This document shows, piece by piece, positions 1 through 51,698 of a stretch of 51,698 nucleotides of DNA. The stretch spans positions 1-51,698 of the forward strand of contig PWTK01000089.1 of NCBI GenBank assembly GCA_003563895.1, given 5' to 3'. This DNA is from Syntrophomonadaceae bacterium (GTDB taxonomy: Bacteria > Bacillota > Dethiobacteria > DTU022 > UBA8154). Both the position numbers and the translations under genes were made by a program. How positions within the stretch are numbered: the first letter of the stretch is position 1; every line of letters begins with the position of its first letter. The notes below the pieces were generated by a model. That model was not told the origin of the DNA. It worked only from the letters and a program-made list of their open reading frames with translations, and did not search any database.

Positions 1-221
1 CTGTAATGGGTCCAGTAGCCGCGCTTTTCTCCTTTAACCAACCCGGCTTCCCTCAAAATTTTCAAGTGCTGTGAAACCGCTGGCTTGGAAACGTCCAGCA
101 GCCGCGCCAGCGCGCCCACGCACAGGTCGTTCCTCAGGAGAAGCTGCATGACTTGAAAGCGGGTCTCGTCTCCCAGGGCCCTGAACAATTGAATGATCCG
201 GGAGTTTTTTTTCTCGGTCAC
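1..221 (-). CDS. ArsR-family winged-helix transcriptional repressor (3' end outside window)
   Basis: The 73 visible N-terminal residues form the DNA-binding part of an ArsR/SmtB-type helix-turn-helix protein. The run FRALGDETRFQVMQLL is the typical first helix pair, and LLDVSKPAVSQHLKILREAG is the recognition helix region, followed by the start of the beta wing. Translation most likely begins at the GTG at 221, since AAGGGAG lies 7 nt upstream and the overlapping ATG meets a stop at once. The visible part shows no metal-binding cysteines, so the effector is unknown. The gene is preceded by its own promoter with palindromes at the start site, which suggests autorepression. The C-terminus is cut off by the window edge. 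Confidence 0.88.
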   Translation of the reverse strand, partial: MTEKKNSRIIQLFRALGDETRFQVMQLLLRNDLCVGALARLLDVSKPAVSQHLKILREAGLVKGEKRGYWTHY

Positions 222-233
222 ATTAAGGCTCCC

Positions 234-290
234 TTATTTAAATAAGTAAATACTTAACTGGATTATAATTCAACTCGGCCGTCGTGTCAA
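234..290 (-). promoter_or_regulatory. Sigma-A promoter with overlapping palindromic operator for the ArsR-type gene
   Basis: On the minus strand TTGACA (285-290) and TATAAT (262-267) are both perfect consensus boxes, separated by 17 bp. Just downstream lie the inverted repeat TAAGTA-AA-TACTTA (243-256), covering the expected start site, and a 12-bp perfect palindrome TTATTTAAATAA (234-245) overlapping it. The layout fits repression by the adjacent ArsR-type protein; the effector cannot be inferred. Confidence 0.8.
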
Positions 291-424
291 TGGATTTGAA
301 AAAACTCTGCTACAGCAAAAACATCAGCCTCTTGCCCCCGGCCGAACCCGGCAGCACCCTGTCAGAAAAGAAACTCTACGGCGAAAGATTTTGGAAGGGC
401 CCTGGACGACAATTCTTGCGTGGT

Positions 425-475
425 GACGCTCGAACTGTCCCCTGTCACGTTGTCCCCTGTCACATTGTCGCAGAA
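425..475. repeat. Two short family-B repeat units
   Basis: GTCCCCTGTCAC occurs twice within 25 bp, just beyond the 3' end of the patatin gene. The unit matches the GGGACGGTTC..CTGTCAC repeats that fill other gaps of this window. The rest of the 222-499 interval holds only the ArsR promoter and nothing else I recognise. Confidence 0.55.
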
Positions 476-499
476 AAGCCAGAGAGGTTTCGGGCAACA

Positions 500-1366
500 T
501 CACCGGCGAAATATTTTGCTCCACCTGCTCGATTTTAAAGTGGCATTTTCCAGCACATTTTTGGCTTCCCGGTAACCCAGTTCGATGAGCTCCTCCGTTT
601 TATCGAATTCCCAGGGACCAATTTTGCTCAGGTCCGGCTTGAGCCAGTACGCTGCCAGCTTGCCGTCCTGCTCGTCCTTTTCGCGGGCCATCATCGAGAT
701 GGAGCGGAAGATGATATCGAAAATGTTTTGGGGAGGCCCGCTTCTGTCCGAGTGGGCGTTGAGATCCACCGCGATAACCGTTTTGATGCCCCTGTCCACC
801 AACGGGCGGGTAGGGAGGTTCTGCAGCACGCCCCCATCCACCAGGATCAGGCCGTCCCGGTCCACCGGGGTAAAGATGCCGGGAATCGCGCAGCTGGCCA
901 TTAGGGCCGAGGTCAGCTCCCCTTTGTCCAGGTGCACGACTTGGCTGCCGGTGATGTCGACGCTGACCGCGATGAAGGGCTTTTCCAGCCTCTCGATCTT
1001 GGCCTGCCCCAAGTATTCTTTCATGATCCCTCCCAGGAATTCGGTGTTGACCAGCCCCTTGCTGGGAAAGCGCACCCCGGTAATGCTTTTCACAATGTCT
1101 TTCCAATTAATTTCCAGGGCAATCCCCTTGCGGGGGAAGCGCACCCCGGTAATGCTTTTCACAATGTCTTTCCAGTCAATTTCCAGGGCAATCCGCTCTA
1201 TCTGTTCCGCGCTGAAACCGGCCGCATACATGGCGCCCATCAGGGAGCCCGCACTGGTACCGGCAGTAAAATCGGCAGAGACGCCCCGCTCCTCCAGGTA
1301 CTTGAGCACCCCGATGTGGGCCATCCCCCGAACGGCGCCGCCGCTTAATGCCAAGCCAACCTCCAT
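500..1366 (-). CDS. Patatin-like phospholipase (RssA/YchK type) with internal tandem duplication
   Basis: Cytoplasmic serine lipase-like hydrolase of the patatin family. The N-terminus carries the oxyanion motif GGAVRGMAHIGVL (residues 9-21), then the nucleophile elbow GTSAG (36-40). The catalytic aspartate lies in VDGGVLQNLP. The catalytic Ser-Asp dyad is therefore intact. Residues 59-81 and 82-104 are an almost exact direct repeat of 23 residues (IALEIDWKDIV.. and IALEINWKDIV..), encoded by two adjacent 69-bp units, so the chain is longer than its family by one unit. The repeat sits between the nucleophile region and the rest of the core. GGGAGGGG upstream of the ATG supports the start. Substrate unknown; a second patatin gene lies at 41.3-42.1 kb. 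Confidence 0.9.
   Translation of the reverse strand: MEVGLALSGGAVRGMAHIGVLKYLEERGVSADFTAGTSAGSLMGAMYAAGFSAEQIERIALEIDWKDIVKSITGVRFPRKGIALEINWKDIVKSITGVRFPSKGLVNTEFLGGIMKEYLGQAKIERLEKPFIAVSVDITGSQVVHLDKGELTSALMASCAIPGIFTPVDRDGLILVDGGVLQNLPTRPLVDRGIKTVIAVDLNAHSDRSGPPQNIFDIIFRSISMMAREKDEQDGKLAAYWLKPDLSKIGPWEFDKTEELIELGYREAKNVLENATLKSSRWSKIFRR
1055..1192 (-). repeat. In-frame tandem duplication of 69 bp inside the patatin gene
   Basis: Two head-to-tail 69-bp units (1124-1192 and 1055-1123) differ at only a few positions and keep the reading frame, adding 23 residues. The near-identity points to a recent duplication or an assembly artefact. Confidence 0.9.
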
Positions 1367-1419
1367 TCTTCAATCCCCTCCCGCGCGTTGGTTCTACTTC
1401 CAGGATAGCGTGACTGGGC

Positions 1420-1548
1420 CTGCAGCGGAAAACAACGCATCTCTTCCGTGCCTATAGCCATAAGGGAAGGCACCATCGCCTTCCCTTCAGACCTCCGCTT
1501 TGTTTCGGTTGCGCCCGAACCGTCTTCATCACTGCGCTGACTGCAATC
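1420..1548 (+). repeat. Family-A MITE-like element (diverged copy)
   Basis: Begins with CTGCAGCGGAAAA and continues through CCTATAGCCATAAGGGA, CTTCCCTTCAGACC and CACTGCGCTGACTGCAATC, the same order of blocks as the better preserved copies at 16.5 and 25.7 kb. The right terminal repeat has decayed. No coding capacity of its own. Confidence 0.7.
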
Positions 1549-1645
1549 GGACCCCACCTTAGACAGAAACACAGTTAAAGGTCACTTTGATCCTGTTGAG
1601 TTCGCCGCTTATGAAAAGGGAGTCCCTTCTGCCCTGTAGTATGTC

Positions 1646-1861
1646 TCAGATTCCCTGGAGCAGCTCCTGGTGGAGGCGGCGGTCAAGAAGCTCACCGGCC
1701 TTCACCCCCATCGCTTCTTCCTTGCCCTTCTCCGCATACATCTCGGCGGTCCTGTTGTATTCATCCACCCGCCCTTCCGCGTTGAACAGGATCACGGCAC
1801 AGGGCAGTTCATCCAGCAGGGCACGGTGCATGCCCAGTTTGCGTTCCACCTCGTTTTGCAT
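1646..1861 (-). CDS. Orphan PAS-domain fragment
   Basis: A 71-residue product whose centre, LLDELPCAVILFNAEGRV followed by a helix, is the start of a PAS sensory fold. PAS domains normally have about 100 residues and precede an output domain; here the frame stops soon after the first half and no output domain follows. The ATG at 1861 is preferred because GGGGGAGGG stands just upstream; an upstream in-frame start exists but lacks a ribosome site. The family-A repeat at 1420-1548 lies directly downstream, so this may be the remnant of a signalling gene truncated by rearrangement. Function unknown. Confidence 0.5.
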   Translation of the reverse strand: MQNEVERKLGMHRALLDELPCAVILFNAEGRVDEYNRTAEMYAEKGKEEAMGVKAGELLDRRLHQELLQGI

Positions 1862-1954
1862 CTCGACCCTCCCCCAAGCATGTAAGTAAGCGGTGATCGC
1901 GGTTTCACAGTTAGATATTATCACAATCCCGGGAGTTAACAAATACGGCCTCGA

Positions 1955-1986
1955 AAAAACTCCCCGGAAGTCTGCGGGGAGTTTTT
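1955..1986. terminator. Bidirectional intrinsic terminator
   Basis: A 12-bp perfect stem AAAAACTCCCCG/CGGGGAGTTTTT with an 8-nt loop. On the minus strand it follows the mutase small-subunit gene and ends in a T-run, so it probably terminates the mutase operon. Confidence 0.85.
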
Positions 1987-2045
1987 AGTGAATCGCTTGT
2001 TTGCCAGGATTGACCCGGCCGGGTGTAAAGCGTTCAGGCAGGGCC

Positions 2046-2447
2046 CTACCCGGCGCTGCTCGGGAAGCTGCCCTGCCCCGCGATCATTTCTTCCAGCTCA
2101 TCCAGCGGCTGGCCGGGGGTGAATATCTTTTTTACCCCTGCTTCTTTCAGCTCCTCGTGGTCCTGCGCGGGAATAATGCCGCCCACCACAACCGGAATAT
2201 CTTGAAGCTCCCTTTTTTTCAGGGCTTCCAGGAACCTGGTGACCAGGATCACGTGGCTTCCGGAGAGCATGCTGATCCCGATCAGGGCAGGGTCTTCCTG
2301 GAGCGCGGTCTCTGCAAGCTGTTCGGGGGTTTGATTGCCCACGTAGACCACTTCAAATCCCTTTTCGCGCAGGTATTTGGCAACCACCGCCGCTCCTCTC
2401 CAGTGGGAATCAAGGCCGAGCTTGCCCAGCAATACTTTTTGGGTCAT
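2046..2447 (-). CDS. B12-binding small subunit of acyl-CoA (methylmalonyl-CoA type) mutase
   Basis: A 133-residue cobalamin-binding domain that completes a two-subunit, adenosylcobalamin-dependent acyl-CoA mutase. It has the base-off/His-on signature: D13-S-H15-W-R-G18, where His15 is the lower cobalt ligand, then ISMLSGSH for the nucleotide loop, and VVVGGIIP as the GG motif. Length matches stand-alone B12 subunits of archaeal and Clostridial mutases. The gene follows the large subunit by 40 nt on the same strand, has a GGAGG-type site upstream, and is followed by a strong terminator. The substrate is set by the large subunit, which is atypical, so the symbol mcmB is withheld. Confidence 0.93.
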   Translation of the reverse strand: MTQKVLLGKLGLDSHWRGAAVVAKYLREKGFEVVYVGNQTPEQLAETALQEDPALIGISMLSGSHVILVTRFLEALKKRELQDIPVVVGGIIPAQDHEELKEAGVKKIFTPGQPLDELEEMIAGQGSFPSSAG

Positions 2448-2487
2448 TCTACTTCCCTCCTTTTTTCGGCACGGTCCGCCGCCGGCA

Positions 2488-4155
2488 TCAAATAGGCAGG
2501 ACCCATCCTCCTTTGTGCTTTTTCAAGACCCCGCTGATCTCGCCCAGGGTAGCCCTTTCCTTCACAGCGGCAAGGATTTCCGGGAATATATTTTTGTTCT
2601 CCGCGCAGGCGCGCTGGAGCTGCTGGAGGCATTGTTCCACCTTTTCGGCTCTGCGCCCGGCTTTGACCTCTTTCAGCCTCTGCAGCTGCTTTTCGCGGAT
2701 GTCGGGAACGCGGAATATTTCAATCTCCGGCTCCCGCTCGCTTTGGAAGCAGTTTACCCCGACCACCTTGCGCTCACCGCTCTGGACCGCCTTGAAATGT
2801 TCCTGGGCCGCAGAGGCGATTTCATTGTGGATCCACCCGCTTTGAACAGCGGCCACCATGCCCCCCATCTCTGCAATCTTATCCATGTATTCCCATATGC
2901 TTTTTTCCAGCTCGTCGGTTAAACTCTCCAGGAAATAGGAACCGCCCAGCGGATCGGTGGTGGCGGCCACGTTGGTCTCATAGCGGAGGATCTGCTGCGT
3001 GTGCAGGGCCGTGACAGCGGCCTCTTCGGTCGGGATGGAAAGCGCTTCGTCGTACGCGTTCACGTGCAGCGATTGGGCCCCGCCCAGGACAGCGGCCAGG
3101 GCCTGGTAGGCCGAGCGGGTGACGTTGTTCAGGGGCCGCTGCGGGGTGAGGGAGGCGCCGGAGGTCTGGACGTGAAAGCGCAGGCTCTGGCTGCGCTCGC
3201 TTTCGGCGCCGTATTTCTCTTTCATCAACCGGTACCAAATCCTTCGTGCGGCGCGGTACTTGGCAATCTCCTCAAAAAAGTCGCTGTCGGCCGAGAAGAA
3301 AAAGGAGAGGCGCGGTGCAAAATCGTCGACGCTGCAGCCGCGGGACAGCATCTCTTCCACGGTCGCCGAGGCATTGGAAAGGGCCATCGCCGCTTCCTGC
3401 ACGGCGCTCACGCCGGCCTCACGGTAGTTGTAGCCGGTATAGCTGATGGGGTGCCATCCGGGGACGTGTTGGGCGCAGAACTCCACGATGTCGGTGCTCA
3501 GCTTAAAGGAAAAGTCGGGATGGAGAACATCGGGGGCCGTGGTGATCGCCGTCTCCATCAAAAAATCATTTTGGTTTGTGCCCCGCAGTTTCTCCCAGGG
3601 AACCCCCCTTTCCTCGGCCACGGTCAAAAACATGGCAAACACGGTAACGGCCATCCCCGGGTTGCAGACGACGAGCGAAACACTGATTTCATCCAGGGGG
3701 ATATTTTGGAAAAGGAGTTCCATGTCCGCCATGGAGTCGATGGCGACGCCGCCCTGTCCCAGGTCCCCCTCGCAAGCGGGGTCATCCGAATCGTACCCGC
3801 GCAGCGTGGGATAGTCGAAAACGCCGTTGATCCCCGTTGCGCCATTGGCAATCAGAAAACGGTAGCGCTCGTTGGTTTCTTCCGCGCTGCCGTACCCGGC
3901 CAGCTGGCGGATGGTCCAGGGGCGGGTCCGGTACATGAGGGGGAATATGCCCCGGGTGTAGGGAGGCAGCCCGGGAAAGCCGAGCTTCTCAAAGTAATTC
4001 TGGTCCGCGATATCCGCGGGGGTGTAAAGCGGATTGATCTCCACCCCGGAATGGGTGAACGCCCTGGTCGGAGATTCGTTATCCATATCCCAACGCCTTT
4101 TTTGTTCGAGCAGGTGGGTTAAAAAGTCCCCGTCATAGTTTGACAACAAACTCAC
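2488..4155 (-). CDS. Acyl-CoA mutase large (catalytic) subunit, divergent methylmalonyl-CoA mutase family
   Basis: A TIM-barrel acyl-CoA mutase of 555 residues. Family landmarks: MYRTRPWTIRQLAGYGSAEE (residues 74-93), GYDSDDP (120-126), GGVAIDS (135-141), LRGTNQND (190-197), GYNYREAG (241-248), NVAATTDPLGGSYFLE near the C-terminus. It carries no B12 domain; that is supplied by the next gene. Several positions differ from methylmalonyl-CoA mutases: the near-invariant His of GYHIREAG (His244 of the Propionibacterium enzyme) is Asn243, the usual FDLPTQ/FDLATH is FDYPTL, and the usual SMTMN is LVVCN. Substrate is therefore uncertain. Numbering is from the GTG at 4155, but AAAGGAG overlaps it, so one of the TTG codons at 4149 or 4146 is the more likely start. 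Confidence 0.9.
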   Translation of the reverse strand: MSLLSNYDGDFLTHLLEQKRRWDMDNESPTRAFTHSGVEINPLYTPADIADQNYFEKLGFPGLPPYTRGIFPLMYRTRPWTIRQLAGYGSAEETNERYRFLIANGATGINGVFDYPTLRGYDSDDPACEGDLGQGGVAIDSMADMELLFQNIPLDEISVSLVVCNPGMAVTVFAMFLTVAEERGVPWEKLRGTNQNDFLMETAITTAPDVLHPDFSFKLSTDIVEFCAQHVPGWHPISYTGYNYREAGVSAVQEAAMALSNASATVEEMLSRGCSVDDFAPRLSFFFSADSDFFEEIAKYRAARRIWYRLMKEKYGAESERSQSLRFHVQTSGASLTPQRPLNNVTRSAYQALAAVLGGAQSLHVNAYDEALSIPTEEAAVTALHTQQILRYETNVAATTDPLGGSYFLESLTDELEKSIWEYMDKIAEMGGMVAAVQSGWIHNEIASAAQEHFKAVQSGERKVVGVNCFQSEREPEIEIFRVPDIREKQLQRLKEVKAGRRAEKVEQCLQQLQRACAENKNIFPEILAAVKERATLGEISGVLKKHKGGWVLPI

Positions 4156-4359
4156 TCCTTTCGTCTTTTTTCTGCCCCTTTAAACGGTTAAAAAAAGATG
4201 CCTCCTGCCCCTTGAACCCCCACCATCCCCGCCATCGCCAAAAACAGTTTTTAATGATATCATGGGAGAAGGCCACAGGATCCGCAGCAGATCCCGGCGG
4301 CGCGGATATTTACCCCAAATTCTTAAGAACAACTGCACCGCGGAAAGGAGTTGGTATCC

Positions 4360-5535
4360 ATGGGAGCACACCGGCTGCAAGGGCTGCAGGAAAATATGGC
4401 GGCCCGGCACCTCGACGCCTGCCTGCTCACGCACTCCAGGGATATTTATTACTACACGGGCACCGCCCAGCCGGGGTACTTGCTGGTAGAGCCCGACAGG
4501 TCCGCGCTGTACATCAGGAGGAACCTGCAGTTTGCCAGGGAAGAAACCTTCCTGCAGGAGGAACAGCTCCACGAGGCGAGCGGGCTGAAGGAAATCCTCC
4601 AGGTCCTCAAAGGAGCGCAAAAGAACTGGAAGGCCTTCGGCCTGGAGCTGGACGTGCTGCCGTCCAAACAGTACCTGCGCCTGCGGGAAGCGCTGAATAG
4701 GGTAGAGATAGTGAGCGTCTCAGAGCTTGTCCTGGAGCAGAGAATGCACAAAGAAGCACGGGAGATAGAGGAGATCAAAAACGCCGCCCGGGTCCTTTCC
4801 GCCGGACACAAAAAGGTGAAAGAAACCAACCCCGCCGGCCTGACGGAGCTGCAGTTGGCGTCGGCCATAGAAAACGAGCACCGGCTCCACGGGCACGAAG
4901 GGATTTTCTTTATGAGGAGGCACGATTTCTATATGAGCAGGGGGCCGTTTTCTTCCGGGGAAAACCTGTCCCGCTTCAGCGGCATAGCGGACTCGGTCAC
5001 AGGCGTAGGGCTCAGCCCGGCCCTCCCGGCCGGCCCTTCCGAGCGGGTGATCTCCGAGGGAGACCTCCTGGTCACGGATATCCCGGTGTGCTGCCGGGGG
5101 TATCACGCCGACCAGTCGCGCACCTACGCCATTGGGGCTATTCCCAAAGAGGCGGAAGACCTGTTCGCCCAGCTGCGGGAAACCTTCCAGTTCGGGCTTT
5201 CGCTCCTGGTGGAAGGCGCCTCCTGCCGGGACATCTACCACCGCGTCGCAGAATTTGCCCGCAGTCTGCCCTTTGGAGAACACTTTCTGTTCTGCGGCGA
5301 CACCCATGCCAGGCTCATCGGGCACGGCATAGGGCTGGAGCTGAACGAACCACCCCTGCTAAACGCCCGGGACCAAACCGTGCTGAGAGAAAACTTTACC
5401 GTGGCGCTGGAGATGCACGCGTTCGATCCGGCTGTCGGCTGCTGTAAAATAGAGGAGACTGTTTTGGTCACCGGCAAAGAGCCCGCCATCCTCACCGGGG
5501 ACCCGGTAAGGTTGACCCGGCTGGACGCAAAGTAA
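4360..5535 (+). CDS. M24-family metallopeptidase (Xaa-Pro aminopeptidase/creatinase-like)
   Basis: A 391-residue pita-bread-fold hydrolase with an N-terminal creatinase-like domain (about 1-125) and a C-terminal M24 catalytic domain. All five metal ligands are visible: Asp240 in VTDIPV, Asp251 in GYHADQSRT, His322 in IGHGIGLEL, Glu351 in VALEMHAF and Glu365 in KIEETVLVT. This predicts a two-metal cytosolic peptidase or related amidohydrolase acting on an Xaa-Pro bond or a creatine-like substrate. The ATG at 4360 is chosen because AAGGAG lies 9 nt upstream; a TTG at 4351 abuts the ribosome site. It diverges from the mutase operon across a 200-bp spacer. Exact substrate cannot be inferred. Confidence 0.9.
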   Translation: MGAHRLQGLQENMAARHLDACLLTHSRDIYYYTGTAQPGYLLVEPDRSALYIRRNLQFAREETFLQEEQLHEASGLKEILQVLKGAQKNWKAFGLELDVLPSKQYLRLREALNRVEIVSVSELVLEQRMHKEAREIEEIKNAARVLSAGHKKVKETNPAGLTELQLASAIENEHRLHGHEGIFFMRRHDFYMSRGPFSSGENLSRFSGIADSVTGVGLSPALPAGPSERVISEGDLLVTDIPVCCRGYHADQSRTYAIGAIPKEAEDLFAQLRETFQFGLSLLVEGASCRDIYHRVAEFARSLPFGEHFLFCGDTHARLIGHGIGLELNEPPLLNARDQTVLRENFTVALEMHAFDPAVGCCKIEETVLVTGKEPAILTGDPVRLTRLDAK

Positions 5536-5659
5536 AGGCCTGGCACTTTACATCATAAATACAGGATCACGCATGGTTTCATAGAAAAAAAACGGCTTTC
5601 AAACACAATGAAGGGGCTTGCGCAAAAAAGACCGATGCTAACATGGGCTAATGAATTTT

Positions 5660-5866
5660 CTACCTCGCAAGCCAAGGGGAGGGCTCCATTGTCTTCCCTT
5701 TTCACACGGTATGGGGACACACCTCCTGCGGAAAAATGTCATCTTTCAAGGTATGGGACACACCTCCTGCGGAGGAGTTTCCCCTTGCTTCCTTGTTTCG
5801 CTGCGGTGACGCTCAAACCGGCCCTGCAGCAACGCTAAGTGCAAACTCTCGCTGCAGGCGGGCCGT
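5660..5866 (+). repeat. Family-A element split by a second repeat (5704-5781)
   Basis: The outer parts match family A: CCATTGTCTTCCC on the left and CTGCGGTGACGCTCAAACC up to CTCTCGCTGCAGG on the right. Between them lie two copies of a unit containing GGACACACCTCCTGCGGA, a sequence also present in inverted orientation near 13.54-13.60 kb. This repeat block accounts for most of the 340-bp gap between the M24 peptidase and the stress protein gene. Confidence 0.7.
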
Positions 5867-5875
5867 TGAGCCGGG

Positions 5876-6313
5876 CTACTTGACAATGACCACGCTGCAG
5901 GGGGCAAAGTGCGCCACTTTATTGCTCACACTGCCCAAGAACATTTCCTTGACGCCCCGCAGCCCCCGGCTTCCCAGAACGACCATGTGGTAGCCGCCCT
6001 CTTTAGCCATCTCGCAGATCACATCCGCAGCCTTTCGCCCCAGCGCTGTTTTTGTGTGAACGGTGATCCCTTTTGCCCGGAACTCTTTTGCAGCTTCCTC
6101 GACCACCCGCTGTGCTTCTTCTTGAAAGCTCTGCTCGATGCTTTCCATGCTCTTTTCCTTGAAGTAATATGTAGGAATGGTCGAATACAGCAGTTCGCCC
6201 GCTACCGTAAGTACGGTAACCTCGGCATCTGCAGTAGCAGCGATCCTGGCCGCCTCTTCGATTACCCGCCGGGTATGCTCGGAGCCATCCACTGCCACCA
6301 GTATTTTATACAT
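5876..6313 (-). CDS. Universal stress protein, UspA family
   Basis: A 145-residue single-domain Usp protein. It opens with the typical MYKILVAVDGSEH strand-loop and ends with GSRGLRGVKEMFLGSVS, the G-2X-G-9X-G-S signature of ATP-binding members, followed by VAHFAPCSVVIVK. The ATP-binding subtype is therefore predicted. These cytosolic proteins form dimers and accumulate under starvation or stress; a precise role cannot be read from the sequence. GAGGAGTGAAGAGGG precedes the ATG. Monocistronic by context, with a repeat block just downstream. Confidence 0.93.
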   Translation of the reverse strand: MYKILVAVDGSEHTRRVIEEAARIAATADAEVTVLTVAGELLYSTIPTYYFKEKSMESIEQSFQEEAQRVVEEAAKEFRAKGITVHTKTALGRKAADVICEMAKEGGYHMVVLGSRGLRGVKEMFLGSVSNKVAHFAPCSVVIVK

Positions 6314-6591
6314 CCCTCTTCACTCCTCGCGTTTTTTGTGCAGAAAACGCCTGTCGAGCCCGGAGCGCAGCCGGCTGCTTCCGTATTTCCGTCTCCAGGC
6401 GGGGACAGTTTCTGCCTTCCGGGCGGTGACAGCTGCGGTGAAGAACATAGGTCCATAATCCCTCTGAATCCTTGCAATTCTATTATAATACAAAACAGCT
6501 GCCAAAAGAAACAAAAACCCGAATCTGGCAGTCTTCTTTGGGCAAGCTCGCCGTTATTTCGTTATTTCCCCCCTGGAACTGGCGTAAGCGT

Positions 6592-8931
6592 TCACGCCAG
6601 GCTCCCGATCATTTCCTGGCAGTTTACGCCGCCGTTTTCTATCTCTTCTTCCAGTGCCTCCCGGACCTCCTTTTTGGCCGTAAAATAGATCACCTGCCAG
6701 CCCGACTCCGCCACCTTTTGCAAGGACTTGAGCTGCCGGCAGAGCCGTTCATGATCGGCCTTAATGAAGGGGTCATCCAGGACAAAAAAGGCCCTGCCCT
6801 GTCCCAGCAGCTTTTCTCCCAGGGCGAGGCGTACCGAAAAGTAAAGTTGGTCATAGGATCCCCCCGAAAGCTTTTCCGCTTCCAAAAGGGTTCCATCGCT
6901 GCGCCTGCAAAGCACGCTGCGTTCCTCGCGGTCGAAGAGCACGCAGGGATAAAGTCCCCCGGTAATTTGTCGCATGTAGCCGGAAATGGCGCTGCCTTCC
7001 CCGAAAAGCTCGCTCACTTTTTCCATCTCTTCCGCTGCGATTTCATCCAAGATGGCGACCGCTTCCTCCGCCAGGCGCTTCCGGTGCTCCCAGCGCGCCA
7101 CAAAACGCTGCAGCCCCTCTTTCAGCACATCCAGGTCCAGGACATTCTGACAAGGCTGATATTCAAATCCCGGCTCGGGCTGCAGCAATTGGTTGGCCCG
7201 GCTTTCCAGCTCAGCCAGCCGTTTTTTGAAGCTGCCCTGCCGCTCCCTCCGCTCTTGAATTTCCCCCTCCAGCCATTTTGCCCTTTCCGCCAGCAACGAC
7301 GCTTTTTTCTCGTCGTAAGGGGTGTCCGGGGCTTTTTGGCCGTATTCCCGCAGCTCCTCCAGGCGCTGCTTCCAGAAAGCCAGGTCGCTTTCAAGGTCTT
7401 TGCCGCTCTCCCCCACAATGCTTTTTAAAATGCCCTGCTGGCGGTCAATGATTCCCTGGCATTTCCTTTTTTGATGAAGCCCGGCCGCGTAATGATCCAG
7501 GCGGTTGACGCCGGAGCGGGTTTTGATCCCTTCAATGAGGGCTTCGTTCCGTTCCTTTTCGGCTTTCAACCGGGGAACCTTCCTGTTCTGCAGCTCTTCG
7601 ATACTGCCCTGAACCGCATCTCTGCGGGCAGCCAGCCGGTTCAGCTCATTTCTCCCCCGATCGCATTCCTCCCGGAAAGCATTTATTTTTCCCAAAGCAT
7701 CCTGGAGGTCTTCCGCTGAGAGGCCGAGGCGGGAAAGGTTCTGCTTTACTTTTTCCAGCAGGGCGGCAAACCTGCCCTCTTCCACGGCCAGCGCGATCTT
7801 CGGCCACCAGAGAAGGGCCGAGGTAAGAAGAAAGACCCCCGTGAGCAGGAAAAACCACCAGGCGGGATGGACGGCAGACGCAACCAGGGCTGCCCCGGAG
7901 AGGGCGGTGCAGGCGACAGCCGGCAGGGTCAGCCGGCGGCTCTGCGCTTTTATCGTCTCAATGGCTTCGCTTTTCCGGCGGCATTCCAGGATATCCGGGC
8001 GTATTTCCCCGTCCAGGACGTGCCTGCGCTGCTCCAGCACCTGCAGTTCCTGCTCTTTTACGCTCATTTCCTCCGTTATTTCCTGCAGATCTTTTTCTTT
8101 TTCACGCCCAAGAAGTTCCCGCCCCTTTATTTCCTGCTCCAGCCGCTGCACATCTTTTTCGGTGTCCCTCCAGAGATGCATCTCCTCCTCCTGGAACCTT
8201 CCATACTCCTCGTGGGTGTCCAGTGCGTCCGTCAGCTCGCCCAGCGCTGCGGCCGTTTTTTCCAAAGCTTCTCTCTTGCGGGCGTTATCGAGTCCTTCCC
8301 GTTCTGCTGCAACCTTCTCCCTTTCTTTTTCGAGCCCGGCCAGCTCTTCCTCCAAATTCTCACAGCCCCGCTCTTCCGCAAGCTGCTGCAGCGCGGCAAG
8401 CTCTTCTGTGATCGTTTTCGCCTCACCGAGGCGGTCCTTCAGTTTGGTATGCTCCCGGGTATTGGAGAAATGTCCGTCGGCTGTTATCCGGGCCGCCTCC
8501 CGCAAGTGATCGGTAATTTTGACGATTTCTTTTGAGCGCAGGCCGGTCAGTCGATCGGTCACGTCGGTATAAAAAGCGTCCTCGTCGGCAATGGTGAGAT
8601 CGCTGTTCCGGATCACAAAAATATTGCGGCATTCCAGCGGTGTGAGCCCGGTCAATTCTGTCAGCGACCCCTTCTCGGGTATTTTCAGCTCGCGGCCGTT
8701 TCCATTCACCAGGACGGCATAGCCCTCCGGTTTCTCTCCCACCCGGTCGATTTGTTCAAAAACGCGGGCCTCTCTCTTCCTGCTGCCCAGCAGAATCTTG
8801 ACCAGCGCATCGATGGTGAGGGTCTTGCCCCGGTCATTGGCGCCCACCAGCAGATTAAAGCCACCGCCCAGCACAAAGCTCTGATCCTGCAGGGGACCGT
8901 ATTTTTTCAGGAACAGCTCCTTTATCTTCAC
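6592..8931 (-). CDS. YhaN-like SMC/RecN-type AAA ATPase (SbcC-related)
   Basis: A 779-residue ATPase with the split architecture of SbcC/Rad50. The N-terminal half-site contains Walker A GANDRGKT (residues 30-37). Coiled coil fills about 140-330 and 390-600. The C-terminal half-site has the signature LSGGSYDQ (688-695) and Walker B FFVLDDP (715-721). Unlike SbcC, it has two hydrophobic segments (about 335-355 and 358-376) in the middle of the coiled coil and no zinc-hook CxxC, as in Bacillus YhaN, so it is probably membrane associated. Its ATG overlaps the stop of the upstream YhaO-like nuclease gene by 4 nt, indicating translational coupling and a complex acting in DNA end processing or repair. 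Confidence 0.88.
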   Translation of the reverse strand: MKIKELFLKKYGPLQDQSFVLGGGFNLLVGANDRGKTLTIDALVKILLGSRKREARVFEQIDRVGEKPEGYAVLVNGNGRELKIPEKGSLTELTGLTPLECRNIFVIRNSDLTIADEDAFYTDVTDRLTGLRSKEIVKITDHLREAARITADGHFSNTREHTKLKDRLGEAKTITEELAALQQLAEERGCENLEEELAGLEKEREKVAAEREGLDNARKREALEKTAAALGELTDALDTHEEYGRFQEEEMHLWRDTEKDVQRLEQEIKGRELLGREKEKDLQEITEEMSVKEQELQVLEQRRHVLDGEIRPDILECRRKSEAIETIKAQSRRLTLPAVACTALSGAALVASAVHPAWWFFLLTGVFLLTSALLWWPKIALAVEEGRFAALLEKVKQNLSRLGLSAEDLQDALGKINAFREECDRGRNELNRLAARRDAVQGSIEELQNRKVPRLKAEKERNEALIEGIKTRSGVNRLDHYAAGLHQKRKCQGIIDRQQGILKSIVGESGKDLESDLAFWKQRLEELREYGQKAPDTPYDEKKASLLAERAKWLEGEIQERRERQGSFKKRLAELESRANQLLQPEPGFEYQPCQNVLDLDVLKEGLQRFVARWEHRKRLAEEAVAILDEIAAEEMEKVSELFGEGSAISGYMRQITGGLYPCVLFDREERSVLCRRSDGTLLEAEKLSGGSYDQLYFSVRLALGEKLLGQGRAFFVLDDPFIKADHERLCRQLKSLQKVAESGWQVIYFTAKKEVREALEEEIENGGVNCQEMIGSLA

Positions 8932-9995
8932 GATTTCGCCTCCAGCAAGGCCTGTACAAACATGTCGCGCATGTTCTTTTGAAACTCCTGGTGCTCCATC
9001 CTTTCATTCAACTTCTCCATAAAGCGTTCGGTCAGCCTGTCGTCAAGGATGCTGCTGATGTCCTTGAATTCCGGGGGAAGAACGCGAATGTTGTTCCGCG
9101 GGGAAACAGCCTGATGAACCTTTCTCATCAGTCCCCTTTCGTCCAGGCCCAGTGCTTCTCCATTGAAAAAGCCTTTTAGCCGGAGCTCCACCAGCGAAGA
9201 AGGGTGCGTCCCTTCCAGTTCCTTTTCGATCCGCTCCAGGGGGTTTTTTGTTGAAAAGGGATCGAGCTCCACCACGACCTCTTCAAAATGAAAAGTGTCC
9301 AGGAAGTGTTCTCGAGGCGGATCCCCGATTTTGAAAAGGTTTGCCTTGCGGCGACCTTTCTCTCTTTTGGTAACCGAGACAGGGGATCCGGGGTAAACAT
9401 AATATCCCGCGGGGTACTGCCAGATCCGAAAGTTGGAATGATAATGACCCGCCAGGACGTAATCAAAGCGCAGGTTTTCAAAGCAGGAAAGTTTTACCGG
9501 CATATACCTCTGCTCGCCTTCTTCGCCCATGTCCCGGCGGGAAAAGCGGGGTTCCAGCAGCTCGCCGTGAAAGAGCAGCACGTTGTATTTCCCCCCGGGG
9601 GCTTTTTCGGAAAGGGCGTGAAGCCGCTTGATGATTTCGCTTTCCTCCAGCGGGGCGTAAGGGAGGCCCCAAAACACAACGTCCCCGCATTCCAGGGGGA
9701 CCGCCGGGTCCGTGATGACCTCAACGCCTTCTCCAAAATACCTCCCCCCGCCGTACGCCTCCCGGTCGTGGTTGCCGGGGAGTATAAAGACCGGGAAACC
9801 TGCCCCGTTTACGGCCTGCCTGAAGCGGTTGGCCAGTTTTTCGGCGTCGATGTGCCGGTCAAACAAGTCGCCGCTGATTACCAGGAGGTCGATTTTCTGC
9901 TCTTTCCCCGCTTCCAGCAGGTGCTGCAGCGATTCCCAGCGCTCATCGCCGTATTCGCGCAGGTGCAGATCCCCCGTATGCATTATCATGGGCAC
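8928..9995 (-). CDS. YhaO/SbcD-like metallophosphoesterase (DNA exonuclease)
   Basis: Calcineurin-like phosphoesterase of the SbcD/Mre11 group. The metal-binding motifs appear in order: D-x-H in MHTGDLHL, GDLFDRH, GNHD in ILPGNHDRE, and GHYHSN. The C-terminal third (capping domain) is divergent and ends in a basic helical stretch. The GTG at 9995 is the best start: AGGGGGAG lies 7 nt upstream, whereas an upstream in-frame TTG has no ribosome site. The gene overlaps the YhaN-like ATPase gene by 4 nt, so the two products probably form a nuclease-ATPase complex. No other repair gene is adjacent. Confidence 0.9.
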   Translation of the reverse strand: MPMIMHTGDLHLREYGDERWESLQHLLEAGKEQKIDLLVISGDLFDRHIDAEKLANRFRQAVNGAGFPVFILPGNHDREAYGGGRYFGEGVEVITDPAVPLECGDVVFWGLPYAPLEESEIIKRLHALSEKAPGGKYNVLLFHGELLEPRFSRRDMGEEGEQRYMPVKLSCFENLRFDYVLAGHYHSNFRIWQYPAGYYVYPGSPVSVTKREKGRRKANLFKIGDPPREHFLDTFHFEEVVVELDPFSTKNPLERIEKELEGTHPSSLVELRLKGFFNGEALGLDERGLMRKVHQAVSPRNNIRVLPPEFKDISSILDDRLTERFMEKLNERMEHQEFQKNMRDMFVQALLEAKS

Positions 9996-10338
9996 CGGAA
10001 TTCTCCCCCTATCCCTTCTGTCCTTTCTGCCCTTCCCATTCAAGAGTGCGAACTATTGTTTGGATTTTACGGCCCCCTGATACAGAAAAACTCAACCTGG
10101 GGCAAGCGCTGGGGTGGCCCCTTGGCCGGCCTGCCTTTTTCGGGAATTCACCCGGCAGACGGTCGTGAAGCTGCGCTTTGCCGGCAGGGGGACGTAAAGG
10201 CTCCTTTGCCGAGAGGAGATCTACGGCGTCAGTTTTGCATTTTCAGGGCAGACTTCATTCCCCCGGAAAGCGGGAGTGCCATCGGAAAGACGAAAATACT
10301 GCCCACCAGGAGCACTCATGTTTCTCGAAAATGGGGGC
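9996..10338. other. Gap without recognised gene
   Basis: About 340 bp between the YhaO-like gene and the cytochrome gene. I see GC-rich stretches and several short inverted repeats, such as GCCGGC..GCCGGC pairs, but no coding frame with a ribosome site and no copy of the repeat families. Confidence 0.4.
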
Positions 10339-10675
10339 TCAGTCTGTGCCGTAGTTTTCTTGCAGATAATTTACCACCAGTTCAAATTCTTCATCGTCCA
10401 GGAGGCCGGGAGCTTTTCCCACCATCCTGTCTACGATGTCCGGCCAGAGCTCCCGGTCTCTTTCCACGTAAACCTGATCCAGCCCATGGCAGCCTTCACA
10501 CCGCTCCTCGATCAGAACCAGGGCGGGATCGGCCGGGTCTATATCATCGGCTTCAACGGTGTTTTCTTCCCGACCGTTTGTTTGATCGGCCGGCTCTTCC
10601 GCAGGGCTGCAGCCGGCCGACCCAGCGCCAATAGAAAAGCAACAATCGCTGTGGTTAAGAATGCCCTTTCATCAT
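10339..10675 (-). pseudogene. Monoheme cytochrome c lipoprotein, interrupted by two single-base frameshifts
   Basis: No single open frame covers this gene. Starting from ATGATGAAA (ATG at 10675, with AAGGAGG 8 nt upstream), the frame stops after six codons. Restoring one A in the A-run at 10667-10669 gives a signal sequence (RAFLTTAIVAFLLALG). Restoring one G in the G-run at 10621-10623 then joins it to a lipobox (GSAGC), an acidic linker, the haem motif CEGCH and the tail RMVGKAPGLLDDEEFELVV. The repaired product would be about 112 residues, a membrane-anchored extracytoplasmic c-type cytochrome. Both lesions are one-base losses in homopolymers, so sequencing error is as likely as true decay. 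It diverges from the flavocytochrome gene at 10839. Confidence 0.75.
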
Positions 10676-10838
10676 CTGTGCTGCCTCCTTTAATTTTAAT
10701 TATTATCCTCCATATATTCTTTGTATTCTTCCTGAAATCCTTTTCCCTTGACGGATGAATGCCCCAGAAAGTCCTGGACAATTCCGGGCAAGAGTGATAT
10801 TTTATTTTACAAGTATCAGAGCCGGGAGGTATTTTTGT

Positions 10839-12110
10839 ATGAAACCGCGCCTGTTTTGGATTGTTGTGATCCTCTTAATGGTATTTGCCCTGTACGCCTG
10901 GGTGGAGATTACCGAGCTGGGCCCCCTGAACCTTTTTTACCTGGAGCATGCCAACCACCTGTTTGCCACCTTCGGGTTGATATTTATTTTTCTGCAGTTT
11001 GTGCTCAGCACGCGCCTGAAACTGATCGAAGAAGGGTTCGGGTTGGACAAAATGCTCCACCTGCACCGGCATTTCGGGCGGATAGGAATTGCCTTGATCG
11101 CGCTGCACGCCCTATTTTTCCTGGTGTTTATCCTGCTGTTGACGGGGAGGATCAGCACGCATTTTTTCCTGTGGGTCGGGGTTGCTGCACTGGCCGGGTT
11201 CGCCTTGACGGGCGCGCTGGCTTCAAACTATAAAAAATGGAACATCGCCTATGAAACCTGGAAGAACATTCACCTGGCCAACTACGCGATTTTCCCCCTG
11301 GCCCTGGTTCACGTTTTTTATAACGCCGCTTCCGGTTCCCTGCTCTATTACCTGTGGATCGCGTTTGCGGCGGCCTTTGCCGGAATTGTAATCCACAAGC
11401 TGCACCGCCTGGTTTACATACGCCGCCACCCCTACCAGGTGGTGGATGTGGTGCAGGAAGCCGAAGACATCTGGAGCCTTTACTTCAAGGGCGAACCCCT
11501 GCGCTACAAGCCCGGCCAGTTCATGCATCTGCAGCTGCTCCGGGACGGGCAGCTTTCGTCCTCTCATCCCTTCACCCTCTCCTCCAGCCCCACCTGGGAG
11601 ACCCTGGCCGTAAGCCCCAAGGAGCTGGGCGATTTCACCGCCACCGTCAAGGAAACCAAGGTGGGAGACAAGGCTTACATCGACGCGCCCTACGGGGTGT
11701 TCAGTTATTTAAATAGCGCTGACGGGGAACTGGTTTTTATCGCCGGCGGCATCGGGATCACGCCTTTTATCAGCATGCTGCGCTACATGGCCGACCGGGA
11801 CACAAAGAAAAAAGTGACGCTGTTTTGGAGCAACAAACACGAGAGAAACCTGTGCTTTCAAGAAGAGCTGCAGCAATTGGAGCAGGAGATGGAAGGGCTG
11901 GAGACGGTCCTGGTCATGTCCCGGCAGGAAGACTGGGAAGGTGAAAAAGGCCGCATCGATGGTGACCTGCTGAAAAAATACCTGAAGGAGCTCCCCGGCA
12001 GGGAGTATTTCATCTGCGGCCCCCCGGCGATGAGCAAAGCGGTTATGGCAGAGCTGCAGGAGTTAAAGGTGCCCGTCTCGCAAATTCGCCGGGAAATATT
12101 CGAGCTTTAA
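10839..12110 (+). CDS. Ferric-reductase-like membrane flavocytochrome (haem b + FAD/NAD(P)H domain)
   Basis: A 423-residue integral membrane oxidoreductase. The first half (about 1-200) has six hydrophobic segments with conserved histidines in LHRHFGRIGIALIALHALFF and NIHLANYAIFPLALVHVFY, as expected for two b haems. The second half is a ferredoxin-NADP reductase module: HPFTLSSSP (flavin loop), FIAGGIGITPFISML (nucleotide site) and YFICGPPAMSKAV near the end. It would move electrons between cytosolic NAD(P)H and the outer face. The start is the ATG at 10839, with GGGAGG 9 nt upstream. It diverges from the cytochrome c lipoprotein gene, a plausible partner. Direction of flow and acceptor are unknown. 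Confidence 0.88.
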   Translation: MKPRLFWIVVILLMVFALYAWVEITELGPLNLFYLEHANHLFATFGLIFIFLQFVLSTRLKLIEEGFGLDKMLHLHRHFGRIGIALIALHALFFLVFILLLTGRISTHFFLWVGVAALAGFALTGALASNYKKWNIAYETWKNIHLANYAIFPLALVHVFYNAASGSLLYYLWIAFAAAFAGIVIHKLHRLVYIRRHPYQVVDVVQEAEDIWSLYFKGEPLRYKPGQFMHLQLLRDGQLSSSHPFTLSSSPTWETLAVSPKELGDFTATVKETKVGDKAYIDAPYGVFSYLNSADGELVFIAGGIGITPFISMLRYMADRDTKKKVTLFWSNKHERNLCFQEELQQLEQEMEGLETVLVMSRQEDWEGEKGRIDGDLLKKYLKELPGREYFICGPPAMSKAVMAELQELKVPVSQIRREIFEL

Positions 12111-12363
12111 GCTTCACCCAAAAGGATCCACGGCCTGACATGGAGAAAAAGAATAAACAGTGAAGGGGCATGTCCCGTACGAAGTAAAACAAAAGAACCT
12201 TCCCCAAGCCATCACTTCGATAACGTGAGCCTGGGAAACGAGCCCTTCCCGTAGCAGTGTCCCTGCGCTAGCGTTACGTGACGCTTGTACCGGAGCAGCA
12301 GAGGCAAAACGAAATACGCCCTGAAAAATGTGCGTATCCCCAACCAAAGAAAGGGTGTTTTAA
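12111..12363 (+). other. Leader region with hairpins upstream of the baeRF3-type gene
   Basis: Contains several inverted repeats: TCACTTCGATAACGTGA, GGGAAACGAGCCCTTCCC and, right before the ribosome site, ATACGC..GCGTAT (12321-12347). I could not match it to a known riboswitch class. It may be a structured 5' untranslated region. Confidence 0.35.
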
Positions 12364-13521
12364 TTGGACCTGTTGAACAAGGAAGAAGTGGAAATTCTGA
12401 TGCAGCAGCGGGGAAAAGGGCCCTGTGTCTCCATTTACATGCCGACCCACGGCGCCGGAGAAGGAGTGAAACAAAACCCCATCAGGTTAAAAAATTTGAT
12501 CTCCCAGGCAGATGAAAAGCTGGCTGCCTTGGAGGTCCGCTCTCCCGATCGGAAAAAGCTCCTTGATCCGGCCATGCAGCTGGTCAATGACAGCGTTTTT
12601 TGGAGAAGCCAGGGCCAGGGGGTGGCTATTTTCCTCTCCCCGGAAATATCCCGCTGGTACCGGCTCCCTATAAGTTTCAATGAACTGTCTATCGTCACCA
12701 ACTCCTTTCACATCAAGCCCCTCCTTTCTTTGCTGTCCGGCGACGGGCAATTCTACGTACTCGCCATCAGCCAGAAGGATGCCCGGCTGCTGCAGGGCAC
12801 CAGGGACCTGGTGGAAGAAGTGGATTTAAGCGAAATTATTGAAAAATTCGAGGCCACCTTTGAAGAAGAGCTTCCGGAACAGTACCTCCAGTTTCATACC
12901 CGAACCCCCCGCAAAGGGGAAGCCCGGGCGGCCATTTTTTTCGGCCACGGCGGCGAAATAGACAGCACACTCAGGGAACGGCTCCTGCGCTATTTCCGCT
13001 TCATGTCCGGGGAACTGCAGGGAAAGCTTTACGAGGAACGATGCCCGCTCATCCTGGCCTGCGTTGATTACCTGTTTCCCCTTTACAGAGAAGCGAACAA
13101 GTACCCTCTTCTTCTGGAAGAAGGCATCAGCGGCAACCCCGAACGCCTCAGCGCGGAAGAGCTGCACCGCAAAGCTTGGGATATTGTCCGGCCCTATTTT
13201 CAACAACAACAGGAGGAATCGATCGCCCGCTATCACGAACAGAAAGGAACGGGCAAAACTTCCAACAACATCTATGAAATTGTGCCGGCCGCCTTCCACG
13301 GCCGGGTGGATGTACTCTTTGTCGCCGTCGGCGTGCACCAGTGGGGCAGTTTTGACCCCGAAACCAGCAAGGTGACCCTCAGCGAAGAGGCGCATCCCGG
13401 AAGCGAAGATCTCCTGGATCTGGCCGCCGCTCAAACCTTTTTGAACAACGGCACGGTCTATGCCGTGGAGCCGTCCAAGATGCCCGACACCGAGCCGCTG
13501 GCTGCTCTGTTCCGCTATTAA
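12364..13521 (+). CDS. baeRF3-type (bacterial archaeo-eukaryotic release factor family) protein
   Basis: A 385-residue protein of the bacterial aeRF1-like group 3. Recognisable blocks: CVSIYMPTH at the N-terminus, QNPIRLKNLI, FYVLAISQKDARLLQGTRD (start of the core domain), CVDYLFPLYREANKYPLLLEEGISGNP, AWDIVRPYF, and GRVDVLFVAVG near the end. The family resembles eukaryotic peptide-release factors but its role is not established; ribosome binding or rescue has been proposed from its fold. The TTG at 12364 is taken as start because AAAGGGTG lies 6 nt upstream and no better start exists. It is flanked by a structured leader and a repeat block, so probably monocistronic. Confidence 0.8.
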   Translation: MDLLNKEEVEILMQQRGKGPCVSIYMPTHGAGEGVKQNPIRLKNLISQADEKLAALEVRSPDRKKLLDPAMQLVNDSVFWRSQGQGVAIFLSPEISRWYRLPISFNELSIVTNSFHIKPLLSLLSGDGQFYVLAISQKDARLLQGTRDLVEEVDLSEIIEKFEATFEEELPEQYLQFHTRTPRKGEARAAIFFGHGGEIDSTLRERLLRYFRFMSGELQGKLYEERCPLILACVDYLFPLYREANKYPLLLEEGISGNPERLSAEELHRKAWDIVRPYFQQQQEESIARYHEQKGTGKTSNNIYEIVPAAFHGRVDVLFVAVGVHQWGSFDPETSKVTLSEEAHPGSEDLLDLAAAQTFLNNGTVYAVEPSKMPDTEPLAALFRY

Positions 13522-13534
13522 ATGCCGCCCGGAA

Positions 13535-13800
13535 TCAGGCAGGAGGCGTGTCCCCATACCTTGAAACAGATATTCCGAAGGAGGAGGCATGTCCACCTTA
13601 CGCCGTGAGACGGGCACGTTTCCCTGTCACCCATGGGAAGCCATCTCCTCTGAGGCGTGATCCAGAGTGTGATCCGGGGACGGTTCCCTGTCACCCAAGC
13701 GTGATCCAGGAAGGGTTCTCTGTCACCAAAGCGGAAGCGAGCGTGATCTAAGCGTGATCCAGGGACGGTTCCCTGTCACCAGGGCGTGACACGGGGAGCG
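13535..13800. repeat. Cluster of family-B repeats (GGGACGGTTC..CTGTCAC) and one inverted CCTCCTGCGG-type unit
   Basis: Left part (13535-13600): GGAGGCGTGTCCCCATACC, an inverted relative of the unit nested at 5.7 kb, followed by GGAGGAGGCATGTCC. Right part: GTGATCC followed by GGGGACGGTTCCCTGTCACC and near copies, repeated four or more times to 13800, partly as GTGATCCAGG..TCTCTGTCACC. No coding potential. Confidence 0.8.
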
Positions 13801-13910
13801 TATAGCCATAAGGGACGGTTCCATCGTCTTCCCTTCGGACCTCTGCTTTGCTCCGGTGACGCTCGAACTGTCCCCATGACTGCGCTGACTGCAATCTTTC
13901 AATTTAGGCT
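13801..13910 (+). repeat. Family-A MITE-like element (left terminus lost)
   Basis: Runs from TATAGCCATAAGGGACGG through CTTCCCTTCGGACCTC, CGGTGACGCTCGAACTGTCC and GACTGCGCTGACTGCAATC to a decayed right end (CTTTCAATTTAGG). The inner inverted repeat GGGACGGTTC/GAACTGTCCC is intact. Confidence 0.8.
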
Positions 13911-14018
13911 GGAGATCGATCAAATTCAAAAAAAAAATCAGAACGGCCAGATTATAGCAGGATTCCCTTTTTGCCCATTTTTCACGGTTTTCCTCGCCGG
14001 TTCACAGAAGTTTGCATT

Positions 14019-14045
14019 TTGACATAATCATAAAACGCATATAAT
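14019..14045 (+). promoter_or_regulatory. Putative sigma-A promoter of the symporter operon
   Basis: TTGACA (14019-14024) and TATAAT (14040-14045) are perfect boxes, but the 15-bp spacer is short. Transcription would start about 275 nt upstream of the first symporter gene, implying a long AT-rich leader. Confidence 0.5.
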
Positions 14046-14186
14046 TCGGAGATATCAGTCGCTATTAAATGAAAAGGGAAGGTTTATGGATTTATTGCAT
14101 AAAATCAAAGAGATAAGGCTGATTTTTCATCTATTTGAATATTTGCAATATAAGTAAAATTGAGTATTATAGATTGAGGGGAGGTG

Positions 14187-14306
14187 ATGCAAGTTTCTAA
14201 ACATTTACGCATTTATCCGAAAGGGGGTGGCTCCAGGGGAAAAAATATTCGTGTTGAGAGCAGACAGCAGAGCGTATGTCCTCATTATTGTTCATTGAAT
14301 ACTTAA
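14187..14306 (+). CDS. Possible 39-residue leader ORF
   Basis: A short frame starting at an ATG that follows GGGGAGGTG by almost no spacing and ending 20 nt before the next gene. The peptide (MQVSKHLRIYPKGG...) is basic, with no recognisable motif. The very short ribosome-site spacing is a strong reason for doubt. It could be a leader peptide, or the GGAGGTGAT may only be a chance anti-16S match in the untranslated leader. Confidence 0.2.
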   Translation: MQVSKHLRIYPKGGGSRGKNIRVESRQQSVCPHYCSLNT

Positions 14307-14326
14307 ACATTGAGGAGGTATAGTCA

Positions 14327-14593
14327 TTGTTTAAGAATATGCACCCTGCTTTTTGGGTGGGGATAGCCATTATCTACGGCTATGCCCTCATTTTCTGGAT
14401 CATCGAAATGACCGTCCCCGGATTTATTTATCACACGCAAATATGGGGTATGCCTGCACCTTACGTTTACGGCTTGACCATCTGCTTGCTGGTGATTAAC
14501 CTGATTGTTTCCTATATCTGGTATTACATCCCCCTGAGGGACGAACGAAGGAAACAGGCATCCCAGGGAGCCGGGAAAGGAGCTGAGGAATAA
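14327..14593 (+). CDS. Small membrane subunit of sodium:solute symporter
   Basis: An 88-residue protein with two hydrophobic segments (about 8-30 and 44-67) and a basic, polar C-terminal tail. Such small two-helix proteins often precede sodium:solute symporter genes and act as accessory subunits (compare the DUF4212/DUF485 groups); exact family membership is inferred from size, topology and position. The TTG start follows GAGGAGG by about 8 nt. Its stop codon directly abuts the ATG of the symporter, so the pair is cotranscribed and probably translationally coupled. Confidence 0.75.
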   Translation: MFKNMHPAFWVGIAIIYGYALIFWIIEMTVPGFIYHTQIWGMPAPYVYGLTICLLVINLIVSYIWYYIPLRDERRKQASQGAGKGAEE

Positions 14594-16213
14594 ATGGCAG
14601 AATTTAACCCCATCGTTATCACGGTCGCGATTCTTTATTTTGTTGTTGTCATTTTGATCGGTTATCTGACCCGGAGAGCGTCGTTAGACCCCATGGACTA
14701 CTACGTGGCCGGCAGGAAAGTGGGCGCCTTCGTTAACGGATCCGCGCTCGCTGCCACCTACTTCAGCCCGGCCAGCTTCCTGGGCTTACCGGCGTTCATC
14801 TTTCTTTTGGGGTATCCCTTCTGGTGGGCGCTGATCGGGATCATCGCCGGCCTGCCCCTGGCTTCTTTCCTGACCGCGGCTCCGCTGCGCAAATACGCGC
14901 CCGTCTCCTTTACCGACTACTTCGCCGACCGCTACGAGAGCCCGAAGCTCATGCGCATTGTTGCCGGCATCCCCGTTATCATGAGCGGCTGGGCCTACGT
15001 GACCCTCTCCCTGGTGGGGATGGGCCTTTTCATGATGGCCATCCTGCGCGTTCCCTATCCCATCGCCATCATTATCGGAGCCGTCATCGTCTTTCTCTAC
15101 ATTTTCCTGGGCGGGATGGTGGCCACCACCTGGTCCACCGCTTTTCAGGGTGTCGTCATGATGATCGCGGCCCTGGTGGGGGCAGTTGCCATTAACATCT
15201 TCTACGGCGGCTTCGGTCCCACAGCGGAGGCGATCTACAACAACAACCCCTACTTCTGGACCGCGCCTGCGGGCGGGCACCTGCCTGGTGAGCCGGGGAT
15301 TTATTCCCATCCCATCATGTCGCTCTGGACCGGGATGGTCAGCTTCTACTTCATCTGGCACTTCGGCTTTTCCACCATGCCCTACACGGTTATCCGCTTT
15401 TTCACCGCCATGGATGTTCACTCCGCCCGCCGGGCTGTGTTCTGGGCCGTTGTCGTGGGCGGCTTGATGTACTGGGGCCTGATCCAGATCGGCAGCGCCG
15501 CGCGCGTGCTCATGGAGACCCTGCACCCGCTGCTGGAGCCGGGGGTCGTTGAATCGGCCACGGACGTGCTGGCCACGATCCGAGACATCTACGACGTCGG
15601 CGGCGTGGCCGTTACCGACTACTCCATGGTAGCCGGACTGGAATCGCTGGGCAACCCCGGCATCATGGCCGTGCTGGTGGCCGGAGGGATGGCCATCGCC
15701 ATGGCGACCGGAGCCGGGTATACCATGGTGTTGAACGTGCTGTTCGGCCGCGACTGGATGGGCAAGGTGTTTGAAAACAAGTGGGCCGTGGAAAACCCCG
15801 TGGCCTCCCTGCGCCTCTGGTCGGCCATCGTGATCATTATCTGCTTCTTCTTCGCCCTCGACCCGATGGCGATGGTGCTCGACCTGTCCGGCTGGGCCTT
15901 CGTGGTGATTATCTGTACCACCGGCCCGCCGCTGGTCTGGGGGCTCTGGTGGCCCAGGGCGACCAAGACGGCTGCAATTTCAACCATCCTGATCTTTTTC
16001 GTTCTATCCATGTTCTCCTGGCTGTATGCGCTGGAAGTGCTGGGAAGCGCACACTGGTTCTTCCTGAGCAGCCCGGACAACCTGATTCCCATCGCGCACC
16101 AGATGTACTGGATTCCCGTTTCCATCGTCTTCTTTATCATCGTTTCCCTGGTAACCAAGCCGTGTTCCGACGAGACCATTAAAAAGTACTGCAATGACTT
16201 GACGGAACGTTAA
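14594..16213 (+). CDS. Sodium:solute symporter (SSS family), probably for an organic acid
   Basis: A 539-residue integral membrane transporter with about 13 hydrophobic segments. Family features: DYYVAGRKVGAFVNGSALAATYFSPASFLG in the first helices, KYAPVSFTDYFADRYESP after helix 2, and FLGGMVATTWSTAFQGVVMM, the conserved central SSS region. The arrangement with a small upstream membrane partner resembles acetate, pyruvate or other monocarboxylate symporters; substrate cannot be fixed from sequence. The ATG directly follows the stop of the small subunit gene. A long hairpin lies about 90 bp downstream. Confidence 0.92.
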   Translation: MAEFNPIVITVAILYFVVVILIGYLTRRASLDPMDYYVAGRKVGAFVNGSALAATYFSPASFLGLPAFIFLLGYPFWWALIGIIAGLPLASFLTAAPLRKYAPVSFTDYFADRYESPKLMRIVAGIPVIMSGWAYVTLSLVGMGLFMMAILRVPYPIAIIIGAVIVFLYIFLGGMVATTWSTAFQGVVMMIAALVGAVAINIFYGGFGPTAEAIYNNNPYFWTAPAGGHLPGEPGIYSHPIMSLWTGMVSFYFIWHFGFSTMPYTVIRFFTAMDVHSARRAVFWAVVVGGLMYWGLIQIGSAARVLMETLHPLLEPGVVESATDVLATIRDIYDVGGVAVTDYSMVAGLESLGNPGIMAVLVAGGMAIAMATGAGYTMVLNVLFGRDWMGKVFENKWAVENPVASLRLWSAIVIIICFFFALDPMAMVLDLSGWAFVVIICTTGPPLVWGLWWPRATKTAAISTILIFFVLSMFSWLYALEVLGSAHWFFLSSPDNLIPIAHQMYWIPVSIVFFIIVSLVTKPCSDETIKKYCNDLTER

Positions 16214-16299
16214 CAACGTGTAAGGGAAACTAAAAAAACGGGAAACTAGAGCAACCGACCATTTCATCCAGTTTCGCCGCACCAAAAACAGGAGCAATA

Positions 16300-16348
16300 A
16301 ACAAGGGCCGGGATGAGAACGCCTCTGGCGTCTCTCCCGGCCCTTGTT
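16300..16348 (+). terminator. Long hairpin downstream of the symporter operon
   Basis: A 14-bp perfect stem AACAAGGGCCGGGA/TCCCGGCCCTTGTT with a 21-nt loop. The T-tract after it is weak, so termination is likely but not certain. Confidence 0.6.
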
Positions 16349-16499
16349 ATCCCCGCAGGCAAAACGGTTTCCAATTAGCCCTTAAGTCTTAAGTTCTCCG
16401 CTAATTTAGCAAAACTTTTTGGCCATCCCATGAGCGCTGATGTTTTTTTTGCATTCAGGGGGGCATTTTGAAATTCAACTTTATATGTTCTGGCTAAGT

Positions 16500-16633
16500 C
16501 TACAGCGAAAAATAGCTTATCCCTTCCATAGCCTTAGGAGACGGTACCGTCACCTTCCCTTCGGGCCTCCGTTTTGCTCCGGTGACGCTCGAACCGTCCC
16601 CATGACTGCGCTGACAGTACTCTTTCGCTGTAG
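16500..16633 (+). repeat. Family-A MITE-like element, best preserved copy
   Basis: A 134-bp element bounded by the 11-bp inverted repeats CTACAGCGAAA and TTTCGCTGTAG. Inside is a second inverted repeat, GGAGACGGTACC on the left against GAACCGTCCCC on the right. The flanks GGCTAAGTC and GGCCAAGTC are nearly identical and could be a target duplication. No open reading frame. Confidence 0.88.
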
Positions 16634-16663
16634 GGCCAAGTCCAGGTGGGGACAACAGCAGGC

Positions 16664-17080
16664 TTACATTTTCATTACGCGAGCCTGCCCGTCCACCACC
16701 ATCTTCCCTTCCTGGTTCACCACCGTGGTCTTCAAGTTCAGGATCCTTTTCTCCTCCCTTTTTTCCACCACCTCGACCTCGGCCGTAAGCGTGTCACCGA
16801 AGTAAACGGGAGCCGTAAACTTGACCTCCTGCGACAGGTAGATGGTATTGGCGCCGGGCAGACCGGTACCGATCACCGTGGAAATCAATGAAGCGGACAG
16901 CATGCCGTGGGCAATGCGCTCTTTGAAGCGGCTGCCGCCGGCATATTCCTTGTTCACGTGTACGGGGTTAAAATCGCCGGTGATGCCGGCAAACGCATAG
17001 ACATCCGCTTCGCCGAGGGTCTTGGAAAAACTGGCCCTGTCTCCCACCCTGATCTCTTCAAAAGACCTGTCTTCGACCAT
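16664..17080 (-). CDS. MaoC-like (R)-specific enoyl-CoA hydratase
   Basis: A 138-residue single hot-dog-fold hydratase. The hydratase-2 motif is complete: YAFAGITGDFNPVHVNKEYA holds the catalytic Asp and His, and RIAHGML follows. Such enzymes (PhaJ-like) hydrate trans-2-enoyl-CoA to (R)-3-hydroxyacyl-CoA, usually as homodimers in the cytosol. AGGAGG precedes the ATG by about 8 nt; an out-of-frame ATG four bases earlier is disregarded. It stands alone between a repeat and a hairpin-rich gap, so its pathway is not shown by neighbours, though other acyl-CoA enzymes occur in the window. Confidence 0.92.
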   Translation of the reverse strand: MVEDRSFEEIRVGDRASFSKTLGEADVYAFAGITGDFNPVHVNKEYAGGSRFKERIAHGMLSASLISTVIGTGLPGANTIYLSQEVKFTAPVYFGDTLTAEVEVVEKREEKRILNLKTTVVNQEGKMVVDGQARVMKM

Positions 17081-17640
17081 TCATCGCACCTCCTGAATTG
17101 TTGGGGTTAAAACATCCGCTGTCACAAATGCGCCGGGCACCCGATCGAAAAGCCCGAGCCCCACAGCATCCATCATGGACGGCAGCAGTAAGCGGCGAAT
17201 ATTTTGCCCTCCTGCCCCGGGGTTCCTGAAAACGTATTCTCAATCCCCGCGCTATGGACCGCGATCATGTTCCTTGCTGCTCTGCCGGCAGCCTTCGGAC
17301 AGGAGTGGTACCTCGGCTGGGTCTAAGGCAAATTGAAAAGCCTCACCGCGTGCCTGGAAGCTGTTGGCAGGCAAGTCAGGAAGCGCCATTTCCCGCCCGC
17401 ACGCCCACAGCCCAAGCGAGAGAGAATGCCGCCGCTTGCGGTATGGGAAAAGCCGTCACCCCCTGCCCCTTTCCCCCGGTCAGAAAAATGAAAAACCCGA
17501 TCTCCCGGCGCAGGCCGCCATTTTCTGCCCTTTGACAGAAGCCGGCCGGCAGGTCAAGAACCGTCATCGCGTGCCTGGAAGCCGTTTCCAGGCACGCGAA
17601 CACCGTCACTTTATGCCCTTGGCCTGGCAAGCACCAACCG
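17081..17640. other. 560-bp gap with two related hairpins
   Basis: The block CGCGTGCCTGGAAGC occurs twice (17349 onward and 17568 onward). The second copy forms a perfect 13-bp hairpin, CGCGTGCCTGGAA/TTCCAGGCACGCG (17568-17598), 43 bp beyond the larA stop, which may help end that transcript although no T-run follows. No convincing gene is present. Confidence 0.5.
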
Positions 17641-18933
17641 TCACCGCTTGCCCGTCCGGGGCAGGGTCGTCCCGCCGTGGGGCATCACGTAGCAGGGCGG
17701 GATGGCGCCGTGCTTCTGGCGAACAAACTCCAGCCCTTCTTCCAGGGAGACCATGGGGGTCATCCCCATGGCCCTGACCGCTGCGTCTTCCATTTCCGTC
17801 AACACCAGCAGGTCATTTTTCTCGGCGATCACGGCCGAATGGTAACCCATGTAGCCCCCAATGGTAAATTGCTTGCGCAGGGCGGCTTCGCGTTCCGGGT
17901 TGCTGGTGTAATCATGAAAAATGGAAGCGAAATCATCGTTGCCCATGCCTTCCCTGCTCTCGCTCAGCAGGATCATGGTCCCCCCTTCGCGCAGGGCAAA
18001 ATGGGCGTTGTAGATGGTCTTGTAAGTCTGGTAAAAGTTGATGTCCTTGGGGAACCCGCCGCAGGAGGCGATGACCAACTCGGCCGGCTCGTCGATCGTC
18101 ACCCCGAAGTGGGCATCTGCGTAACCGCACCCCCGGTTAAAGGCGGTGAGGTAGCTGCCGGCTACCACCTTTGCTGTCCGGTGTGCCTCTTCGTTGATGA
18201 TGCTGTTAACCAGAAAATCCGGGCCCAGCAGGCTGGTCCCCTGCACCATGTCCTCGCTGCACGGGTTTCCATCCAGCACGCCGGCCCGGACGCGCTCATC
18301 GATCCCCCGGCCCGGTTCGGGGTGAAAGGCCAGGGAATGGTTTTTCATGATTGTCTCAAAGCCGGAAATCCCCGGCAGGACGGCTTTTTTGCCGCCCCCC
18401 CAGCCGGCCAGAAAGTGGTAGACAATGCCGCCGGTGAGAATGACCCTGTCGGCCTCCACCACCCTCCTGTTCAAGCTGACAGGGGTGCCGAAGGCGGTGT
18501 GCCCCAGGAAAACCAGTTCTTCCTCCGCCCTGGCGCGGTGGTCGTACACGGGAAACCGCGCACACATCTCTTCCCCTGCGATCTGCCGGTGCTCCTCGGG
18601 GGACTGCTCCCGGTGGTCGCCGGTAGCCGAAACGATAAAAATATCCCTGTCGGGGACGCCTGCCCTGTTCAGGGCATCGACAATGGGGGGCAGCAGCACG
18701 TGGTGCCTAACCCAAAGCCTGGTCATGTCGCCGACGATAATGCAGACCTTCTCCCCCTCCTTCACCAGCTCGGAGAGGGGCGCCGAATCGATGGGCGCTT
18801 CCAGGGCACGGGCCACCTCTTCTTCTTCCGATTCGGCCACCGGCAGGGGAATCCCCTCGAGCACATTTTTCACTTCTCCCCCGGAAAGTTCCAGGGGATA
18901 CTCGCCGTCGCCGTACGGGAGCCAGCACGTCAT
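17641..18933 (-). CDS. larA: Nickel-dependent lactate racemase-family protein
   Basis: A 430-residue LarA-family enzyme. The residues that hold the nickel-pincer nucleotide cofactor in Lactobacillus LarA (His108, His174, Lys184, His200) have counterparts with nearly the same spacing: His107 in TGDHREQ, His173 and Lys183 in YHFLAGWGGGKKAVLPG, His199 in KNHS. It should interconvert D- and L-lactate or epimerise a related 2-hydroxyacid; the family has several substrates. The ATG at 18933 is chosen with GGAGGTG upstream, because the longer frame is arginine- and proline-rich non-family sequence. It lies downstream of the GlcD-type oxidase on the same strand, supporting a lactate role. The cofactor genes larB, larC and larE are not in this window. 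Confidence 0.88.
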   Translation of the reverse strand: MTCWLPYGDGEYPLELSGGEVKNVLEGIPLPVAESEEEEVARALEAPIDSAPLSELVKEGEKVCIIVGDMTRLWVRHHVLLPPIVDALNRAGVPDRDIFIVSATGDHREQSPEEHRQIAGEEMCARFPVYDHRARAEEELVFLGHTAFGTPVSLNRRVVEADRVILTGGIVYHFLAGWGGGKKAVLPGISGFETIMKNHSLAFHPEPGRGIDERVRAGVLDGNPCSEDMVQGTSLLGPDFLVNSIINEEAHRTAKVVAGSYLTAFNRGCGYADAHFGVTIDEPAELVIASCGGFPKDINFYQTYKTIYNAHFALREGGTMILLSESREGMGNDDFASIFHDYTSNPEREAALRKQFTIGGYMGYHSAVIAEKNDLLVLTEMEDAAVRAMGMTPMVSLEEGLEFVRQKHGAIPPCYVMPHGGTTLPRTGKR

Positions 18934-19214
18934 TTTCGGAACACCTCCGGGCCAAATGTCATATTTTCCGACCTGCTCCAGGCTTTCTGCGGCGCCCAGT
19001 CCGCAGCCGGTCACCCGCAGTGTCACCCGCCGGAAACCGGTGGCACGAATAAACCGATGTTTTCGGCAGTCAGCAGCCGGACGGGGCAGCCGCAGGACGG
19101 CCCTCGTTCCCAGATTGGAGCCTTTATCGGCGGCAGCGCAGGGACTCGCCTGTCTGCTGCCGGTCACGCGGCGGGGGATGCACCGGCGGGAAAACCCCTC
19201 CAAACTGCAGGTTA

Positions 19215-20636
19215 CTAAAGGTCAAACATCTTCCCCGGGTTGAGGATATTGTTGGGGTCGAGGGCGCGCTTGATGCTTTTCATGGCTTCCATTTCGGCCT
19301 CGCTCAGCACCAGCGGGAGGTATTTCTTGCGCTTGTGCCCGATCCCGTGCTCCCCGCTGATGGTGCCGCTGAGCTCCTTTACGGAAACGTAGAGCTCTTC
19401 CAGCACCCGGGGAAGCGTTTCTTTCCAGCGCTCCTCCGTATCCTCGGGCCTTTTGATAACGGTCGCATGCAGGTTGCCGTCCCCGGCATGACCGTAGCAG
19501 GGGATGAGCACGTTGTATTTCTGCGAGAGCTCTTCCAGCACAGGCATGAGCCGGGGAATGCTGCTGACCGGGACCACGATGTCTTCCAGGCTCTGCTGGG
19601 GGCTGATGGCTTTAAAGGCCTCGGCGGCGTGCTTCCGCACGCTCCAGATCTTTTCCTGGTCCGAAGGGCCTTCGGCCACGAAAGCGTCCAGGGCCCCGTT
19701 TTCCAGGCAGAGGTCCCCGATGTCCAGGCACTCGTTCCGCACCGTGTCGGCGTCGTTCCCGTCCAGCTCGATGATGAGGAAGGCGCCGGCGTTTTTGTAC
19801 TTTGCCTTGTCTTGTCCGATGTATTCGCAGCAGGTTTCCAGGGAAAGCCGGTCCATGAATTCGATCCCGGTCGGGGTCAGGCGCATGGCGGTCATAATCT
19901 GGGGCACCACGTCGATGGCGGCCTGCACGTCTTCAAAAAGCACCATCATGTCGATTTTGGCCTTGGGGAGGGGAAGCAGCTTGAGGATGATCTTGGTGAA
20001 GATACCCAGCGTCCCTTCGGAGCCTACCATGAGCTGGGTCATGTTGTAGCCGGTCACGTCCTTGACCCGTTTGCCGCCGAAGGCAACGATTTCTCCCGTG
20101 GGAAGCACCATCTCCAGGCCCAGCACGTAGCGCCCGGTGACCCCGTATTTAATGGCCCTGCCTCCCCCCGCGTTTTCAGCGACATTGCCGCCGATATAAC
20201 ACATCTCCAGGCTCATGGGGTAACCGGCAAAAAAGAGCCCCTCCTTTTCCACCCGGCTGTTGAACTCGTTGGTGATCACCCCCGGCTCCAGCACGGCCAC
20301 CAGGTTCTCCCGGTCGATCTCCAGGATCCTGTTCATGCGCTCTACCGAGAGCAGAATGCCGCCCATGGCCGGCACGGCGCCCCCCGAGAGGCCGCTGCCG
20401 GCGCCGCGGGGAGTCACCGGGATCCCCTCCCGGTTGGCAAGCTTCACGATGCGGGAGACCTCCTCCGCGGCAGCCGGCTTGACGACGGCCTCGGGCATGG
20501 CCGCGTATTCCTTTTCCGCCACCTCGTCATGTGAGTAGGGCTCCATCTTCTCGGCGTCTCCCGCGATAACGTTCTCCGGGCCGACGATTTCCCGCAGCTC
20601 CTGGAGGATCTCCGGCGTTACTTCCCGATAGGACAT
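19215..20636 (-). CDS. FAD-binding D-lactate/glycolate dehydrogenase (GlcD family)
   Basis: A 473-residue flavoprotein of the VAO/PCMH fold. The N-terminal FAD domain shows TPRGAGSGLSGGAVP (pyrophosphate loop) and YIGGNVAENAGG; the C-terminal substrate domain shows CYGHAGDGNLHATV and ISGEHGIGHKRKKYL, and ends in DPNNILNPGKMFDL, typical for GlcD and D-lactate dehydrogenases. It would oxidise D-2-hydroxyacids to 2-oxoacids. With LarA 280 bp downstream on the same strand the pair could channel both lactate isomers to pyruvate. No GlcF-like Fe-S subunit or Etf gene is adjacent, so the electron acceptor is unclear. The ATG follows GGGAGGAGG. Confidence 0.9.
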   Translation of the reverse strand: MSYREVTPEILQELREIVGPENVIAGDAEKMEPYSHDEVAEKEYAAMPEAVVKPAAAEEVSRIVKLANREGIPVTPRGAGSGLSGGAVPAMGGILLSVERMNRILEIDRENLVAVLEPGVITNEFNSRVEKEGLFFAGYPMSLEMCYIGGNVAENAGGGRAIKYGVTGRYVLGLEMVLPTGEIVAFGGKRVKDVTGYNMTQLMVGSEGTLGIFTKIILKLLPLPKAKIDMMVLFEDVQAAIDVVPQIMTAMRLTPTGIEFMDRLSLETCCEYIGQDKAKYKNAGAFLIIELDGNDADTVRNECLDIGDLCLENGALDAFVAEGPSDQEKIWSVRKHAAEAFKAISPQQSLEDIVVPVSSIPRLMPVLEELSQKYNVLIPCYGHAGDGNLHATVIKRPEDTEERWKETLPRVLEELYVSVKELSGTISGEHGIGHKRKKYLPLVLSEAEMEAMKSIKRALDPNNILNPGKMFDL

Positions 20637-20733
20637 CTCCAAACCTCCTCCCTGGTTGAACCAGCAGTCACTGCCCGGGCGGCCCCTTTTCCCGCGCATT
20701 TCCTTGAAAATCAAATTTTTTATTATTTACTCC

Positions 20734-20761
20734 TTGACGAGCCGGTTTTATTCCTTATAAT
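20734..20761 (+). promoter_or_regulatory. Sigma-A promoter of the nitrilase-family gene
   Basis: TTGACG (20734-20739), 16-bp spacer, TATAAT (20756-20761). The start site would be near 20768, about 90 nt before the ATG. Confidence 0.75.
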
Positions 20762-20856
20762 GAAATAGGAACGCCCGTAAGCGTCGCTCTATTCCATGCA
20801 GGAAGCCCTGTTTCGCAATATGTAATGCTACAGAAAAAGAAGGGTGAGGAGTTCAA

Positions 20857-21822
20857 ATGGAATCCATGAGAATTGTTGAGAGAAAATTTTGCGAAAAAGA
20901 AAACCGCCCCAGTGTGCTTTTAGCCAACATCCATGTAAACGCCGACGTCCAGAGCAATCTAAAAAAAATGGAATCCATCATCCAGCTGGCGCACGAGAAG
21001 GGAGTCAATATCCTTATCTTCCCCGAGCTGTGCGTTACCGGCTATGTCTGGGAAACAGAAGACGGGAAAGAAGTGGTCAGTCACCTCTTGAGCGGGGAAA
21101 ACGCCCAAATCGCACCGTGGATCAACAACGTGCGGGACAGTTTAAGGACGGACGGCAAAGGCCTTGAATATATATTTTTCAACAACGTCAGGTTAAAGGA
21201 GGGGGTTTTCTACAACTCCACTTTTATCCTGAACGCGGAAATCGATTACAACGAGGAGAACCTGATTTACGACAAAATTTTTATGCCCCTCATCGAAGAA
21301 CAGTACTTCCGGCGGGGTTCCGATAAGCGGCTGACCATCGACACCAAGTGGGGGAGGGTTGGCTTTCTCACCTGCTACGATCTCTGCTTTATCGAGCTGG
21401 CCAGGGAGTACGCCCTGACGGACGAGGTCGACGCGATCGTCACCATGGCCCACTGGCGCTCAGAAGCCGTCCGGGAGTACCCGCAGATGAACGTGCGCAC
21501 CGACCACTACTACGGCTTTATCTGGAACCTGATGAATTCGTCCAAGTCCGCCTACAACCAGGTCTGGACCCTGGGCACCAACGCTGTGGGTGCCCATGAT
21601 ATCAGCGGGGTCCACTTCTGGGGAGGGAGCGGCGCCTGGGCCCCTTCCGGGCTGCAGCTGATCCAGGCCTCCAACATAAAAGAAGAACTGATCATCATCT
21701 GGAACCTCGACCTGAAAGAACAAAAAGAGATCGAGGCCGATGAGTTCAATTACCGGTTCGACTTCCACAAGGTCTATCAAAGGCTGGAAACCACTGGACA
21801 GTACACCCGCTACCTGCCTTAG
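20857..21822 (+). CDS. Carbon-nitrogen hydrolase (nitrilase superfamily)
   Basis: A 321-residue amidase of the nitrilase fold. The catalytic triad is present: Glu57 in FPELCVTGY, Lys140 in YDKIFMPLIEEQYFRRG and Cys173 in GFLTCYDLCFIELAR. The protein should hydrolyse an amide, nitrile or N-carbamoyl bond in the cytosol; the branch is not recognisable from motifs alone. GGTGAGGAG precedes the ATG. It is transcribed away from the lactate genes from its own promoter and followed by a repeat element, so it is probably monocistronic. Confidence 0.9.
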   Translation: MESMRIVERKFCEKENRPSVLLANIHVNADVQSNLKKMESIIQLAHEKGVNILIFPELCVTGYVWETEDGKEVVSHLLSGENAQIAPWINNVRDSLRTDGKGLEYIFFNNVRLKEGVFYNSTFILNAEIDYNEENLIYDKIFMPLIEEQYFRRGSDKRLTIDTKWGRVGFLTCYDLCFIELAREYALTDEVDAIVTMAHWRSEAVREYPQMNVRTDHYYGFIWNLMNSSKSAYNQVWTLGTNAVGAHDISGVHFWGGSGAWAPSGLQLIQASNIKEELIIIWNLDLKEQKEIEADEFNYRFDFHKVYQRLETTGQYTRYLP

Positions 21823-21825
21823 CCC

Positions 21826-22020
21826 TGAAGCGAAAGATTGCAGTCAGCGTAGTCATGGGGGCGGTTCGAGCGTCACCGGATCAAAGCGGAGGCCCGAAGG
21901 GAAGGCGAAAGGACCGCCCCCTGCGGCCATGGAAGAGAGCAAAACTAACCGCCGGGCGCAGCGTTGCGAAAGGACCGCCCCCTGCGGCCATGGAAGAGAG
22001 AAGCCGCTTTTCGCTGCAGG
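21826..22020 (-). repeat. Family-A element, inverted, enlarged by an internal duplication
   Basis: Reads in the opposite direction to the other copies: it starts GAAGCGAAAGATTGCAGTCAGCG and ends TTTTCGCTGCAGG. A block of about 35 bp with the core GGACCGCCCCCTGCGGCC is present twice (21905-21939 and 21966-22000), making this copy about 60 bp longer than normal. Confidence 0.8.
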
Positions 22021-22511
22021 CTTGGTGCTCCATAACAAAATTGCATTGACGTATTTTATGCTCAAACCCCTTCATTGTTGTGCCCGGGCACTGCCGTAAC
22101 CAAGTGCTCCAAAACGTTAATTGCGGTGACGCATCCTTTTACACGAAAAACCTTATTCTTTACTTGAAAATCCTTGTTTCCAACAGATCACATTCGGAAT
22201 AATATTTATGCTTGGGAGCACTAAGAAACTTTGCACTTATGTGAAGAAGCACTCCGTGATTCCACTGCAAAAAAGCACTTTTCCATTCGCTGCCTCACAA
22301 AAGTGGGCAACCTCCTCCACTGGTGGGGGCAGCCTTTGCCGGGGTGTAGAGCGCTGTATAAAAAAAGAACCCGGTGGCAGCGTGTGGGGACATCGCAATG
22401 GCAATAAAGCGGGCTTGAACCGGGATGGATTATACAAGCACGTTTTTATGAGGCCGCAGCAGCTTTCTTTCACCGCTGCGGCCCCTGCTCGTAACGCCCC
22501 TCAATATGTTC
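22021..22511. other. 490-bp gap without recognised gene
   Basis: AT-rich at first, then GC-rich. It contains a 9-bp stem GGCCGCAGC/GCTGCGGCC (22452-22483) just past the nuclease gene, which might act as its terminator but lacks a T-run in either direction. I see no coding frame with a ribosome site. Confidence 0.4.
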
Positions 22512-22940
22512 TCAGTGAGGGCCTTCCTCTTCTTCGTCTCCACGGTGGATAATGTCTTCGTAGTCGTAGGTAAACTCCACCAGTCGGGGGGTCATGAAGA
22601 TGGAAGCCCTGCAACGGAGGGCCAGCGCGATGGCATCGCTGGGCCTGGAATCCACAACAATCGTCTCGTTTTTGTGCTGCAGGTACAGCTCGGCATAAAA
22701 GGTGCTGTCCCGGATGTCCGTGATGATCACCTTTTCCACCGTTCCCCCCAGCGTGTCGCACATGGACTTCAAAAGGTCGTGCGTCAAGGGCCGCGGGGGG
22801 TCCTGTCCTTTCAAAACCAGCGCGATGGATTGGGCCTCAAAGGGCCCGATGGCGATGGGCAGAACTTTCCTCTCTTCTTTGTCGGTCAGTATCACCAAAA
22901 AGCTGCCGCCCTGGTCTACCGTCACTGTCTTTACATTCAT
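22512..22940 (-). CDS. Bifunctional nuclease family protein (DUF151)
   Basis: A 142-residue protein of the BFN/DUF151 family. Landmarks: LPIAIGPFEAQSIALVL near residues 28-44, LTHDLL, and VDSRPSDAIALALRC, the best conserved block of the family. Family members have reported DNase and RNase activity in plants and are widespread in bacteria, where the role is unclear. The acidic C-terminus (GDEEEEGPH) is typical. The ATG at 22940 is chosen, with GGAG 7 nt upstream; an earlier in-frame ATG has no ribosome site. Confidence 0.9.
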   Translation of the reverse strand: MNVKTVTVDQGGSFLVILTDKEERKVLPIAIGPFEAQSIALVLKGQDPPRPLTHDLLKSMCDTLGGTVEKVIITDIRDSTFYAELYLQHKNETIVVDSRPSDAIALALRCRASIFMTPRLVEFTYDYEDIIHRGDEEEEGPH

Positions 22941-23013
22941 TTCCAGCTCCAAGGAGAAACACCATCCCCTTCGCATACGATTGACTTCATTTTATCATAA
23001 GTATGCTGTCAGA

Positions 23014-23205
23014 TAAAGCTTTTGTGCAGGAAACGCCGGAGCGGGTCTGCATCTCCCGGCCGTCGGCAGGCCGCCCTGGCAAAAAAAAGCGCTTTGCAAT
23101 ACGCGCGCGAAGGCAGCTTGAAATGACCATCCGGCGAGCTTCGGCCCGGGTATTTTTATGTACATGCGCAGGGGGCAGCCCTCATCCGACGGCTGCCCCC
23201 TTTTT
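23014..23205 (+). ncRNA. Candidate small RNA ending in a strong intrinsic terminator
   Basis: A terminator on the plus strand (10-bp stem GGGGGCAGCC/GGCTGCCCCC, then five T) stands where no plus-strand gene precedes it. Upstream, TTGACT (22981-22986) and TATGCT (23002-23007), 15 bp apart, could be a promoter. The product would be about 190 nt. No known RNA family is recognised. Confidence 0.35.
23171..23205 (+). terminator. Intrinsic terminator, plus strand
   Basis: Perfect 10-bp GC-rich stem, 10-nt loop and a TTTTT tail. Orientation excludes the SCP2 gene, which runs the other way. Confidence 0.85.
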
Positions 23206-23262
23206 GTCATATCACCTGCCGCCTCATCTGAAGCATCCTCTGCCTGGAGTGCGGTCGCCTGC

Positions 23263-23577
23263 TTACCCCAACAGCGCCTGCAATTTCATGGCCAGGGACA
23301 TGTCGCCTTTGATTTTGATTTTGCCGGTCATAAAGGCAGAGGTTGGGTTCAGCTCCCCCTCCAGCATCTTTTTGAAATCCTCCAGTTCCATGGTCACAGT
23401 AAGGTTCGGATCCTCGGCCTGCCCCTCCGCAAACTCCGCTTCGCCGTCGTTGATCTCAACAAAAAAATGGCCGCCGCCTTCACCGGTGATCTCAAACTGG
23501 TAGGTCGCGGTAACTCCCTTCATTTTAGCCGGGTCGTGCTTGCTTTTGGCCTTCTCCACGGTATCCTTGAAAGACAT
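23263..23577 (-). CDS. SCP2 sterol-binding domain protein
   Basis: A 104-residue single SCP2 domain. The pattern ATYQFEITGEGGGHFFVEINDG, then DPNLTVTMELEDFKKMLEGELNPTSAFMTGKIKIKGDM, is the typical end of the fold, including the GKIKIKGD strand. These small cytosolic proteins bind hydrophobic ligands such as fatty acyl-CoA; the ligand here is unknown. AGGAGGG precedes the ATG and a sigma-A promoter lies about 180 bp upstream, giving a long untranslated leader. Confidence 0.92.
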   Translation of the reverse strand: MSFKDTVEKAKSKHDPAKMKGVTATYQFEITGEGGGHFFVEINDGEAEFAEGQAEDPNLTVTMELEDFKKMLEGELNPTSAFMTGKIKIKGDMSLAMKLQALLG

Positions 23578-23757
23578 GAAATCCCTCCTTTACCGGGGTT
23601 CATCCTCAAAAAAGAAGCGCCCCGCTTCGGGAAAACCCGAAAAGACGCTACCCTTTCTCCTCACCTCAACGCCGCCTTTTTTCGCCAGACGAACTGCACA
23701 TCGATAGTCCGCGGGGGAGTTGTTTAACACCGTAAATGGTTCACCGCATCAAATAAC

Positions 23758-23787
23758 ATTATAAAAAAGCCTGCCCCACGATGTCAA
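23758..23787 (-). promoter_or_regulatory. Sigma-A promoter of the SCP2 gene
   Basis: On the minus strand TTGACA (23782-23787), 18-bp spacer, TATAAT (23758-23763); both boxes are perfect consensus. Confidence 0.75.
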
Positions 23788-23843
23788 AACTTTTATCGTT
23801 TTTCGGGAAAGCCATACTTGCGCTGCAGCTGCGCCGGCGCCTG

Positions 23844-23878
23844 CAAAACAAATATGCAGGGCTGTTCGCCCTGCATAT
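23844..23878 (-). terminator. Intrinsic terminator of the ylbF gene
   Basis: An 11-bp perfect stem ATATGCAGGGC/GCCCTGCATAT with a 5-nt loop, followed on the minus strand by TTGTTTTG. It lies about 60 bp beyond the ylbF stop. Confidence 0.8.
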
Positions 23879-23935
23879 CCCCAGGGGGAAATCCTCCAGG
23901 ACCCAAAAGTTGTCTTTCAGCTTTCTCCCCTTAAT

Positions 23936-24286
23936 TTACTCTTCTTCCCCTTCCTCGCTCTCGCCGGTTACGCCCTCGCTGATGGCTTCGTTGACCTCTT
24001 TCATGACGTTGTTGAATTCTTCCTGGGCCTTCATGAACGCCTTAACCGTAATGTTGCTCTGCATCTGCTCCCTCAGCTGGGCAAACTGCTGCATCTGCTG
24101 TTGGTCGGGCTGTACCCCCGCCTGCTGGGAAAACTCCATCTGCCGCTGCACTTCCTGCACCTGTTGAACCAACTGCTGAGCCTGATCGTCCTGCTTGAGG
24201 TTTTCCCCTGCTCTTTCCAGCTCTTGATAGGCATCGGTTTTCCTGATCTCCCTACCAAGGTCTTTAGCCTTTTCGTTTAAATCCAA
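23936..24286 (-). CDS. ylbF: YlbF/YmcA family protein
   Basis: A 116-residue, almost entirely helical protein with the YlbF/YmcA signature: LGREIRKTDAYQELERAGENLKQD at the start, glutamine-rich helix in the middle (QQMQQFAQLREQM), then FMKAQEEFNNVMKEVN. In Bacillus the YlbF-YmcA-YaaT complex, carrying Fe-S clusters, promotes RNase Y-dependent mRNA processing and competence, sporulation and biofilm. The tail is strongly acidic (SEEGEEE). AGGAGGG precedes the ATG. No YmcA or YaaT gene is nearby. Assignment to YlbF rather than YmcA is tentative. Confidence 0.85.
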   Translation of the reverse strand: MDLNEKAKDLGREIRKTDAYQELERAGENLKQDDQAQQLVQQVQEVQRQMEFSQQAGVQPDQQQMQQFAQLREQMQSNITVKAFMKAQEEFNNVMKEVNEAISEGVTGESEEGEEE

Positions 24287-24811
24287 AATATACCCTCCTA
24301 GCGACTTTCTTATATTTTAGGCAGTTTGCCCTTCCCGGGGCTACCTACCGGGATACTCTTCTCGAAAGGCGACACATTCTCCTCCCGCGAAGAGAAAAAA
24401 CTCTCTGACCTTCCAAACAGCTCCCTGGACAGCTCTGCCGGGTCGATTAATATTGATCCTGCTGCATAAAGCCGTTTTCTCGAACGGATAAATCTTGTTC
24501 CCCGCTTAACATTGTGCAGGGCCTCGATCTCTTTATCAGGATCCCCCTTATTGCTTGGTTTGTAGCTTACATCCCCACTTTTTTGGAAATTAAAAAGCTT
24601 ATTTGCAGCAGGACCAATATTGGAGTTTTTTTGGTAGCGCACAGGTGAAGATTTTTTTTCTTTGTTGTATAATTAAAATGTACGGTTATCTTTATACCAT
24701 ACAGCACTCCCGGCGTCAACCCCTTGAAGCAGTCGGGCCTGAGCTCAGCCGGCCCTTTCAAGGGTTTTATAAAAATAAGCTGCAGCGAAAAAAATTAAGG
24801 GGGGAAACTGA
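24287..24811. other. 525-bp gap, divergent control region with one doubtful ORF
   Basis: A minus-strand frame of 110 codons (24310-24642) opens with a GTG without ribosome site; its product (DPAELSRELFGRSESFF and so on) matches nothing I know, and I do not count it as a gene. On the plus strand TATAAT at 24668-24673 may serve the FMN lipoprotein gene, but no good -35 box is seen. Confidence 0.35.
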
Positions 24812-25591
24812 ATGAAGCGAAAAAAATGGGTCAGCCTGTTGTTGGCTATCGCTTTTTCTGCGGGCGTTCTGTTCGGATGTGCACCGCCTGCGGAACCCGA
24901 TGAGCCGGCTGATGATCCGCCCGAAGATGGTACTTACAGAGACGGGACCTTTGAAGCCGTTTCTCAAGGGGACGAAGGCGGTTTCGTCCATGTTGCGCTG
25001 GAGATCGAAAGCGATGAAATCGTACATGTCGAAATCACGGAGTACGACGGGGTGGGGAAAGAAAAGCTCTATGATGCCTACCCGCTCCCCAAGCTGCAGG
25101 AAGCCCACGAAACCCTGGCAGAGCGGATGGCAGAGGAGAACACCTGGGAAGTGGACACCTTCAGCGGGGCCACCAGCACCTCTGAAAAAGCAAGGGAGGC
25201 CGCCCGCTTTGCGCTGGAGAGGGCCAGCTTCGACCCTCCCGGGCAAACATACTTTGACGGGACTTTCATGGCCATCTCGGACGCCACCGACCGCGGGTGG
25301 GGGATCGCCTGGGTGACCCTGGAAGACGACCGAATCACAGACATCGAGCTGGTCGGAACGAAGCCCAAAGAAGAAGACGGTGAACCCGTTCTTGATGATG
25401 CAGGTCAGCAGATCTTTCAAATAAAGCCGGAGGATTATGAATGGGAGCCCTACCTCGAAGCCAGGGAAGTCATTGCCGAGAGGATGCTGGAAGCCCAGGG
25501 CCCCGAAGTAGATGCCTATACGGACGCCACCCTCAGCACCAACCAGTGGCAACAAGCCGTGGAAAGAGCGCTGGAGGCAGCCAGAATATAA
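24812..25591 (+). CDS. Double FMN-binding-domain lipoprotein (PplA-like)
   Basis: A 259-residue lipoprotein: signal peptide, lipobox LFGC with Cys23 as lipidation site, an acidic linker rich in Asp/Pro, then two FMN-binding domains. The first (about 42-135) ends in DTFSGATSTSEKA, the site at which ApbE joins FMN to Thr (Thr121). The second (about 147-255) has DAYTDATLST, with Gly replaced by Asp. Two-domain FMN lipoproteins such as Listeria PplA carry electrons outside the membrane in flavin-based extracellular electron transfer. No apbE, ndh2 or eet gene is adjacent. AAGGGGGG stands upstream of the ATG. A family-A repeat follows. Confidence 0.87.
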   Translation: MKRKKWVSLLLAIAFSAGVLFGCAPPAEPDEPADDPPEDGTYRDGTFEAVSQGDEGGFVHVALEIESDEIVHVEITEYDGVGKEKLYDAYPLPKLQEAHETLAERMAEENTWEVDTFSGATSTSEKAREAARFALERASFDPPGQTYFDGTFMAISDATDRGWGIAWVTLEDDRITDIELVGTKPKEEDGEPVLDDAGQQIFQIKPEDYEWEPYLEAREVIAERMLEAQGPEVDAYTDATLSTNQWQQAVERALEAARI

Positions 25592-25681
25592 CGGGATCGC
25601 CGGATGGGGACGGCACTGCGGCCTCCTTCAGAGTAAAGTCTTCTGCAAAAAGTCACGTATTTTCACAGCGGCTTTTAAATT

Positions 25682-25813
25682 TACAGCGAAAAGCAGCTTA
25701 TCTTTTCCATAGCCACAGGAGACGGTTCCATCGCCTTCCCTTCAGACCTCCGCTTTGCTCCGGTGACGCTCGAACCGTCCCCATGACTGCGCTGACTGCA
25801 ATCTTTCGCTGTA
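25682..25813 (+). repeat. Family-A MITE-like element, well preserved
   Basis: A 132-bp element with termini TACAGCGAAA and TTTCGCTGTA, inner inverted repeat GGAGACGGTTCC/GAACCGTCCCC, and the same central block CTTCCCTTCAGACC as the copies at 1.4, 13.8 and 16.5 kb. Confidence 0.88.
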
Positions 25814-25978
25814 GGTTTAAAAACGCTTCATTCACAGGCCTGCCCGGTGCAGGGGGAGGTAAATGTCCACTTATAATTTACTTTAAGGGGTGATGCGCCC
25901 TGCACCCTGCGGCAGCTTGCCAGGCCGTCTTTTTCGTTCCTCCCTCTGTTTCCGCCGTCCCTTTCCACAGCATACCCC

Positions 25979-26007
25979 AAAGGCCCCGGCCGTTCGCCGG
26001 GGCCTTT
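25979..26007. terminator. Intrinsic terminator hairpin
   Basis: A 12-bp perfect stem AAAGGCCCCGGC/GCCGGGGCCTTT with a 5-nt loop, 30 bp beyond the stop of the 2H phosphoesterase gene, which it probably terminates. Confidence 0.75.
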
Positions 26008-26037
26008 CTCGTCGAAAGCGAGGCGGTTGGATCTGGC

Positions 26038-26628
26038 TCACTGCTCAGGCCCCTTGCCGAGCACAAAAGACGCCACGCGGTGGAAAGGAGGCGAAGCGGT
26101 ACTCCAGAGCTCCATCCGGTTGATGCGGCCGGCAGACCGTGGCTTATACTTTTCAACCAGCCGGCAGGCCTGCGCGAACTCCCGCAAGCTCCATTCCCTC
26201 CTGGCAAAAAGCGGATTTACCAGGGTGATGTGATAATTCCATTCCTCCATATTGAGGGAAGGGATGCCGCTCCGGGCCAAGTCCCTGTGGACCCTGCGGC
26301 TGAGGGCTGAGAGTGGCGGCATTTTTTCCACCCGCAGATGCAAAGACTTGTAGGGAAGAGCAAAACAGCCGGCACCGCGCACGGTGATGGAGAAGGGGGG
26401 CCGGCCTTCCAGCGCAGACCGAATCTTTGAAAAGGCCTTCTGAGTCTGCTTTTTCCCCTGGGGGCACAGGACATTCAGCGTCACGTGCAGCGGGGGGTAG
26501 CGGCCCTGGAACAGGTCAAACCGCCTGTCCAGCCAGCGCTGCAATTGGGACGCCTCTTTCATCACTTCCCCCTCCGGGACACCCACCAGGTAAAGCGTTC
26601 CGCGGGGTATACGCCTGCTCTGCTTCAT
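26038..26628 (-). CDS. 2H phosphoesterase superfamily protein (2'-5' RNA ligase-like)
   Basis: A 196-residue protein with the two HxT/S motifs that define this fold: His48-Val-Thr50 in PPLHVTLNVL and His133-Ile-Thr135 in NYHITLVNP. The spacing of about 85 residues is normal. Members include LigT/ThpR RNA ligase-like cyclic phosphodiesterases and several unassigned groups; the branch cannot be told here. It is unusually basic at both ends. Start at an ATG near the divergent repeat region; the ribosome site (CCTATGAAGCAG context) is weak, so the start is only probable. Confidence 0.82.
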   Translation of the reverse strand: MKQSRRIPRGTLYLVGVPEGEVMKEASQLQRWLDRRFDLFQGRYPPLHVTLNVLCPQGKKQTQKAFSKIRSALEGRPPFSITVRGAGCFALPYKSLHLRVEKMPPLSALSRRVHRDLARSGIPSLNMEEWNYHITLVNPLFARREWSLREFAQACRLVEKYKPRSAGRINRMELWSTASPPFHRVASFVLGKGPEQ

Positions 26629-26754
26629 AGGTGATTCATACCTTTTTGCACCCTTTCAAGGCAGTTCAAGGTTTATCGTTCAACGCGGCCGCGATGGCGG
26701 CACAAAATGGCATGTATGCCCTGCAAGCAGCCAGAAAAAGCCGGTTTTCACCCC

Positions 26755-26990
26755 CTTACAGCGAAAGTTCCAGCGGCATTTTGACAGCCTCGCCAGCCAC
26801 AGGGAAACAGTCTTGGGGGAGACAGCTCCCGGGCAACTTCCGGGCCGTTACACGGGACAACCGTGACAGGGGCCGGTCCTCCTGTCACCAAGGCGTTACA
26901 CGGAAAAGCGCGACACGTTCTCTGTCGCCAGAGGCGTCATCCTGAGGCGGTCGTGACCCAGGGACGGTTCCCTGTCACCCAGGGAAGTCA
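26755..26990. repeat. Repeat block: family-A end fragment plus family-B units
   Basis: A TTACAGCGAAAG end of family A at about 26757 is followed by units reading GTTACACGGGACAACCGTGAC, CAAGGCGTTACACGG and GTGACCCAGGGACGGTTC with CCTGTCACCCAGG at the end. It fills most of the gap before the QueG-like gene and has no coding potential. Confidence 0.7.
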
Positions 26991-27024
26991 TCTTCCCTGC
27001 CCTCCCATGTCCGCTGAAGGCCCC

Positions 27025-27822
27025 TCAGGGGATCGCTCCTTCGCAGGGCACCGCTGTCTGGCATTTGCCGCAGGCGCTGTAGGGGTAACCGAACTTTTCT
27101 CTCGCCTCCCGCAGGGGGTCTTTTACGAAAAGGTGCCGGTAACAAACCGCTTTGTCCTTCCCCTCTTCCGTTATGGCTCCGGAAGGACAGCGGTCCATAC
27201 AGTCGCCGCAGGAACCGTCTCTCATCCAGGGGCAGTTGCTGAAAGGGCCCTCGAAGCTCCTGGGCGAAGGGGAAAATTCGGCAGTCGTGATCACGCTTCC
27301 GAAGCGGCCTGCCATCCCCCGGCGGGTGATGAGGCCCCTGTTGTGGCTGAAGGTGCCCAGCCCGGCAGCGTAAGCTGCGTGGCGTTCCGACCAGGTGCTG
27401 CGGTATCTTTCAAAATCAATGGCCATGCTTTCTTCCAGCAGCGGAGCTACGGCGCTATACCCCATGCCTTCCAGCTCCCCTGCAATAAAACGCCGCAGTT
27501 CGTTGTTGAACTCTTCCCCCGTGAAACGGCCGTGCAGCCACTCCAGCGAGGCCACCCCGGGTTCCGAGTTGGAACGTCGTACGGGTTCGCTGAAGGGCAG
27601 AAAATAGGAAATGACGCTCCTCGCACCGGAAAGCCACTGAGCAGGGGGCCGGAAGATCTCACCGGCGATATGCTCCTGTCTCATTTCCTGGAACAGGGGA
27701 TCATCCGCCCCGGCAAACCCCAGCAAAGGGGAATCAAAAATGCGCACCCCGCCCTCCATGTAATTTAACGGACTCTTCACCACAAGCAGATTCATCTTCT
27801 CGAGCAGCTGCTCCGGGTCCAT
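27025..27822 (-). CDS. Epoxyqueuosine reductase-like (QueG-related) 4Fe-4S protein
   Basis: A 265-residue protein with a C-terminal pair of 4Fe-4S clusters: CPWMRDGSCGDCMDRCPSGAI supplies most ligands and CGKCQTAVPCEG the rest. The middle (SERHAAYAAGLGTFSHNRGLITRRGMAGRFGSVIT) is the conserved block that in QueG and related corrinoid-dependent reductases forms the substrate and cofactor region. It is shorter than true QueG (about 350-380 residues) and has no HEAT domain, so it is better called a QueG-like double-cluster protein of unknown substrate. A start at the second ATG (27822) fits GAAGGA 5 nt upstream; the first ATG is two codons earlier. Confidence 0.8.
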   Translation of the reverse strand: MDPEQLLEKMNLLVVKSPLNYMEGGVRIFDSPLLGFAGADDPLFQEMRQEHIAGEIFRPPAQWLSGARSVISYFLPFSEPVRRSNSEPGVASLEWLHGRFTGEEFNNELRRFIAGELEGMGYSAVAPLLEESMAIDFERYRSTWSERHAAYAAGLGTFSHNRGLITRRGMAGRFGSVITTAEFSPSPRSFEGPFSNCPWMRDGSCGDCMDRCPSGAITEEGKDKAVCYRHLFVKDPLREAREKFGYPYSACGKCQTAVPCEGAIP

Positions 27823-27903
27823 AACCATCCTTCGTTCACCCCCATAGATCTGATTCGGGCCTGGTGACCATCCCGGTTCGCCGATTAAGCTGCCGGCATA
27901 AAC

Positions 27904-27930
27904 AGACTAACCCTGCAGCGAAAGATTGCA
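27904..27930 (-). repeat. Family-A terminal fragment
   Basis: CTGCAGCGAAAGATTGCAG followed by CCAGCGC is the inverted right end of a family-A element; the rest is missing. Confidence 0.6.
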
Positions 27931-28051
27931 GCCAGCGCACAGTTTTTTCTTGCCTAAAACTGTTTTTTCTTCTACAATACTGTTAGATTGCCCAAAAAGC
28001 GGTCCAGGCCTGTTCGGCGCGAAACCGGACGCATAAGAAAGGATGATAACG

Positions 28052-29347
28052 GTGAAAAGAGCTCTCCTGGTTTTCGCCCCCCTCCTGCTGGTCGCCTCCT
28101 TTTTCCTGGCGGCATTCTTGATCGAGGGGTGGACGCCCCAGGCAGTCGCCCACAAGCTCTCCACCCTCCTGTTCACGGCGCAGGAAGAGGGGGAAATGAC
28201 TCCTGAGCACGACATCGCTGGGGCTTCCCTGGATGCAGAAGCGCCGGCGGCGGGGGAGAAGGATGAAGAAAAGGGCGAGCCGGAATACCGGGAGGCCGTG
28301 GTCCTGGCCGTAGGAGATATCATGGTCCACCAGACCCAGTACCGCCAGGCCCACCTGCCTGAAAAGGGAAGCTACGACTTCTCGCCCAGCTTCGAGATCA
28401 TCGCCCCCTACATCCGGGAAGCGGACCTGGCCGTGGGCAACCTGGAAACCACTCTGGGCGGCGGAGACAGGGGCTACAGCGCGTACCCCCTCTTCAACAG
28501 CCCGGATGAAATCGCTTACGCCTTGAAAGAGGCGGGCTTTGATCTGCTCTGCACGGCCAACAACCACTCCCTGGACACCGGCGAAAGGGGGCTTTACCGC
28601 ACCATCGAGGTCATCGAGGAGACGGGGATGAAGCCTTTTGGCACGGCCCGGTCCAAAGAGGAACGCGACACGCCCCTGTTGGTGGAAACAAACGGCATTG
28701 AGCTGGCTTTCCTGGCCTATACATACTGCACCAACATGATCCCGGTACCCGAGGGCAGAGAATACATCGTCAACCTGATTGACCGGGAACGGATCGAGGA
28801 AGACATCCGCCGCGCCCGCCAGAGGGGCGCGGACCTGGTCATCATTTACATGCACTGGGGTCATGAATACCACGACACCCCCAGCGAAGAGCAGAAGGAG
28901 CTGGCGCGCTTCATCGCCGAAGCCGGCGGAGACATCATCATCGGCAGCCATCCACACGTCATCCAGCCCATGGAAATCATCCAGGCCGCCAAAGAGGACG
29001 GAGCCCCGCATGAAACCTTTGTCGCCTACTCCCTGGGCAATTTCATCTCCAATCAGCACAAAACTTCCGGCATCCCCACCCGGGATGTGAAGTTCGGCAA
29101 GGCGCTGCGGCTGCACCTGCGTAAGAACATGGAGTCGGGGGAGGTTTCCCTGGAGGAAGCGGACTACCTGCTCACCTGGGTGCACCGCCACTGGCGGCAC
29201 CGCATTATCCCGCTGCACAAGGCCGCAGCGGGGCCTGCCGATGAGTACAACCTCTCTTCAAGTGAACAGCAGTGGCTGGAGGAAAAGTGGGACCAGCTAA
29301 CCCGGCACCTGGAGGGGTTCGAGCCGGCCGCTTCTCCTGCCCGCTGA
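28052..29347 (+). CDS. CapA/PgsA-family metallophosphatase-like protein, membrane anchored
   Basis: A 431-residue protein with one N-terminal hydrophobic anchor (about 2-25), an acidic linker and a large extracytoplasmic CapA domain. Landmarks: VLAVGDIMVHQ (first metal site), ADLAVGNLETTL, LLCTANNHSLDTGERGL, YMHWGHEYHDTPSEEQKELA and IIIGSHPHVIQPME, with YSLGNFISNQ near the end. The fold is calcineurin-like, and the family includes the poly-gamma-glutamate protein PgsA and capsule proteins. No capB/C genes are nearby, so a role in poly-gamma-glutamate is unproven. The GTG at 28052 is preferred: AAAGGA lies 8 nt upstream of it, but overlaps the ATG at 28043. It converges on the DUF2318-like gene with a 1-bp gap. 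Confidence 0.88.
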   Translation: MKRALLVFAPLLLVASFFLAAFLIEGWTPQAVAHKLSTLLFTAQEEGEMTPEHDIAGASLDAEAPAAGEKDEEKGEPEYREAVVLAVGDIMVHQTQYRQAHLPEKGSYDFSPSFEIIAPYIREADLAVGNLETTLGGGDRGYSAYPLFNSPDEIAYALKEAGFDLLCTANNHSLDTGERGLYRTIEVIEETGMKPFGTARSKEERDTPLLVETNGIELAFLAYTYCTNMIPVPEGREYIVNLIDRERIEEDIRRARQRGADLVIIYMHWGHEYHDTPSEEQKELARFIAEAGGDIIIGSHPHVIQPMEIIQAAKEDGAPHETFVAYSLGNFISNQHKTSGIPTRDVKFGKALRLHLRKNMESGEVSLEEADYLLTWVHRHWRHRIIPLHKAAAGPADEYNLSSSEQQWLEEKWDQLTRHLEGFEPAASPAR

Positions 29348-29348
29348 T

Positions 29349-29897
29349 CTATTTTTGCTCCCCGACCCGGGGCTGCCACCCCAGCACTTCTTCCCGGGGG
29401 ATGACCAGCGTATCTTCTTCCAGGCTCCAGTCCAGGAGCTGGGGAGGATAATCCCTGCAGCGGCGGGAACCCCTGATGAAGCGGTGGTCTTCGATCTTAA
29501 ATATGGTGCGGCAATTCTCTGAGAGGAGGGTGTCGCCGGCAAGGGCATACCTTCTGCCCCCGCAGCCTTCGCAGAGGCTGACCCCGACAAAGAGGCGCCC
29601 GGTCGGGGTAATATAGGCCATCACCGGCACCGCAAAACCGTTTTCATTCTCGATTTCGAAATAGACAATGTCATGCCGGTCTATTTTATGAAAGGGGAGC
29701 TCGATTCTCTCCCCATTCAGCTCGGGGACAAGCTCCGTCATCTTGCGTATCCGGCCTTCATAGCTGCGGGGTTCCGCCACGACCTCTCCGAAGTAATCCG
29801 TCGGCTCCGGATCCTGGTAGTAGGCCCAGAGATGGGCTGCCCCCAGCACGGAGAACAATATTACCACGGCTACCCAGAGCTGAATTTTTTGGTTCAT
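29349..29897 (-). CDS. Membrane-anchored DUF2318-like protein
   Basis: A 182-residue protein with one N-terminal transmembrane anchor (about 6-25) and an extracytoplasmic domain. The part LCEGCGGRRYALAGDTLLSENC, followed by a third Cys region GSRRC, resembles DUF2318 proteins, which are cysteine-rich domains often found near membrane electron-transfer or iron systems; function unknown. The similarity rests on the pattern of Cys pairs and the surrounding strands. The ATG at 29897 follows GAGGAGGAGG by about 9 nt; an earlier ATG is in a serine- and arginine-rich stretch without ribosome site. It ends against CapA, transcribed toward it. Confidence 0.7.
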   Translation of the reverse strand: MNQKIQLWVAVVILFSVLGAAHLWAYYQDPEPTDYFGEVVAEPRSYEGRIRKMTELVPELNGERIELPFHKIDRHDIVYFEIENENGFAVPVMAYITPTGRLFVGVSLCEGCGGRRYALAGDTLLSENCRTIFKIEDHRFIRGSRRCRDYPPQLLDWSLEEDTLVIPREEVLGWQPRVGEQK

Positions 29898-30131
29898 CGC
29901 GCTGCCTCCTCCTCGCTCGCGAGACATGATCTGCGGTGGCGGGGCCGGCAGAGAAAGGCCCCTCCGTTCGATGTCTCAAAGTCACTCCCCGACTTCCGGA
30001 AAAGAGCCTTTCCCGGAAAGGCTTGTGCCGCGAAGCCGCCGGCCGGGAAAAGTTATGCCGCGCTGGCAGCAGGCCCTCCCAGCCGGGACAGGAAGACTTA
30101 CAATAAAAACCAAAAAGGAGAAAACGGTCCA

Positions 30132-31427
30132 TTGCCCCTGCTGTATCCGCTATCCAGCGAGGAAAATTATGTGATTACGGCCCATGTCCCCGAAGGCCTG
30201 CTGCTCAGGCCTCCCGGCCCAGGCGGCCCCGGGAGCGGCAGCGTGCCGGCGAAGCTCTTTGTGAAAGGCGGACGGATTGTCCACCTGCAATATTTCTCTG
30301 CAGCGGACAAATTTCCTGCCGGGGGTGGGTGGAAAGAGATCGTTATTCCCCCGCGCCAGGTGCTGGCCCCGGCCTTCATAGACTGCCATGTCCATGCCGC
30401 CCTGGACGGGGTGAACGGGTTTAACGGTTTTCAGAAACCGGCCGAACCCCAAAAAGTCCTGGAACACCTGGGGCGTGCGGCAAAAGTTGGGGTGCTGGCG
30501 GTGCGAGACGGCAGCGACCGCTTCAACAGCGCCCTTGTGGCCTGCCGGTCGGGCGAACCGCCCCCGTCGCCCGGCCCGCTGCCGGCGCTGGTTGCCACCG
30601 GCAGCGCCATCTTCCGCCAGGGCTGTTACGGTTCCTTCCTCGCCGAAAAAGGCATCACGTCCATAAAAGAAGTATATTACAAACTGCAGCAACTGGCAAA
30701 TATGGGCGCGGATCAGCTCAAAGTGGTCCTTTCGGGGCTGGTCAGCTTTCGCCAAAAAGGGACGGTCAACGGCCCGCTCCAGTTCTCGCTGCCCGAAATG
30801 GAGGAGATGGTGAAAGCCGCCTCCCGTTTCGGGCTGCGGGTCATGGTGCACGCCAGCTCCGACCGAGCCGCGCGCCTGGCGGCCGAGGCGGGCGTTCACT
30901 CCATCGAACACGGTTATTTCATCACCCCGGAAACCCTGGAGCTGATGGCCGAAAGGCAGGTGGCCTGGGTGCCGACGGTCGCCCCCCTGTTCGCCGTACT
31001 GGAAAATGCCCCGGCCGGGAACACCCCGGCCATTAACCGGGACGCGGTGGCCCACGCCGTGGAGCACCAGCTGGAAATGATCCACGCGGCCCACCGCAGC
31101 GGGGTGCTCCTCGGGCTGGGCAGCGACGCCGGATCTCCCGGCGTAGGTTGGGATAACGGCGTTGCCCTGGAGATGGGCCTCTTTGCCCGCGCGGGGCTCA
31201 ACCCCGTTGAAATCCTTAAAGTCGCCTCCCAAAACGGGAGCCGGGTGCTGGGGCTTACCGGGACGATGGGCGCGCTGCAAGAGGGCCTTCTGCCCTGCTT
31301 TGTCTGCCTGGACCGAAACTTCCTCATCCAACCCGGGGCTCACCTAAAACCCGAAGCGGTCATTTTTCCTTCCTCCATGCAGACTTCCCTCCCTTCGTCC
31401 CCTTCCGCACCAGAAACCCTGCTTTGA
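30132..31427 (+). CDS. Amidohydrolase-superfamily metal-dependent hydrolase
   Basis: A 431-residue amidohydrolase. Metal ligands are visible in order: HxH in FIDCHVHAAL, a candidate lysine in DQLKVVLSGL, His in VMVHASS, His in SIEHGYF and Asp in LGLGSDAGSPG. N-terminal strands (LFVKGGRIVHL) and the C-terminal tail form the small beta domain. Nearest functional classes are imidazolonepropionase-like and prolidase-type amidohydrolases; the substrate is not evident. The TTG at 30132 is chosen because AAGGAG lies 11 nt upstream and the family homology begins directly after it; upstream in-frame codons read through the gap without family sequence. The neighbour is the osmoprotectant operon. Confidence 0.82.
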   Translation: MPLLYPLSSEENYVITAHVPEGLLLRPPGPGGPGSGSVPAKLFVKGGRIVHLQYFSAADKFPAGGGWKEIVIPPRQVLAPAFIDCHVHAALDGVNGFNGFQKPAEPQKVLEHLGRAAKVGVLAVRDGSDRFNSALVACRSGEPPPSPGPLPALVATGSAIFRQGCYGSFLAEKGITSIKEVYYKLQQLANMGADQLKVVLSGLVSFRQKGTVNGPLQFSLPEMEEMVKAASRFGLRVMVHASSDRAARLAAEAGVHSIEHGYFITPETLELMAERQVAWVPTVAPLFAVLENAPAGNTPAINRDAVAHAVEHQLEMIHAAHRSGVLLGLGSDAGSPGVGWDNGVALEMGLFARAGLNPVEILKVASQNGSRVLGLTGTMGALQEGLLPCFVCLDRNFLIQPGAHLKPEAVIFPSSMQTSLPSSPSAPETLL

Positions 31428-31444
31428 AGTTTTTTTAAATCATA

Positions 31445-31489
31445 TTGATTTTTGATTAAAACCGGTTTAGAATTGTGGTATTATTACCA
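31445..31489 (+). promoter_or_regulatory. Promoter and candidate operator upstream of the osmoprotectant operon
   Basis: TTGATT (31445-31450), 17-bp spacer, TAGAAT (31468-31473). The palindrome TGGTA-TTAT-TACCA (31476-31489) covers the expected start site and could bind a repressor. The leader to the first gene would be about 480 nt. Confidence 0.5.
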
Positions 31490-31748
31490 TATGTGACTGC
31501 CATTTTAATCAGGAATTCAAGCCTTATGATATGGCCATTAAACAGATCCTCAGCATATTGTCGCCTGGAGCCTATCTAAAACCTTGAATATACAGGGCGC
31601 TTCACTACTGCTTTGAAAATAGAACATGTCGCTCAAAGGTCCGTCGCCAAACAGTAATCGATTTTCATCCTTCTGATGGTGCCCCCGTTGTGCGGGGGCA
31701 TGGGGGTCTACCCTGAGCTAATTTGATAGATATGTTACCATATGTGAC
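31484..31748. repeat. 265-bp unit bounded by 14-bp direct repeats
   Basis: TTACCATATGTGAC occurs at 31484-31497 and again at 31735-31748. The interior holds a strong hairpin GCCCCCG..CGGGGGC (31681-31699). No transposase frame is visible. It may be the scar of a small mobile element or a duplicated binding site. Confidence 0.6.
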
Positions 31749-31962
31749 GGGTGCCCTTTGTTCAGCTAATGGTTTCCTGCCGGGGGGACAAATCCAATAA
31801 GACACCGCTCCCCGAAAAGAGACAACGGCTCCTCAGAGCATTTTTGCACGCCCGGGCTCAAAGCAAAAACATGAACCAACCCGGCCTGGCAGGGCCCCGT
31901 TTCTGTCAAGCCCTCGCCCCGCTCACGGGAAACAACCGCACACAGCAGACAGGAGAAAAGGG

Positions 31963-32634
31963 ATGGAAACCGCAGCCGGTGTCGTAAAATTCATTCTCGA
32001 TAACAGCGGCCGCATCGCAGAATACGCCGGGAATCACTTTTCCCTGGTGCTGACCGTGCTGGCCTTTTCCCTGGTCTTATGGATTTCGGTAGGCCTCTTC
32101 ATCAGCAGGCACGACCGCCTGGCCGGCGGCGTGATCGGGCTGGCCAACGTGCTCTTTGTGATCCCGAGCATCTCCCTGTTCGGCCTCTTTGTCACCATTC
32201 CCCAGCTGGGCCTGGGCCGCAGCTCGGCCGCGCTGGCCCTTATCCTATACGCGATGATGCCGCTGGTGCGCAGCGTGTACCGCGGGGTGAAGTCGGTGGA
32301 CCGTTGGGTTATCGAGGCCGGCCGGGGGATGGGCATGTCGGAGATGCAGATCCTCTTCCAAATTCAAATCCCGATGGCCTGGCCGGTGGTTTTCGCCGGC
32401 ATCCGGGTCGCCGTGGTCATGATCACCGGCATGGCCACCGTGGCCACCTTTATCGGCGAGCGAAACCTCGGCCGCCTGATCCACCACGGCATCACCCGCG
32501 GCAACGCAGAGATGATCATCGCCGGCGCAGTGGTGGTCGCCTTGATGGCGCTGCTGCTGGATTATGCCATGGGACTGATTGAGAGGAAAGTCACTTCGCC
32601 CGGGCTGCGGCACGGGGACCGGGATTTGCAGTAA
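31963..32634 (+). CDS. opuCB: Osmoprotectant (quaternary amine) ABC transporter, permease 1
   Basis: A 223-residue permease of the OpuB/OpuC type with five or six hydrophobic segments. The coupling region EAGRGMGMSEMQILFQIQIPMAWPVVFAGIR is the conserved EAA loop that contacts the ATPase. First gene of a four-gene operon: permease, ATPase, permease, binding protein. AGGAGAAAAGGG precedes the ATG. The transported compound is a compatible solute such as glycine betaine, choline or carnitine; which one cannot be told. Whether it is OpuB or OpuC is arbitrary here. Confidence 0.88.
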   Translation: METAAGVVKFILDNSGRIAEYAGNHFSLVLTVLAFSLVLWISVGLFISRHDRLAGGVIGLANVLFVIPSISLFGLFVTIPQLGLGRSSAALALILYAMMPLVRSVYRGVKSVDRWVIEAGRGMGMSEMQILFQIQIPMAWPVVFAGIRVAVVMITGMATVATFIGERNLGRLIHHGITRGNAEMIIAGAVVVALMALLLDYAMGLIERKVTSPGLRHGDRDLQ

Positions 32635-32652
32635 AAGGAGCGTCATGACAAA

Positions 32653-33624
32653 TTGATTCAGCTGGAACGGGTCAAAAAGGTCTTTCCCAACACCGCCGTG
32701 CCGGCGGTGGACGAGCTCAGCTTTACCGTGGAACAGGGGAATGTCTGCGTGTTCGTCGGGCCGTCAGGCTGCGGCAAAACGACCATCATCAGGATGATCA
32801 ACCGCCTGGTGGAACCCACCAGCGGCAGCATCTTTATCGACGGGGAAAACATCCTGCAGGTGGACAGCGACCGGCTGCGGCGGCGCATCGGGTATGTGAT
32901 CCAGCAGGTCGGGCTGCTGCCCCACCGCACCATTGAACAGAACGTCGGCCTGGTGCCGCGGCTGCTCAACTGGCCGGAAGACCGAATCGCGCGGAGGGTC
33001 GCGGAGCTGCTGGAAATGGTCGGCCTGGACCCCGCAGAGGCGGCGCAGAAATACCCTTACCAGCTGAGCGGCGGCCAGATGCAGCGGGCAGGGGTGGCCC
33101 GGGCTCTGGCGGCAGATCCGCCGATCATGCTGATGGACGAGCCCTTCGGCGCGGTCGACCCCATTCTGCGGGGGCGGCTGCAGGATGAATTTTTGAGGCT
33201 GCAGCGGGAAGTGCAAAAGACCATCTGCTTTGTAACCCACGACATCAATGAAGCCCTTAAGATGGGCGATTACATCGTGGTACTGAACGCCGGAAAGCTG
33301 GTACAGAAGGGAACGCCCATGGAACTGCTCTCCAGCCCGGCCAACGATTTTGTGAAGGCGCTCATCGGCGACGACCGCGGCGTAAAGCTCCTGGATTTGA
33401 CGAGGGCGGAATCGCTGGTGGCAGACGGGTCAATAAAATCCCCCGCGGTAAAGGACTGCTCCTGCTTCATCGACGCCCTCCAGCCGGTAAAAATGGCCCT
33501 GGAACAGATGATGAAGCACGACACGGACAGCGTCGGCATCCGCCGCGGCGATGAGGTGATCGGCGCCCTCACGTGGGCGGAAATCAAGAAACACATTCAC
33601 AGGATCAGCGGTGATGAAGGATGA
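32653..33624 (+). CDS. opuCA: Osmoprotectant ABC transporter, ATP-binding protein
   Basis: A 323-residue ABC ATPase. Walker A is GPSGCGKT (residues 36-43), the signature is LSGGQMQRAGVARAL, Walker B is IMLMDEPFGAVDP, and the H-loop His sits in CFVTHDINEALKM. The C-terminal 70 residues (DALQPVKMALEQMMKHDTDS and after) form a single CBS-like half, whereas OpuCA normally carries two CBS motifs for ionic-strength sensing; the protein is about 50 residues shorter than Bacillus OpuCA. The TTG at 32653 is used because the nearby ATG at 32645 meets a stop after three codons. The stop overlaps the next ATG by 4 nt (ATGA). Confidence 0.9.
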   Translation: MIQLERVKKVFPNTAVPAVDELSFTVEQGNVCVFVGPSGCGKTTIIRMINRLVEPTSGSIFIDGENILQVDSDRLRRRIGYVIQQVGLLPHRTIEQNVGLVPRLLNWPEDRIARRVAELLEMVGLDPAEAAQKYPYQLSGGQMQRAGVARALAADPPIMLMDEPFGAVDPILRGRLQDEFLRLQREVQKTICFVTHDINEALKMGDYIVVLNAGKLVQKGTPMELLSSPANDFVKALIGDDRGVKLLDLTRAESLVADGSIKSPAVKDCSCFIDALQPVKMALEQMMKHDTDSVGIRRGDEVIGALTWAEIKKHIHRISGDEG

Positions 33625-34265
33625 ACTTTGGACTGGACCGGTTTATCGAAGCCATGCTCTACCGATCTCCCCCATATATCCTGGAGCACGTCCAGCTGGT
33701 TTTAATCCCGCTGGGAATCGCCGCCGCCATCGCATTTCCGGCGGGGGTTTTGCTGACCCGCCCCCGCTTCCGGCGCTATACCGGCCGGGTGATGAGCGTC
33801 TTTAACGCCGGGCAGACCATCCCCCCGCTGGCCGTGATCGCCCTTTTCTTCCCTTTCCTGGGCCTGGGCTACCGGCCGGCGCTGATCGCGCTGACCCTCT
33901 ATGCCCTGCTGCCCATCGCCCGCAACACCCTGGCCGGCCTGGCCGGGGTGCCGTTCGAAGTGAAAGAGGCGGCTCGCGGCATGGGGATGACCGGCTGGCA
34001 GGTCCTGACCCAGGTGGAAGTCCCCCTGAGCCTGCCGGTGGTCATCTCCGGGCTGAAAACCTCGGCCGTGCTCACCGCCGGCACGGCCGCACTGGCGGCC
34101 CTGGTCGGGGGGAAGGGGATGGGGGCGGTGATCTTTGCGGGCATAAACTTTTTCCGGGTGGAGCTGATCCTGGCCGGCACCCTCTACATCGGGATCATGG
34201 CCCTCTGCCTGGACCGTCTGCTTTCTTTTTTCGAAAGCCGCATCACCCCTTCGCACATGAAATAA
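33621..34265 (+). CDS. opuCD: Osmoprotectant ABC transporter, permease 2
   Basis: A 214-residue permease, paralogue of the first one. It has about five hydrophobic segments and the EAA-type loop EVKEAARGMGMTGWQVLTQVEVPLSLPVV. Its ATG overlaps the ATPase stop codon, so translation is coupled. Together with the first permease it should form a heterodimeric channel. The C-terminus ends in a short basic tail. Confidence 0.88.
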   Translation: MNFGLDRFIEAMLYRSPPYILEHVQLVLIPLGIAAAIAFPAGVLLTRPRFRRYTGRVMSVFNAGQTIPPLAVIALFFPFLGLGYRPALIALTLYALLPIARNTLAGLAGVPFEVKEAARGMGMTGWQVLTQVEVPLSLPVVISGLKTSAVLTAGTAALAALVGGKGMGAVIFAGINFFRVELILAGTLYIGIMALCLDRLLSFFESRITPSHMK

Positions 34266-34410
34266 GGGGGGCGTGCTAACATAGAAAGCATAGAAAGAGC
34301 TTCAAGGAGGTGAAAGTGGACGTGCAGCCCCGCCTTCCCGGGGGAGGCCTCTTGCCTGGGCTGCCCCGAGGAACAGCGCAATCCATCTATATTCAGGGAG
34401 GGGAAAATCA

Positions 34411-35388
34411 ATGAAACGTTACATCATGCACGCTGTCGCCCTGGCGGCCATCCTGCTGCTGGCCTTTGCGGCCGGCTGCCAGCCAAATGGCGCGCCTGAA
34501 GAAGAAGCGGTCGGCGAAGCGCCGGAAGGCCCCATGAGGCTGGCGACCCCCGCCGAGTGGACCGAGCGGGCTGACGGCCTGCCCAACTTTGAAGCCCATT
34601 ACGGGTTTGAGTATCCCCGGAACGAGCTGGTCATCGTGGAGCTGGGGTTGGCTTACCAGGCGGTCGGGACCGGCCAGGCGGAAGTGGGCATCGGCGATGC
34701 CACGGAAGGGCGCATCGCCCAGTACAACCTGGTGGTCCTGGAGGACGACAAGCAGTTCTTCCCCGCGTACAACCCGGCACCGGTGGTGCGCCAGGAAATC
34801 CTGGATACTTACCCGGAAATCGCGGACATCATGGAAGAGCTCTCCGTGCTGCTGGAGCTGGAAACACTAACGCTGCTGAACAAAGAGGTGGCGGTGGAGA
34901 ACCGCCAGCCGGAAGATGTGGCGTGGGATTTTCTGGTTGAGCAGGGCCTGATCTCCGGAGATGAACCGCAGCCCGACCCGGCAAAAGACACTCCGGTCGT
35001 GGTGAGCGGCAAGACCTTTGCCGAGGCGCTGACGCTCGGCTACCTCACCGTCTACCTGCTGGAAGACCGGGGCTTCACCGTGGTGGACGAGGTTGGCCTG
35101 GCCGAGGTGGCCCTGATCCGTCCGGCGCTGGAGTCGGGCGAAATCGACATTTACTGGGAATATACCGGGACCGGCCTGATGAACGTGATGGGCCACGACG
35201 AGGTGGTCACCGATCCCCAACGCTGCTACGAGCTCATCAGGGATTGGGACCTGGAAAACAACGACCTGGTTTGGCTGGATTACGCCCCGGCCAACAACAC
35301 CTTTGTCCTGTTCATCTCCCCGGAGGTCTACGAGGAAAAGGGCTGGACCCGGATATCGGACCTGGCCGCCTATTTCCAGGGAAGCTGA
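34411..35388 (+). CDS. opuCC: Osmoprotectant-binding lipoprotein, circularly permuted OpuCC type
   Basis: A 325-residue solute-binding lipoprotein: signal peptide, lipobox AAGC with Cys23, acidic linker, then two binding-protein halves. Residues about 42-181 (FEAHYGFEYPR.., TEGRIAQYNLVVLEDDKQFF, APVVRQEILDTYPE, NKEVAVENRQPEDVAWDFL) correspond to the C-terminal half of ordinary OpuCC, while residues 194-325 (VVSGKTFAEALTLGYLTVYLL.., SGEIDIYWEYTGTGL, LVWLDYAPANNTF, ISDLAAY) correspond to its N-terminal half. The order is thus swapped, with linker 182-193 at the joint. It captures a quaternary amine outside the membrane for the three upstream genes. The ATG follows GGGAGGGG. A 145-bp spacer separates it from the permease. 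Confidence 0.88.
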   Translation: MKRYIMHAVALAAILLLAFAAGCQPNGAPEEEAVGEAPEGPMRLATPAEWTERADGLPNFEAHYGFEYPRNELVIVELGLAYQAVGTGQAEVGIGDATEGRIAQYNLVVLEDDKQFFPAYNPAPVVRQEILDTYPEIADIMEELSVLLELETLTLLNKEVAVENRQPEDVAWDFLVEQGLISGDEPQPDPAKDTPVVVSGKTFAEALTLGYLTVYLLEDRGFTVVDEVGLAEVALIRPALESGEIDIYWEYTGTGLMNVMGHDEVVTDPQRCYELIRDWDLENNDLVWLDYAPANNTFVLFISPEVYEEKGWTRISDLAAYFQGS

Positions 35389-35529
35389 CCCGATAGAAGA
35401 CGGGTCGTAGCGGGATCCATCCTTTTGCCGTTTTACCCTGCATCCGGCTGCCGCCCAACACAGGACGGCAGGGGTGAAAAAACATTCCTGTCATGCGCTG
35501 CCCTTCGGAAACAATCAACCTTTCAGGCA

Positions 35530-36591
35530 TCACTTTTCCGCCGCCGCAAGGTCTCCTCGGAAAGCGCGGGGCGACAGGCCCAGCTTCACAAACACGGCCG
35601 GCGCCAGGAAAGTGATCCAGAAACCGCCTAAAGCGAAGCGTAAAATGAAAAGAGGCAGCGGGTGCGGGGGAAGCAGGCCGCCCAGGCCTGCGACAATGGC
35701 AAGGAGCCCCCCCAGCCCGAGGGCGATTTTCAGCAATTGCTTCGACCATGCGGCCTTCGGCTCATGGTTGATGAATCGCTCCTCCAGCGCATAGCCGGGA
35801 GCAGCCCCGGCCAAAAGACCAAAAATCACAGGAACCTGGCTCCCTGTAAGCGTAAAGGCCAAAAACAACGGTATACCGGCACCCAACACTACCTGCAAAG
35901 GCAGGAGCCATGACAGCGCCGCATTCGGTTCGGCGCTGTTTTTTTCTACAAAAGGCCGCTTTCCCCACCAGAATATAAATGCCAGAAAGAGAAAGCCGAA
36001 CACCCACCCGCCCATTATGTCGCGAGCAAAGTGGTAGCCGAGGATCATCCGGGATAAGCCCACCATGGCAATCACAACCGCCGTCCATATCCAGAACGCC
36101 CTGCTTTTCACCATCACCGCCAGGTACCCCCAAAACGCGATGGTCATCAGCGTATGTCCGCTGGGAAAGGAATGGCTGGCGGGAAGATCCACCCCCTCCA
36201 CGGCAGGCCTTGCCAGGGCAAAAAAATCCTTTAAGGCGTGCGTCCAGGCCCCCGAGAGAAGCAGCACCGCGGCCGTCCAAAAACCCAGTTTTTTATCGAA
36301 GCACCACAGCAAAACGGGCAGGGCCAGCAGGTAAAACTCATTATCCCCCAGGAAGGTGAAGGACTGGAAAAAAACCTCCACCGCCGGCCTTTCGCTCTGA
36401 AACGACACCAGGGATTCGATGGCTCCCTGGCTCCCCAGAGGCTCCCAGAAAATGATGAGCAGGGCGGCGCTCGCAGCGGTCAGAATCCAGCAAAAACTGC
36501 GCCAGAACCGCTCGGCTTCCCGCCGGTATGAAAAGTGCTGCCCGGAACGGCCGAAGCTCAACAAGGGACCACCTTCCTCGTTCTTTGACAT
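35530..36591 (-). CDS. PAP2-family membrane phosphatase
   Basis: An integral membrane protein with about eight hydrophobic segments and the acid-phosphatase signature of the PAP2 group: KDFFALARP, SFPSGHT, and SRMILGYHFARD, which together supply the catalytic His and Asp and the phosphate-binding Arg. It should dephosphorylate a lipid phosphate such as undecaprenyl pyrophosphate or phosphatidate; the long C-terminal membrane region beyond the PAP2 core is unusual for short family members but common in the DUF-type fusions of Clostridia. The ATG at 36591 has no ribosome site; TTG codons at 36564 and 36561, after GGAAGGTGG, are likelier starts. Confidence 0.85.
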   Translation of the reverse strand: MSKNEEGGPLLSFGRSGQHFSYRREAERFWRSFCWILTAASAALLIIFWEPLGSQGAIESLVSFQSERPAVEVFFQSFTFLGDNEFYLLALPVLLWCFDKKLGFWTAAVLLLSGAWTHALKDFFALARPAVEGVDLPASHSFPSGHTLMTIAFWGYLAVMVKSRAFWIWTAVVIAMVGLSRMILGYHFARDIMGGWVFGFLFLAFIFWWGKRPFVEKNSAEPNAALSWLLPLQVVLGAGIPLFLAFTLTGSQVPVIFGLLAGAAPGYALEERFINHEPKAAWSKQLLKIALGLGGLLAIVAGLGGLLPPHPLPLFILRFALGGFWITFLAPAVFVKLGLSPRAFRGDLAAAEK

Positions 36592-36639
36592 CGAGAACAG
36601 TATAACATCAAACCCCGGCCAAGAAAAGATGTCTAAAAC

Positions 36640-36965
36640 ATGTCTAGGGGAAACGTGTTTAGGGGACGGTTCTCTGTCACCTTTTGGGATTTCCTGGCAA
36701 AACGTGTCGAGGGGACGGTTCTCCTGTCACCAAACGAGAAGTAAAAAGAAGACCTCCTCTACGTCAAACCTTCACAGGTTAGAGGAAAGGGGGTGCCCGG
36801 GCAGCAGAGACGACCAGATTAATGCCCTCCCCCGTCCACAGCCCCTTCTAAACGTGTCGAGGGGACGGTTCTCCATCCACCAAACGTGTGAGATGGCGGT
36901 TTTCCTGTCATCATAGTGCCCTTTCCTGCGTGTCGAGGGGACGGTTCCCTTGTCACCATAGTGGC
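36640..36965. repeat. Cluster of family-B repeats
   Basis: The unit CGTGTCGAGGGGACGG followed by TTCTCCTGTCACC recurs at least four times (near 36650, 36705, 36855 and 36930), with variants such as CCTTGTCACC. It fills most of the 430-bp gap between the PAP2 gene and rnpB. No open frame of its own. Confidence 0.82.
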
Positions 36966-37021
36966 CCCTTCCTGTACACAAGGAAGCCGCACCTTGAGTG
37001 CGGCATCAAAACATGCGGGAT

Positions 37022-37388
37022 GGGCATGAGCAAACCTGTAAGCCGAGTTCTGTAGTCCCGAAAGGGACGGCAGCCATCTATCTTGGACGCCAGTTGCCTG
37101 ACGCCTCCAGCGACTTCTACCCGAAGGGTCGGCGGGCCGCCTCATCCCCCTCCTATTCAGTCTTGCACCGGGTGGGGTTTACCTAGCCAGCCGGTCGCCC
37201 AGCTGCTGGTGCGCTCTTACCGCACCGTTGCACCCTTACCCTTTTCCCGTAGAAAAGGGCGGTTTCTTTCTGTGGCACTTTCCTTAGGGTCGCCCCCACT
37301 GGGCGTTACCCAGCACCCTGCCCTGTGGTGCTCGGACTTTCCTCGAGGATGCCGAACATCCCCGCAGCTGCCCGGTTTACTCATGCCC
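37022..37388 (-). ncRNA. rnpB: RNase P RNA (bacterial class A)
   Basis: The catalytic RNA of ribonuclease P, which trims tRNA 5' ends. On the minus strand the 5' part reads GGGCATGAGTAAACCGGGCA, then GAGGAAAGTCCGAGC (universal CRI block), and the 3' part ends with AACTCGGCTTACAGG and TTTGCTCATGCCC. The two ends pair to form helix P1 (GGGCATGAG..CTCATGCCC), which sets the boundaries. The presence of conserved A-type elements and the total length of about 370 nt fit class A. A consensus promoter lies 60-85 bp upstream. Confidence 0.95.
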
Positions 37389-37446
37389 TATCAGCATGTT
37401 CCGTGATCAGTCCTGAGCCGTATTCTTTTTTCCTTCCCGCATGGAT

Positions 37447-37475
37447 AGTTTACCATACAAAGCACTCTGTGTCAA
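37447..37475 (-). promoter_or_regulatory. Sigma-A promoter of rnpB
   Basis: Minus strand TTGACA (37470-37475), 17-bp spacer, TAAACT (37447-37452). Transcription would start about 50 nt before the mature RNA end. Confidence 0.75.
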
Positions 37476-37650
37476 AAAGCGCGCATAGCGCCAGGGGGCC
37501 ATAGGACGGCTTTAGTACGGCTGCAGGCAGATACCGTCGGCATCCCCTTCAGCTTTTTCTGCAGGATGGGAAGGAAATAATATGAAGCGCAGCGAAAGAT
37601 CTTTTATGATCTCTTACAAAATAACGATGATATATCGGCCGCAAGCCCTG

Positions 37651-37740
37651 CGCATAAACGAAACACACGGGCCATCGCAGCGCACAAACGAAGCGCGCGG
37701 ATGACCGCAGCGGAGCAGCGGGGCACACGAACGATCGCAA
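37651..37740. repeat. Three degenerate 30-bp tandem units
   Basis: The stretch divides in exact 30-bp phase. Units 1 and 2 share CGCA-AAACGAA and end CGCAG; 22 of 30 positions are identical. Unit 3 shares only the last third (ACACGAACGATCGCAA). Confidence 0.55.
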
Positions 37741-37907
37741 ATTTTGCCCATACCCCCTGCCTGTCCCCTCTATGTCCCCCGCATGTACCCTGCCAGGCGC
37801 CGCGCCCCACCGGTCCCATCGGTGCGCATCGGCAGGCCGGATTTGCGGGCATTTAAAGCGCAATCGGGACTGGAAGAGCTCCCTGAGCGTCCGAGGAGGA
37901 AAGACTA

Positions 37908-39170
37908 TTGGAAGAAGTTGTGGGCATCGTAGTGGAATACAACCCCTTACATAACGGCCATCTCTACCACCTGGAGAAAACGAGGGAGCTGGTGCCGGGG
38001 GCTTCCATCGTTTGTGTCATGAGCGGCAACTGGACCCAAAGGGGCGAGCCGGCCATTATCAGCAAATGGGCGCGGGCTCGGGCGGCGCTCTACGCCGGTG
38101 TAGACATGGTGCTGGAGCTCCCCGTGGTGTTCTCCCTGCAGAGCGCCGAAGGGTTTGCCAGCGGGGCCGTACGGACCCTGGCCGCTACAGGCGTGCTCGA
38201 TACCCTCTGCTTTGGCAGCGAAGCCGGAGACATCGTCCCGCTCCAGGAAGCGGCAGAATATCTCGATTCGCCTCCGCCGCAGCTGCGTGAAGAGCTCTAC
38301 AAGGCCCTCAAAAAAGGGCTTTCTTACCCGGCGGCCCTTCACCTGGCGCTGCAGACGGTGGCCCGTTCCGGCAGCGCGCTGCCGTTCTCCCCGTCTTACG
38401 CGGAAAACATTTTTACCCCCAACAACATCCTGGCGCTCGAATACTTGAAAGCTTTGAAGCGGATCCCCTACCCCATTACGCCGTTAACCATCAGGCGCGA
38501 AGGCGCTCAATTCCACGATGAAAAGTGGAAAGGCAATATTGCCAGCGCCACCGCCGTCAGAAAGGCCATCCTGGAAAAAAGCCTCCCGGCCGTGCAGAAG
38601 GTCGTCCCGCCGTACTCCCTCGAAATCATGGCAGAGGAGTTTGAAGCCGGCAGAGGACCCGTGACCAGCGCTTCGTATGAAAAGATGATCCTCTCCCTGA
38701 TCCGGCGTTTTTCGACCGAAGAAATCGCCGAAACACCGGAAGTAATTGAAGGTATGGAATACCGCATCAAAAGGAGCGGCATCAAGGAAAACCTGGAGGC
38801 GCTGCTCAGAAGCCTTAAAACGAAACGCTATACCCGAACCCGGCTGCAGCGGATCATGTTCTACCTGCTCCTGTCCCTGAAGAAGAAAGACCTGGAATAC
38901 TATAACCGGGCCGGCCCTCATTACCTGCGGGTGCTCGGCTTCACCGACAGGGGCGAAAAACTGCTGAAAAAGTTTAAGAAACAGGGATCGCTGCCCATTG
39001 TAACCAGGCCTGCCCCGTATTTGAAAGACTCGCTCTCACCCCCCGGAGGGGTCAGGATGATGGAAAGCGAAATTCTCGCCACTGACCTTTACGTGCTCGG
39101 CTTTCCGGGAGGAAACACCGGCCGGGGCGGGGAAGATTTCCAGCAGCCGGTGATAAAAGTGGAAAGATGA
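37908..39170 (+). CDS. tmcAL: tRNA(Met) cytidine acetate ligase
   Basis: A 420-residue homologue of Bacillus YlbM/TmcAL, which activates acetate with ATP and acetylates the wobble cytidine of elongator tRNA-Met. The nucleotidyltransferase motif HxGH is NPLHNGHLYHL (residues 12-22), followed by CVMSGNWTQRGEPAIISKWARA. Other family blocks are PFSPSYAENIFTPNNILALEY and the C-terminal YYNRAGPHYLRVLGF. Length is normal. The TTG start follows GAGGAAAG. In Bacillus it sits beside ylbL and ylbK, which lie 1.1 to 4.2 kb away here on the opposite strand. Confidence 0.92.
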   Translation: MEEVVGIVVEYNPLHNGHLYHLEKTRELVPGASIVCVMSGNWTQRGEPAIISKWARARAALYAGVDMVLELPVVFSLQSAEGFASGAVRTLAATGVLDTLCFGSEAGDIVPLQEAAEYLDSPPPQLREELYKALKKGLSYPAALHLALQTVARSGSALPFSPSYAENIFTPNNILALEYLKALKRIPYPITPLTIRREGAQFHDEKWKGNIASATAVRKAILEKSLPAVQKVVPPYSLEIMAEEFEAGRGPVTSASYEKMILSLIRRFSTEEIAETPEVIEGMEYRIKRSGIKENLEALLRSLKTKRYTRTRLQRIMFYLLLSLKKKDLEYYNRAGPHYLRVLGFTDRGEKLLKKFKKQGSLPIVTRPAPYLKDSLSPPGGVRMMESEILATDLYVLGFPGGNTGRGGEDFQQPVIKVER

Positions 39171-39393
39171 GAACTGCAGCCGGGGCGGCAGGGGAAGCCT
39201 CATTATTCCTCACCCCCCTCATCCCTCCAATTCTCCCGGCACTGCATTTTACCCTGCCATTCTGCCCGCAACCCTCTCTCAGCCCTCCCCGCAGTCCCCC
39301 GCGCCATGCTCACTCCAATCCTCCCCGCAGTTCTTCCGCAATTCTTCCGCAGAAGAACCTGCGCCGAACAGGCAAATACGGCCGGCACATCAT

Positions 39394-39426
39394 AAAAAGG
39401 CCCCTTCCTTTGGTAGAAAGGGGCCT
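39394..39426 (-). terminator. Intrinsic terminator of the GNAT gene
   Basis: A 9-bp stem AGGCCCCTT/AAGGGGCCT (10-nt loop) followed on the minus strand by five T, about 55 bp past the GNAT stop. The remainder of the 39171-39481 gap is pyrimidine-rich, with no gene. Confidence 0.75.
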
Positions 39427-39481
39427 CCCCATTGAAAAGGGGACAAATACTTGATTATTCGCTGCAGAGCTGCCGGATTGG

Positions 39482-40057
39482 TTATCTCTCATGCTGCTTT
39501 TTTGAGTGGGAGAATTCATATACCGGGGTTTCAACCTGGTAAAAAGTGTCTACTTTCTCGCTGTCCAGGACCATGCATATCCAGGTCCCATCGTCATCAA
39601 AATATTCAAAGCCGTGGTTTTGATAGAGCTTTATGGCTTCTTTGTTGTTTCCTCCGACCTCTAGACCGATCTTTTTTCGGCCATGCTTATTTAATATATT
39701 GATCAACAGTCTCAGCAGTTTTTTGCCGAGACCGTGTCCCCTCGCTCTTGGGGAAACAACAAGCTCCATTACTTCTCCCACCGGTTCGCTGTCGAACATT
39801 TTCCAGTTCAAGTCCTCTACGGCAAAACCCATTACCTCGTCATCTACCGTGGCGACCAGGAAGCCTTCCGGCCTCATTCTCTCCAACCTGTTGAAGTAGC
39901 TCTCTACGCAACGGTCGCCTCTTTCCGCATACTGCGGGTACCTGGAATACGCTTCTTCGTAAACGGCCTGAAGCTCTTCCTTGATTTCTTCAGGCTTTCT
40001 CCTGGTAATAATACACTTACCAGGGTCTGCGGGACTGTCTTCGTCAGTTCCCATCAT
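39482..40057 (-). CDS. GNAT-family N-acetyltransferase
   Basis: A 191-residue single GNAT domain. The acetyl-CoA site is LVVSPRARGHGLGKKLLRLL (motif A) followed by a helix and ENHG-like terminal block (KLYQNHGFEYFDDDGTWICMVL). The N-terminal 40 residues are charged and might contact the substrate, which is unknown. The ATG at 40057 is chosen over a TTG at 40069 that abuts GGAGGA. It interrupts the tmcAL to ylbL order known from Bacillus. Confidence 0.85.
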   Translation of the reverse strand: MMGTDEDSPADPGKCIITRRKPEEIKEELQAVYEEAYSRYPQYAERGDRCVESYFNRLERMRPEGFLVATVDDEVMGFAVEDLNWKMFDSEPVGEVMELVVSPRARGHGLGKKLLRLLINILNKHGRKKIGLEVGGNNKEAIKLYQNHGFEYFDDDGTWICMVLDSEKVDTFYQVETPVYEFSHSKKQHER

Positions 40058-40268
40058 AATTAATAACAATCCTCCATCTTGTAGTATTAATTCATTTAAT
40101 AATGATGAATGGCTGTGCTTCTTTTAAAACTACACCCTTCGAACATTAGACAAAATCATGGGAGCATAACAACTCTTCGTCAGCTTTTACGATACTCATC
40201 CACCTCCATTGGTCTCCCTTGATTTGATCTGTTCGCAATGTATATTTTACACCTTTTTCGCCCATTTT

Positions 40269-41333
40269 TCAAGGCCTATTTGCCACAAAAAGCGGGGAAC
40301 AAACGGAAAAGGCTGCGCGCAAAGCCGGTTCTACCCGGGAATGAGCCTCCGCTTCCAGCCCCTCCAGAAAGGCCAGCACCTCCTCCAGGGTGCCGACAGG
40401 CACCACCTCGATGGTGTGGGCGGCATCCTGGGCTTCGCTGTGGTTTTCCCGGGGGACGAGGAAGTATTCCGCGCCCGCCTTCTCGGCGGTAATGACCTTC
40501 TGCCTGACGCCCCCTATGCCGCCAATCTGCTCGTCCATGGTGATGGTGCCCGTTCCGGCCACCTTGCGACCTGCCGCCAGGTCCTCCGGAACCACCCTGT
40601 CCAGGATCTCCAGGACAAACATCAGCCCGGCGGAAGGGCCCAGCACCGGGCCGGTCTCTATCTCCACCTCCACAGGCAGAAGAGGGTACCACTCTTTGGA
40701 GCGAACATACACCAGCAGGGCGGCCTTTCCGGGTTCTTCCCGGTGTTCCACGGTTTCTATCTCGTAGCGGTGAAGCACATCATTGCGCCGAATGCTCAGC
40801 TCAACCATTTCCTCGACCTGTTTCTGTTGAACGCTCTTTACCACTTCTTCCGCCAGGGTCACAGGCTGCCCGTCAATTTTTTCAATCACGTCTCCCGGCT
40901 GCAGCATCCCTTCTGCCGGGCTCCCGGGAAGCAGGTCCACCACCTCCACGCCTTCGCTGACGATATCCACCTCGTGGCCGGCATGGCGCAGGGCAATCAC
41001 CTGGGCCAAGTGCTGGCTGTCCTCCATCCAGCTGCGCATCAGCCGGTTGTATTCTTCCCGCGACATCCCCGGAGGTATGACGCGAACAGCGGGCTGCAGG
41101 TCATAATGGGGATGTGCCAGCCCGTAGAGCAGCTCCCATGCGTTGGCCGAGTGCTGGGTAATGGTGACCATGTAAAAATTGCTGCTTCCCACCCGCTCCT
41201 CGCCTTCCACCCGGATGAGTTCGCCCAGATCTTCCAGCTCCCCGGGGCCGGCCACGTAGTGGCCCGTAGGGATGTAGAGCCCCAGGGAATAAACCAGGAT
41301 GGCAATCACCACAGTAATGAACAGCTTACGCAA
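40269..41333 (-). CDS. ylbL: SepM/YlbL-family PDZ-Lon-like membrane protease
   Basis: A 354-residue protein with one N-terminal anchor (about 4-22), a PDZ domain (about 120-195, with LLPGSPAEGMLQPGDVIEKIDG) and a C-terminal Lon-type protease domain. The catalytic dyad is Ser234 in LGPSAGLMF and Lys279 in VRQKVITAEKAG. Related SepM cleaves a peptide pheromone and YlbL of Bacillus affects cell division after DNA damage; the substrate here is unknown. Residues beyond about 325 are arginine-rich and non-conserved. Its ATG overlaps the stop of the patatin gene ylbK by 8 nt, as in Bacillus, so they are cotranscribed. Confidence 0.92.
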   Translation of the reverse strand: MRKLFITVVIAILVYSLGLYIPTGHYVAGPGELEDLGELIRVEGEERVGSSNFYMVTITQHSANAWELLYGLAHPHYDLQPAVRVIPPGMSREEYNRLMRSWMEDSQHLAQVIALRHAGHEVDIVSEGVEVVDLLPGSPAEGMLQPGDVIEKIDGQPVTLAEEVVKSVQQKQVEEMVELSIRRNDVLHRYEIETVEHREEPGKAALLVYVRSKEWYPLLPVEVEIETGPVLGPSAGLMFVLEILDRVVPEDLAAGRKVAGTGTITMDEQIGGIGGVRQKVITAEKAGAEYFLVPRENHSEAQDAAHTIEVVPVGTLEEVLAFLEGLEAEAHSRVEPALRAAFSVCSPLFVANRP

Positions 41334-42123
41334 GCAAACCCCTGCTTTCCAGTCTGGACTCTATCTGCGGGAGGGCCTTGCGGGCCGCCCGTTCCCCAAT
41401 TTCGATGGCTTCCCTTGCCTTTTCAAACTGGGAAGGCGCAACAGAAGACATGTCCGGGGCGATGAGCACATCGGCCTGCTGCAAACGCTGGCGGGTGATC
41501 TCCCTGAGGGCGATGTCAAAAGAACAGGTGATGACGTCCAGCACGGAATTGATGGTCTCGTGCCAGCTGTAGTAGTTGGGATCGACCGCAATAATGAAAT
41601 CCGCCCCCATGTCCCGCACAACATCCACGGGAACCCGATCCAGCAGCGCCCCGTCCACCAAAAGGCGGCCGTCCATCTCCACGGGAACAAAATAGCCCGG
41701 TATGGAAATGGAGGCGCGAACCGCGCGGGCCACGATCCCCTCTTGAAAGACCACCTTCTCCCCTGTTCTTAAGTCTACGGCGACTACCGAAAGCGGGATC
41801 TTCAAATCGGCAAAGGTGGCTTTCCTGGTCAGCATGTAGATGACCTGTTCAATTTTGTTGCCGCTGATCAAGCCCATGCGGGACAGGGTGAAATCCACCC
41901 AGTTCCGGCGTTCCACGAACTGCATCAAGCGTTCCAGGACGTCCAACCTCATGCCGCTGGCATAAAATGCCCCGACCAAAGCCCCCATGCTGCATCCCGA
42001 GATGCAGTCCACCGGGATGCCGGCTTCTTCCAGCACCTTTAACACGCCGATATTGGCATACCCCCGGGCCGATCCGCTGCCCAGGGCGACTCCGACCTTC
42101 TGTTTTTTCTTCATTTTCTGCAT
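41326..42123 (-). CDS. ylbK: Patatin-like phospholipase YlbK
   Basis: A 265-residue patatin. Motifs: oxyanion block GSGSARGYANIGVL, nucleophile GCSMG, and the Asp of DGALLDRVP; the Ser-Asp dyad is intact. It is a predicted cytosolic serine lipase or esterase whose role in Bacillus is unknown. Order ylbK-ylbL is the same as in Bacillus. The start is uncertain: AAGGAG is 3 nt before the ATG at 42123 and 12 nt before that at 42114, and the family alignment begins there; further in-frame ATGs at 42153 and 42171 have poorer ribosome sites. Confidence 0.88.
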   Translation of the reverse strand: MQKMKKKQKVGVALGSGSARGYANIGVLKVLEEAGIPVDCISGCSMGALVGAFYASGMRLDVLERLMQFVERRNWVDFTLSRMGLISGNKIEQVIYMLTRKATFADLKIPLSVVAVDLRTGEKVVFQEGIVARAVRASISIPGYFVPVEMDGRLLVDGALLDRVPVDVVRDMGADFIIAVDPNYYSWHETINSVLDVITCSFDIALREITRQRLQQADVLIAPDMSSVAPSQFEKAREAIEIGERAARKALPQIESRLESRGLLA

Positions 42124-42384
42124 TTGCTCCTTCGTTTCCGCCGATACCACCATCTTATCCCATCGCGGCATCGATGTAAATGCCCCCAGCCGGCCATGTT
42201 GAAATTGGCCCGTTTTTCTGGTAGCATACAAGCAGCGGAACCATTGAGAGAAGAAGACGCCGGCGAATCGGGCCGGCCGTGGCCCTTCCCTTTATGAGAG
42301 GGCAGTCCTCGGCTCGCCCAGGGTAGGACAAAGTGGCCGACGCCAAACCGTTTTGGACATAAGCCGTCGGGGGGTGCTCACGCG

Positions 42385-42582
42385 GTGAAAGTGAAGCTGG
42401 AAATGCCTGAACAAAAAGAACTCGAGTTTGACCGCCGCATGAAGGTCCACAAAATGCTGGAAGAGCTCCACATAAACCCCGAAAGCGTCATCGTGATACG
42501 CGGGGGCGAACTGCTGACCGCCGACGACTGGGCCGAGGTGGGAGACGAGATACGCATCAGGGGAGTCATATCGGGGGGGTAA
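42385..42582 (+). CDS. ttuB: ThiS/MoaD-like sulfur-carrier protein
   Basis: A 65-residue ubiquitin-fold protein ending in a Gly-Gly pair (RIRGVISGG), the site at which the C-terminus becomes a thiocarboxylate. The middle (LHINPESVIVIRGGELLTADDW) matches the ThiS/TtuB pattern. In Thermus, TtuB donates sulfur to TtuA for tRNA 2-thiolation; here a TtuA homologue begins 6 nt after the stop. The GTG start follows GGGGGGTG by about 8 nt. The E1-like activating enzyme is not in the window. Confidence 0.87.
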   Translation: MKVKLEMPEQKELEFDRRMKVHKMLEELHINPESVIVIRGGELLTADDWAEVGDEIRIRGVISGG

Positions 42583-42588
42583 GGGGCC

Positions 42589-43560
42589 ATGGGAGCGCTC
42601 TGCAAGAAATGCCGGGAACGGGCGCAGATAAAGCTGCCCCGCCACAACGCGAGTTTCTGCCAAAAACATTTCAAGGAATACTTTTTCAAGCAGGTTGAAA
42701 AGGCCATCAAGAAAGAAAAAATGATCTCCCCCGGCGAAAGGGTGCTCATTGCCGTTTCGGGGGGAAAAGACAGCCTGGTGCTCTGGGACGTGCTGCGGGA
42801 GCTGGGCTACCGTGCCGACGGGCTTTACGTCAACCTGGGCATCGGGGATTATTCCGACCGTTCCGAGGAAACGTGTATCCGCTTCGCGTCCTCGCGCAGC
42901 GCCAACCTCTACACAATTTCCCTGCCCGCCTTTACCGGCGGTGCCGGCATTAGGGAGATATCCCGCAAAGTGCGGCGCAAGGCCTGCGCCGCCTGCGGCA
43001 TGATCAAGCGCTACCTCTTCAACCGCTTCTCCTGGGAAATGGGCTACGGCGTGGCAGCGACCGGCCACAACCTGGATGATGAAGCAGCCACCTTGCTCGG
43101 CAACCTGATCGGGTGGAAAGAGGACTACCTCTCCCGCCAAGCCCCGGTGATGCCCTCCAACCACCCCCGGATGGTGCGCAAGGTGAAACCCCTTTTCCGG
43201 GTCACGGAGAAAGAAACCGCTGCCTGCGCGGTGATGAGCGGGATCGGCTACATTTACGAAGAATGCCCCCTGGCAAGGGGCGCCCGCTCCACCGTCTACA
43301 AAAACACCCTCAATTACCTGGAGCAGCACTCGCCGGGAGCCAAGCAGCAGCTCTTCTATAACTTTCTGCAGAAAGGCCGGCCGGGCTTTCTGCAGAAAAG
43401 GGAGGACGTTCAGCTGCAGTCCTGCTCCCGCTGCGGCCAGCCCACGGCGACTGAAACCTGCGCCGTCTGCCAGATGCTGGAGAAAATCGGCGCCCCGCCC
43501 CTTTCCCTGTCCGAAGGCGGTGCCGTAAAACAAAAAGCCGGAGAAGCGCTGGCGCCCTAA
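42589..43560 (+). CDS. ttuA: TtuA/Ncs6-family tRNA 2-thiolation enzyme
   Basis: A 323-residue PP-loop ATPase with the ATP-pyrophosphatase motif SGGKDS (residues 57-62). The three cysteines expected to hold a catalytic 4Fe-4S cluster are Cys133 and Cys136 in KACAACGMIK and Cys226 in YEECPLARGA. N-terminal Cys5, Cys8, Cys24 and His27 form a zinc finger; the C-terminus (CSRCGQPTATETCAVC) forms a second. It should thiolate a uridine of tRNA (position 54 in Thermus, 34 in the Ncs6 branch), with sulfur from the carrier gene just upstream. Start ATG with GGGGGG nearby. The last 40 residues are low complexity and poorly conserved. Confidence 0.9.
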   Translation: MGALCKKCRERAQIKLPRHNASFCQKHFKEYFFKQVEKAIKKEKMISPGERVLIAVSGGKDSLVLWDVLRELGYRADGLYVNLGIGDYSDRSEETCIRFASSRSANLYTISLPAFTGGAGIREISRKVRRKACAACGMIKRYLFNRFSWEMGYGVAATGHNLDDEAATLLGNLIGWKEDYLSRQAPVMPSNHPRMVRKVKPLFRVTEKETAACAVMSGIGYIYEECPLARGARSTVYKNTLNYLEQHSPGAKQQLFYNFLQKGRPGFLQKREDVQLQSCSRCGQPTATETCAVCQMLEKIGAPPLSLSEGGAVKQKAGEALAP

Positions 43561-43682
43561 CACGCCCGATTGGCGGCCCGGGGCCGCCCCCTGCTCGGCC
43601 AGCTGCCCCATTATGCCCGTATCTGCCCGTCCCTGCGCCGCCTGCGGCAGCCTCCCTTGCCCGGCGCCCGACGGATCAGAAA

Positions 43683-43810
43683 AGCCGGCCGCCAGAGCCG
43701 GCTCGAAATGTCTCATGCACTGGAAATAAAACATGCCATTGCGGTTCCAATGGCCGCCGTGACCATCACAGCGAATGTATCATTCATCCACTGCCGGCAT
43801 ATTGCCGGCA
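43683..43810. other. Hairpins in the gap between ttuA and coaD
   Basis: Two GC hairpins: AGCCGGC..GCCGGCT (43683-43703) and TGCCGGCA-TAT-TGCCGGCA (43792-43810). Neither has a clear T-run. They could end either of the convergent transcripts. The rest of the 43561-43928 gap shows no gene. Confidence 0.5.
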
Positions 43811-43928
43811 CACAGCAAGGGGTTTCCTGTTTGCCCGCCAAGGACCAAGGGTCAAACGCCGTTCAGGTCTCCTGTCCTCTCCTGGCAGGCGCTGCCCTTC
43901 CTCGGCTGCTGCCCGAACGCCGCCTCAC

Positions 43929-44417
43929 TCAAAATTTCAAGGCAGACAGTTTTTTCATGATCATGGGGTAAACCTGTGCCGGAACCAGCTCGCGGATATC
44001 TCCGCCGTAGCTGGCCACCTCCTTGACGATGCTGGAGCTGATGTAGGAATACATGTTGTTTGTCATCATGAACATGGTCTCCACGTCGCAGCTCAGCTTC
44101 CGGTTCACCAGGGCCATCTGAAACTCAAATTCGAAATCGGACATGGCCCGCAAACCCTTGATGATGATGCTGGCTTCCCGTTTTTGCGCGTATTCGACCA
44201 GCAGCCCCTGGTAATAATCTACTTCCACGTTGGGGTAAGGCTCGATTATTTCATTCAGCATCATCACTCGTTCCTCAATGGTAAACATCGGGGTTTTGCG
44301 GGGGTTTTCCAGGACCGCTACTATCAGGTTATCGAACACCTTGCTCGCGCGCTCAATAATATCCAGGTGCCCGTTGGTAACCGGATCAAAGCTTCCCGGA
44401 TAAACGGCTTTAACCAA
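43929..44417 (-). CDS. coaD: Phosphopantetheine adenylyltransferase
   Basis: A 162-residue CoaD that transfers AMP to 4'-phosphopantetheine in coenzyme A synthesis. The T/HxGH motif is [14 protein letters not shown]; other conserved parts are [42 protein letters not shown] and the [16 protein letters not shown] block that binds ATP. The TTG start is supported by GGGAGG 8 nt upstream. It follows rsmD by 48 bp in the same direction, the order found in most Bacillota, and shares its promoter. Confidence 0.97.
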
Positions 44418-44465
44418 TGAGACAGCCTCCCCTCTCTCCGTTTGCCTCCCGCGGGAAGAGGCAAA

Positions 44466-45023
44466 TCAGGTGCTTTTTGAAAAAAACTCGAGGACGGTAT
44501 TGCCGTAATGTTTTGTCTTCCAGGGTTGGAACTGCGAAAGTTCCTGCCAATCTTCCTTTTGGCGCGCCGCCCGCTCCAGGCAGACCAAGCCGCCGCCGGA
44601 AACGAGCTCCTTTTTACGCAGGACCGCGAATAGTTCAGGCACCTTATCATAATCATAAAACGGATCTATGTAAATCAAATCGAAGAAATCTCTTCTTCCG
44701 GCAAGGAAATGGAGAGCGCGAAACACCTCCCGCCCGATCACTTCCGCTTCTCCCGAAAGCCCGGTGCGCTGGAGGTTTTCCCGCAGCGCCTGCAGGGCCT
44801 GCCGGTTGTTTTCCACGAAAACGGCCCTCTGCGCTCCCCTGCTCAATGCCTCAATGCCCATCCCACCCGTGCCGGCAAAGAGGTCGAGGAAAGATGAATT
44901 CACGATTTTTTCGCCAACTATGCTGAAATACGCCTCTTTGACCTTGTCTGAGGTGGGCCGCACCCTTATGCCGCGGGGAGCTTTTAAAGGTTTCCCTTTC
45001 GCTCTCCCGGCGATGACCCTCAT
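44466..45023 (-). CDS. rsmD: 16S rRNA (guanine966-N2)-methyltransferase
   Basis: A 185-residue Rossmann methyltransferase. The start MRVIAGRAKGKPLKAPRGIRVRPTSDKVKEAYF is typical of RsmD. The S-adenosylmethionine site is FLDLFAGTGGMGIEALSRGA; the catalytic region is DLIYIDPFYDYDKV, with DPFY in place of the more frequent DPPY or DPPF. It methylates G966 of 16S rRNA on the 30S subunit. AAAGGTGG stands before the ATG. Leads the rsmD-coaD operon behind a sigma-A promoter. Confidence 0.95.
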   Translation of the reverse strand: MRVIAGRAKGKPLKAPRGIRVRPTSDKVKEAYFSIVGEKIVNSSFLDLFAGTGGMGIEALSRGAQRAVFVENNRQALQALRENLQRTGLSGEAEVIGREVFRALHFLAGRRDFFDLIYIDPFYDYDKVPELFAVLRKKELVSGGGLVCLERAARQKEDWQELSQFQPWKTKHYGNTVLEFFSKST

Positions 45024-45065
45024 CTTTCACCACCTTTTCCCCAGTTTGAAACGGCAGTTTTTTTT

Positions 45066-45094
45066 ATTGTAGCACTTCACCTAGCAAAAAGCAA
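45066..45094 (-). promoter_or_regulatory. Sigma-A promoter of rsmD-coaD
   Basis: Minus strand TTGCTT (45089-45094), 17-bp spacer, TACAAT (45066-45071), 45 bp upstream of the rsmD start. Confidence 0.6.
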
Positions 45095-45109
45095 TAGAAT
45101 GCTGGTATT

Positions 45110-45430
45110 TATTGCCATATCCACCCCCTCCCTCAGCAGGTAATCTTCATGGAGGCCGCTGCGGGAGGCGCCGAGAGCTTTTTATAGATGACGAACCTCG
45201 ATGGGAGCAGAAAAGCCGGGGGAAGTGGCCCTGCAATTCTAAATGAGGGGCGAAGGTGGCCGAAAAACTCCTGGTCGGGCGCACAGCGCTGACGAATGAC
45301 TTATAAAACACAGACATATCAAAGCTTGCAAGGATTGCAACGAAACAACCTTTCGCGTTATTTTACGAACAACGTTGTGAAATAAGGTTTGTAAGCATTT
45401 TTTATGCGTCAGTTCTGTCGGGCGCGCTTT
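45110..45430 (+). other. Unassigned, possibly structured region upstream of rpmB
   Basis: Purine-rich, with many complementary blocks. Short boxes such as GAGGCGC (45165-45171), GGGGCGAAGGTGGCCGAA (45247-45264) and CTGG (45271-45274) are faintly like parts of the lysine riboswitch core, but the 3' closing strand is missing. The section 45406-45428 repeats TCGGGCGC from 45275 and could pair back (CTGACG/CGTCAG). No gene in either direction. Confidence 0.3.
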
Positions 45431-45434
45431 TTTG

Positions 45435-45463
45435 TTGTTTTTAAAAACAAAATGTGCTAAAAT
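45435..45463 (+). promoter_or_regulatory. Promoter of rpmB
   Basis: TTGTTT (45435-45440), 17-bp spacer, TAAAAT (45458-45463) preceded by TGC, an extended -10 element. Confidence 0.65.
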
Positions 45464-45499
45464 TCTATTTGCCTGTTTTAAAGAGGAGGTGTGTGAGCG

Positions 45500-45691
45500 G
45501 TGGCCCGAAAATGCAGCATCTGCGGTAGAGAAAGTTCAACCGGCTTCATGTACAGCCATTCCCATCGGAGGACCAAGCGCCGCTGGAGGCCCAACATCCA
45601 AAAAATAAGGGCCCTGATCGATGGCGCACCAAAGCGCGTCAACGTCTGTACCAGGTGCCTGAAAAAGGGGAAGGTCCAGAAAGCTATCTAG
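45500..45691 (+). CDS. rpmB: 50S ribosomal protein L28
   Basis: A 63-residue L28 of the zinc-binding type: Cys4-x-x-Cys7 (KCSICGRE) and a second pair CTRCLKKGKV near the C-terminus. The centre SHSHRRTKRRWRPNIQKIR is characteristic. It is a small basic component of the large ribosomal subunit. GTG start with AGGAGGTG about 9 nt upstream. Monocistronic, between its own promoter and an intrinsic terminator. Confidence 0.97.
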   Translation: MARKCSICGRESSTGFMYSHSHRRTKRRWRPNIQKIRALIDGAPKRVNVCTRCLKKGKVQKAI

Positions 45692-45853
45692 CGGGGGCAA
45701 CAAGAAAGCCGCGGCCGAACTCCATCCGGCGGAAGCCGGAAGAAGGCCGGCACAGTATTTTTTTGCTGTTCAACAGGCACCACAAAAAGGCCGCCTCGGT
45801 GGCAGGGTGCCAATACCGCACTCTTTTTGACCTTTATTGACCAAACGTTCCAC

Positions 45854-45884
45854 AAAAGCGCAACCCGGTTGCGCTTTTTATTTT
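45854..45884 (+). terminator. Intrinsic terminator of rpmB
   Basis: A 12-bp perfect stem AAAAGCGCAACC/GGTTGCGCTTTT with minimal loop, followed by TTATTTTG. Confidence 0.85.
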
Positions 45885-45962
45885 GCAAGCTCCTCCCCCA
45901 TCCCGTCCGCCACGGCCCGACCGGGGCAATGCCGCCCCCTTCCGGGCGAGATCCACACCCCC

Positions 45963-45998
45963 CAAAAAGAAAAACCCGGGCCTTTGCAGCAGCCCGGG
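45963..45998 (-). terminator. Intrinsic terminator for the hypothetical gene
   Basis: CCCGGGC (45975-45981) pairs with GCCCGGG (45992-45998); on the minus strand it runs into TTTTTCTTTTT. It lies about 30 bp past the stop of the gene at 46026. Confidence 0.8.
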
Positions 45999-46025
45999 GT
46001 AAACCTCAATATGGACGCAAGCGTT

Positions 46026-46475
46026 TTAAAAGACCACCGTCAAAACCTGCTTGCCTTTCAGCGTATTTTTGTAACCGAAGGATACTTTTAAAACATTCTC
46101 CGTGTCCTTGACCGTGGTGAAGGAATCGAAAGGGAGGTAATTGATGAGCCGTATGAACTCCCAGCAGGTGCAGATCTCATCGTTATAGAAAAACATCCTG
46201 CCTTTCAGGGAAGCCTCTTGAAACAGTTCCTCTTTTTTGACCGTGTCGCCGATGAGCTCCACTTCTTCACTGCTGAATTCGACAATAGAGGGGTACACCT
46301 CATCCCCCATTTTTAAGTAAACAAAGGCCCCGATGATCTGCTCCTTTCTGCCTTCACCGGCACTTGTTTTGTAAGCGACCTCTATCATCTGATTTTTGGG
46401 GATGGTAATTTCAAACGTGCTGTTATTGTAATCCTTGGTGAGCTTTTTGGCCTTCTTTGTGATCAGGTATTTCAT
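46026..46475 (-). CDS. Conserved-looking hypothetical protein, 149 residues
   Basis: I do not recognise a family. The product starts MKYLITKKAKKLTKDYNNST, is rich in beta-forming residues, acidic in the middle (SIVEFSSEEVELIGDTVKKEE) and has one Cys-x-Cys pair (EICTCWEFI). No signal peptide or membrane segment; likely cytosolic. It has its own promoter, ribosome site (GGGTGGT) and terminator, all of which support a real gene. The longer frame to 46583 would begin at the expected transcription start and is rejected. Confidence 0.75.
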   Translation of the reverse strand: MKYLITKKAKKLTKDYNNSTFEITIPKNQMIEVAYKTSAGEGRKEQIIGAFVYLKMGDEVYPSIVEFSSEEVELIGDTVKKEELFQEASLKGRMFFYNDEICTCWEFIRLINYLPFDSFTTVKDTENVLKVSFGYKNTLKGKQVLTVVF

Positions 46476-46587
46476 AAGACCACCCTGTTCCTCAAATTTT
46501 TTGCCCCGCGGGCAGGACAAAGGCCACATGCTCTTCCGCTTTAAATCGAGTAAATCTTCTCCCTGCAGTGAAATCCCTTTCATTTAA

Positions 46588-46616
46588 ATTATATCACAGG
46601 CAGAGCACTTTGTCTT
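46588..46616 (-). promoter_or_regulatory. Extended -10 promoter of the hypothetical gene
   Basis: Minus strand TGA-TATAAT (-10 at 46588-46593) with a weak -35 AAGACA (46611-46616) 17 bp upstream. Confidence 0.6.
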
Positions 46617-46667
46617 TAGCCCTCCCCTCACAAAATGCCGCGGAGGAACAAGCAAAAGAAACCCTGA

Positions 46668-46696
46668 TTGCAAACGGGTACCATCATTGATATAAT
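46668..46696 (+). promoter_or_regulatory. Sigma-A promoter of the rubredoxin-like gene
   Basis: TTGCAA (46668-46673), 17-bp spacer, TGA-TATAAT (-10 at 46691-46696). It leaves a leader of only about 35 nt. Confidence 0.75.
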
Positions 46697-46738
46697 TATT
46701 CAAAAATCGGCCGAAAAAATTCTGAAAGGTGTGTTAGA

Positions 46739-47101
46739 ATGAAAATTTGGCGATGCGAAGTATGCGGATACCTGCACGACGGCGAAGAACCCCCTGACAT
46801 CTGCCCCAAATGCGGGGCCCCAAAGGAAAAATTTGCCCTGCTGGACGAAGAAGAGGCCGAAATGATGATGGATGCCAGAAACACCAAAGAGAAATACCGG
46901 GAAATTCTCAAGCGGCTGGACGAAATCGAGCAGTTGGCCAATGAGGGGCTCGAGCTGGACCTGGACGAAGGGTGCAACCAAATATTCAACAAAACCGTCC
47001 AGGACATCGGCGGCATACAGAAACGGGTCAGGGACGAATTGGCCGAGCATGCCCAGGAGTGTATCTGGGTCAAGGTGGCCAGCGACGGCGAGCTTCCCTG
47101 A
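46739..47101 (+). CDS. Rubredoxin-like domain fused to a helical bundle
   Basis: A 120-residue protein. The N-terminal 34 residues form a rubredoxin/rubrerythrin-type iron site with two CxxC knuckles: WRCEVCGYLHDGEEPPDICPKCGAPKEKF. The remainder is helical, acidic and has one Cys in DLDEGCNQIF and one in HAQECIW. It resembles the C-terminal part of rubrerythrins moved to the front, but the helical part lacks the ExxH motifs of the diiron site. A role in oxygen or peroxide defence or as a cytosolic electron carrier is possible. GAAAGGTG precedes the ATG. It shares a terminator with the convergent TRAP operon. Confidence 0.82.
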   Translation: MKIWRCEVCGYLHDGEEPPDICPKCGAPKEKFALLDEEEAEMMMDARNTKEKYREILKRLDEIEQLANEGLELDLDEGCNQIFNKTVQDIGGIQKRVRDELAEHAQECIWVKVASDGELP

Positions 47102-47154
47102 GAAACCCGTTCTCTGCGCCCTGAAAAATGAAGCGGCCGCCCATGCCGGGCATA

Positions 47155-47198
47155 CCAAAAAAGCTCCCCGCAGGTACCCCCTGCGGGGAGCTTCTTTT
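47155..47198. terminator. Bidirectional intrinsic terminator
   Basis: A 14-bp perfect stem AAGCTCCCCGCAGG/CCTGCGGGGAGCTT with a 5-nt loop, CTTTT on the plus side and TTTTTT on the minus side. It separates the rubredoxin-like gene from the TRAP operon. Confidence 0.9.
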
Positions 47199-47261
47199 CG
47201 CGCAGAACTCCAGGCGAAACGTCTTTACGGTTACAAGCCGGGAATTATCGCTGTGGAAACG

Positions 47262-49202
47262 CTACGCCGATACCTCCCCGGCCTCTTCTTTCACTTTTTT
47301 GACCAAAATCTCCAGCAGGAAGACGCCTCCGACCATGGCCATGCCGATAATGTCCCACGTCCAGCTCGTCTCCATCAGCATGACAGAACCGATAAACAGA
47401 ATGGGGCGGTGCCACCAGGGCATGACGCGCACAAAGTATCCCTGCATCGCCGCTCCCAGCCCGATGCAGGAAAAGAAGGCCGTAGGCAGCGCATACGCCA
47501 GCTCAAAGAGGGGCGCATCCAGAAGAAGGGCGGTGCCGGTGATAAATAACAGGGGTACGATGTAGGCCGTGATGCCCATCTTCAGTGCCTCCCAGCCGGC
47601 GTACAGGGGGTGCGCCCCGGCAATGCCGGCCGCGGCATAGGCGGCCAGCCCAACCGGAGGGGTGATGTCGGCGTCGGTGCCGAAGTAGAGGATAAAGAGA
47701 TGGGCCGCCATAACAGGCGCTCCCAGCGCAGTCAGCGCGGGGGCCACCAGCGTGGCCAGGATAATATACTTGGCCGTGGTGGGAACGCCCATCCCCAGGA
47801 TCAGGGAGGCAACCAGGGTGAGCGGCAGGGCCCGCACCAGCTGGCCCCCGGAAAGGGTCTCGATAAGGGTGGAAAACTTCAAACCCAGGCCGGTCATGGT
47901 GACCATGCCGATAATGATCCCCGCCACCGCGCAGGCGGCCACGACCTCCAGCGCCTTCTGCACGCCCGTCACCAGGGACTCGAAGATGTCCTTGGGAAAC
48001 ATGCGGCTTTCCCGTCTAAGCCAGCTCAAACCGATGGTGATCAGGATGGAGAAAAAGACGGCACGGGAAGGCGAAAAGCCCCTAAAGAGCATCAAGACCA
48101 GCACGATCAGCGGCACAAAATAATAAGCGCCGGTTTTTAACACGTCCATGAGCCGCGGCAGCTCTTCCCTGGGCAGGCCCACCAGGCCTTCTTTAAGGGC
48201 CCTGAAGTGGATCATGAAAAAAGTGGTGGCGAAGTAGAGGAAGGCGGGAAACAGGGCCGCCACCATCACATCCACATAAGGCCTCCCCAGCCACTCGGCC
48301 ATCACGAAGGCGGCGGCGCCCATCACGGGCGGCATGATCTGCCCCCCCGTGGAGGCATCGGCCTCCACCCCGGCCGCGAAGGCCGGCTTGTAGCCGAGTT
48401 TTTTCATGAGGGGGATGGTAAAGGTTCCCGTGGTCACCACGTTGGCGGTGGAACTCCCCGTGATGGAGCCGATAAAGGCGCTGAAAAGCACCGAAGCCTT
48501 GGCCGGGCCGCCGACGTAGCGGCCGGTGAGCGCCAGGGAAAGGTCGCGGAAAAATATGCCCGCCCCGGACTTTTCCAGGAAGGACCCGAAGATGATAAAC
48601 AGCAGGATAAACCGGGCCGACACCCCGAGGGGGATGCCGAAAATACCCGCATCCGTAAGATAGAGAAAGGGGAAGATGCGGGCGATGGAATAGCCCCGGT
48701 GGGCCAGGATCCCGGGCATCTGCTGCCCGAAATAGGCATAAACCAGGAAAGCCAGCGCGACGATGATAATGGCCCACCCCACTGTCCGGCGGCAGGCTTC
48801 GATAATTATGATGACGATTATTATCCCAAAAAGGATGTCCAGGAATACGGGGGCACCGGCGCGCGCGGCGATGGCGTCCCAGTTTAACCAGACGTAGAGC
48901 CCCAGCACGATGCTCCAGCCGATCAGGAGATAGTCCACGGGATGGATCCTGCTGCGAGAGGAGCGCGCTGTGGGGGGGTAGTAACAGAAAATCATCGTCG
49001 CAATCATCATCCAGTGGAGATTGCGGAACAGCACGGCAAAAGGAGGGCCGAAATAGGCGGTGTAAAGGTGATAAAGGGCAATGGCCGCGGCGATCGCCGA
49101 GATGATATAATAAGCTTTCCCACTGAACTCCCTTTGTTTCCCCTTTAGGGCTTCTTCAACCTTTTTCTCCTTGCTCCGTTCAATTAAGCGCATCAAAGGC
49201 AT
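47262..49202 (-). CDS. TRAP transporter fused permease (TAXI type)
   Basis: A 646-residue membrane protein in which the small (DctQ-like) and large (DctM-like) TRAP subunits are joined. Some 17 hydrophobic segments are visible. Family blocks: FGSFLEKSGAGIFFRDLSLALTGRYVGGPAKASV, GSITGSSTANVVTTGTFTIPLMKKLGYKPAFAAGVEADASTGGQIMPPVMGAAAFVM and GMGVPTTAKYII. It uses a sodium or proton gradient to import a carboxylate captured by the receptor. Last gene of a three-gene operon after the receptor and DUF1850 genes. The start is either the ATG at 49202 or the one three codons later; the GGAGGG site lies 13-20 nt upstream. Confidence 0.93.
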   Translation of the reverse strand: MPLMRLIERSKEKKVEEALKGKQREFSGKAYYIISAIAAAIALYHLYTAYFGPPFAVLFRNLHWMMIATMIFCYYPPTARSSRSRIHPVDYLLIGWSIVLGLYVWLNWDAIAARAGAPVFLDILFGIIIVIIIIEACRRTVGWAIIIVALAFLVYAYFGQQMPGILAHRGYSIARIFPFLYLTDAGIFGIPLGVSARFILLFIIFGSFLEKSGAGIFFRDLSLALTGRYVGGPAKASVLFSAFIGSITGSSTANVVTTGTFTIPLMKKLGYKPAFAAGVEADASTGGQIMPPVMGAAAFVMAEWLGRPYVDVMVAALFPAFLYFATTFFMIHFRALKEGLVGLPREELPRLMDVLKTGAYYFVPLIVLVLMLFRGFSPSRAVFFSILITIGLSWLRRESRMFPKDIFESLVTGVQKALEVVAACAVAGIIIGMVTMTGLGLKFSTLIETLSGGQLVRALPLTLVASLILGMGVPTTAKYIILATLVAPALTALGAPVMAAHLFILYFGTDADITPPVGLAAYAAAGIAGAHPLYAGWEALKMGITAYIVPLLFITGTALLLDAPLFELAYALPTAFFSCIGLGAAMQGYFVRVMPWWHRPILFIGSVMLMETSWTWDIIGMAMVGGVFLLEILVKKVKEEAGEVSA

Positions 49203-49301
49203 CGAGCTTTTCCACTCCCTCCTGCCCCTGCTCCAACTCTACACCACAAGGGTTTTATCCGTCCGGCAAGTTAAACATTTCTCAATCGCGGCAAGTACAG
49301 T

Positions 49302-49799
49302 TCAGTGAACCACTTCCAGCACCAGCCGGGTACCGCCGGGAGCGAGGTCTGAAAGGCGTACCTCTTCGCCCCCCGCTTCCAAAACCTGGGGGACCGTCCG
49401 GGCCACCCGAAGGGGCAGGGCTTCGTGGACGCTGTCGTATCCGCTGACCACCACCTCATCCCCTTCAAAGTCGAAGCGGTAACCCGACCCGGCTTCCAGG
49501 CCGGCACCGTACCAGGAATACCTCTCTTCCATAAGCCGCAGCTTCCCGCTCTCTTCCACGCGGAAAACCAGGGTCACGGGGGTTTTGTCAGCGGAATGAA
49601 TGTAGCCCAGCAATACCTCTTCTCCCGGCTCCACCGGGGTGCGGTACAGCGTTTTTCCCGTCTCAAAATCCGAAACACATAAATAAAAATGAGGATGCGG
49701 GTGTTTCCCCGGCCCCAAAGCCAGGAAAACACCCGCTCCCGCCAGTAAGGCAAGAAAAAGGACAGCTGTACGTTTCCCAGTCAAAATCGGGATGGACAA
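49302..49799 (-). CDS. DUF1850 protein associated with TAXI-TRAP transporter
   Basis: A 165-residue protein with an N-terminal hydrophobic segment (about 9-28), probably an uncleaved anchor or signal peptide, and a beta-rich extracytoplasmic domain (GEEVLLGYIHSADKTPVTLVFRVEE, MEERYSWYGAGLEAGS). DUF1850 genes are regularly found between TAXI receptor and permease genes, as here, but their role is unknown. TTG start, with AGGA about 9 nt upstream. Confidence 0.85.
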   Translation of the reverse strand: MSIPILTGKRTAVLFLALLAGAGVFLALGPGKHPHPHFYLCVSDFETGKTLYRTPVEPGEEVLLGYIHSADKTPVTLVFRVEESGKLRLMEERYSWYGAGLEAGSGYRFDFEGDEVVVSGYDSVHEALPLRVARTVPQVLEAGGEEVRLSDLAPGGTRLVLEVVH

Positions 49800-49841
49800 C
49801 CTTTTTCATCCTGTTCTTCCGTCACTCGATGTTCAGAGGAC

Positions 49842-50831
49842 TTACTCGAAATAGCTTTCCGCTCCCGGATGGAGGGGGATGGGGGATTCCTTCGCCAGAT
49901 CGTGCTGGAAGTTTTCCGCGATCCAGTGGATCCCGATCAGTTCCTCCACGGACGCTTCGTCGAAGATGGCGGCCAGCAGGTCGTAGGCCATATCTTCGCT
50001 CATGTCTTCGTGCACGACCATCAGGTTGCCGACCGTCAGGGCGCTGATGTCTTCATCCAGGCCGTAGTGGCCCTCAGGGATGAAGCCCTTAGTAAAGTAG
50101 GGGTAATCTTCAATTATGGCATCCATCAGGTCCTCTTCCAGCGGGATAAAGCGCACTTCGTGGGTCGCCTTGATCTCTTCGACCACGGCGGCAGGAGAGG
50201 CAAAGTTATAGAACACGCCGTCAACCAAACCATCCTTCAGGGCTTCGGCCGCTTCAGGCTGGGAGTAGTTCCGGGTATCCACTTCGTCTATGATGCCGGC
50301 CGTTTCCAGGATGATGTAAGAGGTTACCTCGCAGCCGCTGCCGGGGGCATCCACGCTGACCGACTTGCCGGCCAGGTCTTCCAAGGAATAAATATCGGAG
50401 TCCTCCAGGACCAGCAAGTGCTGCTGCGCGGGATACATGGAGAAGAGGGCCTGGATGGGCTGGGTATCTCCTTCGAAGTCGCCTTCGCCGGCCCAGGCGT
50501 CGTAAGCCACGTTCGCCATGGCCATACCCATTTCCGACTCCCCGCCCCCGACCAGGCGGCAGTTCTCCACCGACGCGGCGGTGGTTTCCGACTGGGCGAT
50601 AACATTATCGACCTTGTCGGTAATGACCTTGGCTATACCCGCTCCCAGGGGGAAGTAAACCCCACCGGGGCTGCCGGCGCTGACCACGATAAACTGCGGT
50701 CCATCGGCAACTTCTTCTTCGGGCTCCTCGTCTACCGGCTCTTCTTCCGGCGGCGGAGCACAGCCTACCAGGGAAAAAGCCAGGGCCAGAATCAGCAGGA
50801 TGCTCAGGGGAAATAACAGGCTTTTTTTCAT
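49842..50831 (-). CDS. TAXI-family TRAP solute-binding lipoprotein
   Basis: A 329-residue receptor. Lipobox LVGC gives lipidated Cys24, then an acidic linker of about 20 residues. The TAXI domain has VVSAGSPGGVYFPLGAGIAKVI, TTAASVENCRLVGGGESEMGMAMANVAYDAW, and LAGKSVSVDAPGSGCEVTSYIILETAGI. Ligands of characterised TAXI proteins include glutamate and other acids; this ligand is unknown. GAGGAGG precedes the ATG by 10 nt. First gene of the receptor, DUF1850, permease operon. Confidence 0.92.
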   Translation of the reverse strand: MKKSLLFPLSILLILALAFSLVGCAPPPEEEPVDEEPEEEVADGPQFIVVSAGSPGGVYFPLGAGIAKVITDKVDNVIAQSETTAASVENCRLVGGGESEMGMAMANVAYDAWAGEGDFEGDTQPIQALFSMYPAQQHLLVLEDSDIYSLEDLAGKSVSVDAPGSGCEVTSYIILETAGIIDEVDTRNYSQPEAAEALKDGLVDGVFYNFASPAAVVEEIKATHEVRFIPLEEDLMDAIIEDYPYFTKGFIPEGHYGLDEDISALTVGNLMVVHEDMSEDMAYDLLAAIFDEASVEELIGIHWIAENFQHDLAKESPIPLHPGAESYFE

Positions 50832-51270
50832 TTCTGTTTGACCTCCTCGATTTTTTTCGACTCACAACAAACGGTCTGCCTGAACCCTTACAGCGTCAAG
50901 CGGCGGTATCACCTCCCAAACGGCTGCAGAAACCTGCCGAGGATTTTTTCCGCATGCACTGCCGAGAAAAAATGCTTCATTATCGGCCTGTCGAAGCGCT
51001 TAAATAATATATTTTATTCTCCTAAAATTTTTAAACTCCTGCCTTCCGGCAAAATTAAAATTCAGCCCGGGCGGGTTAAGAAGGCGGCGGAAAGACAGCG
51101 TCAAGGGGAAAAAAGCGGCACGGATCCCGACAGCGCGGCCCCGGGAAGGCAAGATCAGCAAAGGAAGTGCCCCCGGTACCGCGCCGCCAGTCCCCGGCAC
51201 CGCCGCCACAAACGGTGCCGCACCTTCACCGGCGCACCGCGCCTGTGCCCCCGCGGCGGTTGCCGGCAAA
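50832..51270. other. 440-bp gap upstream of the TRAP operon
   Basis: AT-rich near 51000-51060 (TAATATATTTTATT), otherwise GC-rich with short inverted repeats such as GGCACCGCCGCC..GGTGCC. It probably contains the TRAP promoter, but no clear pair of boxes is seen. No gene or family repeat. Confidence 0.4.
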
Positions 51271-51573
51271 CTACATTTTTTCCCGCACGGAGCGCACCTT
51301 CTGCTCGATGGAGGCTTCAACATCCAGCCGTTCGTCGAGCTTAATGCTGGTCAACACCCGCTGCGCGCCGCTGCGGAATGGGACGGCGTGCATCCTTTGG
51401 GCCAGCTCCAAAAGCCTCTCCACATCCCCCTGGACGATGGTGCCCATCGCCGTGATTTCGTAGCTGATGCCCTCCCCGGCCTCTTCCAGCTCCTTCACAC
51501 AGTCCCTCACGTACCCGCTGATCCCGGGCTGCCCGGTCCCCACCGGAACGACAGAAATCTCCATGATCGCCAC
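51271..51573 (-). CDS. MTH1187-family thiamine-binding protein (UPF0045)
   Basis: A 100-residue ferredoxin-like-fold protein. The pattern IMEISVVPVGTGQPGISGYVRDCVKELEE, then YEITAMGTIVQGDVERLLELAQRMH and GAQRVLTSIKLDER, is the complete family profile. Homologues bind thiamine or hydroxymethylpyrimidine in the cytosol. The GTG at 51573 is preferred, with AAGGGGG about 8 nt upstream; an ATG three codons later is the alternative. No thiamine transport or synthesis gene is adjacent. Confidence 0.92.
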   Translation of the reverse strand: MAIMEISVVPVGTGQPGISGYVRDCVKELEEAGEGISYEITAMGTIVQGDVERLLELAQRMHAVPFRSGAQRVLTSIKLDERLDVEASIEQKVRSVREKM

Positions 51574-51666
51574 GGCTGTTTCCCCCTTTTGGTAAATTTA
51601 TAACCAAAATATTTAAAATATTTTATCAAATTTTGCAGGATTTGCAACCGGACATGCGAAAAATTT

Positions 51667-51694
51667 GTTATAATTGACATATACACAAATGCAA
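51667..51694 (-). promoter_or_regulatory. Probable promoter of the thiamine-binding protein gene
   Basis: Minus strand TTGCAT (51689-51694), 16-bp spacer, TATAAC (51667-51672). An AT-rich palindrome AAAATATTT-A-AAATATTTT lies between it and the gene. Confidence 0.45.
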
Positions 51695-51698
51695 AAAC

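Follow-up and report, generated by a model that had tools for sequence, protein, structure and literature searches.

A circularly permuted OsmF/OpuCC-type substrate-binding lipoprotein and the recurrence of its half order within Bacillota

The substrate-binding lipoprotein encoded at the end of an ABC-importer operon in the window (the whole analysed stretch of DNA, 51,698 nucleotides) is a circularly permuted member of the OsmF/OpuCC branch: half A, which comprises the lobe II repeat and the old C-terminal part and normally comes second, precedes half B, the lobe I repeat. Among its relatives the permuted order is polyphyletic: in the Bacillota members of this branch the half-swap took place on several occasions, some of which may have been reversals to the normal order. 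It is very probable that the protein acts as the lipid-anchored, ProU/OpuC-type receptor of the importer encoded upstream and that the same swap is recurrent in the branch.

The window receptor and its operon

The receptor gene (Table 1) is an open reading frame of 325 codons with an ATG start and no internal stops, preceded by the Shine-Dalgarno sequence GGGAGGGG. The first-pass annotation had described an intact signal peptide and lipobox, a linker between the halves, and conserved residues retained on both sides of it, and all of these are present in the sequence. The lipobox AAGC supplies Cys23, the linker SGDEPQPDPAKD connects the old C-terminus to the old N-terminus, and the motif residues are found in half A (LATPAEW 44-50, TERADG 51-56, DATEGR 96-101, FFPAY 116-120) as well as in half B (SGKTFAE 199-205, EYTGT 250-254, NNTF 295-298, ISDLA 315-319). 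Furthermore, Y248-W249-E250-Y251, N121 and D112, for instance, are invariant, and K201 is almost so.

Table 1. Positions in the window of the importer genes and of the segments of the permuted receptor
Feature	Position	Strand	Evidence
ABC permease subunit 1 (BPD_transp_1, ProW-like)	31963..32634	+	Pfam PF00528 1.6e-20; NCBIfam ProW
ABC ATPase, ProV-like	32653..33624	+	Pfam PF00005 2e-35; TIGR01186 proV
ABC permease subunit 2 (BPD_transp_1)	33621..34265	+	Pfam PF00528 2.2e-24
Circularly permuted OsmF/OpuCC-type substrate-binding lipoprotein	34411..35388	+	Pfam, phmmer, AlphaFold, Foldseek
Signal peptide and lipobox AAGC, residues 1-23	34411..34479	+	sequence
Half A, residues 44-181, normally second half	34540..34953	+	OsmF 4wep 135-280; OpuAC profile 114-255
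Linker SGDEPQPDPAKD, residues 182-193	34954..34989	+	sequence
Half B, residues 194-323 (lobe I repeat), normally first half	34990..35379	+	OsmF 4wep 2-132

The ATPase and both permeases share an operon with the receptor, the organization by which ProU/OpuC systems are recognized, and the receptor gene is the last. For permease subunit 1 the best NCBIfam model is ProW (2.7e-21, under its cutoff), and the proV model scores the ATPase at 320.1 bits, slightly short of the cutoff of 326.6. The order permease-ATPase-permease-receptor recurs in most relatives with a covered operon, permuted or normal; an ATPase-first operon is found in one permuted group, P3 (L172), and in its normal-order relative L014. 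Judged by family and operon, the substrate is probably a quaternary-ammonium osmolyte (glycine betaine, choline or similar). This assignment is a guess, since the branch also includes ergothioneine receptors, acetylcholine-sensor scaffolds and others, and ergothioneine receptors of the EgtUC type are among the PDB sequence relatives of the window receptor.

Several neighbouring and related loci were also recorded. Directly downstream of the receptor, in convergent orientation, lies a gene for a PAP2-family membrane phosphatase (35530-36591, minus strand), which on visual comparison looks similar to the PAP2 protein encoded in a conserved cassette in two other loci (L161:7360-10154 and L163:7354-10106). 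In that cassette a permuted receptor without its own permease is flanked by a 249-aa membrane protein, which has no Pfam match and appears dolichol-kinase-like to the eye, and by the PAP2 phosphatase; this receptor has possibly been repurposed. The window also carries a complete bacterial RNase P RNA of class A (37023-37383, minus strand, 317.9 bits). A normal-order receptor is present in the window's own genome (L002:7-771, G000:C19), with about 43-44% identity per half and cut at the contig end, and the single-contig genome G351:C1 holds the whole operon with a permuted receptor in two tandem copies (L160:7136-14515).

Order of the halves and predicted fold

The reversed order is readily apparent from the alignments to solved structures. 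The best PDB sequence relative in phmmer is E. coli OsmF (4wep), in which chain residues 2-132 align with residues 194-323 of the query, and chain residues 135-280 with residues 40-180. In all 27 PDB sequence relatives (OsmF/ProX/OpuCC/EgtUC type) the second chain half aligns to the first half of the window receptor, and a profile of 34 permuted proteins gives likewise swapped matches to the PDB at 164-220 bits. The Pfam family OpuAC (PF04069) is matched with 157.6 bits, above the gathering cutoff of 21.2, in two stretches that are not colinear; the best one pairs residues 41-175 with profile positions 114-255 of 257, and the other half lies behind it. Similarly, the NCBIfam OsmF equivalog NF049931 reaches 178.9 bits in two stretches, under its cutoff of 400. 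When L013, a homologue of normal order, is used as a control query, 4wep and 1sw2 are each matched in a single colinear stretch. Because the matches to solved relatives are swapped in the window receptor and colinear in the control, the cut is placed after the ISDLA helix and before the LATPAEW strand. Chance or an assembly error is excluded by the existence of 36 distinct permuted receptors from about 30 independent genomes, one of them a single contig.

The permutation proposed in the first-pass annotation is confirmed by these Pfam and phmmer results, and its placement by sequence in the OpuCC/OsmF branch, not with OpuAC, is upheld by the agreement of the Pfam, NCBIfam and PDB searches. Neither of the outcomes that would have spoken against it, halves in normal order in a profile alignment or a predicted structure lacking the type-II fold, was observed. 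The receptor shares its Pfam family, conserved motifs, operon partners and predicted lobe folds with OsmF/YehZ, OpuCC/OpuBC and archaeal ProX (4wep, 4nd9, 5nxy, 1sw2), at 30-36% identity per half with OsmF, OpuCC and ProX. It differs from them in the reversed halves and in a lipid tether on the other lobe, and the relationship is non-colinear both by sequence search and by structure search.

The AlphaFold2 model, calculated from an alignment of the window and locus sequences, shows a complete two-lobed receptor with a mean pLDDT of 90.1 and a pTM of 0.83, the signal peptide and the lead being its low-confidence part. Together with Foldseek, it gives the type-II binding-protein fold that had been anticipated. 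Ranks 1-5 of the Foldseek search are B. subtilis OpuAC (2b4l, 2b4m, 3chg), with 296-302 aligned columns, 12-13% identity and a TM of 0.48-0.53 by query length, whereas OsmF, ProX and OpuCC show 30-36% identity, yet over only about 138-148 columns. Near-full-length close matches to the model are solely OpuAC, and the nearest sequence relatives match one half. In sequence, the profile of permuted proteins gives no match to 2b4l at E up to 1. A circular permutation is known to relate OpuAC to the ProX-type receptors (PMC2395249), as the first-pass annotation had noted, so the window receptor has arrived at the OpuAC layout from within the OsmF/OpuCC branch. Since the chain topology corresponds to that of B. 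subtilis OpuAC nearly throughout, at such low identity, the likeness is convergent: a known layout has been arrived at, not a new one.

Within the model, the succession of strands and helices is alike in half A and half B, and hhalign detects a weak similarity between them (E 0.001, probability 20%). Binding proteins are thought to stem from two ancestral repeats, by duplication and swapping (PMC9815098). The likeness of the halves fits such a two-repeat origin, so the half order of the window receptor would correspond to an exchange of the two ancestral repeats.

Alternatively, the permuted receptor might be a copy that has begun to decay or has taken on another role and has ceased to serve the importer. 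Such a fate would suit the P8 group, which has no adjoining permease and is flanked by a conserved membrane protein and a PAP2 phosphatase. It is poorly compatible with the window receptor, whose operon is complete and whose conserved motifs are retained, which has relatives of identical half order at 79-83% identity and which yields a high-confidence predicted model; the interpretation is consequently regarded as quite improbable.

Distribution and junctions of the permuted order

HMMs served to find the two halves in every locus collected. This gave 148 distinct full receptors, of which 36 have the permuted order (A-B) and 112 the normal one (B-A). The permuted ones fall into eight groups: P1, the window group (L001, L004-L006, L085, L086); P2 (L087); P3 (L133); P4 (L088, L162, L092); P5 (L089, L091); P6 (L007, L134-L137, L160); P7 (L090); and P8 (L096-L098, L100, L102, L106, L108, L109, L125, L161, L163, L164). 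Many loci are metagenome-assembled, and P2, P3 and P7 are represented by one genome each, mostly such assemblies. Outside Bacillota, the permuted order was sampled with patterns derived from the window receptor only.

In every permuted group the cut falls in one loop, the one that separates the fold's two ancestral repeats, with the new C-terminus a few residues beyond the ISDLA helix and the new N-terminus immediately ahead of the FATDHEF/LATPAEW strand. Linker length ranges from 10 to 14 residues across the groups and is 12 in the window receptor. The C-termini of P4 and P5 are alike (GVPAP or similar), and the hinge of the normal-order sister of P5, INSGAEAPVPGGWV, corresponds to the permuted C-terminus INSGVPAP-stop and to the permuted N-terminal lead ending in DPGWV or GGGWV. 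One further locus was ruled out as a case of the same swap, since its cut differs: in a Planctomycetota MAG (L055:4863-5828, JAGYMJ010000675.1; one genome) a third chain order, B20-125, A, B2-26, is observed, in which the cut lies inside lobe I and the first strand and helix of that lobe (TLTVGSKHFTEQEILGEMMALLIEHY) are relocated to the C-terminus.

The receptor tree was calculated with IQ-TREE under a mixture model from 74 rows in which the halves had been brought into one order. It requires eight order changes, in the best tree and across the 5-95% bootstrap range, and at least six are forced by well-supported branches. Separate trees of half A and half B require nine and eight changes, respectively, and the tree of the adjacent permease, a separate and non-permuted gene, seven (7-8), at least five of them forced. 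The search for further members, suggested in the first-pass annotation as a way to see whether the order marks a clade, answers this in the negative: permuted receptors turn up in many parts of the tree, and at least 5-6 of the switches between orders are well supported.

Constrained trees lead to the same picture. Holding all permuted members together, a test set by the finding itself, is 581 log units worse (AU p 2.3e-9), and a single clade of permuted receptors is rejected under the models used. Because the sub-groups were named after the tree had been viewed, their p values are indicative: holding the window group and L087 together costs 120 log units (AU p 1e-40), holding P4 and P5 together costs 85 log units (AU p 2e-9), and holding P6 and P8 together is not rejected (AU p 0.42), so that these two may share a single origin.

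A permutation that arose only once, the scatter being due to tree error or to horizontal transfer of one permuted lineage, would account for the common cut loop and similar linker lengths, for the joining of P6 and P8 without cost, and for the shared terminal residues of P4 and P5. It is very improbable in view of the cost of one clade, the rejection of P4 with P5 and the agreement of the half A, half B and permease trees in showing polyphyly. Moreover, a transferred permuted gene cannot end up inside a normal-order clade. Permuted L087 shares 80% identity with L173, which has normal order, but 61% with the window receptor. The identity of normal-order L149 to L089 and L091, both permuted, is 84%. 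With normal-order outgroups as root, parsimony allows eight gains and zero losses, while one gain would entail eleven losses on the best tree.

A few early gains, perhaps two to four, followed by repeated return to the normal order through further swaps, would also produce such a distribution. Equal-cost parsimony is locally blind to gain versus loss, P4 and P5 have the GVPAP C-terminus in common, and the normal-order receptors L126, L112, L127, L171 and L149 are interspersed among these two groups. Against this, eight gains without loss are as short as any mixture when the outgroups have normal order, and the hinges of the normal members resemble intact ancestral loops. Such a history is therefore considered unlikely. 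Parsimony allows the reading with eight gains but does not prove the direction of each switch.

Proposed mechanism and significance

Under the preferred reading of recurrent swapping, the receptor would be lipid-anchored at Cys23, its two lobes would very probably close around a quaternary-ammonium compatible solute, and the solute would be passed to the complex of two permeases and one ATPase encoded just upstream. The old termini are fused via the 12-residue linker, and new termini lie in the loop that runs from the ISDLA helix to the LATPAEW strand, where the two ancestral repeats that make up the type-II binding-protein fold meet. Because the cut is at this boundary, the swap of repeats would leave fold and cleft unaltered and produce the OpuAC layout, the sole necessary mechanical change being the move of the lipid tether from lobe I to lobe II. 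Alongside the substrate and the effect of the tether, we infer functional equivalence with normal-order receptors.

The swap was very probably made several times in Bacillota without the gene leaving its type of operon, perhaps through duplication with deletion or through transposition of one half. No duplication relics, i.e., leftover A or B fragments, were found beside the permuted genes, and as a consequence either DNA-level route can only be proposed. Fused tandem intermediates were rejected as well: L062 and L072, the candidates, hold two separate normal-order genes that are not fused.

Natural circular permutations are usually regarded as rare single events that divide old families. A natural precedent in a lipid-anchored ABC receptor is Treponema MglB-2 (Tp0684), a permuted glucose receptor that still binds its ligand, for which the authors proposed tethering as a possible driver of permutation (PMC4990184). 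In contrast to the window receptor, MglB-2 has a type I fold and another cut site, and in the available portion of that paper it is presented as a single related family, repeated switching not being reported there (PMC4990184). The open-licence literature searched yielded the OpuAC/ProX and MglB-2 permutations, and described neither a permutation inside the OsmF/OpuCC branch nor repeated switching at one site there. What appears to be new is the repeated switching at one site within this branch, the permutation between ProX and OpuAC having been known before.

For annotation, order-dependent methods such as the OsmF equivalog model and colinear structure search give permuted receptors low scores or detect only one half of them. 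The permuted and normal proteins that are 80-84% identical and reside in like operons constitute matched natural pairs, suited to tests of how chain order and tether position affect folding, lobe dynamics and docking on the ABC importer. More tentatively, the order of the repeats may be a labile trait that is switched again and again, either by a recurring DNA process or by selection on the lobe that carries the tether, and permutation might then represent a recurrent adaptive change in this receptor branch, as opposed to a rare accident.
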